The notes beneath the pieces were generated by a model. It saw only the letters and a program-made list of their open reading frames with translations. It searched no databases and was not told the DNA's origin. Positions 1-64,000 of a stretch of DNA of 64,000 nucleotides are shown one piece after another. This DNA is from Chloroflexota bacterium. Its GTDB lineage: Bacteria; Chloroflexota; Chloroflexia; Chloroflexales; Herpetosiphonaceae. The stretch's first letter is position 1, and each line of letters starts with the position of its first letter. The position numbers and the translations under genes are program-made. The stretch spans positions 186,001-250,000 of the forward strand of contig JAIUOC010000007.1 in NCBI GenBank assembly GCA_020161265.1. The letters run 5' to 3'.

Positions 1-3000
1 TACTCTCTCTATCAATCCAGTATGTGGGAATTGGAAGATCTTCTGGGTTGCCATAATCTGCACCATACCAGCCTTCATATTTTCTGGATAATCTGTTGCC
101 AGCATTTTCTTTGCCTATGAGTGATGCAAATCTATGATCAAATTGCCATATCATTTTTGCTTCATATAAAGGCATTCTATCGCGTGAGGATTCGTTTTTA
201 AATAAACCACTATCATTTGCCATATGAAACATTGTACCAAACGATATATTCCAAGGATTTTGTTTTGTTTTTTGGTTATCTAAGATTGGGGCAATCCGAT
301 AAATTTTTTTCGTTAACTGTGCATCAGTTTTAGTACGAAATATAGGGCAATTCAGAGTATTGGGATTAATTAAGGCGAATTCATCGCTAGTCATATTAAA
401 ATGTCTAGCATCCTGTTCTATATCACTAAAATACCTACATAAGAAAATGAAGTCAGGGGTTTCGCTAGAAATACCATTTCCTACCATTGTAAGTGCACAG
501 AATTTGAAAGCGTTATGTACTTCAGGAAAAATAAATGCTTCATTTTCAAAACCAATCAACCTTTCTAATGATTGTTTCTTGATTAAATCGCCAAAAAAGG
601 CTTTAGTTGTATCATCGGTGGCGATGCCAGTTGGCACAATAATGCCTGCGCGGCCTTTACGATTGATCAAATCGCGATCAAGCTCGGAAAACAAGGCATA
701 GGTATTGACATCGCCAACTGCCGTCAGTGGGTAGCGCTGCGAAACCCGAATAAAGCGGCTAGCAGCCTCGGCAATATATTTGGCATGCTCAAATTTGGCA
801 TAGCGCTGTTGCTTGCTTGGTTCGTTGCTGCTGGCCCACGCCTTGAGCAACTTCTCACGTGCTGCTTTATTGGCCGCCTCGCGAATCTCGGCCACATCGA
901 CCCAATGCTCCTGCTCTTGCAGCTTGATCCGCTCCCACGGCGGGTTGCCCAAAATCACATCGAAACCACGCGGGCTACCTTCGCCACAAATATGCGGAAA
1001 CTCCAGCTCCCAATGGAAAAAGCGCATTTCAGGCTGGTCGGCAAGGCCATCGACCCAAGCCAACAGGCCAGCGCTGACACTTTGGCGGGCCGTATCAAAG
1101 GCGTGCAAGGTAGCGCTAGTTGGAATCAGCCGCTCGCTATCCTTGGTGATCGGCTGGAAAAAAGCCGCCGTCCAAAGATTGTAGCGCGTCCAGTTTGGGC
1201 GTTCTTGCTCGCGCATGCGCGCATAGCCAGCCGCTTTGGCCCGCACTGCCGCCACGCTATCATCGGGCAGCGCCTCAAGTTGGCGCGTAGCTCGACCGAG
1301 CGTCGCATAATCAAGCTGGCTGGGCGCAAGATTCATGGTAATTTGGCCGCTGGCAATATCCTCGCGTTCGCGCTTGTTGCGTTTGCGCAAATTGCTCGCG
1401 ATGGTTTTATCGTCGCCAGTCACTGGCTTAAACGCATCATCGGGAATCCCTTGATTAACCAGTTCTTCAGTTGCGCCAACCAAACTATTGCCCCAACGAA
1501 TATGGGCATCGATAAACGAAAGCGGCATGCCCGCGCAATGGCCCTCGATCCACAGCGCCAATTTACACAAATCGACCGCCAACGGATTGAAATCGACTCC
1601 ATAAATACAGTGGGTAATCACATCGCGCACCGCATGGCGAAACTGATCGGGGGTTGGCTGATCCTCGCCGGAGCGCACCCGTGCCAGTTCGCGCCCGATG
1701 CGGCGAGCGGCGGCCAGCAAAAAGTGGCCCGAACCACAAGCGGGGTCGCAGACCGTAATTGAAAGCAAAGCTTGTTCCGGATTTTTATCGCGCAAGCGCT
1801 CGGCAATAATTGGCTCAAGCGCACTCTTGATCAGCTCCTGCACCAATTCGGGGCGAGTGTAATACGAACCGGTGGTTTTGCGCTCGGTGCCAGCAACCAA
1901 ATCGAAGCTTGTGCCAACGACCACCGGACGATAATCGAGCAACGACTCATAGACACTACCAAGCTCCTCGACATCGAGCGCCGCATAATTGACCCGCCGC
2001 AAAGCCCGCGACTGCGGATCGGCATAGATCGAGAGCGCCCGCAGCGCCGCTAAAACATCGGCATTGCGCAAATGGGCAGTTTCGAGCGCCCCAATTGCGC
2101 CTTCGCCAAACAAATCGCCATCAAGCGCCGCGATGCCCAAGCGATTGGCTTTAAGATCAGTGCCCTCAAAAATCCGAAACGTCTGTTGCAGCGCCAGCCA
2201 AATATCATCGTAAGGGCCGCGACCAGCGCCGCGCACCTCGGCCAAACGGCGCAAACGGCCAACGCTATAATGCTCATAATACAATTTCAACCGTTCGCTG
2301 GGCGTGCCACGCTGCGCCAATTCCGATAATTCATCGCTGGCAGTTTCCGCCTCGATCAACCCGCGATCCTCAGCGACCATCAAAAACAGCAAACGATAGA
2401 CCAACTTGAGCAACTGGCGATAATATTCCAGCGGAGTTAATTGATTGGTGGCAAAGCGCTGGCGCAAATCGCTGTTACGTGGATGGCGCAACAAGCCTTG
2501 GCCCAGCAACTTGAGTGCCTTTTCAACCCCTTCGCGCAAGCCCTCGCGCACCCGACCGCCAGCCTCACGCGCCTGCTGATGGTATTGTTCGAGCAACGAT
2601 TGGGTGGTATCGGCGCTGGTAATTGGCAAGCGCGTGCGATGCAAAATCCGATAAAGCAGCGCAAACTCATTGAACAACTGGCCAGTCACCAGCGACTCCA
2701 AATCGAACTCGACAAAACTTGGGCGAGTGGTTTGCGACGAATCACGCAGCAAGCGCAAACGCCTGCCATTGGTCACAATCCCCCAAGTGTGCTCAGTGCT
2801 ATTGAGATATTCCTGCATCAAAGCGTGGGGCGAAATCCGTGGGCGACCACTTTCGGGGCGGCGGTCGATATCAGTCTTAATCCCTTCGATATGAATAGGC
2901 GGCGAATCATCGTGCTCATCAGCGGAATGACTGATAGCATAGGTGCGATTATCAACGCGGCGAGCGCTTTTGGTGCTGGTTGGCTCATAGCCGATCAATT

Positions 3001-3265
3001 GCAAAAACGGCTCGACCCAATAACGGCGGGTCAAGGTTGTGTGCGAATCTTGGGGGCGACGCTCGATTGCCGCCTGAAAAATCTGCCATTGCGCCCGCAC
3101 TTGGCCCCAAGCAGCAGCAATATCATCGCTCATCCGGCGATTAGCAGGCAAGCCAAAATCGGCTGGGCGCTGACCAGCAAGGCTGCCCTGCTCACCCTCG
3201 GCAATCGCTTGAAGCATATCGGCAGGCAGCAACCCGCCCTCGGTGATAATCGCCGTATATTTCAT
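1..3265 (-). CDS. drmMI: DISARM-like N6-adenine DNA methylase (DrmMI-like), C-terminus off the window
   Basis: A single open frame reads leftward from ATG at 3265 (GGGGGAATTTG just upstream as weak ribosome site) to the window edge, giving at least 1088 residues. It carries methylase motif I DPACGSGHF at about residues 507-515 and the adenine-methylase motif IV NPPW at 774-777, with the sequence GVDFNPLAVDLCKLALWIEG following motif I. The long spacing of the two motifs and the ~480-residue N-terminal part resemble Eco57I/Pgl-type and DISARM class 1 methylases rather than type I HsdM. It would transfer a methyl group from S-adenosylmethionine to adenine in host DNA. Its neighbour upstream is DrmD, which supports the DISARM assignment. 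The last ~200 visible residues, downstream of the NPPW motif, have much lower GC and different codon use (AGA, ATA frequent), suggesting an exchanged target-recognition part. BREX PglX is an alternative but no PglZ/BrxC is present. Confidence 0.85.
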   Translation of the reverse strand, partial: MKYTAIITEGGLLPADMLQAIAEGEQGSLAGQRPADFGLPANRRMSDDIAAAWGQVRAQWQIFQAAIERRPQDSHTTLTRRYWVEPFLQLIGYEPTSTKSARRVDNRTYAISHSADEHDDSPPIHIEGIKTDIDRRPESGRPRISPHALMQEYLNSTEHTWGIVTNGRRLRLLRDSSQTTRPSFVEFDLESLVTGQLFNEFALLYRILHRTRLPITSADTTQSLLEQYHQQAREAGGRVREGLREGVEKALKLLGQGLLRHPRNSDLRQRFATNQLTPLEYYRQLLKLVYRLLFLMVAEDRGLIEAETASDELSELAQRGTPSERLKLYYEHYSVGRLRRLAEVRGAGRGPYDDIWLALQQTFRIFEGTDLKANRLGIAALDGDLFGEGAIGALETAHLRNADVLAALRALSIYADPQSRALRRVNYAALDVEELGSVYESLLDYRPVVVGTSFDLVAGTERKTTGSYYTRPELVQELIKSALEPIIAERLRDKNPEQALLSITVCDPACGSGHFLLAAARRIGRELARVRSGEDQPTPDQFRHAVRDVITHCIYGVDFNPLAVDLCKLALWIEGHCAGMPLSFIDAHIRWGNSLVGATEELVNQGIPDDAFKPVTGDDKTIASNLRKRNKREREDIASGQITMNLAPSQLDYATLGRATRQLEALPDDSVAAVRAKAAGYARMREQERPNWTRYNLWTAAFFQPITKDSERLIPTSATLHAFDTARQSVSAGLLAWVDGLADQPEMRFFHWELEFPHICGEGSPRGFDVILGNPPWERIKLQEQEHWVDVAEIREAANKAAREKLLKAWASSNEPSKQQRYAKFEHAKYIAEAASRFIRVSQRYPLTAVGDVNTYALFSELDRDLINRKGRAGIIVPTGIATDDTTKAFFGDLIKKQSLERLIGFENEAFIFPEVHNAFKFCALTMVGNGISSETPDFIFLCRYFSDIEQDARHFNMTSDEFALINPNTLNCPIFRTKTDAQLTKKIYRIAPILDNQKTKQNPWNISFGTMFHMANDSGLFKNESSRDRMPLYEAKMIWQFDHRFASLIGKENAGNRLSRKYEGWYGADYGNPEDLPIPTYWIDRES

Positions 3266-3297
3266 CAAATTCCCCCAAACTTAGAATATGGCTATTG

Positions 3298-3363
3298 CTG
3301 ATCCACGAAGTGCACGAAGGCCACAAAGGGCGAAACCGCGAAGAACGCGAAGGACGCGAAGGC
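3298..3363. repeat. Dispersed GAAGGACGCGAAGG-type intergenic repeat
   Basis: Between the helicase stop and methylase start, short GCGAAGG units recur (AACCGCGAAGAACGCGAAGG then GACGCGAAGG). A very similar block lies in opposite orientation at about 36683-36720 (CCTTCGCGTCCTTCGCGGTT followed by the same CTGATCC end). This is a dispersed noncoding repeat; its function is unknown. The small open frames across it on the + strand are products of the repeat. Confidence 0.6.
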
Positions 3364-3396
3364 TGTGTTCCACCCTGCATGCTTGCTTCCCCCTCG

Positions 3397-3487
3397 CTCT
3401 ATGTTCTATGCTCTATGCTCTATGTTCTATGCTCTATGTTCTATGTTCTATGCTCTATGCTCTATGCTCTATGCTCTATGCTCTATG
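3397..3487. repeat. 13-copy heptanucleotide tandem array (YTCTATG)
   Basis: Thirteen uninterrupted 7-bp units, each CTCTATG or TTCTATG, fill 3397-3487 exactly (91 bp). Units 2, 5, 7 and 8 carry the T variant, the rest C. The array lies in the gap between the helicase and methylase genes and its last unit contains the helicase TAG stop (3483-3485). Such arrays are prone to copy-number change by slipped replication. The changes would alter the spacing between the two genes but not the helicase frame. Confidence 0.9.
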
Positions 3488-6392
3488 CCAAAGGCAACAA
3501 CACATACAAGCCCAACACATCGGGCGGTAAATGCGGCTCGACGCTAACTTTGCCTGCCATGCGCGTAGCCGTGCGCACCCGCGAGTGCGATTCAGCCAAG
3601 CGTTCGGCGCGAGCATGAGCCAAACTGGTGAGATCGGCAGCGAGCTGCGGCAATAGATCAAGCGCCGCATGCAATTGGTGTTCGCGATCAGCGTGGGCAA
3701 TATTAGCATCAGGCAAGGCATTGGTTAATAGATCAAGGGCCGTTGCTGGCTCAAGGCTACGAAAACCACCTGGCTCGCGCACAAACCCCGCCACCACCAA
3801 CTCCTCGGCCAACAGCGGCTCATTGCGTTTGGTCGCAATCAGCATCCGCACCCGCAACAAGGCCAAAAAGGTGCGCCGTTCGACCGCTTTTGTACGCAAC
3901 ACCCCTGATCGCGCCGCCGGAACGGGCAAACCATCCTCGGGAGTCAAGGCAGTTTCCAAGGCATAATCAGCCAAAGCCATTGTCAGCGGATGATTACGCC
4001 CAACCAATAGCACGCCCTCAGCAGCAACCCCTGTGAACGTGATCAGTAGCTCAGTCGCCTTATTGCGCAACAACGGCTCGACCCGTTCGCGCACAGGCAG
4101 CGGCAATTGAATAATCGGCACGCGCCAATGGTCGGGAGCATGCGCACCCAGCGCCACCAATGGCGCACCAATTCGCTCGCAACTAGCACGCACAAATGAG
4201 CGCACCGTATCAGCATCGCCCAGCACCGCATCACTTTCCTCAAGCTCACGCGCCACCTCTTGGGGCTGAATCCGATGTTGGGCAAAACGAGTGCGGCTCT
4301 GCTCAGCTTGGTGTTCAGCTTGTGCCCACTGCAACTCGACCTCGGCCAAGGTTTGTTCAGCCGCCGCAAAGGTCGCCGGATCGATTGCCTCAAACATGGT
4401 CAACTGAGTTGCTGGCGGCTTAAACAAGGTTGCAATCAGCGCATCGACAACCGTTTCATTACTGACTGGCAAGGGCACGCTAATGCCAAGCGTGCGATGG
4501 ATGGTGACCGCTTTGCGCAACAACACCCGCATCACCGCCTCGTCGATAGGGTTATCCTCGCCGCGCACCAAAGCCATACGCACAACTGGCGCTGGCTGAC
4601 CATAGCGATCAACCCGCCCCTCCCGTTGCTCCAAGCGATTGGGATTCCAGGGCAAATCGTAGTGAATCACTGCATTGAAAGCCTCTTGCAAATTGATGCC
4701 CTCGCTCAAACAATCGGTTGCCACCAACAGGCGGCGGGGGCTAGCGCTCAATTCAGCAATTAAACTTTCGCGTTCTTCCTCGCTATGATCGCCAGTTACC
4801 GCCAAAATGCGCGTATCGTTGCCAGGCTTCAGGGCACGAGTCAACTCCTCGGCCACATACCTAGCTGTTGCGATATAGCGACAATAAATAATTGGCTGAA
4901 AATCATCCTTCAGCAAACGCGCCACGACTGGCACAATACTTTGCAACTTGGGGTCGTTTGCGCCGCGCAATTGTCGCGCCTTTTCAGCAAATTTTTGTAA
5001 GCGGGCGGCCTCGCTAGCAGTGCTGCCTTCCTCGATCACATGGGTCGGCTCAACATCATCATCAGCAGCGGGTGTGCTGCGGTCGTGAATCGCACTACTA
5101 AACAACTCATCATCAAACGTTAAACTCAGATCATCAGCTTGGGTCGTTGGATCTTTACGAGCGCGAGTCATCAAGGCTTTTTCAGCAGCGGCGGGGCTGC
5201 TCATTACACAGCGCAACAAGGCCAGCGCCGCCCAATAGCGCACCCGTGTGCGAGCCGCAACCCGTGGTGCATTAGCCTCGCGCAAGCTTTCGTGCACCAA
5301 CTCGCGGGCAAACTCAAACACCTCATTAAACAAACTACGATAAGCCGATGATTGAGCGAGGCGATAGGTAATATCACGATTGCCAGTGGCATCACGCAGC
5401 ATATGTTCACGCTTTGGAAACGGCGTTTCTTCATCCAACCAACGCACAACATCGCCACGGCGGCGCTGCACAAAATGTTGAGCCAGCAGATCGCGCTGCT
5501 TGGAGCTGAGGTTGGTCATCGAATAGGTTTCAAATTCAGGGCGCAGCAAACCCAACAACGACACAAAGGCATCCTCAATTCCACTGTGAGGCGTGGCCGA
5601 CAACAACAACAAATGCCGTTCCTGATCGTCGGCTACCGCCCGAATCAGATCATAGCGTTGTTGTTGACCGGAGCCAGGGCCGCTTGGCCGCGCCGCCGTA
5701 TGCACCTCATCAACAATCACCAATTCGGGGCAAGCTCGCAAAAAGTTCGCCCGATGCCGATCATGTTTAACGTAATCAATGCTAGCAACCGTAAAAGGAT
5801 AATACTCGAAGACACTAATATCGCTGTTGGGCAGCGTGCGATCAAGGGCGGCGGCAGTGCTCGAACGCACGACGGTTGCCTCGATACCAAATTTCTGCTC
5901 CAACTCACGGCTCCACTGGTCGCAGAGATGCGGCGGGCACAGCACCGTAAAGCGCTTAATTTCACCGCGATCGAGCAATTCGCGCACAATCAGGGCCGCC
6001 TCAACCGTTTTACCAACCCCAACATCATCGGCAATCAGCAAGCGCACTGGGTCGAGGCGCAGCGCCATCAACAACGGCACAAGCTGGTATGGCCGTGGGC
6101 GTGCACCCAAGCGGCCCAACGAACGAAACGGCCCAGCCCCATTGCGCAAACTCAGGCGGGCGGCGTTACGCAACAACTGCCCAGCCACAAAATCGCCAGC
6201 CATGGCCGGATCAGGTGGCGGAAACTGGGCGGTTGTAACCGTATCGCCCTCGATTGGCAGATAAATTCCACAGCTTTCGCCATCAATCCCACCAAGTGGT
6301 CGCAGCTGCAAAATATCAGGATGGGTTGATGGTTGCACGACCCACTCACGATTCCGACAGCGAACAATCGAGCCAACCCGAAACTGCGCCAT
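3483..6392 (-). CDS. drmD: DISARM SNF2-family helicase DrmD
   Basis: A 969-residue SNF2-type helicase/translocase. The N-terminal part (1-100) has the pattern RCRNREWVVQPS and GAGPFRSLGRLGARPRPYQ that I associate with the DrmD family. ATPase motif I is DDVGVGKT at 122-129, motif II DEVH at 228-231, motif III LLLLSATPHSG near 260-270, and the second RecA domain ends in GINL...QREGRVDRYGQ near 565-595. These are the complete motifs expected of an active ATPase. The ATG at 6392 follows TTGAGGTGAATTGA, a good ribosome site. In class 1 DISARM, DrmD sits next to the adenine methylase, exactly as here (218 bp gap, same strand). The 3' end runs into the heptanucleotide array. It presumably acts on phage or unmodified DNA together with the rightward arm; that link is inference. 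Confidence 0.9.
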   Translation of the reverse strand: MAQFRVGSIVRCRNREWVVQPSTHPDILQLRPLGGIDGESCGIYLPIEGDTVTTAQFPPPDPAMAGDFVAGQLLRNAARLSLRNGAGPFRSLGRLGARPRPYQLVPLLMALRLDPVRLLIADDVGVGKTVEAALIVRELLDRGEIKRFTVLCPPHLCDQWSRELEQKFGIEATVVRSSTAAALDRTLPNSDISVFEYYPFTVASIDYVKHDRHRANFLRACPELVIVDEVHTAARPSGPGSGQQQRYDLIRAVADDQERHLLLLSATPHSGIEDAFVSLLGLLRPEFETYSMTNLSSKQRDLLAQHFVQRRRGDVVRWLDEETPFPKREHMLRDATGNRDITYRLAQSSAYRSLFNEVFEFARELVHESLREANAPRVAARTRVRYWAALALLRCVMSSPAAAEKALMTRARKDPTTQADDLSLTFDDELFSSAIHDRSTPAADDDVEPTHVIEEGSTASEAARLQKFAEKARQLRGANDPKLQSIVPVVARLLKDDFQPIIYCRYIATARYVAEELTRALKPGNDTRILAVTGDHSEEERESLIAELSASPRRLLVATDCLSEGINLQEAFNAVIHYDLPWNPNRLEQREGRVDRYGQPAPVVRMALVRGEDNPIDEAVMRVLLRKAVTIHRTLGISVPLPVSNETVVDALIATLFKPPATQLTMFEAIDPATFAAAEQTLAEVELQWAQAEHQAEQSRTRFAQHRIQPQEVARELEESDAVLGDADTVRSFVRASCERIGAPLVALGAHAPDHWRVPIIQLPLPVRERVEPLLRNKATELLITFTGVAAEGVLLVGRNHPLTMALADYALETALTPEDGLPVPAARSGVLRTKAVERRTFLALLRVRMLIATKRNEPLLAEELVVAGFVREPGGFRSLEPATALDLLTNALPDANIAHADREHQLHAALDLLPQLAADLTSLAHARAERLAESHSRVRTATRMAGKVSVEPHLPPDVLGLYVLLPLA

Positions 6393-6415
6393 TCAATTCA
6401 CCTCAAGGTTTTAAG

Positions 6416-6520
6416 CCCCTCACCCCCAACCCCGCTCCCACTGCGGCGGGCGAGGCGTGCTTTTGGTTTAGTAGTTCCCCCTCGCTCGTCTGCGGGCGAG
6501 GGGGCGAGGGAGTGAGGGCA
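6416..6520. repeat. GC-rich palindromic intergenic repeat, copy A
   Basis: An imperfect inverted repeat pairs CCCCTCACCCCCAACCCCGC (from 6416) with GGGGGCGAGGGAGTGAGGG (ending about 6519). The same design, CCCTCACCCC...GGGATGAGGG, recurs at 11890-11975, so this is a dispersed REP-like element. It lies in the 316-bp gap between the divergent arms of the defence island, just 5' of the helicase ribosome site, and could form a strong hairpin in the leftward leader transcript. A third partial copy (CTAGGGGGTGAGGGCAT) is at 6580-6597. Confidence 0.7.
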
Positions 6521-6605
6521 TGACCATCGACCGCAAATCCCACCCAATCATTGTTAAAAACCTATCCTTGTAAAGCAGGAGCTAGGGGGTGAGGGCATCT
6601 CAGCC

Positions 6606-6651
6606 CAGTATACCAAAAAATTTCACCGAACCGCATGCTAATGGTATACTG
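6606..6651. promoter_or_regulatory. Symmetrical divergent promoter region of the defence island
   Basis: A 9-bp inverted repeat CAGTATACC (6606-6614) and GGTATACTG (6643-6651) frames this site. Each arm contains a TATACT -10 box: + strand 6645-6650, with TTCACC at 6622-6627 as a weak -35 (17-bp spacing), and - strand 6612-6607. Transcripts would go right to the McrB-like gene and left to DrmD. The two -35 zones face each other, so one regulator could control both arms. No experimental support; based on box matches only. Confidence 0.45.
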
Positions 6652-6708
6652 AGGCCCAGCAACCTAGAGGCAACCTACAACCTCGCGAGCACCAAAGGAG
6701 TTGACATC

Positions 6709-9525
6709 ATGGCCCGAGTCGATGATCGTCCGCTGTTCTACGCCGCCGCTCAGAGCTTTGTTGATCGAGCACTGCGGGCTGACGATTCGCTATTTACGCC
6801 TGGCGTTGCTGTTTGGACTGCGGCCAACCTTGACGATCTCTACCAACGCTTCGTCGGCCAACCCGACGAATCAGCTGATAGCTTCATGATCAAATTCCAA
6901 CGCCAACTGCATGAAGCGCAACCAACCATCATTCAGCTTGCTGCCGAACTCCAGTTTGTCTACTATCTGATTTCACGCAAAATCACCGGACGCGCCAAGC
7001 GCGACCAGATTAATACCATCCTCAAATGGTCACCCGAGCCAGTCAGCATTCCCCATGAGCTTGACGGAGCGCTTGATCAAGGCATCGCCAACACCGGCAC
7101 AGCCTATCAGACCTACAAATTTTACCAACTAAGCTTTATCATCGAATTTATGCAACACTGGAAAGGGCTATCGCAGGCAGCTCGTACAACAGCATTGGCT
7201 GATCCATGGGAATTTAAGCAGATTTTATTCTCACTGCCAATCAAAACCGCCTATGCTGCCCGCGAAATGCTGCTGCATTTGGTACACCCCGATAGCTTTG
7301 AATCGATCGTGTCGCGTGATCATAAAGCTAATTATGCTCGCCAATATGCCCATCATAAACAAACCACCAGCAACGATATTGATCGCCAGTTGTGGGAGAT
7401 TCGCCGCGCCTTGACCCCACAGTATGGGGCAAACTTCAGCTTCTATGCCATTCAACATGATGAAACTCAGCGGCCTGATTTCCCTGTGCCCCTGCCATTG
7501 GGGCCAAAACTACGCCCCTATATTCAGCTGGTAGCCATGCTCTCCACCAACAGTTACAGTGCCGAGCAAATCGTTGATGTGCTCGGGCAGGCCAACCCAC
7601 CCTTAGTACAACTCACGGCCCGCCCCAATGCCGATGATCTGCTTGATGTATTGCAACTGTTACGTTTAGTTGAGCAACTGCCCGACGACCGCTATCGGCG
7701 CTGGCCGCACCTCAATGATCTGCATGAGGAAACCATGCTGCGCTATAGTGCGCTAACCCTCGTGCTGCCCGATAGCGAAGCCAACGACGATTATTGGCTA
7801 CCAATTACGGCGATGCCCTTCGATGGGGTGGCCCGCCCTGCCGAAGCATGGCCTGGCCCGGCCTTGTTGCGTGATTGGTATCGCGAGGCTGGCTTGATTG
7901 AGCAGGGCGAGCATAGTTGGCTGCGCAGTCGCCCCGCTGCCTTACAACCCATAGCCAACCCAACCACCCCAACTGCCCATGCGATCAATAGCTTTCTTGA
8001 GCATATCGAACGCGTGCAACGCAGCCAACGCAGCACCATGGATAGCGCCTTGCAAGATCAACCGCTGCCGCAACTGACCACCGCCGTGCTCAACGAGCGC
8101 ATCGCCGAACTGCAACGCGAACTGTTGGTCAACCGCATCACCCTACTGCGAATCTACCGCGCCCTGATCGCTGGCCAACATGTGATTTTGAGTGGCCCGC
8201 CAGGCACTGGCAAAACCCACTTAGCCCAACGCTTGCCCGAGATCTTCTGGCGCGATACTGATGCCAGTATCAGCTTGCGGATGCCAACCTCGCCTGCCTT
8301 ACCACCGACCGAGCCACCAATTGAAGAGCGCCATACCCGCCATGGCTATGCCGTTCAAATTGAAACTGCCACCGAAACCTGGAGCAGCCGCGATATTATT
8401 GGCGGCATCGTGCCCCAGCTTCAGCGCAGTGCTGGCGGCAAAACCTTGGTATATGGAGTGCGCCATGGCTGCCTCACCAGCGCAGTGCTTTCGAACTATG
8501 CGGGCTACGATGGCGAAAACGTGCCCAACCCCGAAACCCTGCAACGCACTGAGGTGATGGTTAAACAGCAACGCTACCGTGGTCGCTGGCTGGTCATTGA
8601 TGAATTTACCCGAGCGCATATTGATGCCGCTTTTGGCAGCTTGCTCACGACCCTTGGCGGCCAACGCAACGCCCCACTCAGCATCCCAACCGACGATGGC
8701 GTTGCAGTGCAAGTGCCTTTGCCACGCGATTTCCGCATCATCGGCACGCTCAACTCGTTTGATCGTCACTTTCTCAACCAAATGAGCGAAGCCATGAAAC
8801 GGCGTTTTGTCTTTATTGATCTGTTGCCACCAAGCAGCGACGATGCCGATGAAGAGCAAGGCATCGCGGCCTATCGTGCCCTTTTACGCCTGAGCGACCA
8901 AAAACTCGATACCATCGCCAGCAACGATGCAGCCGGACGAGCCACGTGGCGCGGTGTGCTCAATGTTAATCGCGAGATCAATCGTGATGGTGACGGCTCA
9001 CGGGTCAACTATCGGCTAGAGGTCGAAAATCAGGATGCCAAAGATGTATTGGATAGTTTCTGGCGCATCTTCAGCGCAATTCGGGTCTATCGCCAGCTTG
9101 GCACTGCCCAGGCCGAGGCAGTGTATGCCGCAACCTTTGCTGGTCATGCTATCGGCTTAAGTTGGCACGATGCGCTCGATTATGCGCTTGCCGATACCTT
9201 GGCCGACCAATTGCAAGTGCTCAATCGCGATGAGCAACGGGCCTTGTTGGCCTATCTGGCCTATGCTCACAATCCCAAAGAATTTAGTGAGCAGCTCAAA
9301 ACGATCATCAAGAGCCTGCCGTTACCGCGCCAAGCCAGCCATTTAACCCAACTCCAAGCAGCTAGCCCCAAGCATGCTAGTGGCTCGATCAATACAGCCA
9401 ACATTGATGAGCTAATGATGACGCACATTAGCCAAATTTTTGATCTCGGCACCGAACTACTGCTCGATCAAACCAGTCAATTTGCCCAACGCTTGCGCAC
9501 GTTCAGCAGCGAACGAGGCCTGTGA
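6709..9525 (+). CDS. McrB-like AAA+ ATPase/GTPase of a defence island
   Basis: A 938-residue protein from ATG 6709, chosen over an in-frame ATG at 6589 because AAAGGAG lies 8 bases upstream. Residues 1 to about 470 have no motif I recognise and probably form the specificity/adaptor part. The AAA+ module has Walker A GPPGTGKT at 496-503, Walker B LVIDEF with D631-E632, a sensor-type stretch IIGTLNSFDRHFLNQ and the MKRRF arginine near 705. This loop pattern (N-S/T-x-D-R) is typical of McrB motor subunits, which hydrolyse GTP to translocate DNA and activate the McrC nuclease. The next gene overlaps it by one base (TGATG), as in mcrBC pairs, so coupled translation is likely. Whether it uses GTP or ATP, and what DNA mark it reads, cannot be seen. 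Confidence 0.8.
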   Translation: MARVDDRPLFYAAAQSFVDRALRADDSLFTPGVAVWTAANLDDLYQRFVGQPDESADSFMIKFQRQLHEAQPTIIQLAAELQFVYYLISRKITGRAKRDQINTILKWSPEPVSIPHELDGALDQGIANTGTAYQTYKFYQLSFIIEFMQHWKGLSQAARTTALADPWEFKQILFSLPIKTAYAAREMLLHLVHPDSFESIVSRDHKANYARQYAHHKQTTSNDIDRQLWEIRRALTPQYGANFSFYAIQHDETQRPDFPVPLPLGPKLRPYIQLVAMLSTNSYSAEQIVDVLGQANPPLVQLTARPNADDLLDVLQLLRLVEQLPDDRYRRWPHLNDLHEETMLRYSALTLVLPDSEANDDYWLPITAMPFDGVARPAEAWPGPALLRDWYREAGLIEQGEHSWLRSRPAALQPIANPTTPTAHAINSFLEHIERVQRSQRSTMDSALQDQPLPQLTTAVLNERIAELQRELLVNRITLLRIYRALIAGQHVILSGPPGTGKTHLAQRLPEIFWRDTDASISLRMPTSPALPPTEPPIEERHTRHGYAVQIETATETWSSRDIIGGIVPQLQRSAGGKTLVYGVRHGCLTSAVLSNYAGYDGENVPNPETLQRTEVMVKQQRYRGRWLVIDEFTRAHIDAAFGSLLTTLGGQRNAPLSIPTDDGVAVQVPLPRDFRIIGTLNSFDRHFLNQMSEAMKRRFVFIDLLPPSSDDADEEQGIAAYRALLRLSDQKLDTIASNDAAGRATWRGVLNVNREINRDGDGSRVNYRLEVENQDAKDVLDSFWRIFSAIRVYRQLGTAQAEAVYAATFAGHAIGLSWHDALDYALADTLADQLQVLNRDEQRALLAYLAYAHNPKEFSEQLKTIIKSLPLPRQASHLTQLQAASPKHASGSINTANIDELMMTHISQIFDLGTELLLDQTSQFAQRLRTFSSERGL

Positions 9526-11885
9526 TGGTATATAGCCCAACACCAATTGAGCAAAGCACCTTCGCCAACATGCAAGCCCGCCTGATCGAGCTATTGCTAC
9601 GCCACAACCAAGCCAATTTTCAGCAGTTTGTTGCAGCATTCGCAGGCTTTGCGATTGAAGATGACCCAACGCTGACCCGCTATCGCGATTTGGCCACCAT
9701 GTTTCATCTACGCGATGAGCTGTTTGAGCATATTCTGCCGCGCATCGTGCGCCGCCTTAGTTTCGCCGCGCCGCGCAGTTTGGTGATTGAAGAACCACCA
9801 GCCCGCGGCCAGATCGACTGGGATCGCACGCTAGCAGCAACCTGGGATGAACGGCCAGGCGAGCCGCCGTTGGCCATGGTCACTCGCCAACAACGCCGCG
9901 ATTTTGCAATTCCCGAGAATTTGCTGACTGTTGTGGCCCTGTTGGAATATCATCAATTGGGCGAAGCGCTGCTTTGGGATGAAAATCTCGCAGTTGGGGC
10001 GGCGGCCTTGCGTCACCCACTAACCGAGATTGTAGAACGCTGCGAGCGTGAGTTGGCATTTCCACAATTTGCCAGCTTGCGCAGCCAAGCCACCCAGATT
10101 ATCGCTGGGCTGCATAGCGAGTATCCCGATGGCTCAAATTTGGTGCTACACGTCAGCAATAATTTAATTCCTGGCAGCAACAGCGCCTACCAAGATCTGA
10201 TCGAGTGGTATCAGCGGCTGCATAACCTCCAGTTGCTGCGGCGACTCCCAACCAGCCCCGATCAAGAGCTATTGGGCAGCAACCCCGATCGCGACAATTA
10301 TCTCTATCAGCTCTGGATTTTCTACGAACTAGCCGATTTATTAACTGAACAGCAAAAACTTGAGCTGATTGTTTACCCAAAAGTGAAGGCCAGCGTGCGA
10401 CTCCAATTTCGCTGGGGTTCGGGTGACGACGAGGTGCGCTACGAATTGCGCCACGATCAAGCTGTGCCTAATCCAAGCGCCAACTGGACCACCAGTGCAG
10501 CTCGCGACCAAGTGCCGAAGGTGCGGCCCGACTTTTATCTGACCCGTATCAATCCCCCCATGCTCAAAATAGTCCATGAGGGGCAACAATTTTGGCGCGA
10601 GCCAGGCATCATCTGGGATGCCAAATACTACCGACCATTTGATCTTGATCAGCCGCACAAAGTTCCAGCTGAGCCGATCAAGCGCATGATTGCCGATATG
10701 GCGCTGTTGGGTGAGGAGCATGGCACCCTATTGTTTGCTTTTTTACGGCCCAATGCGAATGATCACAGCGAGCAAGCTGCCAACAGCGGCCCATCAACCG
10801 CAAACTATATGATTAATCCAGCACCAGGCTTAGCCCACAATGTGATGCCAAACCAAGCGGTGCATTTACACCAACTTCAGCCGCAAAGCAGCAATCAATT
10901 AACCAACATCCAGCAAACTCTGATCGAGCTGCTAGAAACTGCCCACAAGCAGCTGAGCCAACCGCGCCAGATCGCCTGTCATGGGATGTTTCTCGATACC
11001 CTCAGCACCACCGATCGCTTGCCGTTGCTGGCAAGGTATGGCATTGCTGGCAACGAGCTTGATGAAGTTGTGCTCTGCCCCAAACCCCATATTGGTGAGT
11101 GGCGCATTGATCTAGTGCATCGTGGGCGGCAATGTTGTGAAGATCCCCATGTTTGTCAGATTATCGGCTGGCCCAATCGCCGCAAGCCAATTCGCCCCTT
11201 GCGCACCGCTGCCGATCTGCTCAACGAACTCAAACATATTCTCGCCACCACCGATGAACTCGATGAGCAAACCCTGGCTCGCATCGTGAAAGAGGTCGAA
11301 TCGCTGACTCGTCAGTTTGCCAGCATCAACAACATCCAATGGGAATACTACTTCAATCGAGTGCGTGATCTAGGGATGCGCCAAACCTTTGATCGGCTTG
11401 ATACCTATGCCAAAGAGTCGTTGGCGCTCGCGATCTTCCTGACCGATCAGCTTGATAGCATCAATGCGCCCGATTTTTCGGCTCCGGCGATTCACATTGG
11501 CAGCGTGATGGAGCGTATGCTCAAAGAACGAGTTTTCACAGGGGTCAGGCTGCTAGGCGATTTGGCCAGACCACATAACCAGACTATGGGCAAACTGACC
11601 TTTTTAGAATACAAACCATGGGCCGATCAAGCCAATTGGGACTTGATTATGAAGCATGTGAAGCGCCATTGGCAGCCTGAAGTAACATTTAACGAAATGG
11701 ACTATAGCTTCAATTTCATTAAATTTATTCAGTTGCTCAATCGGGTTAAAGATGCTCGCAACAATGCCGCCCACGTGGAACCTGTTTCGCGGACTGCCTA
11801 TGGTGCGATGCAAGACCTCGTTTGCCAAATGAGTCCGCTTGGGCGTGGGTTGCTTGATGTGTTGTTACTTGCGTGGCAAGGATAG
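9525..11885 (+). CDS. McrC-like PD-(D/E)xK nuclease with C-terminal HEPN-like domain
   Basis: A 786-residue protein whose ATG shares its A with the TGA of the McrB-like gene; a GTG one codon earlier is less likely. A nuclease core is visible as RPDFYL (D336) followed by IIWDAKYY (D365-A-K367), the D...(D/E)xK spacing of DUF2357/McrC nucleases. Residues ~120-330 would be the McrC arm that contacts the McrB ring. The C-terminal ~150 residues form a helical segment ending in KDARNNAAHVEP, in which R745-N-N-A-A-H750 fits the HEPN RNase motif R-x4-H. The HEPN signature with a preceding long helix (MERMLKERVF...) suggests a second, possibly RNA-cleaving or purely structural domain. Fusion of both modules in a McrC partner is unusual. 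HEPN identification rests on this motif and predicted helicity only. Confidence 0.75.
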   Translation: MVYSPTPIEQSTFANMQARLIELLLRHNQANFQQFVAAFAGFAIEDDPTLTRYRDLATMFHLRDELFEHILPRIVRRLSFAAPRSLVIEEPPARGQIDWDRTLAATWDERPGEPPLAMVTRQQRRDFAIPENLLTVVALLEYHQLGEALLWDENLAVGAAALRHPLTEIVERCERELAFPQFASLRSQATQIIAGLHSEYPDGSNLVLHVSNNLIPGSNSAYQDLIEWYQRLHNLQLLRRLPTSPDQELLGSNPDRDNYLYQLWIFYELADLLTEQQKLELIVYPKVKASVRLQFRWGSGDDEVRYELRHDQAVPNPSANWTTSAARDQVPKVRPDFYLTRINPPMLKIVHEGQQFWREPGIIWDAKYYRPFDLDQPHKVPAEPIKRMIADMALLGEEHGTLLFAFLRPNANDHSEQAANSGPSTANYMINPAPGLAHNVMPNQAVHLHQLQPQSSNQLTNIQQTLIELLETAHKQLSQPRQIACHGMFLDTLSTTDRLPLLARYGIAGNELDEVVLCPKPHIGEWRIDLVHRGRQCCEDPHVCQIIGWPNRRKPIRPLRTAADLLNELKHILATTDELDEQTLARIVKEVESLTRQFASINNIQWEYYFNRVRDLGMRQTFDRLDTYAKESLALAIFLTDQLDSINAPDFSAPAIHIGSVMERMLKERVFTGVRLLGDLARPHNQTMGKLTFLEYKPWADQANWDLIMKHVKRHWQPEVTFNEMDYSFNFIKFIQLLNRVKDARNNAAHVEPVSRTAYGAMQDLVCQMSPLGRGLLDVLLLAWQG

Positions 11886-11889
11886 TGTT

Positions 11890-11975
11890 CCCTCACCCCG
11901 CCCCCTCTCCCACGGCAGTGGGCCAATGATCATTCCCCCCCGCTCGCCTGCGGGAGAGGGGGCTAGGGATGAGGG
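11890..11975. repeat. GC-rich palindromic intergenic repeat, copy B
   Basis: CCCTCACCCCGCCCCCTCTC (from 11890) pairs with GGGAGAGGGGGCTAGGGATG (from 11952), forming a long imperfect hairpin in the 144-bp gap before the helicase-DUF1998 gene. It is the same family as the element at 6416-6520. It may attenuate or stabilise the transcript, but no T-run follows, so it is not an obvious terminator. Confidence 0.7.
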
Positions 11976-12029
11976 CATGGTTTCGATATAAACTTCCACA
12001 AGGCAGCACTAGCATTTAGAGGGCAAGAT

Positions 12030-15000
12030 ATGGATATTTTTCAGCTTCGCAACCAGATTATTGATCAATACAGTCAATATACCCAAGGGTTTCTTAGCAT
12101 CCTTGATCCCGATATTCAGCAGTTTGTAACCAGCAAAATTCAGGGTGGTTCGCTCTGGCCCGATGCCTTAATTCAATTGTCGCCGGCCTACCAACAAGGG
12201 GGCACAGTTGAGGAGTTGGTTAACGCTCAGAAACTTCATCCATTATGTCAATATATTTTTCAAAAGCGTGATCGCCAGCAACAACTGCGTTCACTCAAGT
12301 TATACAGCCACCAAATCACCGCTTTAGGCTTGGCGCAAGAAAAACGCCATTATGTCGTGACAACTGGCACTGGCTCGGGCAAAAGTCTCACCTACATCCT
12401 GCCTATTTTCGATCATGTGCTTAAACATCAACCAGAACAAGGCAAAGTTCGGGCAATTATCGTCTACCCAATGAATGCCTTGATCAACTCGCAAATGGCA
12501 GCAATTAAGGAATTTTTAGGCCATCTAGGCGATGCTTGTCCAATTCGGGTCGAAAGCTATACCGGGCAAGATAAAGAAGCAACCAAACGAGCAATTCAAG
12601 CCAACCCACCGCATATTTTGCTCACCAATTATGTCATGCTCGAATTGATGCTCACCCGGCCCGACGAAGCGCCATTTGTTGATCAGCAGACGGCAAATTT
12701 ACAATTTCTAGTGCTCGATGAGCTGCATACCTACCGAGGCCGTCAAGGTGGCGATGTCGCGCTGTTGGTGCGTCGTTTACGCGAACGCAGCGGCAATCCA
12801 GAATTGATTTGTATCGGAACCAGCGCAACCATGGCCAGCAGCACCGTCGCTGATGATCGCAAAAGCGCAGTTGCGGCAATTGCTAGCACCATTTTTGGCG
12901 TTAACATTCCTGCTTCGCAGATTATCGAAGAGCAATTGATTAAATCGGTGATATTTTTCGGCCAACCCTCGGCGAGCCAACTCCGCGAAACGTTGCTCCA
13001 GCCAATTCCGGCCACAATGGAATGGGATACCTTCAAATATCATCCGTTAGCCGCGTGGATCGAACAAACCTTTGGTATCACCACCGATCAGACCAATACC
13101 CTGAGCCGCGCCAAACCCAAAACCCTTGCCCAAGGCGCACAAGCGCTTGCTGACGAGACCGGAGTTGATCAGGCACACTGTTTACACCAGCTTCAGGCAA
13201 TGTTGCAACTTGGTAGCACCGTTGAAGATGCGCTCAATGGTCGGCAGGCCTTTACCTTTAAACTGCATCAGTTCATCTCGCAGGGCGGCACGATCTATGC
13301 AACCCTAGCCCATCCGCCTGAGCGCAAACTCACCTCAGAAGGCCAACATACCATTGGCGACCGTGATAACCCACAGCTGTTATTTCCACTGGTCTTTTGT
13401 CGTAACTGTGGTCAACACTATTATCAATGCAATTACGATGCCCATTGGCAAACGCTCCTACCACGTCAGCCCTTTGCCCAAAGCCACGAGCAGAGCACCA
13501 GCATGCCTGGCTATGCCTTGCTCGGCGAAGATATTTGGAGCGACGACGCAATTGAGATGTTGCCAGATAGCTGGTTTAACAAAAGCACCAATGGCCGTGG
13601 AACAGTCAAAAAAGATTTTAAGCAGTTTATCCCCCAACGACTTACGGTTCGGACGAATGGCAGCCTTGGCAACGAGCATGATCCAACGGCATGGTTTATT
13701 CCAAGCCCGTTTCTGAGTTGTTTAAACTGCGGCACGCTCTATACCAAACGTGAGAGCGATTTTAGTAAATTAGCGCGGCTCAGCAGCGAAGGCCGTTCCA
13801 CCGCCACGACGGTCCTCGCCTTGGCCACAGTCCAGCAGCTACGCCAGGCCTTGCCCGAGCAGCCTGCGGCCCAAAAAATGCTCAGTTTTACCGATAACCG
13901 CCAAGATGCATCACTCCAAGCGGGCCATTTCAATGATTTTGTGGGTGTGGCCCAACTGCGGGCAGCGATTTATAGCGCGGTTCGCCAACAGCTTGCTGGT
14001 CGCGCCCTCGACTACACCACGATTGCCCAAGCGGTGTTTGAGGCGCTTAATTTGCCTCAAACAGCCTATGCCAAAGAAGAAACTACACTGCCAAATAAGC
14101 GGGCAAAAATCGACGATGCCTTGATTCGCTTGATTGAATATCGGATCTACGAAGATTTACGCCGAAGTTGGCGTGTAACCCAGCCCAACCTCGAACAAGT
14201 TGGCTTGCTACAGATTGATTACGATGGGCTTGGCGATTTGGCCCAGCAAACCGACCTCTGGGCCAAACACGAGCTACTTGCCGCAACCCCCTCCCACCAA
14301 CGGGAACAAATTCTGCGGACAATCCTTAATTATATGCGTAATGGCTTAGCGATCAATGCTCCATGTTTGCAAGAGCAGGAGCAAAAACGCATGGCCACCA
14401 GCATCGAAAACCTGCTCCAAGAATCGTGGCAGATGAATGAACACGAATTCACCTCAGCCAAACGCTTTATTGTGCCAACTTCCGACGGTAGAGGTTCGGG
14501 CGGCGGCCAGAGCTTAGGCGCTAGCTCAGCTTTAGGTCGATTTTTACGGGCGGAACAAACCTGGCCAAGCCTCACCAAAACCCTCAGCGAAAAGGAATAT
14601 TGGCCGCTGCTCGAAGCGCTAGTCGAAGCCTTAGTTGGCAATATCTTGACCGATGTTGGCACGGGAGCCTCGCGCGAGCTGCAAATTAGCCGCGATGCCT
14701 TGCTCTGGCGAGCGGGCGATGGCACACCTCCGCCGCCCAATCTCGCTCGTTCGCGGATGCTCAAGGGCTTTACCCCAGCACCACGGCCAATCAATCGCTT
14801 TTTCCAAAATCTGTATCAGCATATGGCCCACAATCTGCAAGCCATGGAAAGCCGCGAACATACCGGGCAAGTTGCTCAAGCAAAACGCCAAGACCGCGAG
14901 CAACGCTTTAGTGCTGGCACCTTGCCTGTCTTGTTTTGCTCGCCAACGATGGAGTTAGGCATCGATATTGGGGATTTGAATGTGGTGCATATGCGCAATG

Positions 15001-17117
15001 TGCCCCCAACTCCCGCCAATTATGCCCAACGCTCAGGCCGCGCCGGACGCTCAGGGCAACCAGCGCTGATCGAAACCTACTGCTCGGTTGGCAGCGGTCA
15101 CGACCAATACTTCTTTGATCGTCAGCCAGCGATGGTGGCCGGGGTAGTTGCCCCACCACAGATCGATTTGGTCAACGAAGATTTGCTGCGGGCACACATT
15201 CATGCAGTCTGGTTGAGTAAAACTGGCCTTGGTATGCAACATTCAATGTTGGATCTGGTTGATACTAGCCAAGTTGGGTATCCACTTTGGCCAGCGATTC
15301 AAGCCCAAATTCATCTTTCGCCGCCCCAACAAGCTCAATGCATTGAGGCATGCCAGCGCATTATCGATCAGTGCCAGATTGATCTGGCAACCTTGCAAAG
15401 CTTTGGCCCACAGTATGTCGAGCGCACCTTGGCTGAAGCTCCGACACAGTTCGATGCAGCCTGTGAGCGCTGGCGCGAGCTATATCGGGCTGCCGACGAG
15501 CAAGTGCGCGAAGCCCGCAACCTCATGGATCGTGGGCATCAACGCTCAGGTCGTAGCCCAGAGGCCGATCAAGCCCGTCGCCGTCACGGTGAGGCCTTAC
15601 GGCAAAAAGATATCTTATGCAATCAATCGCGCAGTGAATCAGGCAGCGACGCAGATTTTTATCCCTATCGCTATTTTGCTAGTGAAGGATTTTTGCCAGG
15701 CTACAACTTTCCACGGCTCCCAGTTCGCGCCTTCCTCTGCGATCATACCGGCGATGGCGAGTATTTATCGCGGCCACGGTTTCTGGCCCTAACCGAGTTT
15801 GGCCCACGCAATATTATTTATCATGAGGGCAAACAATATCGGATCATTCGCTCAGCGCTCCCAGCCACCAATGCCCAGCAGCGTTTTATCCAAGCCAAAG
15901 TTTGCCTTATCTGTGGCTATTTCCACAACGATTCAGCTGTTCAGCTCGATGTATGTTCAAACTGTGGCGCACGATTCGATGAAAAAACCAGCGAATTACT
16001 GCCCGATCTGTTGCCGATGAGCACGGTAACCGCCCAGTCGATCCAACGCATTACCAGCGAGGAAGAGGAACGAATGCGCTTCGGATTTACGATCTCAGCT
16101 CATTACCAGTTTTCGCGCGATCACGTAGGACTTCGCCGGATCGCGGCCCGCACCAAGACAACCGCACTTAGCCTTGACTATGGCCATGCCGCAACCCTTT
16201 GGCGGGTTAACCATGGCTGGCGACGGGCCAAAATCAAAGGCTTCAGGATCGATTTGCAGTCGGGGCTGTGGGCCAAAAATCCCGAAGAAGATAGCACCAC
16301 GTTTGACCCAATCAATGAGACTCGGCAGAATGTGCGGTTAGTCGTTAATGATACTCGTAATATGTTGTTGGTACAGCCAACACCCGAGCTAGCCGACAAT
16401 TCCGAAGCACTATTTAGCCTTCAAGCGGCCTTGGTACGGGGCATTCTTGCAATATTCCAGCTAGAAGCACAGGAGTTAGAAGCGCAAGTGCTGGGTTATC
16501 AAGCCGATCGTCGAATGTTGTTATGGGAAGCATCCGAAGGTGGCGCTGGTGTGCTACGCCAGCTCGTGGAAGATCCACAGGCCTTGGCCCGAGTTGCCCG
16601 AGCAGCCCTAGAAATTTGCCATTTTGACCCCAACACTGGGGCAGAACAAATAGATCAGGCGGGTGAATGTGTCCGAGCGTGCTACCACTGCCTGCTCTCC
16701 TATAGCAACCAGCCAGAGCATGCCTATCTAAACCGCCATGCAATTCGTGATATGCTGCTGCAATTGACCCATGATCAGGTTGAGCACGAAGGAGGTTTGG
16801 ATGAAACAAGCCTTGAGCACTTATTAGCCCAAACGCAATCTCGATTCGTGCGCGAAGTATTGGAATGGCTTGAGCAAAACGGCCAGCGCTTACCTGATGC
16901 CATTGAACCTGAGCTGCAAGGTGGTCGTCCGCATTTATTTTACGCGGCCAGCGCTGATAGCCCAAGCACCTGCGTGCTATGTACCGAGGCAGGCGAATCG
17001 CTTGATGGCTTGCGTTGGGATTTAGAAGAGCTTGGTGGGTATAAGGTGATTACCCTGCATCGCAACCAAGCTTGGCAACAGCAGATTATCGGCCAACAAC
17101 CATTTATCAAAGCCTAG
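12030..17117 (+). CDS. DEAD/DEAH helicase with DUF1998-type C-terminus (DrmA-DrmB-like fusion)
   Basis: A 1695-residue helicase. Walker A GTGSGKS is at 113-119, motif II DELH at about 230-233 (VLDELHTYRGRQGGD), SAT motif GTSATM near 265, and motif VI AQRSGRAGRSGQ near 1000. Four metal-binding-like cysteine clusters are visible: CRNCGQHYYQC (~460), CLNCG (~564), CLICGYF...CSNCG (~1291-1312) and CVRACYHCLLSYSNQPEHAY (~1547-1566). The last is the signature seen in DUF1998 proteins such as MrfA and DrmB. The protein length is about the sum of DISARM DrmA and DrmB, and its helicase plus DUF1998 order fits a fusion of the two. It follows the McrC-like gene on the same strand after a 144-bp repeat-containing gap. 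It would unwind or translocate DNA in the cytoplasm as the motor of the island. A stand-alone DUF1998 helicase is the alternative. Confidence 0.8.
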   Translation: MDIFQLRNQIIDQYSQYTQGFLSILDPDIQQFVTSKIQGGSLWPDALIQLSPAYQQGGTVEELVNAQKLHPLCQYIFQKRDRQQQLRSLKLYSHQITALGLAQEKRHYVVTTGTGSGKSLTYILPIFDHVLKHQPEQGKVRAIIVYPMNALINSQMAAIKEFLGHLGDACPIRVESYTGQDKEATKRAIQANPPHILLTNYVMLELMLTRPDEAPFVDQQTANLQFLVLDELHTYRGRQGGDVALLVRRLRERSGNPELICIGTSATMASSTVADDRKSAVAAIASTIFGVNIPASQIIEEQLIKSVIFFGQPSASQLRETLLQPIPATMEWDTFKYHPLAAWIEQTFGITTDQTNTLSRAKPKTLAQGAQALADETGVDQAHCLHQLQAMLQLGSTVEDALNGRQAFTFKLHQFISQGGTIYATLAHPPERKLTSEGQHTIGDRDNPQLLFPLVFCRNCGQHYYQCNYDAHWQTLLPRQPFAQSHEQSTSMPGYALLGEDIWSDDAIEMLPDSWFNKSTNGRGTVKKDFKQFIPQRLTVRTNGSLGNEHDPTAWFIPSPFLSCLNCGTLYTKRESDFSKLARLSSEGRSTATTVLALATVQQLRQALPEQPAAQKMLSFTDNRQDASLQAGHFNDFVGVAQLRAAIYSAVRQQLAGRALDYTTIAQAVFEALNLPQTAYAKEETTLPNKRAKIDDALIRLIEYRIYEDLRRSWRVTQPNLEQVGLLQIDYDGLGDLAQQTDLWAKHELLAATPSHQREQILRTILNYMRNGLAINAPCLQEQEQKRMATSIENLLQESWQMNEHEFTSAKRFIVPTSDGRGSGGGQSLGASSALGRFLRAEQTWPSLTKTLSEKEYWPLLEALVEALVGNILTDVGTGASRELQISRDALLWRAGDGTPPPPNLARSRMLKGFTPAPRPINRFFQNLYQHMAHNLQAMESREHTGQVAQAKRQDREQRFSAGTLPVLFCSPTMELGIDIGDLNVVHMRNVPPTPANYAQRSGRAGRSGQPALIETYCSVGSGHDQYFFDRQPAMVAGVVAPPQIDLVNEDLLRAHIHAVWLSKTGLGMQHSMLDLVDTSQVGYPLWPAIQAQIHLSPPQQAQCIEACQRIIDQCQIDLATLQSFGPQYVERTLAEAPTQFDAACERWRELYRAADEQVREARNLMDRGHQRSGRSPEADQARRRHGEALRQKDILCNQSRSESGSDADFYPYRYFASEGFLPGYNFPRLPVRAFLCDHTGDGEYLSRPRFLALTEFGPRNIIYHEGKQYRIIRSALPATNAQQRFIQAKVCLICGYFHNDSAVQLDVCSNCGARFDEKTSELLPDLLPMSTVTAQSIQRITSEEEERMRFGFTISAHYQFSRDHVGLRRIAARTKTTALSLDYGHAATLWRVNHGWRRAKIKGFRIDLQSGLWAKNPEEDSTTFDPINETRQNVRLVVNDTRNMLLVQPTPELADNSEALFSLQAALVRGILAIFQLEAQELEAQVLGYQADRRMLLWEASEGGAGVLRQLVEDPQALARVARAALEICHFDPNTGAEQIDQAGECVRACYHCLLSYSNQPEHAYLNRHAIRDMLLQLTHDQVEHEGGLDETSLEHLLAQTQSRFVREVLEWLEQNGQRLPDAIEPELQGGRPHLFYAASADSPSTCVLCTEAGESLDGLRWDLEELGGYKVITLHRNQAWQQQIIGQQPFIKA

Positions 17118-17152
17118 GCGCATCCTCTTATCCCAAATAGTTGTGGCGCAAC

Positions 17153-17190
17153 GTGGCCATGATCAAGGACTTTCACCCGATCATGGCCAC
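17153..17190. terminator. Perfect 12-bp hairpin after the defence island
   Basis: GTGGCCATGATC (17153-17164) and GATCATGGCCAC (17179-17190) are exact inverted repeats with a 14-base loop, 35 bp after the helicase stop. No T-run follows, so termination is not certain. It could act for either of the convergent genes, or be a protein-binding palindrome. Confidence 0.45.
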
Positions 17191-17328
17191 TGGATGCTAG
17201 CCGTCATCACCCATTACCACCTTCAACCAATACCCTATACTGTGATCACGATCGTGCGGATGAACATATGGGTTCTCCTTATTACTAAGCAACGTTTTCG
17301 CCCCAGAGTTTAGAATCGTGTGCCTGAA

Positions 17329-17715
17329 CTAATTAATCCGATCGGCTAAGGCCTCTTTGACTGCTGCGCTTGCTCGCAACGAGCCATAGACTTTAATTGA
17401 TTTGATCGTGGCTTGGGCTAACTCTGGTGAGATATCATTACTCAAAATCAGCAACCCTACTACCACAATTCGCGCTTGCTCATTATTGTGCTGCATGCGC
17501 TCCAAGCGCTCACGGTCAAATATAATCACCCCAATCACCGATGAGGTGCGCACAACCGCTTGCTTAATCGCCTCATCATGACCAGTGAGTTGGGTCCGAA
17601 TCGCCGCGCGAAAAAAATCAGTTCGGCTCGAGTAAAACCCCTGATCAACCAATAAATCGATTTGACCAAGATCGACCACGCTTAGATTCATGGATACTTT
17701 TTCAATATCTGCCAT
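17329..17715 (-). CDS. Ribbon-helix-helix (CopG/NikR-type) transcriptional regulator
   Basis: A 128-residue protein starting at ATG 17715, preceded by GGAGG at 6 bases; an upstream ATG at 17748 is inside the operator and less likely. The N-terminus MADIEKVSMNLSVVDLGQID followed by LVDQGFYSSRTDFFRAAIR is a typical ribbon-helix-helix: a beta strand, two helices and the SRTDFFR turn. The C-terminal ~80 residues (VVVGLLILSNDISPELAQ..., ending GSLRASAAVKEALADRI) look like a small ligand-binding or dimerisation domain that I cannot name. The gene faces the defence-island helicase tail to tail. Its promoter overlaps repeated GTATTC and a palindrome, which suggests it represses itself. Other targets are unknown. 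Confidence 0.75.
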   Translation of the reverse strand: MADIEKVSMNLSVVDLGQIDLLVDQGFYSSRTDFFRAAIRTQLTGHDEAIKQAVVRTSSVIGVIIFDRERLERMQHNNEQARIVVVGLLILSNDISPELAQATIKSIKVYGSLRASAAVKEALADRIN

Positions 17716-17729
17716 ATATCCTCCGTTTA

Positions 17730-17779
17730 TATTCCAATTGGAATACAATGAGAATACAAAGGGATTATAAATTTGTCAA
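17730..17779 (-). promoter_or_regulatory. Promoter and autoregulatory operator of the ribbon-helix-helix gene
   Basis: On the minus strand, TTGACA (17779-17774) and TATTCT (17756-17751) are separated by exactly 17 bases, a strong sigma-70 type promoter. Overlapping and just downstream of the -10 box are two GTATTC units and a perfect 16-bp palindrome TATTCCAATTGGAATA (17730-17745). Binding there would block RNA polymerase, as expected for autorepression. Confidence 0.7.
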
Positions 17780-18312
17780 GCCCTAATTGCTAGGCGGACA
17801 TAAAAGTAGCGATCGATTGATTATGTCAAATGAAATAACTACTATAAAAACTATTCAACCAAGCTTTCAGTAAATTGGCTTTTTAGCCAAGATTAAGCAC
17901 TTTAACCAAAGCTATCTAGGTAAATCTGCCAAATTCTTCGGTTGAAACGAGCCAAAACTTACCAATTTTAGCGACGCGTTTGGGCAATTTTACTAAATAG
18001 CAATTAGGCAGCTTATTTATGCAATCTGCACAAATCATACTCCTTTAAGATCGTGCAATTTGTTGATTCAAGCCTATATTTGGATCAGGTATGCTTGGAG
18101 CTAGATAAATTCTTAGCATCGTGTTAACACCCAGTTAGCAAAAAACGGTTTTTGATTGTACGTTTTGTACAAGTGTCCAGCAAAAACCAACTTCAACCAT
18201 TCAACACCCACAACCAACCGAGCACAACCAAACGATCCCCAGCGCTGCGGATCACGAGCGTTCAAGCAGTTCAGCGTCCGACATTCAGCACAAGTTAGGG
18301 AGACCGCGCAGC
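17780..18312. other. AT-rich gene-free stretch before the ammonium transporter
   Basis: No coding frame, tRNA or known RNA motif could be recognised. It holds two small perfect inverted repeats: TTGGCT-TTTT-AGCCAA at 17875-17890 and TTGTAC-N5-GTACAA at 18156-18172. The transporter start is preceded by GTTAGGGAGACCGCGCAGC. The region probably contains the amt promoter and a nitrogen-responsive site, but I could not identify a sigma-54, NtrC or GlnR consensus. Confidence 0.5.
18156..18172. promoter_or_regulatory. Candidate operator upstream of amt
   Basis: TTGTAC and GTACAA form a perfect inverted repeat around GTTTT, 141 bp upstream of the transporter start. The half-sites TGTAC/GTACA recall nitrogen regulators of the TnrA type, but the spacing is two bases short of that consensus, so the binding protein is unknown. 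Confidence 0.35.
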
Positions 18313-19548
18313 ATGGATATGATTAACGGGGCAGATACCGTTTGGGTGCTTCTCTCAGCCGCTTTGGTTATGTTGATGACCCCAGCCTTAGGCCTCTTTT
18401 ATGGTGGGATGGTTCGCCAGAAAAATGTGCTTTCAACCTTGATGCACAGCTTTTTTATGTTGGCCCTAATTAGTGTGCAATGGGTGCTGTTTGGCTATAG
18501 TTTGGCGTTTGGCCCTGATGTTGGCGGGGTAATCGGCAGCCTCGAATGGGCTGGCTTGCGCAATGTTGGCATCGAGCCAAACCCAACCTATGCGGCAACG
18601 ATTCCCCATCAAGCATTCATGGTTTATCAAATGATGTTTGCCGTGATCACCCCAGCTTTGATTTCAGGTGCTTTCGCTGAACGCAAGCGCTTCAAATCCT
18701 TTGTGATTTTCTCGCTGGCTTGGTCAACCCTAATTTATGCTCCAGTAGCTCACTGGGTTTGGGCTGATGGCGGTTGGTTGCGCTCGCTGGGAGCCTTGGA
18801 CTTTGCTGGTGGCACGGTCGTACACATCACCTCAGGGGTTTCGGCGCTGGTTTGTGCCTTGGTGCTTGGCCGTCGCTCAGGCTATGGCAAAGAAGCGATG
18901 GAGCCACACGACACGACCATGACCGTGATTGGCACAGCCTTATTATGGTTTGGCTGGTTTGGCTTCAATGCAGGTAGCTCGCTGGGTGCTGGTGGCTTGG
19001 CCGTTTCAGCCTTTGTCAACACCAACTCAGCCGCCGCCATGGCGATGCTGGCTTGGATGACCGCTGGCTGGATTCAACACAAACGCCCAAGCGTGCTTGG
19101 CGCTTCGGCTGGTGCAGTCGCTGGTTTGGTAGCAATCACGCCTGCCGCTGGCTTTGTTACTCCAATGGCCTCACTGATTATCGGCTTCTTAGCTGGTGGT
19201 ATCTGCTACTTCGTGGTCGAAAACTTGGTGCGTGGTCGAGTTGACGATGCGCTTGATGTCTTCGGCGTACACGGTGTAGGCGGGGTGTTGGGGGCAATTT
19301 TGGTTGGCGTATTCGCCACCAAGAGCATCAATCCTGCTGGTGCTGATGGCGTACTCTCGGGTAATTTCAGCCAACTTGGCGTACAAGCGCTCACGGTTGG
19401 GATTGTAGCAATCTATGCAGCAGGCATGACCTGGGGCATTCTCAAAGTCGTCGATCTCTTGTTTGGCATTCGGGTTAGTGAAGCCGAAGAAGAACAAGGC
19501 TTGGATAGCAGTCAACATGGCGAAGTGGCCTATCGGATGGGAATTTAG
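18313..19548 (+). CDS. amt: Ammonium transporter (Amt/MEP/Rh family)
   Basis: A 411-residue integral membrane protein with about eleven hydrophobic spans, normal length for the family. It starts MDMINGADTVWVLLSAALVM without an extra cleavable signal. The pore twin histidines are at H171 (TVVHITSGV) and H320 (DVFGVHGVGG), and the family signature DFAGGTVVHI is intact. It conducts ammonium/ammonia across the cytoplasmic membrane. No glnK (PII) gene follows; instead a 26-codon membrane peptide gene lies 27 bp downstream on the same transcript, ahead of a strong terminator. Confidence 0.97.
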   Translation: MDMINGADTVWVLLSAALVMLMTPALGLFYGGMVRQKNVLSTLMHSFFMLALISVQWVLFGYSLAFGPDVGGVIGSLEWAGLRNVGIEPNPTYAATIPHQAFMVYQMMFAVITPALISGAFAERKRFKSFVIFSLAWSTLIYAPVAHWVWADGGWLRSLGALDFAGGTVVHITSGVSALVCALVLGRRSGYGKEAMEPHDTTMTVIGTALLWFGWFGFNAGSSLGAGGLAVSAFVNTNSAAAMAMLAWMTAGWIQHKRPSVLGASAGAVAGLVAITPAAGFVTPMASLIIGFLAGGICYFVVENLVRGRVDDALDVFGVHGVGGVLGAILVGVFATKSINPAGADGVLSGNFSQLGVQALTVGIVAIYAAGMTWGILKVVDLLFGIRVSEAEEEQGLDSSQHGEVAYRMGI

Positions 19549-19575
19549 TCATCGTTATTGATAAGGAGTTACACC

Positions 19576-19656
19576 ATGGAATTTATCATTGCGTTGGTTT
19601 TGTTCGTAGCGTTGGTTGCCGTTTGGTTGCGCATGCCCCAAGGCGCTAAAGCCTAA
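19576..19656 (+). CDS. 26-residue single-span membrane peptide downstream of amt
   Basis: ATG at 19576 is preceded by AAGGAG at an ideal distance (AAGGAGTTACACC). The product is 26 residues: a hydrophobic stretch EFIIALVLFVALVAVWL then a short basic tail ending in GAKA. It lies between the transporter stop (19548) and a strong terminator (from 19669), so it is almost certainly on the amt mRNA. The good ribosome site and transmembrane character argue that it is translated. By position it may bind or tune the transporter, as other small proteins do for transporters, but no family is recognised. It is too short for routine gene callers. Confidence 0.65.
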   Translation: MEFIIALVLFVALVAVWLRMPQGAKA

Positions 19657-19668
19657 ATTACTCAACCA

Positions 19669-19707
19669 AATGCGGGCTATGGTTTCGACCATAGCCCGCA
19701 TTCTAGT
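19669..19707 (+). terminator. Rho-independent terminator of the amt operon
   Basis: AATGCGGGCTATGG (19669-19682) and CCATAGCCCGCATT (19689-19702) pair perfectly over 14 bp around TTTCGA, followed by CTAGTTT. It can act in both directions, serving also the convergent dus gene. Confidence 0.85.
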
Positions 19708-19750
19708 TTAATTGGCTTCCGCTTAGCCAAACCTGACTCCTGCACCTCAG

Positions 19751-20839
19751 CTAATTATTTGCGCCGTTCTCACAGCCTTCTTTGATCACAGCGATTTCGT
19801 CGGGCACTTCGACCGCCTCAACCGCGCCGCTGATAAATGGCTCAAAAAAGTTGGCAATAATCGCTTTAGCGGCTTCAATTTCGTTGGCGCGTTGTACATC
19901 GCGGCGTAATTGGTTGCTAGCATACAAGCCGATGCTGAATTGGCCGATCAATTGTTTAAGTTTACCCAGCGCTTGGCGCTCAACCATGGTTTCGGCACAC
20001 ATATCAACATAGCGCACCAGCAAATCGCGCTTATCGCTTGGCGTTGGCACAAACATGGGTTCGCCTGCCCGCAATTGAGCAATTTGGCGAAAAATCCATG
20101 GATTAGCCATAGCAGCCCGACCAATCATTACTGCTGCAACCCCAGTTTGCTCCAAACGCGCCAAAGCATCAGCTGGGGTGCGCACATCGCCTGAGCCAAT
20201 TACTGGAATTGAGACGGCCTGAACCACCTCAGCAACCCGCGACCAATCGGCATCGCCGCTGTAGCCCTGCACTTTGGTGCGTGGATGCAAGGTAATTGCC
20301 GCACAACCAGCATCTTCAGCAATTTTAGCGGTATCAATATAATTTAGCGATTGCTCATCCCAGCCAGCCCGAAATTTGAGCGTAAACGGAATGTTGATCG
20401 CTGCATACACCGCTTTGAGCATTTGCTGCATTTTGGGTAAATCTTTGAGCAAAGCTGAGCCATGGCCGCCACCGGTAACTTTGGGCGAAGGACAGCCACA
20501 ATTTATGTCAATTACATCGGGGCCAAGTTCTTCAACAAAGCGGGCGGCGGTTGCCACTAAATCAGGGTCGTTGCCCGAAAGCTGAATCGAAATTGGCCGT
20601 TCTTCGGGCAGATAATCCAGCAAACGATGGCGTTTCATGGCCTTGGGCGAAACACTGGCAGCATTGGTCATCTCAGAAACAACCAAGCCACAGCCACCCA
20701 ACGACAACACCAACCGCCGAAAGACTGAATCGGTTACGCCAGCCATCGGGGCCAGCACCATGTTTGGAAAAATGCGCATTGAGCCAAGTTGAAATGATTC
20801 GGGCAATGCTTGGGTCAGAGTATCAGGCATAAGCTGCAT
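19751..20839 (-). CDS. dusB: tRNA-dihydrouridine synthase (DusB-like)
   Basis: A 362-residue FMN enzyme that reduces uridine in tRNA D-loops using NAD(P)H. The N-terminal FMN barrel starts MVLAPMAGVTDSVFRRL. The catalytic motif INCGCPSPKV (about residues 113-122) contains the family cysteine, and later FRAGWDE, LHPRTKVQGY and IGSGDVRTPADA give FMN phosphate and substrate contacts. Length and motifs fit the bacterial DusB group, with a C-terminal helical domain. No clear ribosome site precedes the ATG at 20839; an internal ATG three codons later is possible. It stands alone between the amt terminator and the acetyltransferase. Confidence 0.93.
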   Translation of the reverse strand: MQLMPDTLTQALPESFQLGSMRIFPNMVLAPMAGVTDSVFRRLVLSLGGCGLVVSEMTNAASVSPKAMKRHRLLDYLPEERPISIQLSGNDPDLVATAARFVEELGPDVIDINCGCPSPKVTGGGHGSALLKDLPKMQQMLKAVYAAINIPFTLKFRAGWDEQSLNYIDTAKIAEDAGCAAITLHPRTKVQGYSGDADWSRVAEVVQAVSIPVIGSGDVRTPADALARLEQTGVAAVMIGRAAMANPWIFRQIAQLRAGEPMFVPTPSDKRDLLVRYVDMCAETMVERQALGKLKQLIGQFSIGLYASNQLRRDVQRANEIEAAKAIIANFFEPFISGAVEAVEVPDEIAVIKEGCENGANN

Positions 20840-20868
20840 CCATGTAATTGCGTTAATATGACAACAAC

Positions 20869-20891
20869 GCCAGCATCAACCTGACGCTGGC
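20869..20891 (-). terminator. Hairpin between acetyltransferase and dus genes
   Basis: GCCAGCATCA and TGACGCTGGC pair with one mismatch around ACC. It follows the acetyltransferase stop on the minus strand. The adjoining T-rich stretch (GTTGTTGT) is weak, so termination is plausible but not strong. Confidence 0.4.
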
Positions 20892-20921
20892 ATTGAAAAA
20901 GCCGTTTTTTGTATTATACGC

Positions 20922-21500
20922 CTATTCGCTAAGACTAGGATCAGCCAATTCGCGAATGACCCGACATGGATTGCCCGCTGCAAAGACATTTGCCGGAATA
21001 TCTTTGGTCACCACACTGCCAGCGCCAATCGTGCTGTTATCGCCAATCGTCACGCCTGGGCAGATGATCGAGCCGCCGCCGATCCAAACATTTTTGCCAA
21101 TCGTCACCGGAAAGCCTAATTCTGGCCCTTTGATCCGTTCACTCGCGATCAGCGGATGGCTGGCGGCATAAATTTGCACCGCAGGCCCGCACATCGTATT
21201 GTCGCCAATCGTAATGTAGTTACAATCGAGAATCACACAATTGGCGTTAAAAAAGACGTTATTACCCAAACGAATGTGCGCCCCGTAATCACAGAAAAAT
21301 GGCGGCTCAATCCAAACATTTTCGCCAATTTGCCCAAACCACTCACCCAACAACGCTCGCGATTGCGCTGGCTGACCTGGCTCAATTGCATGGAATTGGC
21401 GACTCAAGCGACGGCTTCGCAGCGAAAGCGCCTGTAATTCAGGATCAAAGGCTGAATATAATTCGCCCGCCAACATTTTCTCACGTTCAGTTTTGCTCAT
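20922..21500 (-). CDS. Sugar O-acetyltransferase (Maa/LacA/NodL family)
   Basis: A 192-residue left-handed beta-helix acetyltransferase that would move an acetyl group from acetyl-CoA to a sugar hydroxyl in the cytoplasm. The N-terminal MSKTEREKMLAGELYSAFDP is the maltose-acetyltransferase start. Hexapeptide repeats follow (IGDNTMCGP, IGKNVWIGGGSIICPGVTIGD, IGAGSVVTKDIP), with the catalytic histidine in IYAASHPL near residue 115. The CoA-binding end AGNPCRVIRE is intact. GAGGATG precedes the ATG. Substrate cannot be read from sequence; maltose, galactosides or a cell-surface sugar are all possible. Confidence 0.9.
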   Translation of the reverse strand: MSKTEREKMLAGELYSAFDPELQALSLRSRRLSRQFHAIEPGQPAQSRALLGEWFGQIGENVWIEPPFFCDYGAHIRLGNNVFFNANCVILDCNYITIGDNTMCGPAVQIYAASHPLIASERIKGPELGFPVTIGKNVWIGGGSIICPGVTIGDNSTIGAGSVVTKDIPANVFAAGNPCRVIRELADPSLSE

Positions 21501-21581
21501 TGATGCTCATCCTCAATAACGACATTGTTTAAATTTTAGCATACTGAAACGTTTTTGAAAATGATTCAGCCCTACGAACGA

Positions 21582-22754
21582 TTAAGCCAGCGCTAAAACA
21601 CTATCAAAGCCAATCCGTTTGCCAATCGAGCGAGCCAAGCTTGGAGTAAAGGCCGCCCGTACTACTAAGCGACTAAATTGCACGCCCAACCACGTCCGTG
21701 GCACAAAGGTTAAGGCAACTCGCCGTGCGCCAGCTTGTTTGCGCTCAACAAAGGGCCGCATGCGTTGCTCATAGGCCTGGAAAGCGGCTTGATGATCGGC
21801 AGTTTTGGCTAATTCTTCGGCTAGCACATACGCTCCGCCCATGGCAGTCGCCGCGCCTTGGCCAGAAATTAATGTCAAACAATGGGCAGCATCGGCCACC
21901 AAAGCTACCCGCCCTTGCGACCAACGCGGCATACGAATTTGGCTAATCACATCGCAATAAAAAGCACTTTGCTGATTAATCGAATCAATCAATTGGGGCA
22001 CGAGCCAGCCTGCCTTGCGATATTCAGTTTGAAGCATGGCTTTGCGTTGATCAGGCGCTGGCAATTGGGTTTGCTGTCTCCGATAAGCTAGCATCATCAA
22101 AAAACCGCCACGCCGATCGGGGTAAATTGTTGCTTGGCGTTGTGGCTCGATCAACATCGTGGCATTCGCGCCATAATTCTCAAGTTGGGGCACTTTGAAG
22201 GTCGCAAACGTATAGCCCAAGGAGTGGGCAAACTGGCTTTCAGGGCCAAACAGCATTTGGCGCACCTGCGAATGAATCCCATCAGCGCCAATCACCAAAT
22301 CGAATTGCTCAACCCGACCATCGTTGAAGCGCACTTCAACATACTCAGCATACTGCTCTAAGCGCACAATTGTGGTGGCATAATGCACTGGTAGATCGCT
22401 AGGCAAGGCATCAGCCAAAACTGCCTCTAATTCAGGCCGCATCAGGTGCAACATTGGGTGCGGCAAGGCTTCGCGCAAAGGAGCTAAAGGTTGTTTGACG
22501 ATCGTTTGGCCTTGGCTATTTTTGAGCACCATTGATTCAACCTGAATTTGACGGCCTTCGAGTTCGGCCAAAATGCCCATACGCTGAGCCACATCCCAGC
22601 CACTGCCACTAAAATCGATGCCATAGCCCTCGTCGCGGCGCTGGGCTGCTTGCTCGATAATCGTGGGTTGTTCGCCATGATGCTTGAGCCAATAGCCAAG
22701 GGTCAAGCCTGCAATGCCCCCACCTACAATCAAAATTCGGCGTTTGTGCTGCAT
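21582..22754 (-). CDS. FAD-dependent aromatic-type monooxygenase
   Basis: A 390-residue class A flavoprotein monooxygenase. The FAD Rossmann motif is ILIVGGGIAGLTLGYWL near residues 7-23. The DG motif region is FDLVIGADGIHSQVR (~152-166) and the ribityl-binding GD-type motif is VALVADAAHCLTLISGQGA (~285-303), with A in place of the usual G before D. It would use NAD(P)H and oxygen to hydroxylate a small organic substrate, as in TetX, PHBH and UbiH relatives; the substrate is unknown. GAGGAT precedes the start. A TetR-type palindrome sits in its promoter, so induction by a small molecule or antibiotic is likely, but no tetR gene is in the window. Confidence 0.88.
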   Translation of the reverse strand: MQHKRRILIVGGGIAGLTLGYWLKHHGEQPTIIEQAAQRRDEGYGIDFSGSGWDVAQRMGILAELEGRQIQVESMVLKNSQGQTIVKQPLAPLREALPHPMLHLMRPELEAVLADALPSDLPVHYATTIVRLEQYAEYVEVRFNDGRVEQFDLVIGADGIHSQVRQMLFGPESQFAHSLGYTFATFKVPQLENYGANATMLIEPQRQATIYPDRRGGFLMMLAYRRQQTQLPAPDQRKAMLQTEYRKAGWLVPQLIDSINQQSAFYCDVISQIRMPRWSQGRVALVADAAHCLTLISGQGAATAMGGAYVLAEELAKTADHQAAFQAYEQRMRPFVERKQAGARRVALTFVPRTWLGVQFSRLVVRAAFTPSLARSIGKRIGFDSVLALA

Positions 22755-22776
22755 TGTTCTATCCTCAATAATAATT

Positions 22777-22791
22777 GACTGACCAGTCGGT
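22777..22791. promoter_or_regulatory. TetR-family operator-like palindrome before the monooxygenase
   Basis: ACTGACCAGTCGGT is a near-perfect palindrome (perfect core GACTG-AC-CAGTC, 22777-22788) 23 bp upstream of the start. Sites of this form (ACnGACnnGTCnGT) are bound by many TetR/AcrR repressors. No cognate repressor gene is adjacent. Confidence 0.55.
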
Positions 22792-22918
22792 ATATTATTA
22801 AGTATAAACGGCTTTTTGCCGCTGTCAAGAGGAATGCCTCAAGCAGCTTATAGGCCAAACTAGTGAAATAATCCTCTAGAGGCAATTTTGTTCACCCTAG
22901 ATGGGGTGCTAGACACAC

Positions 22919-22956
22919 AAAAGCCCCACGATAGCAAAACTTATCGTAGGGCTTTT
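22919..22956. terminator. Bidirectional terminator hairpin
   Basis: AAAAGCCCCACGATA (22919-22933) pairs with TATCGTAGGGCTTTT (22942-22956) with one bulge. The T-run on the + side and A-run start (T-run on the - side) allow termination in both directions. It most likely ends the PRC-barrel transcript. Confidence 0.75.
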
Positions 22957-23024
22957 GGGCAACTATAGAAGGATCGGGGAATGTATCCTGTGTGGAACCT
23001 AGATGGCAGTCGTTCTCTACTTGT

Positions 23025-23504
23025 CTATCCCGCTACTGGCAGATCGACAATGAGGGCATCAGTACCGATCGACCGAATCTGCTCTGTGGACAACAACGTG
23101 CGACCACGCAAATCCTGTAACAATCCTTGTTTGAGTTGATAGCCAAGAATATGGCCACGCTCATCAATCTCCACATCGGCAACGGTTCCTAGTTGAGTTC
23201 CATCCGCCGTGAGGACGGTGGTTCCGGTAATTTGGTGGGCCTGTTTGATTAGGGCTGCCAAATCGGCATTCTCGCTAATCGGCGTGGTGATAGGATCGCC
23301 ACCAACAAGCACGACATCACCAAGGCTCACAACCTGTTCCCAGCGAATTGCCTGGGCGGAACGCAACAAACCGCCGCGATCAGTTAGGATCGCCACCACG
23401 CGGGTTGGTGGTTGATCAAGGACGACATCTTGCACGGTGGCCATACGTTCCCCCGTAGCTTGGGCAATGACGGATTTTCCAAAAAGGCTATTGATAGTTG
23501 GCAT
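23025..23504 (-). CDS. PRC-barrel domain protein
   Basis: A 159-residue protein from ATG 23504, chosen because GAAAGGAG lies 8 bases upstream; an ATG 22 codons earlier lacks one. It contains two copies of the PRC-barrel fold: residues ~1-75 (LFGKSVIAQATGERMATVQD VVLD pattern) and ~80-155 (ITGTTVLTADGTQLGTVADV EIDERGHILGY pattern). PRC barrels occur in photosynthetic reaction-centre H subunits, in RimM and in many small bacterial proteins of unknown role. No membrane span or enzyme motif is visible. It may be a small scaffold or stress protein; nothing in the context fixes its job. Confidence 0.75.
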   Translation of the reverse strand: MPTINSLFGKSVIAQATGERMATVQDVVLDQPPTRVVAILTDRGGLLRSAQAIRWEQVVSLGDVVLVGGDPITTPISENADLAALIKQAHQITGTTVLTADGTQLGTVADVEIDERGHILGYQLKQGLLQDLRGRTLLSTEQIRSIGTDALIVDLPVAG

Positions 23505-23703
23505 AGATCCGGCTCCTTTCGAGTGCTCATGCGAGTTGCTGCTTGAGCTATAAAGCACATCGTGTTCCACGAATCGTCAATCATGGTTCTTTTGCAGGCA
23601 CTATGCGAGGCGTGGATGAGGCAGGGCCGCTGACTGTTGCTAGGCTGCGCCAGCAGATTTAAGCGCGGGTTTTTTATCTATAAATAGTAATTTTAACAAA
23701 TAC

Positions 23704-23732
23704 TTGACAAATTCATTAAATTTCTATAAAAT
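23704..23732 (+). promoter_or_regulatory. Sigma-70 type promoter of the chitinase gene
   Basis: TTGACA (23704-23709) and TAAAAT (23727-23732) are separated by 17 bases in a very AT-rich stretch, 73 bp upstream of the chitinase start. The rest of the gap 23505-23804 shows no gene. Confidence 0.65.
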
Positions 23733-23804
23733 CTTTATAATTTCAATGAAATAAGTAAGGTTCAAGTCCATAGGCCAAGAAGTGACAATCAATGGAGGAA
23801 TGTC

Positions 23805-26519
23805 ATGAATGTTGCGTACCGAAGGACGGCCAAGCTCCGAGGAGCATTTTCGCTAACGATCACCCTCGCGCTCCTGGCGGGCATGTTGCTCACACGCGGC
23901 ACACCAACGCAAGCGGCAGGCAATGCAGACTGTCGGCCTGATGGGATGGCTCCAACCGCTGGAGTCGATACGCCCTACTGTACCATCTACGATACTGCTG
24001 GCCGCGAGAAAATGGGCAGCGATCATCCCCGTCGGATCATCGGTTATTTTCCCAGTTGGCGCACTGGCACCAATGGACAGCCAGCCTACCTCGTCAACAA
24101 TATTCCTTGGAACAAAATCACTCACATCAACTACGCTTTTGCCCACATTCAAAATAATCGCATCTCGGTGGGCAGCAACACCGCCACCAATCCCTCAATT
24201 GGCATGATTTGGCCAGGTGTAGCGGGCGCTGAAATGGACCCAGCCCTACCTTATAAAGGCCACTTCAACCTTTTGACCCAATACAAACGCCAAAATCCCA
24301 ACGTCAAAACCTTGATTTCGGTTGGCGGTTGGGCGGAAACTGGTGGCTATTTTGGCGATAACGGCGATCGGATTAGCGATGGTGGCTTTTTCAGCCTAAC
24401 CGTCAATGCCGATAACAGCGTCAATACGGCTGGCATCAATACCTTTGCCGATTCAGTCGTGGGCTTCTTGCGTGGCTACAATTTCAATGGGGTCGATATC
24501 GACTATGAATATCCAACCTCGATGAAAGACGCAGGCCATCCGCTCGATTGGGTATATGCTAACCCACGCCGTGCTAGCCTGATGAAAGGCTATGTGGTGT
24601 TGATGAAAACCCTGCGCGAGAAACTTGACGTTGCTGGGGCCGCCGACGGCAAATATTACATGTTGACGATTGCCTCGCCCTCATCAGGCTACTTGCTGCG
24701 CGGTATGGAAACCTACCAAGTAACTCAATACCTCGATTATGTCAATGTTATGTCGTATGACTTACATGGTGCTTGGAACGAGTATGTTGGGCCAAATGCT
24801 GCGTTGTACGATGATGGCACAGACGCTGAATTAGCGGCGGCTGGGGTCTACACCACCGCGCAATATGGCGGGATTGGTTATCTCAACACCGACTGGTCGT
24901 ATCACTACTTCCGTGGCAGCATGCCCGCTGGCCGGATCAACATCGGCGTGCCGTATTACACCCGTGGCTTTAAAAATGTCACTGGGGGTACAAATGGTTT
25001 GTGGGGCAAAGCAGTTGGCTCAAATTGTCCAATTGGCTTGACCAAGTGTGGCGATGGTGCACGTGGCATCGACAATATTTGGCACGATATTGAAAATGGC
25101 CAAGAAGTCGGGGCTGGCGCAAACCCAATGTGGCACGCCAAAAACCTCGAACAAGGCCTTGCTGGCAGTTATATCAGTCAATTTGGCCTGAATCCAGCCA
25201 CCGACCCCGAAGATCGCTTGACTGGTACGTATGTCCGTCATTACAGTAGCTCACTGGTTGCCCCATGGCTTTGGAATAGCCAAAAACGCGTGTTTATCTC
25301 AACTGAAGATGAGCAATCGTTGGGAGCCAAAGCTGATTATGTGGTCAACAAAGGCTTAGGCGGGATTATGTTCTGGGAGCTTTCGGGCGACTACGACTGG
25401 CACGCCGACCGCAACAATGGCCAAGGCGAATATTTCATGGGCGACACCATGACCAGTTTGCTCTACGACAAGTTCCGCAATGCCCCAGCCTATGGAGCCA
25501 ATAAATCAAACCGCACATTGCCCAGCAACTTGCTCGATATCAAGGTTGATTTCACCAACTGGCCAATTGGCGATAACAATTATCCAATCAGCCCCAAAAT
25601 GGTGATTACCAACAACTCAAATGTGACTATCCCAGGTGGGGCAACCTTTGAATTCGATTATGGTACATCAGCTCCTAACAATGCCAAAGATCAATCGGGC
25701 TTCGGCTTTACCGTCACCAGCAGCGGCCACACTGGCAACAACGTCGGTGGCTTACGTGGCGATTTCAACCATATTCAATTCAAATTCCCAGGCTGGCAAA
25801 GCTTGGCTCCAGGGGCAAGCGTAACGATTGATTTCGTCTACTACTTGCCAATGAGCACTCCATCCAACTGGACGGTCAACTTTGGTGGCACGACCTATGG
25901 CTTGATTAGCGATTACCCACGCGGCAATGTAGTTGTGCCAACGCCAACTGTGGGCAACCCAACCAATACTGCGGTTCCACCAACCAGCACGCCACGCCCG
26001 ACCAACACCCCAGTTGGTCCAACTTCGACCCCAACTCGCACGCCGATCGCGACTGCCACCAACACGCCTGCACCAAGTGCCACCCCAACCCAACCAGGCA
26101 CATGTACTGCGCCAGCGTGGGAAAGCAACAAAATCTATCTGCGTGGCGATGTTGTTTCATACAACAACCATCACTGGTTTGCCCAATGGTGGACGCAAAA
26201 TGAAACACCTGGCAACGCCCAAGTTTGGCTTGATCAAGGCCTTTGTGGCGGTGGCAACCCAACCAATACACCAGTGGTTCCACCAACCAACACGCCACGG
26301 CCAACCAACACACCAGTGGTCCCACCGACCAACACGCCAGTTCAGCCAAGCGCAACGCCAACCAATACGACTGGAGTGCAACCATGGGCAGCCTATGTTA
26401 GCTACGCTGCTGGCGCGAAAGTCAGTTATAACGGCGTAACCTATACCTGTCTGCAACCACATACTTCATTGCCAGGCTGGGAGCCAAGCAATGTTCCAGC
26501 GCTCTGGCGAGCCAACTAG
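23805..26519 (+). CDS. Secreted GH18 chitinase with two chitin-binding modules
   Basis: A 904-residue secreted enzyme with GGAGG before the ATG. Residues 1 to ~38 are a signal peptide (basic start, hydrophobic LTITLALLAGMLL, PTQAAG end). The GH18 catalytic barrel (~75-590) carries the active-site motif FNGVDIDYEYP near 226-236, whose final glutamate is the acid, plus SVGGWAETGG and VMSYDLHGAW. A beta-sandwich follows (~595-710), then two Pro/Thr linkers. Each linker leads to a CBM5/12-like module: CTAPAWESNKIYLRGDVVSY... and VQPWAAYVSYAAGAKVSYNG..., with the aromatic residues for chitin. It would hydrolyse extracellular chitin, fitting a predatory or scavenging life on fungi and arthropod remains. 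It faces the ECF anti-sigma gene tail to tail. Confidence 0.96.
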   Translation: MNVAYRRTAKLRGAFSLTITLALLAGMLLTRGTPTQAAGNADCRPDGMAPTAGVDTPYCTIYDTAGREKMGSDHPRRIIGYFPSWRTGTNGQPAYLVNNIPWNKITHINYAFAHIQNNRISVGSNTATNPSIGMIWPGVAGAEMDPALPYKGHFNLLTQYKRQNPNVKTLISVGGWAETGGYFGDNGDRISDGGFFSLTVNADNSVNTAGINTFADSVVGFLRGYNFNGVDIDYEYPTSMKDAGHPLDWVYANPRRASLMKGYVVLMKTLREKLDVAGAADGKYYMLTIASPSSGYLLRGMETYQVTQYLDYVNVMSYDLHGAWNEYVGPNAALYDDGTDAELAAAGVYTTAQYGGIGYLNTDWSYHYFRGSMPAGRINIGVPYYTRGFKNVTGGTNGLWGKAVGSNCPIGLTKCGDGARGIDNIWHDIENGQEVGAGANPMWHAKNLEQGLAGSYISQFGLNPATDPEDRLTGTYVRHYSSSLVAPWLWNSQKRVFISTEDEQSLGAKADYVVNKGLGGIMFWELSGDYDWHADRNNGQGEYFMGDTMTSLLYDKFRNAPAYGANKSNRTLPSNLLDIKVDFTNWPIGDNNYPISPKMVITNNSNVTIPGGATFEFDYGTSAPNNAKDQSGFGFTVTSSGHTGNNVGGLRGDFNHIQFKFPGWQSLAPGASVTIDFVYYLPMSTPSNWTVNFGGTTYGLISDYPRGNVVVPTPTVGNPTNTAVPPTSTPRPTNTPVGPTSTPTRTPIATATNTPAPSATPTQPGTCTAPAWESNKIYLRGDVVSYNNHHWFAQWWTQNETPGNAQVWLDQGLCGGGNPTNTPVVPPTNTPRPTNTPVVPPTNTPVQPSATPTNTTGVQPWAAYVSYAAGAKVSYNGVTYTCLQPHTSLPGWEPSNVPALWRAN

Positions 26520-26540
26520 GTTTCGCCATTGTTCAACCAC

Positions 26541-26583
26541 CCCCACCTGCGATCTAGGCCATCGCAAGTGGGGATTGGCTTTT
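26541..26583 (+). terminator. Terminator of the chitinase gene
   Basis: CCCCACCTGCGAT (26541-26553) pairs with ATCGCAAGTGGGG (26561-26573) with one G-T pair, followed by ATTGGCTTTTTAG. Confidence 0.8.
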
Positions 26584-26587
26584 TAGC

Positions 26588-26631
26588 ACCAAAAAAACCA
26601 CTCTCGCGCTAGGCCTTCGCGAGAGTGGTTT
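26588..26631 (-). terminator. Terminator of the sigma/anti-sigma operon
   Basis: AAACCACTCTCGCG (26595-26608) and CGCGAGAGTGGTTT (26618-26631) pair perfectly over 14 bp. On the minus strand the stem is followed by seven Ts, a classic intrinsic terminator. Confidence 0.85.
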
Positions 26632-26658
26632 GCTGCTGTGTCAAACGATAGCGTTAAT

Positions 26659-28185
26659 CTAGTTAGGCCGAATTGTTGGGGTTGCCGTCGAATTGCTTGG
26701 CGGCGGGGTTGGCAGCGGCGTGCTGGTTGGCAGCGGCGTGACCGTCGTTATATGTGGTGTGCGGGTTGGCAACGGCGTTGGCGTTGAATGACTTGGCGGT
26801 GGTGTCCGCGTTGGCGGTGGTGTTGCACACACTGGATTATTACATGGGCTTGGCGTTGCTGGTGGTGGAATAGTTGGTTCCACCGGATTACATGGGTAGC
26901 CATTTGGCACACAGGTTGGGGTTGGTGGCAACGCCGTTGGCAATGGTTCGCCCGTTGGTGGTGGCGTTGGGCACACAACCGTGCCACATGGGAATGGCGT
27001 TGCGGTTGGAGCTGGTGGTAGGGTTGGGCACACTGTGCTATTGCATGGATTTGGTGTGCTCGTTGGTGGTGGCGTTGGGCACACCGTGCTATTGCATGGA
27101 TTTGGTGTGCTCGTTGGTGGTGGCGTTGGACACACAGCACCATTGCATGGCCGTGGCGTATTGGTGGGTACCGACGGCTGGGTTGGCGCTGGAGTTGGGT
27201 ATGGCGCTACCACGGTTGGCTCTGGAATAAGCGGCGTAGCCGTTGGCCAAGTTGGATTACATGGATTGGTGGTGCTTGGCTCACAGGTTGGCACAGCCGT
27301 TGGTGGGCCTTGGGTTGGCACACGAGTTGGCCAAGTTGGATTACATGGATTGGTGGTGCTTGGCTCACAGGTTGGCACAGCCGTTGGTGGGCCTTGGGTT
27401 GGCACGCGAGTTGGCGGCACGCTTGGCCCACAGCCGCCAGTGCTGTTTGGCACACAGGTTGGCGGCACTTGGGTTGGCACGCGAGTTGGCGGCACGCTTG
27501 GCCCACATGGATTGGTTGTGCTTGGCACACAAGTTGGTCGTGGGGTTGCCGTAATACTTGGGTTACAAGGATTGTTGGCTGAACCTGGTTCACAGGTTGG
27601 TCGTGGGGTTGGCGGCACACTTGGATCACAATTGTTGGTCGTGCTTGGCACACAGGTTGGCGGCACTTGGGTCGCCACGCGGGTTGGCGGCACACTTGGA
27701 TCACAATTATTATTAGCCGAGCCTGGAATACAGGTTGGCCGTGCGGTTGGTGGCACACTTGGATCGCACGGATTGGTCGTGCTTGGTTGGCAGGTTGGGC
27801 GAACCGTAGCAGCCTGAGTTGGCTGAGGTGTCCGCGTGGTTAATGCCGCTACTTCGCCATTATTACCAGTCTCGACGGGTTTGACCGCCCAGACTCCTCC
27901 GGCAATTAAGATCATCAGGCCCAAGGCAAAAGACCACATAACCATGGTTTTTGTTCGAATCATGGTGGTTACTCCAAGTTTGGTGCGGATAGATCGCACC
28001 TGTTCGGTCGTAAGTTGCAGTGTGGCGATTGGCAACTGTTCCAACAACTGACTGGTTGTTTGTTGCCGCAGCAACACTTGGCGACAAGTAGCACATTCAG
28101 CAACGTGAGTGTTCACCAATTGCCATTCATCCTCAGTCAGATGTTGCCAATCGCTGAGGAGCGGCTGAAGATCATGACACTTCAT
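26659..28185 (-). CDS. Membrane anti-sigma factor with long Cys-paired Pro/Thr tail
   Basis: A 508-residue protein from ATG 28185 with GAGGAGG 9 bases upstream, overlapping the sigma gene by 14 bp. Residues 1-70 form a zinc-finger anti-sigma domain (HVAECATC, the H-x3-C-x2-C of ZAS proteins). One membrane span lies at about 92-112 (MVMWSFALGLMILIAGGVWA). The outside ~390 residues are almost only P, T, S, N, V and paired cysteines: about eight units of the type TCxPSTTNxCDPSVPPT, then five of the type PCNSTVCPTPPPTS, then a Pro/Thr/Ser end without cysteine. The cysteine pairs could make small disulfide loops along a stiff stalk spanning the cell wall. It would hold the ECF sigma factor until an outside signal arrives. 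An 84-bp exact duplication in the tail shows recent expansion. Confidence 0.85.
   Translation of the reverse strand: MKCHDLQPLLSDWQHLTEDEWQLVNTHVAECATCRQVLLRQQTTSQLLEQLPIATLQLTTEQVRSIRTKLGVTTMIRTKTMVMWSFALGLMILIAGGVWAVKPVETGNNGEVAALTTRTPQPTQAATVRPTCQPSTTNPCDPSVPPTARPTCIPGSANNNCDPSVPPTRVATQVPPTCVPSTTNNCDPSVPPTPRPTCEPGSANNPCNPSITATPRPTCVPSTTNPCGPSVPPTRVPTQVPPTCVPNSTGGCGPSVPPTRVPTQGPPTAVPTCEPSTTNPCNPTWPTRVPTQGPPTAVPTCEPSTTNPCNPTWPTATPLIPEPTVVAPYPTPAPTQPSVPTNTPRPCNGAVCPTPPPTSTPNPCNSTVCPTPPPTSTPNPCNSTVCPTLPPAPTATPFPCGTVVCPTPPPTGEPLPTALPPTPTCVPNGYPCNPVEPTIPPPATPSPCNNPVCATPPPTRTPPPSHSTPTPLPTRTPHITTVTPLPTSTPLPTPPPSNSTATPTIRPN
27245..27412 (-). repeat. 84-bp tandem duplication inside the anti-sigma tail
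   Basis: Two 84-bp copies (27245-27328 and 27329-27412) differ at one base (CACACG/CACGCG). The unit is in frame and encodes 28 residues. It is the freshest step in the growth of the extracellular repeat region and a likely site of length variation between strains. Confidence 0.9.
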
Positions 28186-28705
28186 GGCCACGTTCCTCCT
28201 CGTATAAATTCCGAAAACGATCACGGGCCCGTGATAATCGTTTGCGGACTGCGCCTAATTCTTCACCATTTAATTTGGCGACTTCGGCTGGGCTACAGCC
28301 AGCATAGTGCACCATCAACAGAACTTCAGCATCTTGCGGCTTGAGTTTGGCTAAGCAGCCACGGATCGATTGGGTCGTCTCGACAGCTTGATCGAAGTTG
28401 GTGGTTTCGGGCTGCCAGCTGCGCATAAACCAACTCCAACGCCGCTGCCGACGCAGATGATCTAATGCAAGATTACTGGCGATCCGAAAGAGCCACGCTT
28501 GGGGAATGGCAGGCAAGAGCGCTGGGTCAAGCACCTTCATAGCGCGGAGGAAGGTTTCTTGCACCAAATCGGCTGCTTGTTCCGGCTGACCCACAATTCG
28601 CGTCAAGTAGCGAAACATGGCATCGTGATGGTCATCAAACCATTGGCTAATTACTTGGGTAACCGCCGTTTCACGTTCTGTTGTGTGCACATATGGAATA
28701 ATCAT
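28172..28705 (-). CDS. ECF-family RNA polymerase sigma factor
   Basis: A 177-residue sigma factor; ATG 28705 is preferred to an in-frame TTG 12 codons upstream. Region 2 is visible in RYLTRIVGQPEQAADLVQET and FLRAM...AWLFRIASNLALDHLRRQRR. Region 4 is ALLMVHYAGCSPAEVAKL-like (LLMVHYAGCSPAEVAKLNGE) with the helix-turn-helix and VRKRLSRARDRFR recognition helix. It has no region 1 or 3, as usual for ECF factors. It directs RNA polymerase to a special promoter set when released from the anti-sigma encoded by the overlapping downstream gene. Targets may include surface or secreted proteins. A phased CCAAAA array lies upstream. Confidence 0.92.
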   Translation of the reverse strand: MIIPYVHTTERETAVTQVISQWFDDHHDAMFRYLTRIVGQPEQAADLVQETFLRAMKVLDPALLPAIPQAWLFRIASNLALDHLRRQRRWSWFMRSWQPETTNFDQAVETTQSIRGCLAKLKPQDAEVLLMVHYAGCSPAEVAKLNGEELGAVRKRLSRARDRFRNLYEEERGHEVS

Positions 28706-28760
28706 AGGCTGCTTGCCCCGGCCGTAGCATGCTGTCTGCAATTAATGACGAACAGCCTGC

Positions 28761-28810
28761 CCAAAAGTGGACAGGCCTGCCCAAAATTGCTCAAAATTGA
28801 CCAAAATTAC
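28761..28810. promoter_or_regulatory. Helically phased CCAAAA repeats upstream of the sigma gene
   Basis: Decamers CCAAAAGTGG, CCAAAATTGC, TCAAAATTGA and CCAAAATTAC start at 28761, 28781, 28791 and 28801, so the A-tracts are spaced by 10 bp or a multiple. Such phasing bends DNA and can also be a set of binding sites on one face of the helix. It lies 56-105 bp upstream of the sigma start, where promoter control is expected. Confidence 0.5.
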
Positions 28811-28900
28811 CACCGGTATCGTTTTCGCAAACTTTTTCGTAAGGTTGCAGATCTAGAGTGACGCTAGCAATTGATTATAGTACTGAGGTCATAGCCCTGA

Positions 28901-29359
28901 ATGAGTGACTTGAAGTTGTTTACCCATGATTATCGGCCAACCTTGTGGCATAAATTGAACCAAACCCAGCCAATTGTGGCGATTTTCTTTCGAAATTTAG
29001 CCTGCACGATGTGCCAAGGAATGCTGCGTGTCCTCGAAGGCTACCAGGATCAATTTCGCCAATTTCAGGCTCAGCCAGTGGTTTTAGCCAAAACCAACCC
29101 CGCCAGTTTAGCAGGCTTTATTCAACACTTCCGCCCACAATACCCCATGCTCAGCGACCCCTCAGGCGATGTTTTTCGCGCCTATAGCAACGCCAGCGAG
29201 CAACTCGAATTTCAAGGTGGGATTTTGGTCTTACCACCACGCTCAATCACTGCCGTCTTTCGATTTGTGCCCCAAGGCCTTGAGCAGCAAGTACCAATCA
29301 ACGAGCTTTTGGAGTGCGTCAAGACGCTAAATTACTATCGTTCAAGCATCACGGCCTAG
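28901..29359 (+). CDS. Peroxiredoxin-like / AhpC-TSA family redox protein
   Basis: A 152-residue thioredoxin-fold protein. The active site is NLACTMCQGML (CxxC, cysteines near residues 37 and 40) after the strand PIVAIFFR, in the position of the peroxidatic cysteine of AhpC/TSA proteins. Later LSDPSGDVFRAYS and GILVLPPRSI match the fold. It may reduce peroxides or act as a thiol reductase in the cytoplasm; no signal peptide is present. Length is slightly short for a peroxiredoxin. Its end overlaps the convergent AraC-type gene by 18 bp. No clear ribosome site precedes the ATG. Confidence 0.7.
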   Translation: MSDLKLFTHDYRPTLWHKLNQTQPIVAIFFRNLACTMCQGMLRVLEGYQDQFRQFQAQPVVLAKTNPASLAGFIQHFRPQYPMLSDPSGDVFRAYSNASEQLEFQGGILVLPPRSITAVFRFVPQGLEQQVPINELLECVKTLNYYRSSITA

Positions 29360-30079
29360 CAGTTGGCGATATTGGCGAGGGGTCAGGCCGGTAATTAGCC
29401 GAAATTGGCGCGAAAAAGCACTATGATCAGCATAGCCACAGGCGGACGCAATCGCCGCAATCGAGCTATTTCCCGCCAGTAGATTAATACTGGCATCAAT
29501 TCGGGTTTTAATCAGCAGTTGCTTGGGGGTTAATTCAAAAATCTGTTGAATTGCCCGTTCGTATTGGCTCAACGAAAGCTGCGCAATGGTTGCCAATTGT
29601 TGAATTGTGGCAATTTCACCAAAATGCTCGGCTAAATATTCGACTGAGCTAGCAACGCGCCGCCAAGTTGGGGCATTGCGATTGGGGCTGCGTAAATCGC
29701 GCGAAATACCAACCAAGCCCGTAACAACGCCGTTACGGTCGCGCAACGGGCGCTTGTGAGTCACACACCAACCTATCCGCAAATCAGGGTAAATATGCAC
29801 TTCTAAACGATGATGCAACGCAACCCCAGAGCGAATCACCTGCTGATCTTGGCTGGCATAGCTAGCGCCCAACTCCAATGGAAACACTTCTTCGGGCAAA
29901 CGCCCAATTAATTCCTGCTTACTACGACAACCACAACGTGCCCGCAAGGTTTCATTGACCACCTGATAACGCCCCGAACGATCCTTGCAGAAAAACACTA
30001 CATCAGGCAAAAGATCAAACAACGACACGAGTTGGGTTACATCTGGATATTCAATTGTGCAAAAATCCGCATGCTGCAT
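29342..30079 (-). CDS. PAS-sensing AraC-family transcriptional regulator
   Basis: A 245-residue regulator; ATG 30079 is taken, since the ten extra residues of the longer frame are poor. Residues ~10-130 are a PAS sensor (LFDLLPDVVFFCKDRSGRYQ, later TGLVGISRDL). Residues ~145-245 are the double helix-turn-helix of AraC proteins (ATIQQLATIAQLSLSQYERA and SIAAIASACGYADHSAFSRQ, ending FRLITGLTPRQYRQLL). It would bind DNA in response to a small ligand or redox state. It is divergent from the hydroxyproline operon across a 455-bp gap, so it is the natural candidate regulator of that operon. No HTH residue is missing. Confidence 0.85.
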   Translation of the reverse strand: MQHADFCTIEYPDVTQLVSLFDLLPDVVFFCKDRSGRYQVVNETLRARCGCRSKQELIGRLPEEVFPLELGASYASQDQQVIRSGVALHHRLEVHIYPDLRIGWCVTHKRPLRDRNGVVTGLVGISRDLRSPNRNAPTWRRVASSVEYLAEHFGEIATIQQLATIAQLSLSQYERAIQQIFELTPKQLLIKTRIDASINLLAGNSSIAAIASACGYADHSAFSRQFRLITGLTPRQYRQLLGRDA

Positions 30080-30130
30080 AGCCCAATTGTACAAGACAAA
30101 TCGCCACAAACGCGCTATTGTAAATATCAG

Positions 30131-30240
30131 GGGTTAGGGGCTAGGAGTCAGAGGCTAGGGATCAGAGGTCAGGAAGGTTTAACACAGAGGCGCAGAGAAT
30201 TAGGCTTCAGGCTATTGGCTATCGGAACATACAGTGGCAT
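30131..30240. repeat. Dispersed GGGGTTAGGGGCTAGG-type repeat
   Basis: Short, related G-rich words (GGGGTTAGGGGCTAGGAGTC, AGAGGCTAGGGATCAGAGGT) are followed by TTTAACACAGAGGCGCAGAG. Nearly the same order, GGGGTTAGCGGCTGGGGATT then TTTAACGCAGAGGTGCAGAG, recurs at about 44881-44935. It is a noncoding dispersed element; it also ends with GGCTATTGGCTATCGG, compare GGGCTATTGG at 44949. Confidence 0.6.
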
Positions 30241-30274
30241 TTCAACGGCATTTCAACAAATAGCCTCGTCAAAG

Positions 30275-30510
30275 AAGCGTAACAACATCCCATAGCCTAG
30301 ATAGTAGGGGTGCAGGGGATGAAAACCCCTGCGTTTCCCGCCTTGAGGCGGGACGGAAGGGTGGTGACCACCAATGATTCTGCTATCTCAATGATTATGG
30401 CAAAAAAGCGTAACAACATCCCATAGCCTAAATAGTAGGGGTGCAGGGGATGAAAACCCCTGCGTTTCCCGCCTTGAGGCGGGACGGAAGGGTGGTAACC
30501 ACCAATGATT
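30275..30510. repeat. Pair of 105-bp structured direct repeats before the hydroxyproline operon
   Basis: Copy 1 (30275-30379) and copy 2 (30406-30510) match at 103 of 105 positions by eye, separated by 26 bp. Each copy contains three hairpin-forming parts: GCAGGGGATGAAAACCCCTGC, CCCGCCTTGAGGCGGG and GGTGGTGACCACC (GGTGGTAACCACC in copy 2, still nearly paired). Copy 2 ends 24 bp before the epimerase start, so it would be in the operon leader. It may be a mobile REP-type element or a structured leader RNA. Confidence 0.85.
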
Positions 30511-30534
30511 ATTGAAAAACCAGAAGGAGCAACA

Positions 30535-31464
30535 ATGCGCCTTGCTATTGTCGATTCGCATACTGCTGGCGAACCAACCCGCATCGTGATTGCTGGTGGC
30601 CCCGATCTTGGCGGCGGAACCGTTGCCCAACAACGCGACGTACTAGCCCAACACCACGATTGGCTGCGCTCAGCGGTTGTCAACGAACCACGCGGCTCGG
30701 ATGTGTTGGTTGGTGCGCTGTTATGCCCACCAAGCGATCAACGTTGCTGCACTGGGGTGATCTTCTTTAATAATGTTGGCTATTTGGGCATGTGCGGCCA
30801 TGGCACAATTGGCTTAGTCGCAACCCTCGCCTATCTTGGCAAAATTGAGCTTGGCGAGCATCTGATTGAAACGCCCGTTGGGATTGTTAGTGCCACATTA
30901 CACGCCGACGGCCAAGCAACGATCGAAAATGTGCCAAGCTATCGTTATCGCGCCAATGTTCCAGTCGATCTGCCAAATCATAGGCGAATTCATGGTGATA
31001 TTGCTTGGGGCGGCAATTGGTTTTTCTTGGTCAATGACCATGGCCAGGATTTGCAATTGACCAATGTTGAGCAACTAACTGCATTTAGCTGGCAGATTCG
31101 CCAAGCGCTCGAAGCTGCAGGCATCACTGGCGCGGACAATGGGCTGATTGATCATATTGAATTATTCGGGGTAGCCGCTGAGGGAGCCAACAGCCGTAGT
31201 TTTGTGCTCTGCCCAGGCAAGGCCTACGACCGTTCGCCCTGTGGCACGGGCACAAGCGCCAAATTGGCCTGCCTCGCCGCCGATGGCAAATTAGATCCCA
31301 ATACGCCTTGGGTCCAAGAAAGTATCATCGGCAGTCGCTTTCAAGCCGAATATCGCCAACACGAACAGGCGATTATTCCTAAAATTACTGGCTCGGCCTT
31401 TGTCACGATCGAAGGCCAGTTGATTTTGCACGAAGCTGATCCATTTCGCTGGGGTATTCAATGA
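30535..31464 (+). CDS. 4-hydroxyproline 2-epimerase (proline racemase family)
   Basis: A 309-residue cytoplasmic enzyme from ATG 30535, preceded by AGAAGGAG. Proline racemase folds use two catalytic cysteines, here C87 ([12 protein letters not shown]) and C236 ([11 protein letters not shown]); both are present, so this is a racemase/epimerase and not a dehydratase of the family. It converts trans-4-hydroxy-L-proline to cis-4-hydroxy-D-proline, the first step of the pathway encoded by the five following genes. The stop overlaps the next start (ATGA). Substrate choice is by operon context; free proline cannot be excluded. Confidence 0.92.
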
Positions 31465-32573
31465 GCAGCGTGATCATTGTTGGCGGCGGGATTGTTGGCT
31501 GTGCAGTGGCACTGGAGTTGGCGCAAGCAGGCTGGCAAGTCACGCTGATCGAACGCGATTGCCTTGGCAGTGGCGCGACCGCTGCTGGCATGGGCCATAT
31601 TGTGGTGATGGATGAGGGCGAGGCTCAATTAAAGCTGACCTTATTTGGCCAACAGCTTTGGCAAGCGCTCACCGCCGACCATCCGCAACAACACGAATAT
31701 CATGCTTGCGGTACGTTATGGGTTGCCACCGATGCCGAAGAGTGGGATTTGGTGGCTGAAAAAGCCGCAGTTTATCAGCAATATCAGATTGCCTGTGAAA
31801 TTTTGGATGCGGCGGCGCTGTATGCCCATGAACCAGCTCTACGAGCAGGCTTGGTCGGTGGTTTATTGGTTCCTAACGATAGCGTTGTTTATCCACCAAA
31901 AAGTGCAGTTTATTTATGGCAACAAGCTGAAAAGCACGGAGCCACGTTGGTTTATGGTGAAGTTACCACAATTCAAACCAATTATGTTCAATTAAATGAT
32001 GGTCGCCAACTCAGCGCCGATGCGATTGTGGTTGCTAATGGCCAGCGCTGCATCGACCTCTTGCCCGAATTGCCAATTCGCGCCAAACGCGGCCAGTTGG
32101 TGATTACCGAACGTTATCCCGCGCTGATCAAGCATCAATTAGTCGAATTGAGCTACATCAAAAATGCGCATGCCAGCAGCGGCGATTCGGTGGCCTTCAA
32201 TCTTCAGCCCCGACCCAACGGCCAATTGTTAATCGGCTCCTCACGCCAATTTGATCGCACTGATCGCCAGATCGATCAGCAATTGTTAAGCCAGATGTTG
32301 CGCAAGGCGATTGACTATGTCCCAGCCCTCGCCGATGTGCGTTGTCTGCGCACATGGACAGGCGTGCGGGCGGCCTCGCCTGATGGTTTGCCGATGATCG
32401 GCCAGCATCCAGAGCGTGCAGGCCTATGGTTGAATGTTGGCCACGAAGGCTTGGGCATAACCACTGCCTTGAGCAGCGCCCGCTTATTGGCCGACCAAAT
32501 GCTTCAGCGCCCATCACACCTTGCGATCCAGCCCTATTTGCCACGCAGCTTGCAGCAGGAGCAGCCGCAATGA
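31461..32573 (+). CDS. D-hydroxyproline dehydrogenase, DadA-like FAD subunit
   Basis: A 370-residue FAD-dependent amino-acid dehydrogenase. The N-terminal Rossmann motif is [20 protein letters not shown], and the C-terminal FAD loop is [20 protein letters not shown] near residues 320-345. It resembles D-amino acid dehydrogenase and HcnC/OoxB-type subunits. With the following [2Fe-2S] protein and NAD/FAD protein it would oxidise cis-4-hydroxy-D-proline to 1-pyrroline-4-hydroxy-2-carboxylate. Starts and stops overlap on both sides (ATGA), so the three subunits are translationally coupled. Confidence 0.9.
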
Positions 32574-32812
32574 AGCAAATTCGCATTTCAATCAATGGTA
32601 CAGAGTATCACGTAGCTGAGCATAGCAATCTAGCGGCGGTGCTGATGGATAAAGCCATCGCCAATCGACGTTCGGTCACAGGCGAGCCACGCATGGCGGT
32701 TTGTGGGATGGGCAGTTGTGGCGAGTGCCGCGTGACCATCAATCAGCAAGCTCATCAATTGGCCTGTTTGCAGCAATGTTGCGAGGGCATGGAGGTGAAT
32801 TGTGAGCCTTAA
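32570..32812 (+). CDS. [2Fe-2S] ferredoxin-like subunit of D-hydroxyproline dehydrogenase
   Basis: An 80-residue protein from ATG 32570 overlapping the upstream stop by four bases. The cluster ligands are in AVCGMGSCGECRV (three cysteines) and LACLQQC, matching the small alpha subunit of HcnABC/OoxABX-type dehydrogenases. It carries electrons between the two flavoprotein subunits. It is easy to miss or mis-start, as an in-frame ATG lies 48 codons upstream inside the preceding gene. Confidence 0.88.
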   Translation: MKQIRISINGTEYHVAEHSNLAAVLMDKAIANRRSVTGEPRMAVCGMGSCGECRVTINQQAHQLACLQQCCEGMEVNCEP

Positions 32813-34028
32813 TGTCGTGATCGTTGGCGCTGGGCCAGCCGGATTGGCCGCAGCTTGGAGCGCCAGCCAAAGCAACGCCAACGTCACCCTGATTGATCAA
32901 GCCGATCAGGCTGGGGGCCAGATTTGGCGCGGTGGCCAAGGTTATGCGCCCAAGCGTTATCAACATTTGTTTTTTCAACATACCGCACTGCAATATCGCA
33001 AACAAACCCACGTGCTTGGGGCAAGCGAGCAACAATTGTATTTAGCCACGCCCCAAGGGCCGCAACAACTGCGCTACGATCGGCTGATTTTGGCCAACGG
33101 CGCACGCGAATTGTTCTTGCCATTTCCAGGCTGGACGTTGCCCAAAGTGGTGGGCGTAGGTGGCTTGCAAGCGTTGGTCAAGGGTGGCTTGCCAATCGTT
33201 GGCAAACGAGTGGTAATTGCTGGCAGCGGGCCATTGCTAATTGCAGTTGCCAGCCAATTAAAGCAGCGTGGCGCAATCATCAAAGCCGTGGTTGAACAAG
33301 CACCTATCGCCCAGCTTTTACGCTTTGGGCGGAGCTTGGTTGGTCATCCTACAAAAATGCTGCAAGCCGCTCAAAGTGCGCAAGCCTTAGCGAATACACC
33401 GTTTTATGTCAATACATGGATCATAGCGGCTGAGGGTGAAGGAGAAGTGCAGCAAGTCCAATTAAGCAACGGTCAACGGATCGAATGCGATTATTTGGCC
33501 TGTAGTTGGGGATTAATCGCCAACACCGAGCTAGCTCAGCAACTTGGTTGTCGCCTTGAACAAGGTTTTGTCGTCGTTGATCGCAGCCAACACACCAGCC
33601 GCGACCAGGTATATGCAGTTGGCGAATTAACGGGGATTGGTGGCGAAGATAAAGCCGTGATCGAAGGCCAAATTGCTGGGTTTGTGGCAACTGGCAATTA
33701 TCAAGCAGCCAGTCAATTAGCGCAGCAGCAAGCCCAAGCTTGGCAATTTAGTCAACAATTAGCCGCAAGTTTCGCCCTACGCCCCGAATTGCGTCAACTT
33801 GCCCAAGCCAATACCATTGTTTGTCGTTGCGAAGACGTGACATTTGGGCAATTGCAAAGCCAACCAAGCTGGCGCAGCGCCAAACTACAAACTCGCTGCG
33901 GCATGGGCATTTGTCAAGGGCGGGTGTGTGGCGGGGCAACGCAGTATTTATTCGGTTGGAGTCAAGATAGCGTGCGCTTTCCAATTCATTCGGTCAGCGT
34001 CGCCGATTTAGTTATGGAGTCAGTATGA
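32802..34028 (+). CDS. D-hydroxyproline dehydrogenase, NAD/FAD and BFD-type subunit
   Basis: A 408-residue protein that starts at GTG 32802 with GGAGGTGAATT before it, overlapping the ferredoxin gene by 11 bp. Two nucleotide-binding folds are visible: VVIVGAGPAGLAAAWSAS at the N-terminus and RVVIAGSGPLLIAVASQL near residue 135. A C-terminal [2Fe-2S]-binding part has TIVCRCEDVTFGQL and CGMGICQGRVCGG, four cysteines in BFD-like order. It corresponds to the HcnB/OoxA subunit and passes electrons from the DadA-like subunit onward. The combination of GTG start and strong ribosome site sets subunit output. Confidence 0.9.
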   Translation: MSLNVVIVGAGPAGLAAAWSASQSNANVTLIDQADQAGGQIWRGGQGYAPKRYQHLFFQHTALQYRKQTHVLGASEQQLYLATPQGPQQLRYDRLILANGARELFLPFPGWTLPKVVGVGGLQALVKGGLPIVGKRVVIAGSGPLLIAVASQLKQRGAIIKAVVEQAPIAQLLRFGRSLVGHPTKMLQAAQSAQALANTPFYVNTWIIAAEGEGEVQQVQLSNGQRIECDYLACSWGLIANTELAQQLGCRLEQGFVVVDRSQHTSRDQVYAVGELTGIGGEDKAVIEGQIAGFVATGNYQAASQLAQQQAQAWQFSQQLAASFALRPELRQLAQANTIVCRCEDVTFGQLQSQPSWRSAKLQTRCGMGICQGRVCGGATQYLFGWSQDSVRFPIHSVSVADLVMESV

Positions 34029-34939
34029 GCATGTGGCATGGAGTTATTCCAGCAATCACCACCCGTTTTAATCACGATGGTAGCGTTGATCATGGATTTT
34101 TGGCCGAGCACTGTGCTTGGATGTTGGATGCTGGCTGTGTTGGGATCGTGCCGCTTGGCTCGCTGGGCGAGGGCGCAACGCTTAGCGCCGCCGAAAAACG
34201 GGCAATTTTACAAACCTGCGTCAAAGTGGCTGGCTCGAACTCAGTAATCCCAGGCATTGCGGCGCTTTCAACTGCCGAATCCTGTCAGCTAGCCCAAATC
34301 GCCGCTGCCGAAGGCTGCGCAGGCCTAATGGTACTGCCACCTTATCTCTACTCGACCGATTGGCGCGAAATGCAAGCCCATATGAGCGCCGTGATCAGCG
34401 CCACCGAACTACCAGTGATGATCTACAACAACCCAGTGGCCTATCGCACCGATTTTGTGCCCAGCCAAATTGCCGAATTAGCGCAACGCCATGCCAATGT
34501 GCAAGCGGTCAAAGAATCGAGCACCGATGTGCGACGGGTGACGGCGATTCGGGCCGAGCTTGGCCAACGCCTCGAAATTCTGGTTGGGGTTGATGATGCA
34601 ATTGTTGAGGGCATCGCGGCTGGGGCGGTTGGCTGGATCGCAGGCTTGGTCAATGCTTTTCCACACGAATCGGTTGAGCTATTTCAACTAGCTCAAGCTG
34701 TCGCCGCAGGCCATGGCGATCGTGCCCGACTCGACGAGATCTATGCTTGGTTCTTGCCATTATTGCGGCTCGACACCGTGCCAAAATTTGTCCAATTGAT
34801 TAAACTCACCCAAGCGATGGTCGGCATGGGCAGCGAAACTGTGCGAGCACCACGGCTGGAATTAGTTGGAGTCGAGCGTGAAGCCGCCGTCAGCGTGATT
34901 GAACAAGCTTTGGCGCGGCGACAGGAGTTATGGCCATGA
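34025..34939 (+). CDS. 1-pyrroline-4-hydroxy-2-carboxylate deaminase (DapA family)
   Basis: A 304-residue TIM-barrel of the dihydrodipicolinate synthase family. The Schiff-base lysine is K163 in VQAVKESSTDVRR, the family tyrosine lies in MIYNNPVAYR, and the N-terminal GVIPAITTRFNHDGSVD is typical. In this operon it would deaminate and open the pyrroline ring to 2-oxoglutarate semialdehyde plus ammonia. The context separates it from true DapA. It overlaps its neighbours by ATGA at both ends. Confidence 0.9.
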   Translation: MSMWHGVIPAITTRFNHDGSVDHGFLAEHCAWMLDAGCVGIVPLGSLGEGATLSAAEKRAILQTCVKVAGSNSVIPGIAALSTAESCQLAQIAAAEGCAGLMVLPPYLYSTDWREMQAHMSAVISATELPVMIYNNPVAYRTDFVPSQIAELAQRHANVQAVKESSTDVRRVTAIRAELGQRLEILVGVDDAIVEGIAAGAVGWIAGLVNAFPHESVELFQLAQAVAAGHGDRARLDEIYAWFLPLLRLDTVPKFVQLIKLTQAMVGMGSETVRAPRLELVGVEREAAVSVIEQALARRQELWP

Positions 34940-36507
34940 AACCAATTTTGATCAACGGCGAATGGCAAATTGGCGATTACGTTGGTAGTTTTCATGCGAC
35001 CAACCCAACCACAACCCAAGCATTCACCACTGAATATCCGATTTCGGGGCGCGGCGATTTAGAATTAGCGTTGAGTGCGGGGGTTGCGGCTTCGCGTGCG
35101 TTAGCCCAAAGCAGCCCTGAGCAACGTGCCAAATTTCTCGAAGGCTATGCCGATTTGATCGAGGCCAAGCGCCAAGAACTGAGCACAATCGCCCATAGCG
35201 AAACTGGCCTGCCGATCGAACCCCGCTTGAACAGTGTTGAACTGTCACGCACCGTCAATCAACTACGCCAAGCGGCGCAAGCTGTGCGCAACCACACATG
35301 GGAACTGGCAACGATCGACAGCAAAGCTAATATTCGCTCGCTGTATGGTAGTTTAGCTGCGCCCGTGGCTATTTTTGGACCAAATAACTTCCCATTTGCC
35401 TATAATACGATTGCTGGCAGCGATTTTGCCTCGGCGATTGCTGCTGGGAATGCCGTAATCGCCAAAGGCCACCCAAGCCACCCCGCCACCACCGAATTAC
35501 TGGCCGAATTAGCCCATCAAGCTGTGATCGCAGCTGGTTTGCCTGCGGCGAGTGTGCAATTGCTGTATGGTTTGCCCGATGAATTGGGCTTGGCATTGGT
35601 CAGTCATCCTTTAATTGGGGCGATTGGTTTTACTGGCTCGCGCCGAGCGGGGTTGGCGCTCAAGGCTGCCGCCGATCAAGCGGGCAAGGCAATTTACCTT
35701 GAAATGTCGAGCATCAACCCGGTGGTGATGTTAGCTGGGGCCGTGACTGAGCGGGCCGAAGCGCTTGCCGCCGAATTTGCTGGCTCGTGTACCTTGGGCG
35801 CTGGCCAATTCTGCACCAACCCTGGCTTATTAATGTTGGAGCATTCAGCGGCCAGTGCTGATTTTATTGCAGCTACCAAAGCGCACTTTAGCCAACACCC
35901 TAGCCTGACCCTGCTCAACCATGGGGTTTTGGCTGGGCTTGAACAGGGTATTGAGCATTTACAAGATGCTGGGGCACAGGTTTTGGTTGGTGGGCATGTG
36001 TTGGATGATGGGTATCGCTATGCCAATAGTTTGCTGTACGTTGCGGGCAATAGCTTTTTGGCCAATCCCCAAGCGCTCAGCCACGAAGTCTTTGGGCCAG
36101 TCAGCTTGATTGTCGAATGCGCCGACCAAGCCGAAGTATTGCGAGTACTCGATTGTCTTGAGGGCAATTTGACGGGCAGCATCTACAGCAGCAGCAACGG
36201 GACAGATGAAGCCTTTTATCAAATTGTTGCCGAGCACTTACGCTCCAAAGTTGGGCGTTTGCTCAACGATAAAATGCCCACCGGCGTGGCCGTCAGCTCA
36301 GCCATGAACCATGGCGGACCGTATCCCGCGACAGGCCATGCAGGCTGGACGGCGGTTGGCTTTCCCGCAACGATTCGGCGTTTTGCCGCACTGCACTGCT
36401 ACGACAATGTGCGCGAATCACGCTTGCCAAGCATTCTGCAAAACGCTAATCCTCAGGCGATTTGGCGCTTGGTTGATGGCCAGTGGAGTAATGCTGGCAT
36501 TGATTAG
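34936..36507 (+). CDS. 2-oxoglutarate semialdehyde dehydrogenase (ALDH family)
   Basis: A 523-residue aldehyde dehydrogenase. The second ATG (34936) is chosen: it forms the ATGA overlap used throughout the operon and is 8 bases from AGGAG; the ATG at 34930 is too close. Catalytic C293 lies in GAGQFCTNPGL, the general base in EMSSINPVV and the cofactor motif in GFTGSRRAG. FGPNNFPFAYN is a mark of the type that oxidises 2-oxoglutarate semialdehyde to 2-oxoglutarate with NAD(P)+. This closes the pathway into the citric acid cycle. No transporter gene follows. Confidence 0.92.
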   Translation: MKPILINGEWQIGDYVGSFHATNPTTTQAFTTEYPISGRGDLELALSAGVAASRALAQSSPEQRAKFLEGYADLIEAKRQELSTIAHSETGLPIEPRLNSVELSRTVNQLRQAAQAVRNHTWELATIDSKANIRSLYGSLAAPVAIFGPNNFPFAYNTIAGSDFASAIAAGNAVIAKGHPSHPATTELLAELAHQAVIAAGLPAASVQLLYGLPDELGLALVSHPLIGAIGFTGSRRAGLALKAAADQAGKAIYLEMSSINPVVMLAGAVTERAEALAAEFAGSCTLGAGQFCTNPGLLMLEHSAASADFIAATKAHFSQHPSLTLLNHGVLAGLEQGIEHLQDAGAQVLVGGHVLDDGYRYANSLLYVAGNSFLANPQALSHEVFGPVSLIVECADQAEVLRVLDCLEGNLTGSIYSSSNGTDEAFYQIVAEHLRSKVGRLLNDKMPTGVAVSSAMNHGGPYPATGHAGWTAVGFPATIRRFAALHCYDNVRESRLPSILQNANPQAIWRLVDGQWSNAGID

Positions 36508-36803
36508 CCTAGTTACTCAGCAAATTAGCACCACTTAATGTTATTGCTACCCTGTCGGAGGGCAACGCAGGAGATTGGCAGCCTTTCCAATAAGTGGTTA
36601 GTAATAGTTTTATGATGAACATGGGGATCGGCAATTACGGGTATTCACTCCCGATCCCCAGCCCCCAATAACCAAACCCCGCCATTCCCTTCGCGTCCTT
36701 CGCGGTTACTCGGCGCTGATCCCTAACTCTCATCAAGCCATCATTGCCAGAGCCAAGCTCAGCATGCTAGACTGACAACAGTTTTGCCAACAGGAGCATT
36801 GCT
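36508..36803. repeat. Gene-free gap with palindromic and dispersed repeats
   Basis: Contains ACCACTTA (36529-36536) and TAAGTGGT around 36591-36598 as a large hairpin, a possible terminator of the hydroxyproline operon without T-run. Then GGGGATCGGCAATTACGGG and CTCCCGATCCCC pair near 36624-36660. A block CCCTTCGCGTCCTTCGCGGT (36688 on) is an inverted copy of the repeat at 3298-3363, and CCGATCCCC-AGCCCCCAA recurs at about 45037-45052. CAACAGGAGC before 36804 is the next gene's ribosome site. Confidence 0.55.
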
Positions 36804-37613
36804 ATGGCTACATCCAAACCCCAATTATCACCCCTTGTTCGCATCATGTTTGTCGTTGTTGCCTTGGTATTGGTCGCTGGCGTTTCACTGTTGATCGCCC
36901 CAAGTTTAGTCGGGCCGCGTTGGCCATGGGCCTTACGGCCATTTGCAACCCGTTTTTTAGGCGCAGTCTATGCTGCCGAAATGGTGGCGGTGCTCTTTAC
37001 GCTTGTGATCAACGATTGGTCGGTAGCGCGGCTCACCATTCCGCAAGCCGTCACCTTCACTACAGTTGTCACAGGCGCATCGCTGGTATGGATCAATAAT
37101 TTTGATTTTTCGCGGGTAATCGTTTGGCTATGGTTTATCATCTACACCCTACCTACCTTGGCCTTAGGTTGGTTTTGGTGGCAATATCGCGCTTGGCCAG
37201 CAGTCAACCCGCAGCCATTAGGCCGATTACGCAACATCTTATTAATTGAGGCAGCTGTTTTAGCGGGCTATGGTCTAGCCAGTATTATTGCCCCCGATTG
37301 GGCCACAGCGTTTTGGCCATGGAAGATTGATGCGTTTCATGCCCAAATTTATAGCGCTTTGTTTATGACTGGAGCAATCGGTGCATGGATTGTGGCAGGT
37401 GGTGGCAATCGCTATGAACTGCTGACCCTCGGTTGGAGCCAGGTCGTACTAGGCTTAGGCGTAATTGCCGCCTTGGCCATCGTCGATTTTGGACCGGATA
37501 ACCTGAGCGTACCATGGGCAAGCATCGGAACAATTATTTGGGCTACTAGTTTTGGGTTAATTGCATTGGTTGGGGGAATTTTAATTGGGTGTGGAATGCG
37601 GCAACGGAGCTAA
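36804..37613 (+). CDS. Polytopic membrane protein with internal duplication, unknown function
   Basis: A 269-residue protein with about eight hydrophobic spans and short polar loops. The two halves resemble each other: the loop LIAPSLVGPRWPWALRPFAT followed by RFLGAVYAAEMV in the first half matches IIAPDWATAFWPWKIDAFHA followed by QIYSALFMTGAIGAWI in the second. The protein thus arose by tandem duplication of a four-span unit. No transport or enzyme motif is recognised. CAGGAG precedes the ATG. It is monocistronic, between the repeat-rich gap and the AAA+/CpaF pair. Confidence 0.75.
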   Translation: MATSKPQLSPLVRIMFVVVALVLVAGVSLLIAPSLVGPRWPWALRPFATRFLGAVYAAEMVAVLFTLVINDWSVARLTIPQAVTFTTVVTGASLVWINNFDFSRVIVWLWFIIYTLPTLALGWFWWQYRAWPAVNPQPLGRLRNILLIEAAVLAGYGLASIIAPDWATAFWPWKIDAFHAQIYSALFMTGAIGAWIVAGGGNRYELLTLGWSQVVLGLGVIAALAIVDFGPDNLSVPWASIGTIIWATSFGLIALVGGILIGCGMRQRS

Positions 37614-37703
37614 TTGGGCGGGGCCACTTCCCCCCGCTTCCCTCGGGCTCGACAACCTCAAGCCCGCGCTACGCCTCGTCGTGCATTGTACCACAACTCT
37701 TGG

Positions 37704-37732
37704 TTGCCTGTGCTTGCAGCCTCAAGTATAAT
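37704..37732 (+). promoter_or_regulatory. Promoter of the AAA+/CpaF operon
   Basis: TTGCCT (37704-37709) and a perfect TATAAT (37727-37732) are 17 bases apart, 88 bp upstream of the AAA+ gene. The first half of the gap (37614-37680) is GC-rich with no recognised element. Confidence 0.6.
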
Positions 37733-37820
37733 ATTGATTATTGTTCATTCGGTGTGCGCAGATAGGGGAGATCTGCCAATCCCCGCCGATCTTAATTGTT
37801 GAAGCTCAGGAGATCACACT

Positions 37821-39182
37821 ATGTCTGCGTTTCCTTTACGTGAATTTGCTTCGACTGTTCAAGCATCCGTTGATAGTGGGCCACAATTTCCCAACGAACC
37901 AACGTCAATTGACGAAACTGGGCTTGGGATGGGTTTTATTGCCGATCTTGTTCTTAAAGTTATTTATTTCAATGGCACCATTAGCGCCCAACGGATTTCT
38001 GAACAAACCTGCTTGCCCTACCTCAACGTGATCGACAAAGTTTTGCAATTTCTCAAAATGAGCGAATATGTCGATATCGTTGGGGCTGAACAAGGCTTTG
38101 GTGAACGCGCCTATCAATATGTCACGACCCTTCAAGGCTCGCGCAAAGTCAACGAAGTATTAGAGCGCTCACAGTATGCTGGCCCAGCCCCTGTGCCGCT
38201 CGCTTCCTACATCGAGATGGTCAATCGCCAGTCAATCGGCGGCATGACCATCAATCAACAACGCATCCGCGAAGCCTTCAAGGATCTGGTGATCAACGAC
38301 GAGATGCTGGATAAAATTGGCCCTGCCGCCAACTCAGCCCGCTCGTTGTTCCTGTATGGCCCACCAGGCAATGGCAAAACCACAATCGCCGAAGGTATCT
38401 CGCGCATTATGGGTGGCTCAGTAATGCTGCCCTACGCAGTTGAAATCGATGGTCAAGTGATCAAGCTCTATGATCCACTTAACCATAGCATTTTAACCAA
38501 GCCCGAAATGCGCCAAGATGATACACCTGCCCCATTCGGCGCGGTTGCCACCACCATGCCGCCTGCTCCCGACCGACGTTGGCTGCACTGCAAGCGCCCC
38601 CGCGTGATGGTTGGCGGCGAACTGATTTTGGAACAATTAGAATTAATCTTCGATCCCATTTCCAAAGTCTATGAAGCACCCTACCAAATGAAGGCCAATG
38701 GTGGTTTATTCCTGATCGACGACTTTGGGCGGCAACGCTGTCGGCCTGAAGAGTTGTTGAACCGTTGGATTGTGCCACTCGAAAAGAAAATCGACTTTTT
38801 GGCGCTGCAAACTGGCAAAAAGATCGAAATTCCCTTCGATGTGTTGATCGTCTTTTCGACCAACCTTGACCCCAAGGGCTTGGTCGATGATGCCTTCTTG
38901 CGACGGATTCGGCATAAAATCGAGGTTGCCAACCCAACCCCCAACGAATATCGCGATATTTTCCGAATCGTTTGCAAAGCCAAGGGCGTGCCCTACAGCG
39001 ATGATGGCTTGCGCTATTTGATTCAGGAACATTATTTCAAAGTTAACCGTGAGTTGCGCTGCTGTCACCCACGCGATTTGCTTGATCAAGTGCTTGATGA
39101 AGCGAAATATCGTGGTCAACAGCCCCAAATGAACAAAGAACTTTTGGATCGGGCTTGCGAAGCCTATTTTGTCAAAATGTAG
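37821..39182 (+). CDS. AAA+ ATPase linked to a CpaF/TadA secretion ATPase
   Basis: A 453-residue protein with AGGAG before the ATG. Residues ~40-110 are a winged-helix-like segment (SAQRISEQTCLPYLNVIDKV). The AAA+ module begins near 170 with Walker A LYGPPGNGKTT, Walker B GGLFLIDDFGRQ near 295, sensor VLIVFSTNLDP near 340 and LRRIRHKIEV as arginine-finger region. It ends with a helical lid (CCHPRDLLDQVLDEAKYR). It may regulate or load the pilus/secretion ATPase encoded 12 bp downstream. I know of similar AAA+ genes next to Tad-type genes in Chloroflexota, but no biochemical role is assigned here. Confidence 0.8.
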   Translation: MSAFPLREFASTVQASVDSGPQFPNEPTSIDETGLGMGFIADLVLKVIYFNGTISAQRISEQTCLPYLNVIDKVLQFLKMSEYVDIVGAEQGFGERAYQYVTTLQGSRKVNEVLERSQYAGPAPVPLASYIEMVNRQSIGGMTINQQRIREAFKDLVINDEMLDKIGPAANSARSLFLYGPPGNGKTTIAEGISRIMGGSVMLPYAVEIDGQVIKLYDPLNHSILTKPEMRQDDTPAPFGAVATTMPPAPDRRWLHCKRPRVMVGGELILEQLELIFDPISKVYEAPYQMKANGGLFLIDDFGRQRCRPEELLNRWIVPLEKKIDFLALQTGKKIEIPFDVLIVFSTNLDPKGLVDDAFLRRIRHKIEVANPTPNEYRDIFRIVCKAKGVPYSDDGLRYLIQEHYFKVNRELRCCHPRDLLDQVLDEAKYRGQQPQMNKELLDRACEAYFVKM

Positions 39183-39194
39183 CGAGGTCAAGTT

Positions 39195-40739
39195 ATGTCA
39201 CTTCTCAAACGTCTTGGAAGCACGCCAACAAGCCCAGAGCCAACTCCTCCTGCTCAGCCAGTTCAACCGATGGCTGGCGAACAATCAATGCCTGAATATC
39301 GCTCATCATCGTTGACTCCACTGAGCCCGCCACCACCACCAGCACCATCATCGCCACCCATGCCTGGCGGTAACCTCAGTGCTTTGGCAGGCTCTAGCTC
39401 TGGGCTAAGTGGCGGTACGATCAACACCAGCGGCTTTTTGGTCTTGGCCGATCGCGATGCCCACCGCAAATTGCTTGAGCTTTCGCTCTGGATTGTCGAT
39501 AAAATTCAGGCTTCGGTCGGTTCGCAAACCCAACTACAACGCAACGAAGATTCTGAGCGCCTGATTCAAGAGCGCTTTACTACCTTTGTGCGTCAATCCA
39601 CCACCAATCTCGACCAAGATGGCACCAAATTGCTCTATCAAATGGTGCTCGATGAATTATTTGGCTTCGGACCACTTGAGCAATTGATTCGCGACGATAC
39701 CATTACTGAAATTATGGTCAACAGCGCCACAGTGGTGTATGTTGAACAAAAAGGTAAATTAACCCTTTCGCCAGTCATTTTTGCCTCGGAAGATCATGTG
39801 CTCAAAGTGATTGACCGAATTATTCGGCCACTCGGGCGACGGGTTGACCGCAAATGGCCCATGGTCGATGCGCGTTTGCCCGATGGTTCGCGGGTCAACG
39901 CCATCATCCCACCTTGTGCAATTGATGGCTCTTCGCTGAGTATTCGTAAATTCTCCAAGAAGAAACTCCAAGTCAGCGATTTGATCAATTATGGCTCGAT
40001 GACCAAGGAAATGGCCGACTTCCTGAATGCCTGTGTGGTCAGCGCCATGAACTTGATCGTCTCGGGTGGTACTGGCTCAGGGAAAACGACGCTCCTCAAC
40101 GTGCTTTCCAACTTCATTCCTGATCACTACCGGATTTGTACAATCGAAGACTCAGCCGAACTACAACTTGGCAAAGATCACGTGATTCGGCTTGAATCCA
40201 AGCCTGCCGATGTTGATGGTTCGGGTTTGGTCACGATTCGCGACCTTGTGAAGAACTCGCTGCGGATGCGCCCTGACCGCATTGTGGTAGGGGAAATTCG
40301 TGACGGCGCGGCGCTCGACTTGCTCCAAGCGATGAACACTGGCCACGACGGCTCAATGTCTACCGTTCACGCCAACACCCCACGCGACGCAATTCGCCGT
40401 TTGGAAACCTTGGCATTGATGTCGGGGCTTGATTTACCAGTTGCGGTTATTCGCGAACAAATTGCCTCGGCAGTACACGTGATTGTGCAGCAAGCCCGTT
40501 TGCGCGATGGCTCACGGAAAGTCGTAGCAGTAACCGAGGTTCAAGGCATGGAAAGCGGTCAGGTCGTATTGCAAGATATCTTCATCTTTGAAGATCAAGG
40601 TACTGCGCCAGATGGCAAAGTGATGGGTGTGCTGCGGCCAACTGGGACGCGCCCACGCTTTACCCCAGTGCTCGAAGCCAAGGGCTTCAAATTGCCTCCA
40701 TCAATCTTCGGCGCAACCTTCCCCGGCATGCGGCGCTAA
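39195..40739 (+). CDS. cpaF: CpaF/TadA-type secretion and pilus ATPase
   Basis: A 514-residue hexameric ATPase of the VirB11/TadA family. Residues 1-75 are a Pro/Ser-rich tail; the N-terminal domain spans ~95-260 (FGFGPLEQLIRDDTITEIMV). Walker A VSGGTGSGKTTLLN is near 285-298, the Asp box CTIEDSAEL near 315, Walker B RIVVGEIRDGAALDLLQAM near 360 and the His box STVHANTPRDAIRRLE near 395. It powers assembly of Flp/Tad pili or a related secretion apparatus at the inner face of the membrane. The rest of a tad cluster (tadB, tadC, prepilins) is not in the window; only the AAA+ partner is linked, and a terminator follows. Confidence 0.93.
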   Translation: MSLLKRLGSTPTSPEPTPPAQPVQPMAGEQSMPEYRSSSLTPLSPPPPPAPSSPPMPGGNLSALAGSSSGLSGGTINTSGFLVLADRDAHRKLLELSLWIVDKIQASVGSQTQLQRNEDSERLIQERFTTFVRQSTTNLDQDGTKLLYQMVLDELFGFGPLEQLIRDDTITEIMVNSATVVYVEQKGKLTLSPVIFASEDHVLKVIDRIIRPLGRRVDRKWPMVDARLPDGSRVNAIIPPCAIDGSSLSIRKFSKKKLQVSDLINYGSMTKEMADFLNACVVSAMNLIVSGGTGSGKTTLLNVLSNFIPDHYRICTIEDSAELQLGKDHVIRLESKPADVDGSGLVTIRDLVKNSLRMRPDRIVVGEIRDGAALDLLQAMNTGHDGSMSTVHANTPRDAIRRLETLALMSGLDLPVAVIREQIASAVHVIVQQARLRDGSRKVVAVTEVQGMESGQVVLQDIFIFEDQGTAPDGKVMGVLRPTGTRPRFTPVLEAKGFKLPPSIFGATFPGMRR

Positions 40740-40761
40740 GTTCGATAGCTTGTTTCATACA

Positions 40762-40797
40762 ACAACCCGTAGGACATTAAATCCTACGGGTTGTTTG
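40762..40797 (+). terminator. Terminator after cpaF
   Basis: ACAACCCGTAGGA (40762-40774) and TCCTACGGGTTGT (40782-40794) pair perfectly over 13 bp, followed by TTGG. It closes the AAA+/CpaF operon 22 bp after the stop. Confidence 0.85.
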
Positions 40798-40856
40798 GCG
40801 CTCCTAGGGTGTGCTATGATCGATAGTAAGGATCATTCATAGCAAGGGGGAGCGTA

Positions 40857-42299
40857 ATGGCTCGACAAACCTGGATACGCCGAAGTGGAATTGTGGCTAG
40901 TTTGGTACTAGCACTGTGGGGTTGTGGTGAATATATCGCCCCAGCCACCAAACTCACGATTAATCCTAATGCCGACTCAGGTGCTTACTACCCAGCAATC
41001 TATGTTGATAACAACGATCTACGACACTATGCTTGGGCCGAATGTCAAGCAGGCAATGGCTGCGATTTAATTTATACGCGGATGCGTGGCTCAAGTGAAT
41101 TGTTGCGGCAAACAATTACGATCACCAATTCGACCGCCTCACTGGTCTACCCAAGCCTAACTGCCGATAACACTAATACAATTCATTTGGCCTACCTCAG
41201 CAATCAAGCAGTGCCTGCCAGAGGTGATGCAACTTACCGCTATTATGCCGTCAGCATCAGCCCCGATGGCGCAACCATCAGCCAACCTGTTAATTTGCAA
41301 GGCGAAAGTATTAATAGTAGTTTGATCAGCCCCATCGCGGTGCGCAACAACGACGGCTCACATGTTGGTGTGATTTATACAATGCTTGACAGTAATCAAC
41401 AAACTTTAGTCTATCGCCAAATTATGCCCAGCCTGAGCCAACCAGTGGCAATCGAAACGGTTGCCAGCAATATCATCCTGACCCAACCACGGATCAGCAT
41501 CGATGCTAATAATACGATCCATGTGGTTTATGGCAAGCGCTCGGCAATTGTGTCACCGCTCAACAAGCAGGGCGGTGATCCAACGCTCGATGAAATTCGT
41601 TATGCTCATGGAACGCTGATTGGCATGACCGCCCGCACCGTCGATAGTTATACCAGTTCCTCAGCCAGTATTCCATTTGTGTATGATTTGACGCTGACCG
41701 ATAAAGCCTACGTGACGTATATCAAACATCCAAGTGCTACGCCGCGTGGCATTCCCACCGATAGCCTGCGCAGCCACAATGCCACCGATAATCTCACCAC
41801 CGATTTGGTGCTGCCATCGGTGCTTGAGCCATGGAATATTGGCGAAATTAGTACGGTTAACAGTGGTTCAGGCCAACCAACTGTCTATTTTGCCGGCACC
41901 AACAATACCTTCACTGATGCCTTTGCCTTTGATATTTGGCAATACGATGCCCAAGCCAGCGCCGGAATTAACCTGAGCAACACGCCAAATCAATATGAAA
42001 ACAACCTGACGAGCAGCCGTTTTCATGCGCTCGATCTGGTTGCCTGGCAAGCTGATAGCTTTGGCAGCAACGGCTGCACCACCCAAGTCGTCAGCTATCG
42101 CAGCGATACCGAGCAAACTAATGTTGCCGAGCAATTTCTCAATCCATTGGGTTGTACGCCAAGTGTGCTACAAATCAGCGCAGGCGACGAAGTTGCCGCC
42201 GGCGTGTGGATTTCGGTTGCTCGCAATGATGCCACCCTCAATGTCCCAGCAACTGCATTCAATAGTTATGGAACGTTTTTACCGATTGCTCAACGCTAA
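40857..42299 (+). CDS. Secreted lipoprotein with beta-propeller-like repeats
   Basis: A 480-residue lipoprotein. The basic start MARQTWIRRSG and the hydrophobic LVLALWGC place lipobox cysteine C23 for lipidation on the outer face of the membrane. The rest is rich in Asn, Thr and Ser with recurring blades of the form SLTADNTNTIHLAYLS, RISIDANNTIHVVYGK and DLTLTDKAYVTYIKH. These are the D-xx-N-x-IH-x-xY strand pattern of sialidase-like or NHL-like propellers. No catalytic Asp-box set is clear, so a binding role is likelier than an enzyme. AAGGGGGAG precedes the ATG. Confidence 0.75.
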   Translation: MARQTWIRRSGIVASLVLALWGCGEYIAPATKLTINPNADSGAYYPAIYVDNNDLRHYAWAECQAGNGCDLIYTRMRGSSELLRQTITITNSTASLVYPSLTADNTNTIHLAYLSNQAVPARGDATYRYYAVSISPDGATISQPVNLQGESINSSLISPIAVRNNDGSHVGVIYTMLDSNQQTLVYRQIMPSLSQPVAIETVASNIILTQPRISIDANNTIHVVYGKRSAIVSPLNKQGGDPTLDEIRYAHGTLIGMTARTVDSYTSSSASIPFVYDLTLTDKAYVTYIKHPSATPRGIPTDSLRSHNATDNLTTDLVLPSVLEPWNIGEISTVNSGSGQPTVYFAGTNNTFTDAFAFDIWQYDAQASAGINLSNTPNQYENNLTSSRFHALDLVAWQADSFGSNGCTTQVVSYRSDTEQTNVAEQFLNPLGCTPSVLQISAGDEVAAGVWISVARNDATLNVPATAFNSYGTFLPIAQR

Positions 42300-42413
42300 A
42301 ATGCTGTAATCGGGCCAAAGGATGAGTTAACAATCAGCCTCATGCCGCTACCTAGCATTGGGCTATTCGCCGATACTGCGCTCAGCAAGTAAAAACATCA
42401 CCTTGAGGAGTAT

Positions 42414-43418
42414 ATGCAAGCAGTAGCCCAATATCTTAAACGTCCAGCAACCTTGGACGATATTCCAGCAGCAACCGCATTAATTAATCGTTGCTCAATG
42501 GAAGAAGCCAACGTGATCGAAATTGATGAAGCTGAACTAGGAGTAGAATGGCAGAGTTCAAATTTCAACATTGCCACTGATAGCCTAACAATCTGGGATG
42601 GCGAAACATTAATCGGCGTGACTGGGGTGTTCAGCGAAGAACCATATGTCCATGGCTATGGCTGGACACGGGTTCATAGCGATTATGCCGCCGACAATAT
42701 TCAACAACAATTGTTGGATTGGCTCGATGAGCGCGTCAGCCAAGATATTGCCAAGGCACCAAGTGATGCTGCGGTTAGTTTATATCACGGCGTGCTCAGC
42801 ACCAATCACGAAGTCGCCAAGAGCCTGAACGACCATGGCTATAGTTTGGTACGCCATTTCTGGCGCATGGTTATTGAATTGGCTGATTACACACCGCAGC
42901 CCGTACAATTACCCGAAGGTTTGATTATTCGGCCATACGATCCAGCAACCGAATTGCCAGCAGTAGTCCATGCAGTCCGCGATTCGTTCCGCGATCACTG
43001 GGGTTATGTCGAATCGCCATTTGAACAAGAACTCAAACAATGGCAAGAGATGATCGCCCGTGAGCCAAATTATGATCCAGCGCTGTTCTATGTGATTTGT
43101 GATGGCGACCAAATTGCTGCAATCGCACTATGTTGGAAGCACATTACCGAAGATTCCACGATGGGTTGGGTTGGCACATTGGGAGTTTGTCGGCCATGGC
43201 GGCGCAAGGGCTTAGCCAAAGCCTTGCTCTACCACGCCTTCAACGAATTTAGCAGCCGTGGTCAAGCGCGAGTTGGTTTAGGGGTCGATGCCTCAAGCCT
43301 AACCGGCGCAACCAAAGTTTACGCCGACGTTGGCATGAAGCCTGTGCGCCAGTTCGACCGCTATCAAAAAGTGCTACGGCCTGGCATCGAAATTGGCACC
43401 GAAACCGCCGAAGCCTAA
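42414..43418 (+). CDS. Tandem GNAT N-acetyltransferase
   Basis: A 334-residue protein with two GNAT folds, GAGGAG before the ATG. The N-terminal fold (~8-150) is degenerate. The C-terminal fold (~165-320) has the acetyl-CoA motif GVCRPWRRKGLAKALLYHAF, followed by VGLGVDASSLTGATKVYADV and GMKPVRQFDRYQKVL. The two-domain layout is like mycothiol synthase MshD and many uncharacterised acetyltransferases. The acceptor is unknown. It stands in its own transcription unit, closed by the hairpin at 43497. Confidence 0.85.
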   Translation: MQAVAQYLKRPATLDDIPAATALINRCSMEEANVIEIDEAELGVEWQSSNFNIATDSLTIWDGETLIGVTGVFSEEPYVHGYGWTRVHSDYAADNIQQQLLDWLDERVSQDIAKAPSDAAVSLYHGVLSTNHEVAKSLNDHGYSLVRHFWRMVIELADYTPQPVQLPEGLIIRPYDPATELPAVVHAVRDSFRDHWGYVESPFEQELKQWQEMIAREPNYDPALFYVICDGDQIAAIALCWKHITEDSTMGWVGTLGVCRPWRRKGLAKALLYHAFNEFSSRGQARVGLGVDASSLTGATKVYADVGMKPVRQFDRYQKVLRPGIEIGTETAEA

Positions 43419-43496
43419 TAAAACCGATAGATTCTGAGCAAACGTAACGGTGCCAATCGATCTCGCGAGAACCAAAACCTCTATCTCTATTTCAAT

Positions 43497-43537
43497 CAAC
43501 CACCATAGTAGTATACTGTGGTGGTTGGCGTTTTTTT
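43497..43537 (+). terminator. Hairpin with T-run: terminator overlapping a possible yciI promoter
   Basis: CAACCACCA (43497-43505) pairs with TGGTGGTTG (43519-43527), followed after GCG by TTTTTTT. The loop contains TATACT (43512-43517), a good -10 box for the YciI gene 33 bp downstream. A transcript started there would not include the left arm, so the hairpin would stop upstream reading only. Confidence 0.6.
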
Positions 43538-43549
43538 AGGAGCAATACC

Positions 43550-43855
43550 ATGGCCCATTTTATGTTAGAAATTACCTATACCGTGCCGCTTGAGCAAATT
43601 GAAACCAAATTGGCCGAGCATCGCGCATTTTTGCAAACAGGCTACGATCAAGGTTGGTTGCTCTGTTCTGGCCCACAAAATCCACGCATCGGCGGAATTG
43701 TGATTGCCCGTGCACCATCCCTTAAAGCCTTGCAAGCCTTGTTTGCTAACGATCCATATCAGATTGCCAATTTTGCTGATTATCGTTTTGTTGAGTTTAA
43801 TCCGGTTAAATTTCAGCCATGGCTTGAAGATTGGGTCAACGGCAGCGTTGAATAA
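43550..43855 (+). CDS. YciI family protein
   Basis: A 101-residue alpha-beta barrel protein of the YciI/YCII-related family with AGGAG before the ATG. The start MAHFMLEITYTVPLEQIETK, the central LLCSGPQNPRIGGIVIARA and the closing ADYRFVEFNPVK are typical. The family forms dimers and has a putative His-Asp active site, but its reaction is not known for most members. No partner gene is evident; the asparaginase gene is convergent. Confidence 0.85.
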   Translation: MAHFMLEITYTVPLEQIETKLAEHRAFLQTGYDQGWLLCSGPQNPRIGGIVIARAPSLKALQALFANDPYQIANFADYRFVEFNPVKFQPWLEDWVNGSVE

Positions 43856-43899
43856 GCCGTTTGGCTGGTTGAACGTGGCTTTCAACCAGCCAAATTGGA

Positions 43900-44814
43900 T
43901 TAATCGTTCAACAATGGCTCATCGGCGTGCACCGCTGCCACGGCTGGCTCATCGCCACGTTGATAGGCAAACGCCATGCGCGGTGTATTATGCGCCCAGC
44001 CAAATTCACCTTGGGCATTCAACACGATACAGCCCGCTAAGCCTTGCACCCGTCGCTCCAAAAAGGCTATATTGGCCTTAGCCGCCTCATGCGGGGTAGC
44101 AGTTCGTAGCTGATCAGCTACGCTTTTGGCAAGGCAAACCTTCATAATCGATTCACCCCAACCAGTTGTTGAGCAGCCGCCAGTTTCGTTATCGGCATAT
44201 AAACCACTGCCAACCAAAGGCGAATCGCCAACCCGCCCCGGCAATTTATTGGGAATCCCACCGGTCGAAGTAGCTGCGGCAATTGTGCCAAAACTGTCGA
44301 GCGCCACTGCCCCAACCGTATCATGGGCCGAATGAAACGCATCACGGCCTTTATATTGCGGGTTAGCTTGTTGCTCCTGCCATCGCTGGCGTTCGCGCTC
44401 CACCACCAACTCCGCTGGATCGCACAACTCCGCGCCATGCTCGATTGCAAATTGTTCAGCGCCATTGCCAACAATCAACACATAATCGCTTTCCAGCACT
44501 TGACGAGCAACACTAATCGGATGGCGCACCCGTTGGACTGCGGCGACCGAGCCAGCCCGCATACTTGCGCCATCCATAATCCCTGCATCCAATTCAACTT
44601 CGCCAATCGCATTGAGAAACGAACCCACCCCAGCATCAAATGTCGGGTCATCTTCGAGCACCCGCACCGCTGCCTCAACTGCATCGAGCGCAGTTCCCCC
44701 TTGCGCCAACACAGCCCAACCAGCCGCTAGTGCCGCTAAACAGCCTTGTTTGTGGGCCTCAACTTGATCATCGGGCATATTCCAAGCCCCACCATGGACA
44801 ATCAGGGCGATCAT
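43900..44814 (-). CDS. Isoaspartyl peptidase/L-asparaginase (Ntn hydrolase)
   Basis: A 304-residue Ntn-hydrolase proenzyme that cleaves itself at the Thr nucleophile. The site is HDTVGAVALDSFGTIAAATS, where T near residue 170 becomes the new N-terminus of the beta subunit. STGGIPNKLPGRVGDSPLVG provides the substrate glycine-arginine loop. The N-terminal ALIVHGGAWNMPD and LEDDPTFDAGVGSFLNAIGE are family signatures. It hydrolyses isoaspartyl dipeptides and asparagine, releasing ammonia. AAAGGAG precedes the ATG. No signal peptide, so it is cytoplasmic. Confidence 0.93.
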   Translation of the reverse strand: MIALIVHGGAWNMPDDQVEAHKQGCLAALAAGWAVLAQGGTALDAVEAAVRVLEDDPTFDAGVGSFLNAIGEVELDAGIMDGASMRAGSVAAVQRVRHPISVARQVLESDYVLIVGNGAEQFAIEHGAELCDPAELVVERERQRWQEQQANPQYKGRDAFHSAHDTVGAVALDSFGTIAAATSTGGIPNKLPGRVGDSPLVGSGLYADNETGGCSTTGWGESIMKVCLAKSVADQLRTATPHEAAKANIAFLERRVQGLAGCIVLNAQGEFGWAHNTPRMAFAYQRGDEPAVAAVHADEPLLND

Positions 44815-44867
44815 CGCTGCTCCTTTGCTGCGAAGAATGAATGCTTCAATGGTTGGTATTTTAATCG

Positions 44868-45075
44868 AATTCTGGGGATCGGGGGTTAGCGGCTGGGGAT
44901 TGGGGATCGGGATTTAACGCAGAGGTGCAGAGCGGAGCAGTAGCTTTGGGCTATTGGTCAGCAAAGATCAATTGGAAAGGCTAACCCTGTTCCGCTAGCC
45001 TAACGCCAAGAGCCTGATCATTGATGGTTAAAACGTAGATTCCGATCCCCAACCCCCAACAACCGATCACCAATA
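44868..45075. repeat. Dispersed GGGGATCGG repeat cluster
   Basis: GGGGATCGGGGGTTAGCGGC and GGGGATTGGGGATCGGG (44875-44915) pair with CCGATCCCCAACCCCCAACA near 45037. TTTAACGCAGAGGTGCAGAG matches 30178-30203. This is the same intergenic repeat family as at 30131 and 36624. No gene is visible in this 261-bp gap. Confidence 0.6.
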
Positions 45076-45834
45076 TTACTTCATCGCCATCAAAATTTGC
45101 CATTGGCTAGTTTCATCGAATGGCACAATTGGCAAGACCGCATCGCCAAACACTGCTTGCAAGCGCAACCCAGCCCGTTGCACCTGTTGCTGCCATTCGG
45201 GGAAGGTATACAAACGAATGCGCTCACCTGGGTGCACCGCCTCGCCGCCATTTGGCTCGATATAGCGATAGGCAGTTTCGATTGTGCCTGTGGTTGGGCT
45301 AAAATGCGATTCGCGCAGCACATAGCCCGGCCCAACTTGATGCCAACCACGCCGATAGTGCTGCATATAACTGCCAATTTGATAGGGATTAATACATTGC
45401 AACACCAGCCGTCCCTGTGGCACAAGATGATCAGCCAAATCATTCAGTAATTGCTGATGCTCAAAATCGCTGAAAAAGCCCAACGAGCTATTCATAATCA
45501 GCACCACATCGTACATACCTAAATCATCAAGTTTGCGCATATCGCCAGCAATCACCCGGGCAGGCAGTTGCTCAGCAGCGATTTGGGCGCTAAGCTGATT
45601 AACCAACGGCGTTGCTAATTCAACCCCATCAACGTGATAGCCACGCCGCGCCAAGCCCAGCAAATGCCGCCCATTGCCACACGCCAAATCCAAAACGCGC
45701 ATATCGGGGGTTAAATTCAAAATCATTTCTAGAAAATCAACTTCATTGCTAGTAAGGCTTGCGGCAACGTCGGAATAGGTCGCAAACTCGTGAATTTGAA
45801 ATAATTCTTCCCACCACATCCGCTGTTCATCCAT
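45076..45834 (-). CDS. Class I SAM-dependent methyltransferase
   Basis: A 252-residue methyltransferase; ATG 45834 with GCGAGG upstream is preferred to the TTG two codons earlier. The SAM motif I is MRVLDLACGNGRHLLGLARR (~43-62), with motif II VDGVELATPL and motif IV YDVVLIMNSSLGFFSD. The loop VLQCINPYQIG follows. It acts in the cytoplasm on an unknown small molecule or nucleic acid. It is monocistronic and divergent from the PAS-STAS genes (51 bp between starts), so promoters overlap. Confidence 0.88.
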   Translation of the reverse strand: MDEQRMWWEELFQIHEFATYSDVAASLTSNEVDFLEMILNLTPDMRVLDLACGNGRHLLGLARRGYHVDGVELATPLVNQLSAQIAAEQLPARVIAGDMRKLDDLGMYDVVLIMNSSLGFFSDFEHQQLLNDLADHLVPQGRLVLQCINPYQIGSYMQHYRRGWHQVGPGYVLRESHFSPTTGTIETAYRYIEPNGGEAVHPGERIRLYTFPEWQQQVQRAGLRLQAVFGDAVLPIVPFDETSQWQILMAMK

Positions 45835-45885
45835 TGCCAACCTCGCTTATAATCTACAAACAATGCCAGTGATTGAGGGTCGCAT

Positions 45886-46746
45886 ATGTTGCCAGAAACA
45901 CTTATCCAACAGATGAGCCATGGCTGGGTTCACGCCCCGATTGCCTCGCTGATTTACCATCGCAGTGGCCGCGCCGAATTGCTCAACCTCGCCGGAATGG
46001 AGTTATTGCAATATCAGCCAGAAGAGGCTGCCCTAGCTCAACAACATTATAATCTGCATCGTGACCCTTCACTCCAAGCGCCGCTAACCAAAAGTGCCAT
46101 TGCCTCAGCTTTTGAAGGCAAAAAAACTCGCATTGGTGAGTTGGATTATGAGTTGCTGAATGTACATGCGCGGCCTTCTGGCAAACATATTGTGGCGCGA
46201 CTCAATCTGGCTCCGCTGCGAGTCGAAGCCAAAACTGGCGAGTATATTGTGGCATTTTTTACCGATATCACGCCCCAAGTAACCATGCGCCGCGAACTCG
46301 ATAGCCGCAAGCACGAAATTCAACAGGCTGAACAGCAACAGGAAGCGCTGCGAGCCGAAATCGAAGCCCGTTCAGCGCCAGTCGTACCAGTTTTGCCAGG
46401 CATTTTGGTCTTGCCCTTGGTTGGCGCAGTCGATTCACGGCGGGCCGAATATGTCTTGAATTGTTTGCTCGAAGCAGCGTCCGAGCATAGCGCCGATACG
46501 CTATTGCTCGATGTTACGGGCATTCCGGTGGTCGATACGGCTGTGGCCAATTATCTGCTGCAAGCCATCAAAGCGCTCAAATTGCTTGGCACCGATACAA
46601 TTGTGGTTGGCATCAGCCCTGAAATTGCTCAAACCTTGGTGCAACTGGGCCTGCGGCTGGAAGATATTACCACTCGCGCCGATTTGCAAAGTGGCTTGCA
46701 AACCGCCCTTCGTCGCCAAGGCCAAATGATTCGTGCTCGTTCGTGA
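45886..46746 (+). CDS. PAS-STAS stressosome-like protein, copy 1 (RsbR-type)
   Basis: A 286-residue protein. Residues ~1-135 are a PAS-like sensor (ASLIYHRSGRAELLNLAGME, then YIVAFFTDITPQVTMRRELD). A coiled-coil linker (~136-165) leads to a STAS domain (~168-275): VPVLPGILVLPLVGAVDSRR and LDVTGIPVVDTAVANYLLQA. In RsbR/RsbS proteins the Thr/Ser of TGIPVVDT is phosphorylated by RsbT-type kinases; here both threonines are kept. It would sense a signal and form part of a stressosome or anti-anti-sigma switch. The next gene is a paralogue 9 bp downstream. Confidence 0.87.
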   Translation: MLPETLIQQMSHGWVHAPIASLIYHRSGRAELLNLAGMELLQYQPEEAALAQQHYNLHRDPSLQAPLTKSAIASAFEGKKTRIGELDYELLNVHARPSGKHIVARLNLAPLRVEAKTGEYIVAFFTDITPQVTMRRELDSRKHEIQQAEQQQEALRAEIEARSAPVVPVLPGILVLPLVGAVDSRRAEYVLNCLLEAASEHSADTLLLDVTGIPVVDTAVANYLLQAIKALKLLGTDTIVVGISPEIAQTLVQLGLRLEDITTRADLQSGLQTALRRQGQMIRARS

Positions 46747-46755
46747 GGTGCGCCC

Positions 46756-47610
46756 ATGGCTCCTAGCTTAAATACACTCATTCGCAGCAGCGCTTGGTCG
46801 GTTATGTCAATCGGTTCAGCCATTTACGACAAAACGGGCAAGGCGATTTATACCAACACTGCCTTGCGGCGGATTTTCAATCTCAGCCCAGCCGAAATGC
46901 TGGAACTCCAAGAAAATTACAATTTATTTGATGATCCTTCCTTGGCAACCCCTGAATTACAAGCCGATCTGAAACGGGCATTTGCTGGCGAAGAAGTTTT
47001 TTTGCCAATTTTAGATTATGTGATTGTTGATGCCCATGGCCAGCCGAGCAACCGCCATTTAGCTGCACGCTTTTTGCTCAAGCCTGTGGGCGATGCTACA
47101 CCACCAGAATATGTCGTGGGTTATTTCCACGATGTCAGCGAATCGCTCGAGTTAGAAGCCCAAATTAGCGCTCGGCGTGACGAAATCGAACGTATGAGCC
47201 AGCAAGATTCATTGCTCAAGGCCGAAATTGCCGCCCGCGCCGTGCCAGTTGTGCCAATTCTGCCAGGAATTTTAGTATTGCCCTTGGTCGGTGGCATCGA
47301 CCCAATGCAAGCCGACCAAATTATTACCGCCTTGTTGCAAGCCAGCTCACGCAGCAACGCCGATACCGTGATCTTGGATTTAACTGGCGTGCCGGTGGTC
47401 GATACGGCGGTGGCAAACTATATTTTGCAGGCGATCAACGCGCTTAAATTGCTTGGTACTGAAACAATTGTAGTCGGCATTAGCAACGAAATTGCTCAAA
47501 CTATCGTGCAATTGGGCATTCGCTTGGATACAATCGCCACTCGCGCCGATTTGCAAAGCGGCTTAATGGCCGCGCTCGAACGCCAAAACTTGACGATCGA
47601 GTCGATCTAA
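46756..47610 (+). CDS. PAS-STAS stressosome-like protein, copy 2 (RsbR-type)
   Basis: A 284-residue paralogue of the preceding protein and its likely tandem duplicate. The STAS parts are close to identical in key places (LDLTGVPVVDTAVANYILQA; ADLQSGL near the end), whereas the PAS parts differ much more (AIYDKTGKAIYTNTALRRIF). This suggests a shared output with different inputs. GTGAGG precedes the ATG. No RsbT or RsbU-type gene follows in the window; the next gene is a receiver-HTH fusion. Confidence 0.87.
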   Translation: MAPSLNTLIRSSAWSVMSIGSAIYDKTGKAIYTNTALRRIFNLSPAEMLELQENYNLFDDPSLATPELQADLKRAFAGEEVFLPILDYVIVDAHGQPSNRHLAARFLLKPVGDATPPEYVVGYFHDVSESLELEAQISARRDEIERMSQQDSLLKAEIAARAVPVVPILPGILVLPLVGGIDPMQADQIITALLQASSRSNADTVILDLTGVPVVDTAVANYILQAINALKLLGTETIVVGISNEIAQTIVQLGIRLDTIATRADLQSGLMAALERQNLTIESI

Positions 47611-47687
47611 CATGCTATAATCGCTGCATTAGGCATGGTCAAGTTGGTTACGCCCTAACGTAGCCTTTGTGGATAGGAATTCTGGTT

Positions 47688-48719
47688 TTGAGCTTCATTC
47701 TGTTGCTTGATGAGGATCGGGCGTTTTCGGCCACGCTCGCTCGTACTTTAGAGATGGCCAGTTATCGGGTGATGCGCGAATGGACTGAAACCAGTGCTCG
47801 CGAGGTTGCTCGTACCCAACAGCCCGATCTCATTTTGCTCGATCTTGAACTGGGCCGCGAGCAAGGCTGGGCCTTACTCGATGAATTGGTGAGCTTAGGC
47901 CTGCGGGTCATGGTAATGTCGCATCGCAGCAGCGCCGAAGATATTGCCCGTGGTCTACGTGCTGGCGCGACCGATTATATTACCAAGCCCTACCGCACCG
48001 AAGAATTGCTGGCACGGATTGCGATTCGCTTGCGCCAAGCGCCACCACCCGCCTTGCAACGCGCCGATACGCGCACACCCAAACTGGCCGAGCCAGTCAT
48101 CGAAACTCCTGTAGCTGCACCAGCGGTTGAGGCCGAAACCCCAACCCTGAATATTCCGCTTGGGCAACGCCTGCGCCAAGCTCGCAAATTGCGTAATATC
48201 TCGCTGGTTCAAGCCAATTTGGATACCAAAATCCAAATGTACTATATTCAGGCGATCGAAGAAGAGAAATATGCCTTGCTGCCGCGTGGCACTGCCGCCG
48301 AAGAGATTGTGCAACGCTATGCCCAATTTTTGAGCGAAGATCCCGATCAGGCGTTGGCCGAATTTCGGCGTTTGCACCATAGCGATGTTGAAACCCTGCG
48401 CAATTTGGGTGGTCAGCCCGTGCGCTATCGACGGCGCGTGTCGTGGCCGTTGATATTGAGCTTGGTTGCGTTGCTAACCTGTGGGCTAGCCTCTGGCGCA
48501 ATTGCCTTGATTTTCCCTGAAGAAACCCGCAATGTTACAACCAATGTGCGGGCGATGTTCAGCGACCCAACTGCTACTCCAACGCTCACGCCAACCCCCA
48601 CCGCTACGCCTAGCCCTACGCCAACATTAACGCCGACTGCTACGCCTAGCCCTACGCCAACATTAACGCCCGAACCAAGCCCAACCCTTGACCCGAATGC
48701 GCCCACGGCGACACCATAA
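47688..48719 (+). CDS. Membrane-bound receiver-HTH fusion (response regulator plus RodZ-like HTH)
   Basis: A 343-residue fusion. TTG 47688 is the probable start (GGATAGGA 9 bases upstream); another TTG at 47667 adds residues that do not fit a receiver. Residues 1-115 are a receiver domain (LILLDLELGREQGWALL contains the phosphoacceptor Asp; DYITKPYRTEELLARI the conserved Lys). A Pro/Ala linker leads to a RodZ/HTH_25 type helix-turn-helix (~154-225, GQRLRQARKLRNISLVQANL). One membrane span lies at ~250-275, followed by an outside Pro/Thr tail of PTPTATPSPTPTLTP repeats. This is a rare order: cytoplasmic receiver, DNA-binding-like HTH, membrane anchor and wall-spanning tail. It may tie phosphorelay input to cell shape or envelope control. 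Confidence 0.8.
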   Translation: MSFILLLDEDRAFSATLARTLEMASYRVMREWTETSAREVARTQQPDLILLDLELGREQGWALLDELVSLGLRVMVMSHRSSAEDIARGLRAGATDYITKPYRTEELLARIAIRLRQAPPPALQRADTRTPKLAEPVIETPVAAPAVEAETPTLNIPLGQRLRQARKLRNISLVQANLDTKIQMYYIQAIEEEKYALLPRGTAAEEIVQRYAQFLSEDPDQALAEFRRLHHSDVETLRNLGGQPVRYRRRVSWPLILSLVALLTCGLASGAIALIFPEETRNVTTNVRAMFSDPTATPTLTPTPTATPSPTPTLTPTATPSPTPTLTPEPSPTLDPNAPTATP

Positions 48720-48728
48720 GGAGTTTGT

Positions 48729-50009
48729 ATGTCAATTAAAGCTGATCGCTGGATTAAGCGCATGGCCCAAGAGCACGGCATGATCGAGCCATTTGTTGAT
48801 GGTCAAGTGCGCGGCGGAGTCGTTTCGTATGGCTTATCGTCGTATGGCTACGATATTCGGATTGCTGATGAATTTAAAATTTTCACCAATGTCAATTCGG
48901 CAATTATCGACCCCAAAAACTTCGACCCACGCTCGTTTGTCGATGTCAAAGCTGATGTTTGTATCATTCCACCAAACTCGTTTGTACTATGCCGCACGAT
49001 CGAATACTTCCGCATTCCGCGCAATGTGCTCTGTGTTTGTGTTGGCAAATCGACCTATGCACGCTGTTTTAGTGGCGACACGCGGGTTGCACTGGTTGAT
49101 GGCACAAACCCAACCTTAGCAGAAATGGCCAAGCGTTCAGAGCAAGGCGAACTATTTTGGGGTTATAGCATTGGGCCAAATGGCCGAATCATCGTGACGT
49201 TACTGGAGCAACCACGCTATATTGGGCGCGATAGCTTGTTAGAAATCACGCTCGATAATGGTCAAACTATTCAATGTACCCCTGACCATGAGTTTATGCG
49301 CCGCGATGGCACAATGGTGCAGGCCGCAAATCTACGCCCAAATGATTCGTTGATGCCATTGTATCGCCAGCTTTTTCGTGGCTATGAAATGGTCTATCAA
49401 TTGATTAATGGCCATTATTTTCCAACCCATCGCTTAGCTGATGAGTGGAATATTCGCCACAATATTTACGCTGATCAAGCCAATACCCATCGTTATCATA
49501 TCGACCATGATCGGCTCAATAATCAGCCTTGGAACATCATGCGGATGGATGCTGAATATCGCCAAGTGCGCCAACCCGCAACTTCCCAATCAATCCTTTC
49601 GTTAAATGATCAGCGCAACCAGACCAATCAACAGCATTATCGCCAAGCGCTCCCTGTGCAAAATACGCAGCAACCAGTCAACCACAAAATCACGGCAATC
49701 AAGGAATTGGCTGGAACGCATGATGTTTATTGTTTATCAGTGCCTGAGGCTGGCAATTTTGCGCTTGATGCAGGGGTTTTTGTTTCAAATTGTGGTCTGA
49801 TCGCGAATGTAACGCCCTTCGAGCCAGGTTGGGAAGGCTATGTGACAATCGAAATTAGCAATACAACGCCATTGCCTGCCAAAATCTATGCCAACGAAGG
49901 CATTGCCCAAGTGCTGTTTTTCGAGGGTGATGAGTTGCCAGAAGTGGCTTATGACGATCGTTCGGGCAAATATCAAGGCCAAACTGGCGTGACCTTGCCA
50001 CGAATTTAA
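48729..50009 (+). CDS. dcd: dCTP deaminase precursor interrupted by an intein
   Basis: A 426-residue precursor with AAGGAG before the ATG. Residues 1-112 and 355-426 together form a normal 184-residue dCTP deaminase, which makes dUTP from dCTP for thymidylate synthesis. The extein junction lies in the active site: STYAR-112 is followed, after the insert, by [20 protein letters not shown]. The catalytic arginine would be R112, beside the junction, and the catalytic glutamate E375. Without splicing the enzyme should be inactive, so the intein must work. The gene is 9 bp downstream of the receiver-HTH gene and 81 bp before acpS. Confidence 0.93.
49065..49790 (+). mobile_element. Intein with HNH homing endonuclease inside dcd
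   Basis: The 242-residue intein runs from C113 to N354. Block A is [13 protein letters not shown], block B is [10 protein letters not shown] (with TxxH), block F is [18 protein letters not shown] and block G is VFVSN followed by Cys+1. Splicing would use C113, N354 and C355. The residue before the final Asn is Ser, not the usual His, so the Asn cyclisation step lacks its common helper. Between the splicing blocks, [20 protein letters not shown] is an HNH-type homing endonuclease core, giving the element the means to move into intein-free dcd alleles. Confidence 0.9.
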
Positions 50010-50090
50010 TCATTAATTTGGCCATTTTAATAAATCAGCATACAATACAAATAACCACCATGTTCGTGGTAGCGAGGAAGTGAATACTTT

Positions 50091-50474
50091 ATGCTGGTAA
50101 CAGGTGTTGATTTAATCGAGATCGACCGGATCAATCAAGCAGTATCACGTTGGGGCCAACGGTTTGCCCGTCGGGTTTGGACTGAAGCAGAATGGTTGCG
50201 CTGTCGTGATAGTGCTCAGTCGTTAGCGGCACGTTGGGCGGCCAAGGAAGCCGCCGCGAAAGCCCTCGGTGTTGGCCTCAAAGGCATTGGCCACCCCGCA
50301 TGTGCCGTCGCATGGCGTGAAATCGAAGTTGCTAACGACACCCAAGGTAAGCCATTGTTGCGGCTCCACGGCGCAGCCCAACAACGAGCCAACGAACTAG
50401 GCATTCGCCATTGGTCAGTCAGCCTTTCACATAGCGGCGATCAAGCAATCGCGTTTGTGGTGGGCATGGGCTAG
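50091..50474 (+). CDS. acpS: Holo-[acyl-carrier-protein] synthase
   Basis: A 127-residue phosphopantetheinyl transferase of the AcpS type. The metal-binding Asp is in VTGVDLIEIDRI, and the Glu is in RWAAKEAAAKALGVGLKGI. It moves 4'-phosphopantetheine from CoA to acyl carrier protein for fatty acid synthesis. The length is standard. AGCGAGGAAGTG lies upstream of the ATG. It ends 11 bp from the convergent response-regulator gene with no terminator between, so the two transcripts must overlap. Confidence 0.95.
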   Translation: MLVTGVDLIEIDRINQAVSRWGQRFARRVWTEAEWLRCRDSAQSLAARWAAKEAAAKALGVGLKGIGHPACAVAWREIEVANDTQGKPLLRLHGAAQQRANELGIRHWSVSLSHSGDQAIAFVVGMG

Positions 50475-50485
50475 ATCAATAAGGC

Positions 50486-51142
50486 TTAATAACTCTCGCG
50501 CTGATGCAGGCCATGCTCAACTGCCAATAAGGCTGCTTGAGTGCGATCAACGACATCGAGCTTGGATAAAATGGTGCTGACGTGGTTACGAACCGTGCCT
50601 TCGGAAAGCCGTAGTTGCTCGGCAATGCTGGCGTTGGTGTGGCCTGTCGCAATTAAATTGAGCACTGCTAGCTCGCGCTCAGTCAAACGGCCAGTTAATT
50701 GGCTGGCTGGTGGTTGATTGCGCGAGTTGGCAACTTGGCTGAGCAGGCGAGCAGTCACGTTGGGGTCAACATAGGCTTTGCCAGAAACTGTGCCGCGAAT
50801 CGCGCTAACCAAATCGCTATGCGCCATATCCTTGAGCAAATAACCTGCCGCGCCCGCTCGAATCGCCTCAAACAACCATTCATCATCATCATAGGTCGTT
50901 AATACTAAGATTTTAACCAATGGCTGGGCTGCGCTAATTTGGCGAGTAGCCTCGATTCCATTCATAATCGGCATTTTCAGATCCATCAAAATCAGATCTG
51001 GCTGCCATTCTGCACTAAGCTGCACCGCCTCGCGGCCATTGCTAGCGACCGCAATCACCTCAAGATCAGGCGCAAGATTCAGCATGATCGACAAGCCATC
51101 GCGCACAACCGCCTGATCATCACAAATTAATAGTTTGATCAT
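50486..51142 (-). CDS. NarL/FixJ-type response regulator
   Basis: A 218-residue two-component regulator. The receiver has the acidic pocket ICDDQAV, phosphoacceptor Asp in LILMDLKMPIMNG (~54) and Lys in GYLLKDMAHSD (~104). The LuxR-type HTH lies at ~155-210 (LTERELAVLNLIATGHTNAS then EGTVRNHVSTILSKLDV). It is encoded three bases after its partner kinase (TGA GC ATG), so translation is coupled. Likely targets are the TGTCA/TGACA sites between the kinase gene and the giant protein gene. Confidence 0.95.
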   Translation of the reverse strand: MIKLLICDDQAVVRDGLSIMLNLAPDLEVIAVASNGREAVQLSAEWQPDLILMDLKMPIMNGIEATRQISAAQPLVKILVLTTYDDDEWLFEAIRAGAAGYLLKDMAHSDLVSAIRGTVSGKAYVDPNVTARLLSQVANSRNQPPASQLTGRLTERELAVLNLIATGHTNASIAEQLRLSEGTVRNHVSTILSKLDVVDRTQAALLAVEHGLHQRESY

Positions 51143-51145
51143 TGC

Positions 51146-52459
51146 TCAACCCTTTGTTGTAAAGCGTAATTCGACCCAAGTACCCAGCCCAGGCTCGCTA
51201 TTAATGCTGAGCTGGCCGCCCAACTCCGCAGCTCGTTCATACATGCCTGCGATGCCAAAATGATCAGCACCCACGATCAAGTGTGGCTCAAAGCCACAAC
51301 CATCATCGCGCACTGCTAAACTTAATTCAGCCCCAACGCTGCTTAATTGAATGTTCAAGTGTTGCGCATTGGCATGGCGAATCGCGTTGCGAATCGCTTC
51401 TTGGGCGACGCGATAGATGCAGGTTTCAAGTTCAAGGGCGAGTGGCGGCAGCTTCGGCGTAATATTCAGCTCAAGTTTAATCTGCGTTGTACTCGCCAAT
51501 TGTTCAGCCAACTGCTGGAGCGCCAACACTAAGCCCAAATCATCCAAAGGGCGGGCACGCAGGGCTTTGAGCGCCAAGCGGGTTTCTTGCAAGCCATGGC
51601 GGGCGGCATCAAGCGCCGAATCTTGCAGCTTATGGCTGGTGGTCGGCTCAATTTCACGGTAAAGTTTGGCGGCCTCAAGTTGCACAATCAAGCCGCTCAG
51701 GGCATGGGCCAAGGTGTCGTGCAACTCGCGGGCGACGCGGTTGCGCTCACGGCTAATTGTTAAACGTTCTTGCGTGCCAGCATAATCGCGCAATTGCTCA
51801 TGGGCTTGAATCAAGGCCGCATTTTGCAGCCGCAAACGTTGTACCAAAGCTGATAGCGCATAGCCAAACACCAAAAACGTGCTGGTTTGGACAATTGTGA
51901 TCGCAACAGCCGAGCTAAAACGGGGGGCACGTAGCAAAATTGGCAGCAAAATTAATGCCCCAGTTACCAGACAAAACCAAACCACCTGCCGCCATGTATA
52001 TTGCCACGCCACAATCACAACTGCCACACACAGCATTGGGCACAAGCGCATCACGACTAGCCCTGGCTCGGCTGTAATTGGGCCAGGCCCGCTAGTAATT
52101 AATGGGGTTAGCAGAATTGGCACAACCGAAATCAGCCCAATAATCAAGGGCATAAACACCCGCCCCAAACGCTGTTGAGCCGCATCCCAGCTTGCCAAGC
52201 CAAACACAACTCCCGCCAAGGTGATATGAATCGCATAGTAGAACCATGGCAAGGGGCTAGTATCAGGTCGCGACATCAACGAAACCCAATCTAGGCCCGT
52301 TAAAATCAAAAAATAGCTAATCCAGAGCAAGGCCACACTTTGCAGGATGCGTTTGATCGATAGGCCACCGCTGAATTGCTCAGCTTCATGAGTGTGATTG
52401 GAATTGGATATCGAGTGGGTTTCTGGTTGCAGGCGTTTAGCTAAATCTTGGAATAACAT
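51146..52459 (-). CDS. NarX/DesK-type sensor histidine kinase
   Basis: A 437-residue kinase; ATG 52459 is chosen for its AAGGAA ribosome site, 26 codons inside the longest frame. About five or six membrane spans fill residues ~40-215. A HisKA_3 dimerisation domain follows (RERNRVARELHDTLAHALSG with the phospho-His), then an ATPase domain with N box VAQEAIRNAIRHANAQ, G box RDDGCGFEP and FGIAGMYERAAELGGQL. It would sense a membrane or envelope signal and phosphorylate the regulator encoded just downstream. The promoter lies in the 295-bp gap shared with the giant surface protein gene. Confidence 0.94.
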   Translation of the reverse strand: MLFQDLAKRLQPETHSISNSNHTHEAEQFSGGLSIKRILQSVALLWISYFLILTGLDWVSLMSRPDTSPLPWFYYAIHITLAGVVFGLASWDAAQQRLGRVFMPLIIGLISVVPILLTPLITSGPGPITAEPGLVVMRLCPMLCVAVVIVAWQYTWRQVVWFCLVTGALILLPILLRAPRFSSAVAITIVQTSTFLVFGYALSALVQRLRLQNAALIQAHEQLRDYAGTQERLTISRERNRVARELHDTLAHALSGLIVQLEAAKLYREIEPTTSHKLQDSALDAARHGLQETRLALKALRARPLDDLGLVLALQQLAEQLASTTQIKLELNITPKLPPLALELETCIYRVAQEAIRNAIRHANAQHLNIQLSSVGAELSLAVRDDGCGFEPHLIVGADHFGIAGMYERAAELGGQLSINSEPGLGTWVELRFTTKG

Positions 52460-52535
52460 AGGCGTTCCTTGCAGTGGTGGCGGGTTAGCAGCCCTCAGGG
52501 CATTATAGCATGGCCGTTTGTGCCCTAGCAGTGCC

Positions 52536-52640
52536 AAATGTCACCATCCGCATACCCCAAACAATGACAAATGTCATCCCTCTACTTTCGCCAAATAATG
52601 ACATTTTGCACTCAAAAATTAATCAGTGAAGCTGTATACT
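52536..52640. promoter_or_regulatory. Phased TGTCA/TGACA sites and -10 box between the kinase and the giant gene
   Basis: TGTCA at 52539-52543, a perfect palindrome ATGACA-AA-TGTCAT at 52564-52577 and TGACA at 52599-52603 recur with about 33-bp steps, near three helical turns. A TATACT -10 box is at 52635-52640 with no good -35, fitting an activated promoter for the rightward gene. NarL-type regulators bind such inverted or tandem heptamers. The rest of the gap 52460-52754 shows no gene; CTGGAGG precedes the ATG at 52755. Confidence 0.55.
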
Positions 52641-52754
52641 CGCCAAACGTTATCACTCTTACACGATCGTACTGCCCACCATGGGCTAGTTCTGCCATAT
52701 TCAGCTAGGTGGCTGTTGGTTGTGTTGCGTCTCTATCACGGCTCTGGAGGTTCC

Positions 52755-55700
52755 ATGCATATTCGATCATCGCGCTCGTTGATTGTCCGAGCAACTTGGC
52801 TAGCCCTGTTGGCGCTGCTGCTCAGTCCGTTTCTGCTTGGCTGGCTTGATCAGGCTGCAACGCCGCAAACGGCGATCGAACGCGCATGGGAGTTGGCTGG
52901 AGCCAGTGGCAGTTATCGCTACCAAGCGAATATCGAGCAAACGACCTATCCAGTTGCTGCGATTACCAGCGCTGGCCGCGAACCGCAACTCGATCGCTTG
53001 GCGCTCGAAGGTCAGGTTGATGCAACCACGAATTATCTTGAAATGCAGCTTTGGAATAGTGCCGATCGTAATCCAGCCAAAGCCCATTCGTTGCGACTAC
53101 TCGATGGTAAGGTTGAGCAACGCCAAGGACTCGGGCCATGGCAAGCAGGCGATCTGCAAGATCTCAACGGTATTGCCCCTAGTGGCAATTTGCTGAGCTT
53201 TTTGATCGGGGCTGACGATGTGCAATTGCTTGACCAAGCAACTCGCTCGTTTGATACAGCCGCTGGAGCAGCCCTCGATTTAACCCTAACCTACGAACAT
53301 TATGGCTTTAAGCTTGATGGAACAGCGTTGGCTGAAAAACTTGGGCCGATGCTCGAAGCCCAAATTCGCGCCAGCCGCAATGTTCCGGCCCATGTGGTGC
53401 TCGATGCTGGGCGAGCCTATCGCGATATGCAGGGCCATGGCGAAATTTGGATCGATCAGACTGGACTGCCCCGTCGCATCGCGTTAACCCTCGAATTTCC
53501 AGCCCAACAAGGCCAAGGTCGCTCGACTGCTATGATTGTTGGCGATTACAGCGGTTTCGATCAGAGCCGTTTAGCCTTGGCAACCACGCCTTTTAGCGCC
53601 GACCCAATCAATTGGCTCAGCTTTCGATTAACTGAACAATTGCCAGCTTTGCGCTTGTTGGTGTTGCAAATCGTGAGTATTTGGCTGGTGCTGGCGCTGA
53701 TTGGCTGGTGGATGCGGCGCTTGCATAACCGCAAAATTCATGCCTTCACGGTGGCCTTGGTGATTATTTCACTGCTGACAATGCCTTTATTTCGTGCTGA
53801 TCTTACGGCTGCCTTTGCTGCTGAGCAACAAACTGAGCAAGCTGAATACGACCAACAACGTGCGCAGCATGAAGCTTTGAGCGAGGCCGTCGCTGCCCAG
53901 CAAACCAGCAATTGGAACCCCCACCAAAATCCGCGTAGCACACAGCCACAAGCAGCGCTGCCCGATGCCGATTTAACTGCATTGTTGCAAGCACGGCCAG
54001 AATTGGCGTTGCCAAGCATGCTGGCCTCAAGCGATACGACCGATACTGATGGCGATGGATTAACCGACTACGATGAAGCAATTTGGGGTGCTTGCCCAAG
54101 TGCCAGCTCAAGCAGTGATGATTGTATTGGGGTCGCCGACTCGACCGATAGTGATGGCGATGGGTTGAGCGATGGCATTGAAGTTAATCAACTTGGCACT
54201 TTGCCCGACGAAGCCGATAGCGACGGTGATTTAATAGATGATCAATTGGAAGTTGCGGGATTTAGCTTTGGTGGCACACAATGGTATCTCGATCCCTATG
54301 CCAGCGATAGCAACAGCGATGGCTTGACCGATGGCATGGAGTGTCAAGTATGGGTTGAAATTTCCAGCGATTATGATCCAAGCGCAGCCTGCCCCGATAC
54401 TGATGCTGATGGCACGCCCGATGTGTTTGACCTTGATAACGATAATGATGGGGTGAATGATGCGGTTGATAATTCGCCCAATGGCGTGATTGCCCAAACT
54501 TTCAACGGCGATACGCCACTTGAACTCAGCATCAATCAGCTTGAAACCGACAAGCCCATCTATGTTGATTTTCAAATTACCCCAACCAACGCTGACCATC
54601 TTGATTATTTTGGCACAGTGCTCGATTGGCCAACTGGCGATAGTGCTGGCCAAATTCAGCGCCACTTGGAAACCAACTTTGCAAACACCGAAAATCTGAC
54701 CTTGCGCAGCAGCGATACCAACGCCGCCAATGGCGATATTCGGCTTGTGCCAATGTTACAAATTCGCATGCCCTACACCAGCGGTCACTATGCTAATTTG
54801 CCAGTCAATGCCAGCTACAGCGGGATCGATCGCAGTTTGGATGTAGCGGTTGATAGCTGGCTCAATAGCAGCACGATTGAGCGTTATGATCTGAGTGTTT
54901 ACGATTCAAACAGCGGCGATGGCGAACTCTTGGCCTATCTGCCAATCAGTTATGTATCCGATGAAAGCGATGGTGGGGTGGTTGGCTTTGCGGCGCGGAT
55001 GTTCTATCAACCGAGCCAAGGTAGCAACGGCCTAGCAACATGGGGCGCAGCCCATGAAATTCGGCTGGTTTGGTTGGTCGAAATGTTGACCGATAGCTGC
55101 ACAGATGACACCGACCTCAGCACTTGCGAAGACAGCTATGCAATCATCCAAACCTATTACGATGAGTGGAAATTAGCTGGCCTGACCGTAACCGAGGAGC
55201 ATGGCACCGATACCGCGATTGTCTATGAAAATCCGACTGAGGATACCAACCTCGCGCTGGATAGCGATTTGTGGGTTGCCAGCTGGAACATGAGCAACAG
55301 CTTTTTGCGTGGTCGCGATTGCTCAAGCATCAATGGCAGTGGCACATGCACCAGCAACGGCAGCCGCGATGTGACAATCAGCAATTTGGCGAGTAGCATT
55401 GATGGTTGGGCGGGCGGCGCGGCCAATCATGGCTTGGCAGTCCAAAGTTTTAGCTATAGCCATAATGATGATTACGTTGAAGATTTGACGATCACCCGCA
55501 CTGCCGAATTACTTGATAGCGTGTTCACACCCTATGCCAACCAAACTAATCCGACCTTGCTGTTTGCCAGCGAACATCGTAGCCGCTCGGTCAATGTTGA
55601 TGACACAACGATCACGAGCGCCGCAGTTAGCTTAGATTTTGATGCTGATACAGTGCCATTGGTGACCGCAGCCAGCATGAGTTGGGCACCATATCAATAT

Positions 55701-58700
55701 ACTAATGGCGTTTGGGGCAATTACGATCCCGAGCAATATTTGCTGCTGCTGAATACCCTGTTGACCAGCGATGAATTTTTTCAAGGTGACGGCTCAAGCA
55801 CAAGCCTCGATGAAATCAGCGGCAAGCAAATTTGGGGTCAAAGCTACTATGCCGCTTTGTTGCAAGGCCTCTCAGAGAGCATCGAGAGTGACGGTGATTT
55901 GCTTTGGACGCAAAGTACCGAAGTTCCCGAAAGTGCCTATACCCCAGCTTGGCCTTCATCAACGCCCAAAGGCTTTACCTTTATTGGTTCGGCCTACCTC
56001 AATACAATCATCGAATCGGTGAGCAAATTTGCCAAATACAAATCTATGAGCTACAGCGGCTATAGCTTCTGGAGCGTGATCAACCATGCCTATAAAAAGG
56101 GCTTTACCCAATATACCTTTTCCTTTGAGCGCTTGCTGCAAAACAAAAAGAGCATGGCCTTGCATGGCTTGATCGGCATAACCACGATTGGCTTGGCAGT
56201 TGGCGCAACCTTGTTTGCGGTTGGCTACCTGACTGGCGATGATACAACCTTCCAAGCTGGCATTTACATTCTGAATGCGGCCACGATTGTTGGGGTTGGT
56301 TTGTATATCGCCAATATGATGCACAAATTTTATACGCTCTACCAGAGTGGTATGGGTGTAACCGCGATTCTTAAATCGACCACGATGGCCAATTTTAAGG
56401 CTGTGGGTAAATTAGGCTTGGTGCTTGGTGCAATCGTACCTTGGATCATTTTCCTCTCGACATCGAGCGGTGTGCTGTGGAAAATGATTACAACTGGCGA
56501 GGGCGGTAGTATCGCGCTCACCGTCTATGTGGCCTACACTCTCGCCAGCACAATCATCACGGTTTTGATGTTTGCCTTAGAATTTGTGCCTGGGATCGGC
56601 CAAGTTTTCTCGTTCCTCTTCCTCATGGTCTATTTTGTCGATGGAATTTTGGCGATTTTCGGCGTGCGCACCGTGCAAGATCGTATGACGGAAGCGATTG
56701 CCAAATTGCTCTACGACGTTGATATTATCATTAAAAATATGGATTCCTCGGATCGCTTGGCGATCGATATTGTGGATCGCAGTTTGGCTGAGCCTGAAGA
56801 TGGCTTTGTGGTCTCCAACAGCATCACCTACACGATGCTCGTCACCAATACATTGCTGTACGGCACGCAATATTCAGCGTCCGATGCCAATAAAGCCTCG
56901 TTCCTGTATACCCTCGACGATGAACCAGTTGATTATCACGATCAAATTAGCAAAGGCGATATGCGCGGCGATTGGGATGCGATTGGCGGGCGCAAAATTC
57001 GCTTGAGCAGAACGATCGTTTCGGTCGATGCCTTAGATTTGGATCGAGTTGGCACAGGGATCAATCGCTCGTTCGATGGCTTGCTTTATTTGAATGAAGC
57101 CTATCAATTGCCCTACACTGGTTGCTGGCTTGATGCCTTTAGTTGTAGCACCGAAACCTTTGGTGGCTCCAGCGAATTGAATATTGGCGCAAGTGAAACG
57201 CTAGATATTTTGCCCGCAACCCTGAGCGAATTCTATGCAATGGAGTGGAATGATCGCGGCCAGTTGAGCTTCCCCAGCCAGCGCGATCACGATGGCGATG
57301 GTTTGTTCAGTGTTGAGGCAGGCGGAGTTGACCCCGATGATTTGACCCGCGATGCTGATCAAGATTTGTTGCTCGATACCTACGAATTGGCGCAGGGCAC
57401 TGATCCTGAAGCAATCGATACTGATGGTGATGGGCTTGATGATGCCCGCGAATTGAGCCTTGGCACCAATCCATTGCTCAACGATAGCGATGGCGATGGG
57501 CTTGATGATGGAACTGAAAGCACAACTGGTTGGTTGATTAGCTACAGCGATGATGCGGGTAATCGCAGTTATACCCGCGTTTGGTCAAACCCCAATGTTG
57601 GCGATATTGACGACGACGGCTTGAACGATTTGCAAGAATTCGTCTATGGCTTCAACCCGTGGGTCGCTACCGATGCCTCATTAATTGATAACTTGGTGCA
57701 ATTTGCCGCCATGGATGTGAGCGAGCGCGATGCCGCTGCGGTGTTGCTACGCTTTGAAGAAAGTGCCGATGCAAGCGTATTTGCCAATAGTGCGAGCACC
57801 AACAATTTTAGTTGTGCTAGCACGCCAACCTGCCCAATCGCAGCGCAAACTGGGCGGTATGGCAATGCTGCCACCTTCGATGGCCTAAACGATTATCTGC
57901 AAACCAGTGTGAGCCTCGCGCCAACCGCCTATACCCAAGCCGTCTGGGTCTATCCGACCAGCACTGATAGCAATTTCCATGGAATTGTGGGCTATGATGG
58001 CGGGATTTTGGCGCAACGAGCACCCAGCATCTACATGTTTCAGGCTGGACGGGTGCAAATTGGCTTTGGCGATGGCACAAATTGGAACAGTTTATCAACC
58101 AGCGGGGTTGTGCTGAGCAGCAACACATGGAGCCACATCGCCACAACGTTTGATGGCACGACCATGCGGTTGTACATCAACGGCGTTGAGCAAGCCAATT
58201 CGGCGGCTGCCGCTGGCAAAGTACCCTATCCAATCAGCACTTTGCGGGTTGGACGCATCGACAACTATTTTAAAGGTTCAATCGACGAATTAAGCCTGTT
58301 TGATCGGGCACTCTCGGCTAGTGAAGTTGTAGCACTTAAAGATGGCCGCTACAATCCAAATGATCTGGTTGTGCAGCCAGGCGCGGCCTTGAGCTATTCA
58401 ACCAGCGTTACCAATACGCTGGCAGCCCAAGGCATCCATGGCAATTTGCTTGGCACGACCAGCGCTAGTGATCCAATCGTCGCCCAACCAAAAATTGCCT
58501 TGCGCTTTGAAGAAAGTGATCGCAAGAGTGGTTTTAGCCCAGCTTCGGGTGAGAGCGAAGCCGCGACCTGTGTTGGCGCAAGTTGCCCCGCCAGCGACTT
58601 GGTGAGCGGCACTGATCGCTCAGTGGCCTTCGATGGCGTTGATGATCAGCTTGCGATTGGCACGCTGGCCTATGAAAATGCCTTTCAAGCCTCAACCTTC

Positions 58701-61700
58701 TCGTTCAAAGTCAAATTGAACGCCCTGCCTAGTGCTGGCAAAACTATGAGCTTGATCGCAACCGAATCGACTCAAGCCTATGGGCTGAATGTTTCGGTCA
58801 ATAGCAGCGGCAAGTTGGTTGTTGGATTAAATGATGTTAGCCCAACATTAACTGGTGGCATCACGATCGCCACCAATACCTGGATCACAATCACGATTAA
58901 TGTTAATGATAAGCAGCTACGGGTTTATCAAAATGGTACACTTGATAGTGGCTTGAACAACAATGTGCGCTTGCGCTTGGTGGTTGGCGCTGGCATGTTG
59001 GGCAATAGCATCGACGGCGCTAGCCCGCTGCATGGCAATCTCAACGATATCAGCATCATCAACAATAATGCTGAAACCGTATTTGCGCTTGGTTTTGATG
59101 AACATAACACCAGCAGCTCGCGCACCAGTTTTGCCAACACCGCCAGCGGTGGCAGCATCGTCAGCTGTGCCTCAACCGCGACCTGCCCAGGCTTAACCGC
59201 AGGTGCAACCAACGAAGGCCTGCTTTTTGATGGCAGCGACGATTATTTGCCATTACCCGCAGCGGTCAGCAGCGCGGCGGGCGCTAGCGGTTCGTTCAGC
59301 TTCAAACTGAAATTGAGCGCCCTGCCAACCAGCGGCTCCTACTATTATTTGCTTGATAATGCTTGTTCTAGCTCAGCCGGAGCAGGCTACTGTTTACGCG
59401 CCTATATCGACTCAGCAGGCTTGGTCACGCTTGGATTAATCAACCGTACTTCGAGCAGCGTGGCGTTTGGCCCATTCTCGACGACTGCCGCTGGCGGGTT
59501 TAGTGGCAAGCTCGGCAGTTGGGTCACCGTGACAATCAGCTGGAGTTTGGCGGCAGCCGCTGGCTCAACCAGCAATTTTTCAATTGCCACAACCCACAAT
59601 GGCTCAACTACCACCGCCACCAGCAGTGGCACCAGCACCTACTGGCCGTTGATCACCACCGATAGTAATGCGCGGTTTGGTCGCCGCGTTGGTGGTTCGC
59701 TGGCGCTCAAAGGTGCACTCGATGATCTGGTGGCAACTAGCTATAACCTAAGTTTTGACCAACCAAGCTTTAATGTTGAGCAAATCAATCGGGTTAATGA
59801 TGGGCGGGTCGCAGCTTGTGCCGCCTTCTACAATTGCCCCACATCAAGCAGCGCTGGCAAATTTGGGGCAGCGCTCAGCTTCGATGGCAACGACGATTAT
59901 TTGCTGCTTGATCATACGGTTGCCGATGATTTTACAATTGCCTTTTGGATGCAATCGAGCCAAACTACGGGCAGTGCTAGCGCTTGGTGGCAGGGCAATG
60001 GCTTGATCGATGGCGAAGTTGCTGGTAATGCCAACGACTTTGGCATTAGCCTCGGTGATGGTGGCAAAGTGCTGTTTGGGGTTGGGAATCCTGCGGCCAG
60101 TGATACAACCCTCAAAGGTGGGAGTGTCGCTGATGGAGCTTGGCATCATGTGGTGGCGACCCGCGTCAAGCAAACTGGCGCGATGCGTTTGTATGTTGAT
60201 GGCGTGCTCGTCGCTAGTGGCACAGGCAATACGGCTAGTTTGAGTGCACCGCCTTATCTGCGCATCGGTATGATCCAAACTGGCTATAACGCCTATGCTG
60301 GCTTGCTCGACGAAATTGTGATTGTGCCAGCAGCGGTCGATCTGGCTGGTGCTCAATTGCTGATGCAAACCACCTATCCAATCATCGATATTGCCGAAGC
60401 TGTTACAACCTTCCAGCTGAATGCACTTTCGGCCAGCAGCATCAGTGCCATCGCCAACGTCAGCAGTAATGCTGTCACGAGCCGCCATAGCTTTACCCAA
60501 GAAGTTGAGGCGGCGATCGATTTGCAATCGGCGATTGATTATCCAGTGACTGATAGCAATGCTGCCAGCTTGCCAATCTTGTTGCCGTTCGAGGAAGTTC
60601 CAGGCGAAACCAACTTTAGCAACTATGGCACAGTCACAGGCTATAGCCAAAACAACGAGATGAAATCGCCCACCTGCTACACCTCAATTGGCTGCCCGAC
60701 CGCTGGTTTACCTGGGGTAGATGGCCGCGCCGCCTACTTCAATGGTAGCGGCGATTGGCTGAGCTGTACCTATTCAGGGGTTTTGGGCTTGCCCTGTGCT
60801 TGGAACGAAGTTAATATTCGCACGGTGGCCGCGTGGGTCAAAGCTGATCGCGGCACGATTGCCGATTTTCGTGGCTCAATCGGAGCCAACGGAATCGAGC
60901 TAGATTTCAATAGTTTCAAGGTGACTATCAATAGTACAACCTATCGAATTGCAATCGACCTGCCTGAAAATGAATGGGTGCATGTTGCGGCTACGGTTGA
61001 TATGACCAGTCGAATCGCCAAAGTTTATGTCAATGGAGCGCTGTATGGCTCGACCAGCCTTGGCAGCACTGGCACATACAGCGGTAGTTTCCCATCGATT
61101 GGCGCAAATCGAGCAGGAACCTTTGGCAACCTTGGAGCCGATGGCGATTTCTTCCATGGCTCGATGGACGATCTGCGCGGCTACACCGTAACGCTCTCGG
61201 CTAGCCAAATCAAACAACTCTACAGCGAATCGGCTCCGGCCATGGCCTTTACGTTTGATGCTGACGCTAGCAGTGCCAGCACTGTGATTGATACTTCAGC
61301 TAATCGCTATGCTGGCGTGTTGCGCGGCTCAGTCTGTAACACCGTCACCCTGAATTCAGCCGATTTTGGCAATTTTGGCGCTGATGGGATTAATATTCGT
61401 TTGGAGAGTACCGATCAACTTATTTTGAGTATGCCGCTGATCACGACTGCGCTGCATCAACTGAATCTTAGCGTGCCAATTTGTGGCATCGATAGCCTAA
61501 TCTTTGAACAAATTGCGAGCAATGGCACAACTTCGAGCTATGGCGCGGTTAGCCTGAATGCGGCAAATTCGGGTACAACCACTGATGTCAATGTTGGCTT
61601 ATATCCATTTGACCATATTGTGCTGAATTATAGTTACGCCACGCCAACCAGCAGCAGCGCCCCCAGCCTGACCGATGGCAAAATTGGCCAGAACATGACC

Positions 61701-64000
61701 TTTGGCGGGGCAGGCGCGATCGAAGTCCAAAGTCCAACCGCTGTTTCCGCACTCACCAGCACATTCACCCTGATGGGCTGGATCAATCCTGACGATGTTG
61801 CAGGCTTCCAGCAGCTAATCGCCAGCGGCACAGATGCCACGAGCAACAATGGGTTTAGCCTTGAGTTGAACGACGACCTGTTGCAGTTCCGTACCTTGGG
61901 GGTCAAAACCTACGCCAGCACTGCCAGTGTGCGAGCCGAAGTTTGGCAGCATGTGGCCTTGGTCTTTGATAGCAACTACGATGCCTTATTCTATGTCAAC
62001 GGCACCTTGCAACAAACGATCGACGGCTCTGCGGTCGCCAAAGCCAATACCGACGATCCAACTTATATCGGTGGCAGCGCCAGCCCAATTGGTGTATTGC
62101 AAGGCTTTTTCCGTGGCCAACTCGATCAGCTAGCAATTTACGATCGCCAAATGACCACCGGCGAAATCTATAGCATTTATTTGCGCGATTTACGCTGGTA
62201 TAGCGCTCGGAGCACCGTTGAACTTCAGATTGATACCGATGCACCAGCGATCACGTTGCTTAGCACTGCCGATTATCTGGCAAATCAACCAACAACCTTG
62301 GTGGTATCGACGATCGATGCTACTTCCGGCGTGCGCTTGCTTGATGTTGGCCTAAAACGGCCTAACGCTAGCAGCTATACTTGGTCGAGCGCTGGCCTGT
62401 GTGCCGAATCGCTCAGCGTCGCGAGCAATGCAGCTTGGTGCTACAGCTTTGATCCAACGAGTTTGGGCGGGGCTGGCAACTATAGTTTGCAATTCCGCGC
62501 TGTCGATGCAGTTGGCAACCAAACAATCTCATCCGTCTATACAATTAATATCGATACGACGGCCCCAACTGTCGCCAGCAATTATAGCGAAACTTGGCAA
62601 CAACTCAGTGCCAGCAGCACCGATGAGCTTGCTTGGACGGTGGCGCTCAACGGAACCGTCAGTGATACGGGTAGCGGCATCGATCCAAGCTCGGTTCAAC
62701 TAAGCTTGCTCGATAGCAGCGGAGCCTTGGCTGGGCTTGATCAGGCTCAGACTGCCACAGTCAGCGGCAATACCTGGAGCCTCAATTATGGCTTTGCCAA
62801 CAAACGTCCAGCTGGTCGCTATAACCTGAGCCTCAGCGCTACCGACATGGTTGGCAACAATTGGTCGGGAATTGTTGGCAGCATCGTGCTTGATGGGCGT
62901 GCGCCCAGCATGCAGCTTGAGCCAAGCCTGCTTACATCACGGATTATCAGCACAACTCCTAATCTGAATGGCTTGGTGGTTGAACAACCAGCTTGGGGCG
63001 GCGAAGTCGCGGCCTTCCACTTTGCCGAGGCCAGTGGCGCAACCAGCTTTAGCGATTACTCGGATACCAAGCTGATAGCTACATGTAGCGCAAATGCCTG
63101 CCCAAGCGGCGTGAGTGGTCTCTTTGGCCGAGCGCTCAACTTCGATGGCAACAACGATAGTTTGACGATTGCCAGCACCACAACCCTTGATTTGAGTGTG
63201 GCAAGTTTCAGCGCGTGGGTCAAACCAAGTTGGGTTTCAGGCACGTTGGGCTATGCGCCAACGATTTTGGCCCAAAGCGCGGGCAGTAATAGCAATTGGC
63301 GCTGGCAGATGAGCGCCGATTACCGCAGCATGCAATTAACCAATGGCAGCTCAACCACCAGCTTGCCACTCATCTTGGCCGCCAATCAATGGTCGCACGT
63401 GGCCTTGGTGCAAGCAGGCGATCGCTGGACTGGCTATCTGAATGGGGTGGCAATTGGCACGGTCGAGCAAGCGTTTGGCTCAAGCACTGGCTTGCCGCTG
63501 CACATCGGTTCAAATGGCACAAGCCAGTTTTGGGCAGGCCAACTTGATCAGATTACGATCTACGAACGCGATTTATCGGCGGCTGAAGTCTATGCCTTAG
63601 CACAAAGTAAGGTCGCAGGGGTGAGCAAGGCCCAAGTTTGGCTGGCTCCCGACGAAACGATGCTCCCAGCTAGCCCACTGATCAGCTACGATTTTGCTGA
63701 AGTGCGCGGGGCAACCAGTTTCGCCGATGCTAGCGGCAATGGCCATGCAGCAACCTGTAGCAACTGCCCAACTGCCACCAATGGCTGGACTGATGCTGAG
63801 GCACTGAGCTTTGATGGAGTTAACGATGGCCTGAGCGCCACGATTACCAGCAATTTGAGCTTGGCAAACTTTACTCAAGCTGTCTGGATCTATTCAACCG
63901 CAACCGATAATGGCTATCATTCAGTGATGGGCTATCAGCCAGGATCGTTCAATCAGCGCCGCCCACCAAGCATCTATATTACCCAGAAAACGCGGATTCA
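52755..64000 (+). CDS. Giant LamG-repeat surface protein, C-terminus off the window
   Basis: One frame from ATG 52755 (GGAGG 5 bases upstream) stays open to the window edge: at least 3748 residues. Residues 1-30 are a signal/anchor; ~35-290 an all-beta LolA-like domain; two spans lie at ~296-345. Thrombospondin-3-like calcium repeats (DTDGDGLTDYDE type) occur at ~430-580 and ~1515-1630. An unexpected hydrophobic block with about five or six spans is at ~1128-1305. From ~1655 on come LamG/concanavalin-like modules at about 1659-1863, 1912-2103, 2108-2333, 2337-2527, 2607-2825, 2970-3145, 3418-3615 and a cut one from 3640. Two Ig-like domains lie near 3160-3410 (NIDTTAPTVAS). Most modules carry a Cys pair C-x3/6-CP. 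It is probably a surface adhesin or prey-contact protein; no catalytic motif is seen. Confidence 0.85.
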   Translation, partial: MHIRSSRSLIVRATWLALLALLLSPFLLGWLDQAATPQTAIERAWELAGASGSYRYQANIEQTTYPVAAITSAGREPQLDRLALEGQVDATTNYLEMQLWNSADRNPAKAHSLRLLDGKVEQRQGLGPWQAGDLQDLNGIAPSGNLLSFLIGADDVQLLDQATRSFDTAAGAALDLTLTYEHYGFKLDGTALAEKLGPMLEAQIRASRNVPAHVVLDAGRAYRDMQGHGEIWIDQTGLPRRIALTLEFPAQQGQGRSTAMIVGDYSGFDQSRLALATTPFSADPINWLSFRLTEQLPALRLLVLQIVSIWLVLALIGWWMRRLHNRKIHAFTVALVIISLLTMPLFRADLTAAFAAEQQTEQAEYDQQRAQHEALSEAVAAQQTSNWNPHQNPRSTQPQAALPDADLTALLQARPELALPSMLASSDTTDTDGDGLTDYDEAIWGACPSASSSSDDCIGVADSTDSDGDGLSDGIEVNQLGTLPDEADSDGDLIDDQLEVAGFSFGGTQWYLDPYASDSNSDGLTDGMECQVWVEISSDYDPSAACPDTDADGTPDVFDLDNDNDGVNDAVDNSPNGVIAQTFNGDTPLELSINQLETDKPIYVDFQITPTNADHLDYFGTVLDWPTGDSAGQIQRHLETNFANTENLTLRSSDTNAANGDIRLVPMLQIRMPYTSGHYANLPVNASYSGIDRSLDVAVDSWLNSSTIERYDLSVYDSNSGDGELLAYLPISYVSDESDGGVVGFAARMFYQPSQGSNGLATWGAAHEIRLVWLVEMLTDSCTDDTDLSTCEDSYAIIQTYYDEWKLAGLTVTEEHGTDTAIVYENPTEDTNLALDSDLWVASWNMSNSFLRGRDCSSINGSGTCTSNGSRDVTISNLASSIDGWAGGAANHGLAVQSFSYSHNDDYVEDLTITRTAELLDSVFTPYANQTNPTLLFASEHRSRSVNVDDTTITSAAVSLDFDADTVPLVTAASMSWAPYQYTNGVWGNYDPEQYLLLLNTLLTSDEFFQGDGSSTSLDEISGKQIWGQSYYAALLQGLSESIESDGDLLWTQSTEVPESAYTPAWPSSTPKGFTFIGSAYLNTIIESVSKFAKYKSMSYSGYSFWSVINHAYKKGFTQYTFSFERLLQNKKSMALHGLIGITTIGLAVGATLFAVGYLTGDDTTFQAGIYILNAATIVGVGLYIANMMHKFYTLYQSGMGVTAILKSTTMANFKAVGKLGLVLGAIVPWIIFLSTSSGVLWKMITTGEGGSIALTVYVAYTLASTIITVLMFALEFVPGIGQVFSFLFLMVYFVDGILAIFGVRTVQDRMTEAIAKLLYDVDIIIKNMDSSDRLAIDIVDRSLAEPEDGFVVSNSITYTMLVTNTLLYGTQYSASDANKASFLYTLDDEPVDYHDQISKGDMRGDWDAIGGRKIRLSRTIVSVDALDLDRVGTGINRSFDGLLYLNEAYQLPYTGCWLDAFSCSTETFGGSSELNIGASETLDILPATLSEFYAMEWNDRGQLSFPSQRDHDGDGLFSVEAGGVDPDDLTRDADQDLLLDTYELAQGTDPEAIDTDGDGLDDARELSLGTNPLLNDSDGDGLDDGTESTTGWLISYSDDAGNRSYTRVWSNPNVGDIDDDGLNDLQEFVYGFNPWVATDASLIDNLVQFAAMDVSERDAAAVLLRFEESADASVFANSASTNNFSCASTPTCPIAAQTGRYGNAATFDGLNDYLQTSVSLAPTAYTQAVWVYPTSTDSNFHGIVGYDGGILAQRAPSIYMFQAGRVQIGFGDGTNWNSLSTSGVVLSSNTWSHIATTFDGTTMRLYINGVEQANSAAAAGKVPYPISTLRVGRIDNYFKGSIDELSLFDRALSASEVVALKDGRYNPNDLVVQPGAALSYSTSVTNTLAAQGIHGNLLGTTSASDPIVAQPKIALRFEESDRKSGFSPASGESEAATCVGASCPASDLVSGTDRSVAFDGVDDQLAIGTLAYENAFQASTFSFKVKLNALPSAGKTMSLIATESTQAYGLNVSVNSSGKLVVGLNDVSPTLTGGITIATNTWITITINVNDKQLRVYQNGTLDSGLNNNVRLRLVVGAGMLGNSIDGASPLHGNLNDISIINNNAETVFALGFDEHNTSSSRTSFANTASGGSIVSCASTATCPGLTAGATNEGLLFDGSDDYLPLPAAVSSAAGASGSFSFKLKLSALPTSGSYYYLLDNACSSSAGAGYCLRAYIDSAGLVTLGLINRTSSSVAFGPFSTTAAGGFSGKLGSWVTVTISWSLAAAAGSTSNFSIATTHNGSTTTATSSGTSTYWPLITTDSNARFGRRVGGSLALKGALDDLVATSYNLSFDQPSFNVEQINRVNDGRVAACAAFYNCPTSSSAGKFGAALSFDGNDDYLLLDHTVADDFTIAFWMQSSQTTGSASAWWQGNGLIDGEVAGNANDFGISLGDGGKVLFGVGNPAASDTTLKGGSVADGAWHHVVATRVKQTGAMRLYVDGVLVASGTGNTASLSAPPYLRIGMIQTGYNAYAGLLDEIVIVPAAVDLAGAQLLMQTTYPIIDIAEAVTTFQLNALSASSISAIANVSSNAVTSRHSFTQEVEAAIDLQSAIDYPVTDSNAASLPILLPFEEVPGETNFSNYGTVTGYSQNNEMKSPTCYTSIGCPTAGLPGVDGRAAYFNGSGDWLSCTYSGVLGLPCAWNEVNIRTVAAWVKADRGTIADFRGSIGANGIELDFNSFKVTINSTTYRIAIDLPENEWVHVAATVDMTSRIAKVYVNGALYGSTSLGSTGTYSGSFPSIGANRAGTFGNLGADGDFFHGSMDDLRGYTVTLSASQIKQLYSESAPAMAFTFDADASSASTVIDTSANRYAGVLRGSVCNTVTLNSADFGNFGADGINIRLESTDQLILSMPLITTALHQLNLSVPICGIDSLIFEQIASNGTTSSYGAVSLNAANSGTTTDVNVGLYPFDHIVLNYSYATPTSSSAPSLTDGKIGQNMTFGGAGAIEVQSPTAVSALTSTFTLMGWINPDDVAGFQQLIASGTDATSNNGFSLELNDDLLQFRTLGVKTYASTASVRAEVWQHVALVFDSNYDALFYVNGTLQQTIDGSAVAKANTDDPTYIGGSASPIGVLQGFFRGQLDQLAIYDRQMTTGEIYSIYLRDLRWYSARSTVELQIDTDAPAITLLSTADYLANQPTTLVVSTIDATSGVRLLDVGLKRPNASSYTWSSAGLCAESLSVASNAAWCYSFDPTSLGGAGNYSLQFRAVDAVGNQTISSVYTINIDTTAPTVASNYSETWQQLSASSTDELAWTVALNGTVSDTGSGIDPSSVQLSLLDSSGALAGLDQAQTATVSGNTWSLNYGFANKRPAGRYNLSLSATDMVGNNWSGIVGSIVLDGRAPSMQLEPSLLTSRIISTTPNLNGLVVEQPAWGGEVAAFHFAEASGATSFSDYSDTKLIATCSANACPSGVSGLFGRALNFDGNNDSLTIASTTTLDLSVASFSAWVKPSWVSGTLGYAPTILAQSAGSNSNWRWQMSADYRSMQLTNGSSTTSLPLILAANQWSHVALVQAGDRWTGYLNGVAIGTVEQAFGSSTGLPLHIGSNGTSQFWAGQLDQITIYERDLSAAEVYALAQSKVAGVSKAQVWLAPDETMLPASPLISYDFAEVRGATSFADASGNGHAATCSNCPTATNGWTDAEALSFDGVNDGLSATITSNLSLANFTQAVWIYSTATDNGYHSVMGYQPGSFNQRRPPSIYITQKTRI

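Follow-up and report, generated by a model that had tools for sequence, protein, structure and literature searches.

The ammonium channel AmtB is blocked from the cytoplasm by the soluble trimer GlnK, which plugs its pore, and the same review describes the control of bacterial Amt proteins in terms of P-II only (PMC10710835). The small partners of transporters that it covers comprise AcrZ, MgtS, MgtR, LucB and others, with GlnK given for AmtB (PMC10710835). In Methanosarcina mazei, the AmtB1 small protein sP36 of 61 aa is reported to be cytoplasmic at low nitrogen and to move to the membrane; it also binds GlnK1 and mediates its binding (PMC10714827). Amt and Rh channels themselves have repeatedly been solved as one-protein trimers (28 distinct chains). 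Further one-helix partners of transporters are KdpF and MetS, and some partners of this type are encoded beside the transporter they serve. To our knowledge, sP36 is the only known small Amt protein besides P-II, and we know of no one-helix partner of an Amt.

The window, i.e., the whole stretch of 64,000 nucleotides of Chloroflexota DNA that was analysed (contig positions 186001-250000), which its sequence and setting point to as coming from the genus Herpetosiphon, carries on its forward strand an amt gene for an ammonium channel of 411 aa (18313-19548, stop codon TAG; PF00909, 1e-130), whose nearest solved structures are Amt-1 and AmtB. Separated from the amt stop by 27 nt and encoded on the same strand is a small membrane-protein gene (19576-19656, ATG at 19576, stop codon TAA at 19654-19656), the 26-residue product of which, MEFIIALVLFVALVAVWLRMPQGAKA, contains the hydrophobic span FIIALVLFVALVAVWL. 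Its ribosome binding site AAGGAG (19563-19568, forward strand), located 7 nt 5' of the ATG, is kept in relatives. The sequence agrees with the coordinates, frame, AAGGAG, ATG and hydrophobic span that a sequence-only reading had assigned to this ORF, as well as with its placement between the amt stop and a terminator: a 15-bp hairpin with a weak T-run lies at 19669-19702 of the forward strand (fold -33 kcal/mol, z -6.6 vs 200 shuffles) and probably serves the amt-peptide unit as a (bidirectional) terminator. The hairpin is absent from the output of a simple terminator scan, and a hairpin with altered pairs was read by eye at the same place in loci L003-L007. It sits between the unit and the convergent dus gene for tRNA-dihydrouridine synthase (19751-20839, reverse strand; PF01207, 6e-78), which is outside the unit and marks its boundary. 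A search of the DNA separating amt from the small ORF gave no promoter-like site, and therefore co-transcription of the two genes is likely. Rfam gave no match around the unit.

The genes for GlnK and GlnB likewise adjoin amt on the same strand, and their products would be the expected partner at the position taken here by the small ORF. The sequence-only reading had called glnK usual at that place in many bacteria. Of 80 named loci, 41 have a GlnK frame no more than 900 nt downstream of amt, including, by our tally, 38 of 72 outside Chloroflexota. In contrast to these soluble proteins, the members of the peptide family are membrane helices of 25-50 aa without sequence relation to them. Identity with GlnK/P-II was considered and rejected, PF00543 being absent among the matches of 21 family members up to an E value of 1. 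The peptide would share with sP36 the character of a small protein acting on an Amt, tied to a different nitrogen-control wiring, whereas the length and behaviour described for sP36 set the two apart: the peptide is predicted to reside permanently in the membrane as a helix and is encountered mostly in P-II-less genomes. In general architecture it resembles AcrZ, MgtS, LucB, KdpF and MetS (about 30-60 aa, one transmembrane helix, one transporter each), although no sequence relation to proteins of this kind was found in Pfam, NCBIfam or solved chains.

The conservation of the small ORF was assessed in close and distant relatives. Six congeneric species keep it with a pS of 0.43 vs a pN of 0.05 (15 pairs), and a wider set of 14 sequences over 22 codons, from which 7 of 21 members were omitted as not starting with ME or having other spacing, gave a pS of 0.61 vs a pN of 0.23. 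The small ORF is thus conserved as coding sequence, with purifying selection acting on it. In the window it happens to be in frame with amt, which would fit a frame open by chance or an extension of Amt by read-through, with no separate protein. This explanation is already contradicted by that selection and by the comparison of loci, and we consider it highly improbable. Among the 49 loci in which the peptide was detected by profile, the ORF takes different frames with respect to amt (23, 16 and 10 loci), a ribosome site of at least 4 bases is present in 48, with the start picked to maximise the site, and an ATG start in 47. The varying frame and the ribosome sites therefore indicate independent genes and not read-through tails of Amt. 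Furthermore, the profiles matched 48-51 of 180 sense regions behind amt, part of which had served to build the profiles, and none of 180 antisense and none of 180 shuffled control regions. Stops, frame changes or a missing ribosome site in relatives had been set beforehand as the outcome that would speak against the gene; the site was found in all but one of the loci mentioned above, and some relatives are without the peptide altogether.

The order-level survey located amt orthologues in 60 relatives, the downstream DNA of which was read, and revealed a homologous ORF behind amt in 18 of 28 readable loci. A profile built from 21 members (order-level relatives) and run over 331 Chloroflexota genomes irrespective of context returned 31 matches in 28 genomes, 27 of them directly behind an amt; outside the training genomes the proportion was 15 of 19 by our tally. 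A weak match in G008 corresponds to no small ORF of the peptide kind. An Amt of the window's type (E≤1e-120) was located in 103 genomes, of which 102 were classed and one (G310) was left out. The profile-detected peptide was present behind amt in 49 of these 102 genomes, spanning 20 families, with a median distance of 43 nt from the amt stop (at most 60 nt in 34 of 49 loci). The check proposed in the sequence-only reading, a look for the same short frame behind amt in other Chloroflexota, thereby gave a positive result at both the order and the phylum level. The remaining 53 genomes with the same type of Amt gave no profile match behind amt, four of these loci having less than 300 nt downstream; a looser rule recovered a similar short frame in four of the 53 (G104, G229, G292 and G336; family f27), which were added by eye to one count given below and not to the main count. 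Outside Chloroflexota, the profile matched none of 72 other amt loci, three of which had less than 100 nt downstream. In genus g6, all 8 readable loci carry the same Amt without the peptide. Therefore, in these loci and in the genomes without a profile match, Amt works without the peptide.

Four homologues stand apart from amt, two in genus g7 and one each in G175 and G082. Together with the relatives lacking the peptide, they speak against a strict requirement for it and suggest possible action in trans. The second, stand-alone peptide genes of genus g7 (L112 from about 4121, L113 from about 3942) have their own ribosome sites. Upstream of the window's amt, 157 nt 5' of its start, lies a perfect palindrome TTGTAC-N5-GTACAA (18156-18172; TTGTACGTTTTGTACAA), which is the sole exact copy in the 6.04-Mb genome. 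The six same-genus amt loci all retain it at 12 of 12 positions, located at -145 to -157, as does L016 at -174; the match is 11 of 12 in L011 and 10 of 12 upstream of both stand-alone peptide genes of g7. At two mismatches, 158 sites per strand were counted, below the backward-read control (303), and degenerate matches are therefore uninformative. The palindrome is a possible, perhaps dedicated, operator.

These lone copies bear on an alternative in which the peptide, a small membrane protein transcribed together with amt, does not act on Amt but has its role in another part of the nitrogen response or of the membrane. The two g7 genomes with separately equipped copies, each preceded by the palindrome-like site, and the further copies in G175 and G082 would fit such a role. 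However, lone copies make up 4 of the 31 profile matches, and the linkage to a single Amt clade over 20 families would be hard to explain without a connection to Amt, as would the tandem copies found behind amt in L026 (2819-3012), L137, L180, L181 and L190. We regard action away from Amt as rather unlikely, slightly more so than the regulatory role considered below. The tandem copies behind a single amt are diverged, a hint of hetero-pairs.

The family signature A-x3-F-x2-L-x3-W-x3-P places its residues on one helix face. Relative to the tryptophan at position 0 (68 of 71 sequences), alanine at -11 occurs in 54, phenylalanine at -7 in 58 and leucine, methionine or valine at -4 in 66; proline at +4 is present in all 71 by construction, as W and P served as alignment anchors, which A and F did not. 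Lysine and arginine in 67 peptides are distributed with 2 before the helix and 82 after it. With acids counted, the asymmetry is mixed, the C-terminal side being more positive in 34 peptides, less positive in 16 and equal in 17. From these features we infer an N-out/C-in topology, with the conserved side of the helix presumably facing protein. Behind the helix follows a short tail of variable sequence, and the peptide has no visible sensor.

The peptide family has no Pfam or NCBIfam model: when the 21 members of the first alignment were all searched, every match fell below the cut-offs (best FixQ, 0.0088, and FeoB_associated, 0.013). Membership in the FeoB-associated Cys-rich membrane proteins (PF12669) was rejected, since the window peptide reached 14 bits (E 0.06) vs the curated cut-off of 27 bits; 6 of 21 members match this model weakly (best 0.013), and the window peptide is without cysteine. 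Among solved chains, the peptide profile had no match at E≤1. For an AlphaFold model of Amt and peptide, the window's read-through chain was used with Q in place of the TAG stop, together with 43 further rows. In this model the peptide helix has a pLDDT of 81-90, and the 32-aa peptide frame alone reached up to 96; the helix thus scores no worse without Amt than next to it, and the model carries no information on docking. Foldseek and VIA-align matched the Amt part of the model to known Amt and Rh chains, the VIA-align rows spanning residues 1-411.

Comparison with the distribution of P-II revealed a pronounced association. P-II was absent (E≤1e-8) in 45 of 49 peptide genomes, and the peptide was absent in 26 of the 30 P-II genomes with the same type of Amt, four genomes having both and 27 of 102 having neither P-II nor the peptide by profile (Fisher p 7e-6 by genome, 0.012 by family). 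With the four looser-rule genomes added, the numbers with both, peptide alone, P-II alone and neither became 4/49/26/23 (p 3e-7). Genus g6 lacks both peptide and P-II. In the Amt tree (135 rows, two loci being in it twice), a single clade (SH-aLRT 98) takes in 45 of the 46 peptide-linked rows; it consists of 56 rows including 11 with neither partner seen and none linked to glnK. Of the independent pairs on this tree, 0.6 of 5 run in the opposite direction for glnK beside amt and 0 of 3 for P-II; because nearly all peptide Amts form one clade, replacement receives no independent-pair support. Repeated replacement of GlnK, strong in plain counts, was rejected as unsupported by these pairs. The association of the peptide with the absence of P-II is one historical event.

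In G086 (G086:C71:40443-42440), the order glnK-amt-peptide is encountered on one strand, the Amt branching just outside the peptide clade; the peptide is METVIALVSFIGLVAIWVVLPLRSSSEDVIS and its ribosome site is weak. In G316, the order is amt-glnK-peptide (L177, peptide frame at 831-926 with AAGGAGG). The units of both genomes hold GlnK as well as the peptide, and their peptides are closely similar. Stated carefully, a single Amt lineage was joined by the peptide, with GlnK alongside in at least two genomes, and P-II is missing from most genomes that carry the peptide. The sole P-II candidate in the window's own genome is divergent (25-26 bits) and encoded directly behind a Na+/H+ exchanger (L117 2838-3206); it may be a variant of P-II with a link to cation transport.

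The same data bear on a second alternative, in which the peptide is a regulator, an inhibitor or gate, in the role of GlnK where canonical P-II is absent. Such a regulator would shut or throttle Amt at rising ammonium via the membrane and not by plugging the pore from the cytoplasm. The near mutual exclusion in the counts above is in line with this possibility, as are the location of the peptide at the position of glnK in other phyla and the gene order of G086 together with the branching of its Amt just outside the peptide clade, which are those expected of an intermediate. Against it stand the origin of the association in one phylogenetic event, the presence of both P-II and peptide in four genomes, one of them with glnK between amt and the peptide, the 27 genomes with neither by profile, the short, variable tail and the lack of a visible sensor in the peptide. 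Hence, we consider a regulatory role unlikely, and the same doubt applies to the scenario in which a large branch of Chloroflexota lost the P-II/GlnK switch and the membrane peptide took over the control of Amt, with G086 and G316 as surviving intermediates.

In our judgment, the ORF is a real gene, and its product is probably an accessory subunit of the Amt trimer, dedicated to it and consisting of a single helix. Throughout the phylum the peptide is observed to be linked to one Amt clade, and one face of its helix is conserved; the family combines, as one-helix accessory proteins do, a short protein having a single hydrophobic helix with conserved linkage to the transporter gene. The small transporter partner suggested by the sequence-only reading is, in view of this linkage, the helix face and the purifying selection, the interpretation best supported by the sequence comparisons. 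The peptide would be made from the amt message and would insert in the N-out/C-in orientation, its conserved face packing against the lipid side of Amt with one copy, or two paralogues, per Amt subunit. By analogy with AcrZ, KdpF and MgtS and their transporters, the accessory subunit might stabilise the Amt trimer or tune its gating. It may have joined an Amt still having GlnK and remained once GlnK was lost.

The search of open-licence papers found no membrane peptide of Amt in Chloroflexota. The kind of protein is known, and a membrane-embedded Amt member spread over a phylum appears to be new within the literature searched. If the accessory subunit is real, the single-protein picture of Amt misses a part in these bacteria, and the peptide would offer a direct route to how P-II-less bacteria avoid futile ammonium cycling. 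If the less probable takeover of Amt control were true, it would represent a second, unrelated way of regulating Amt.
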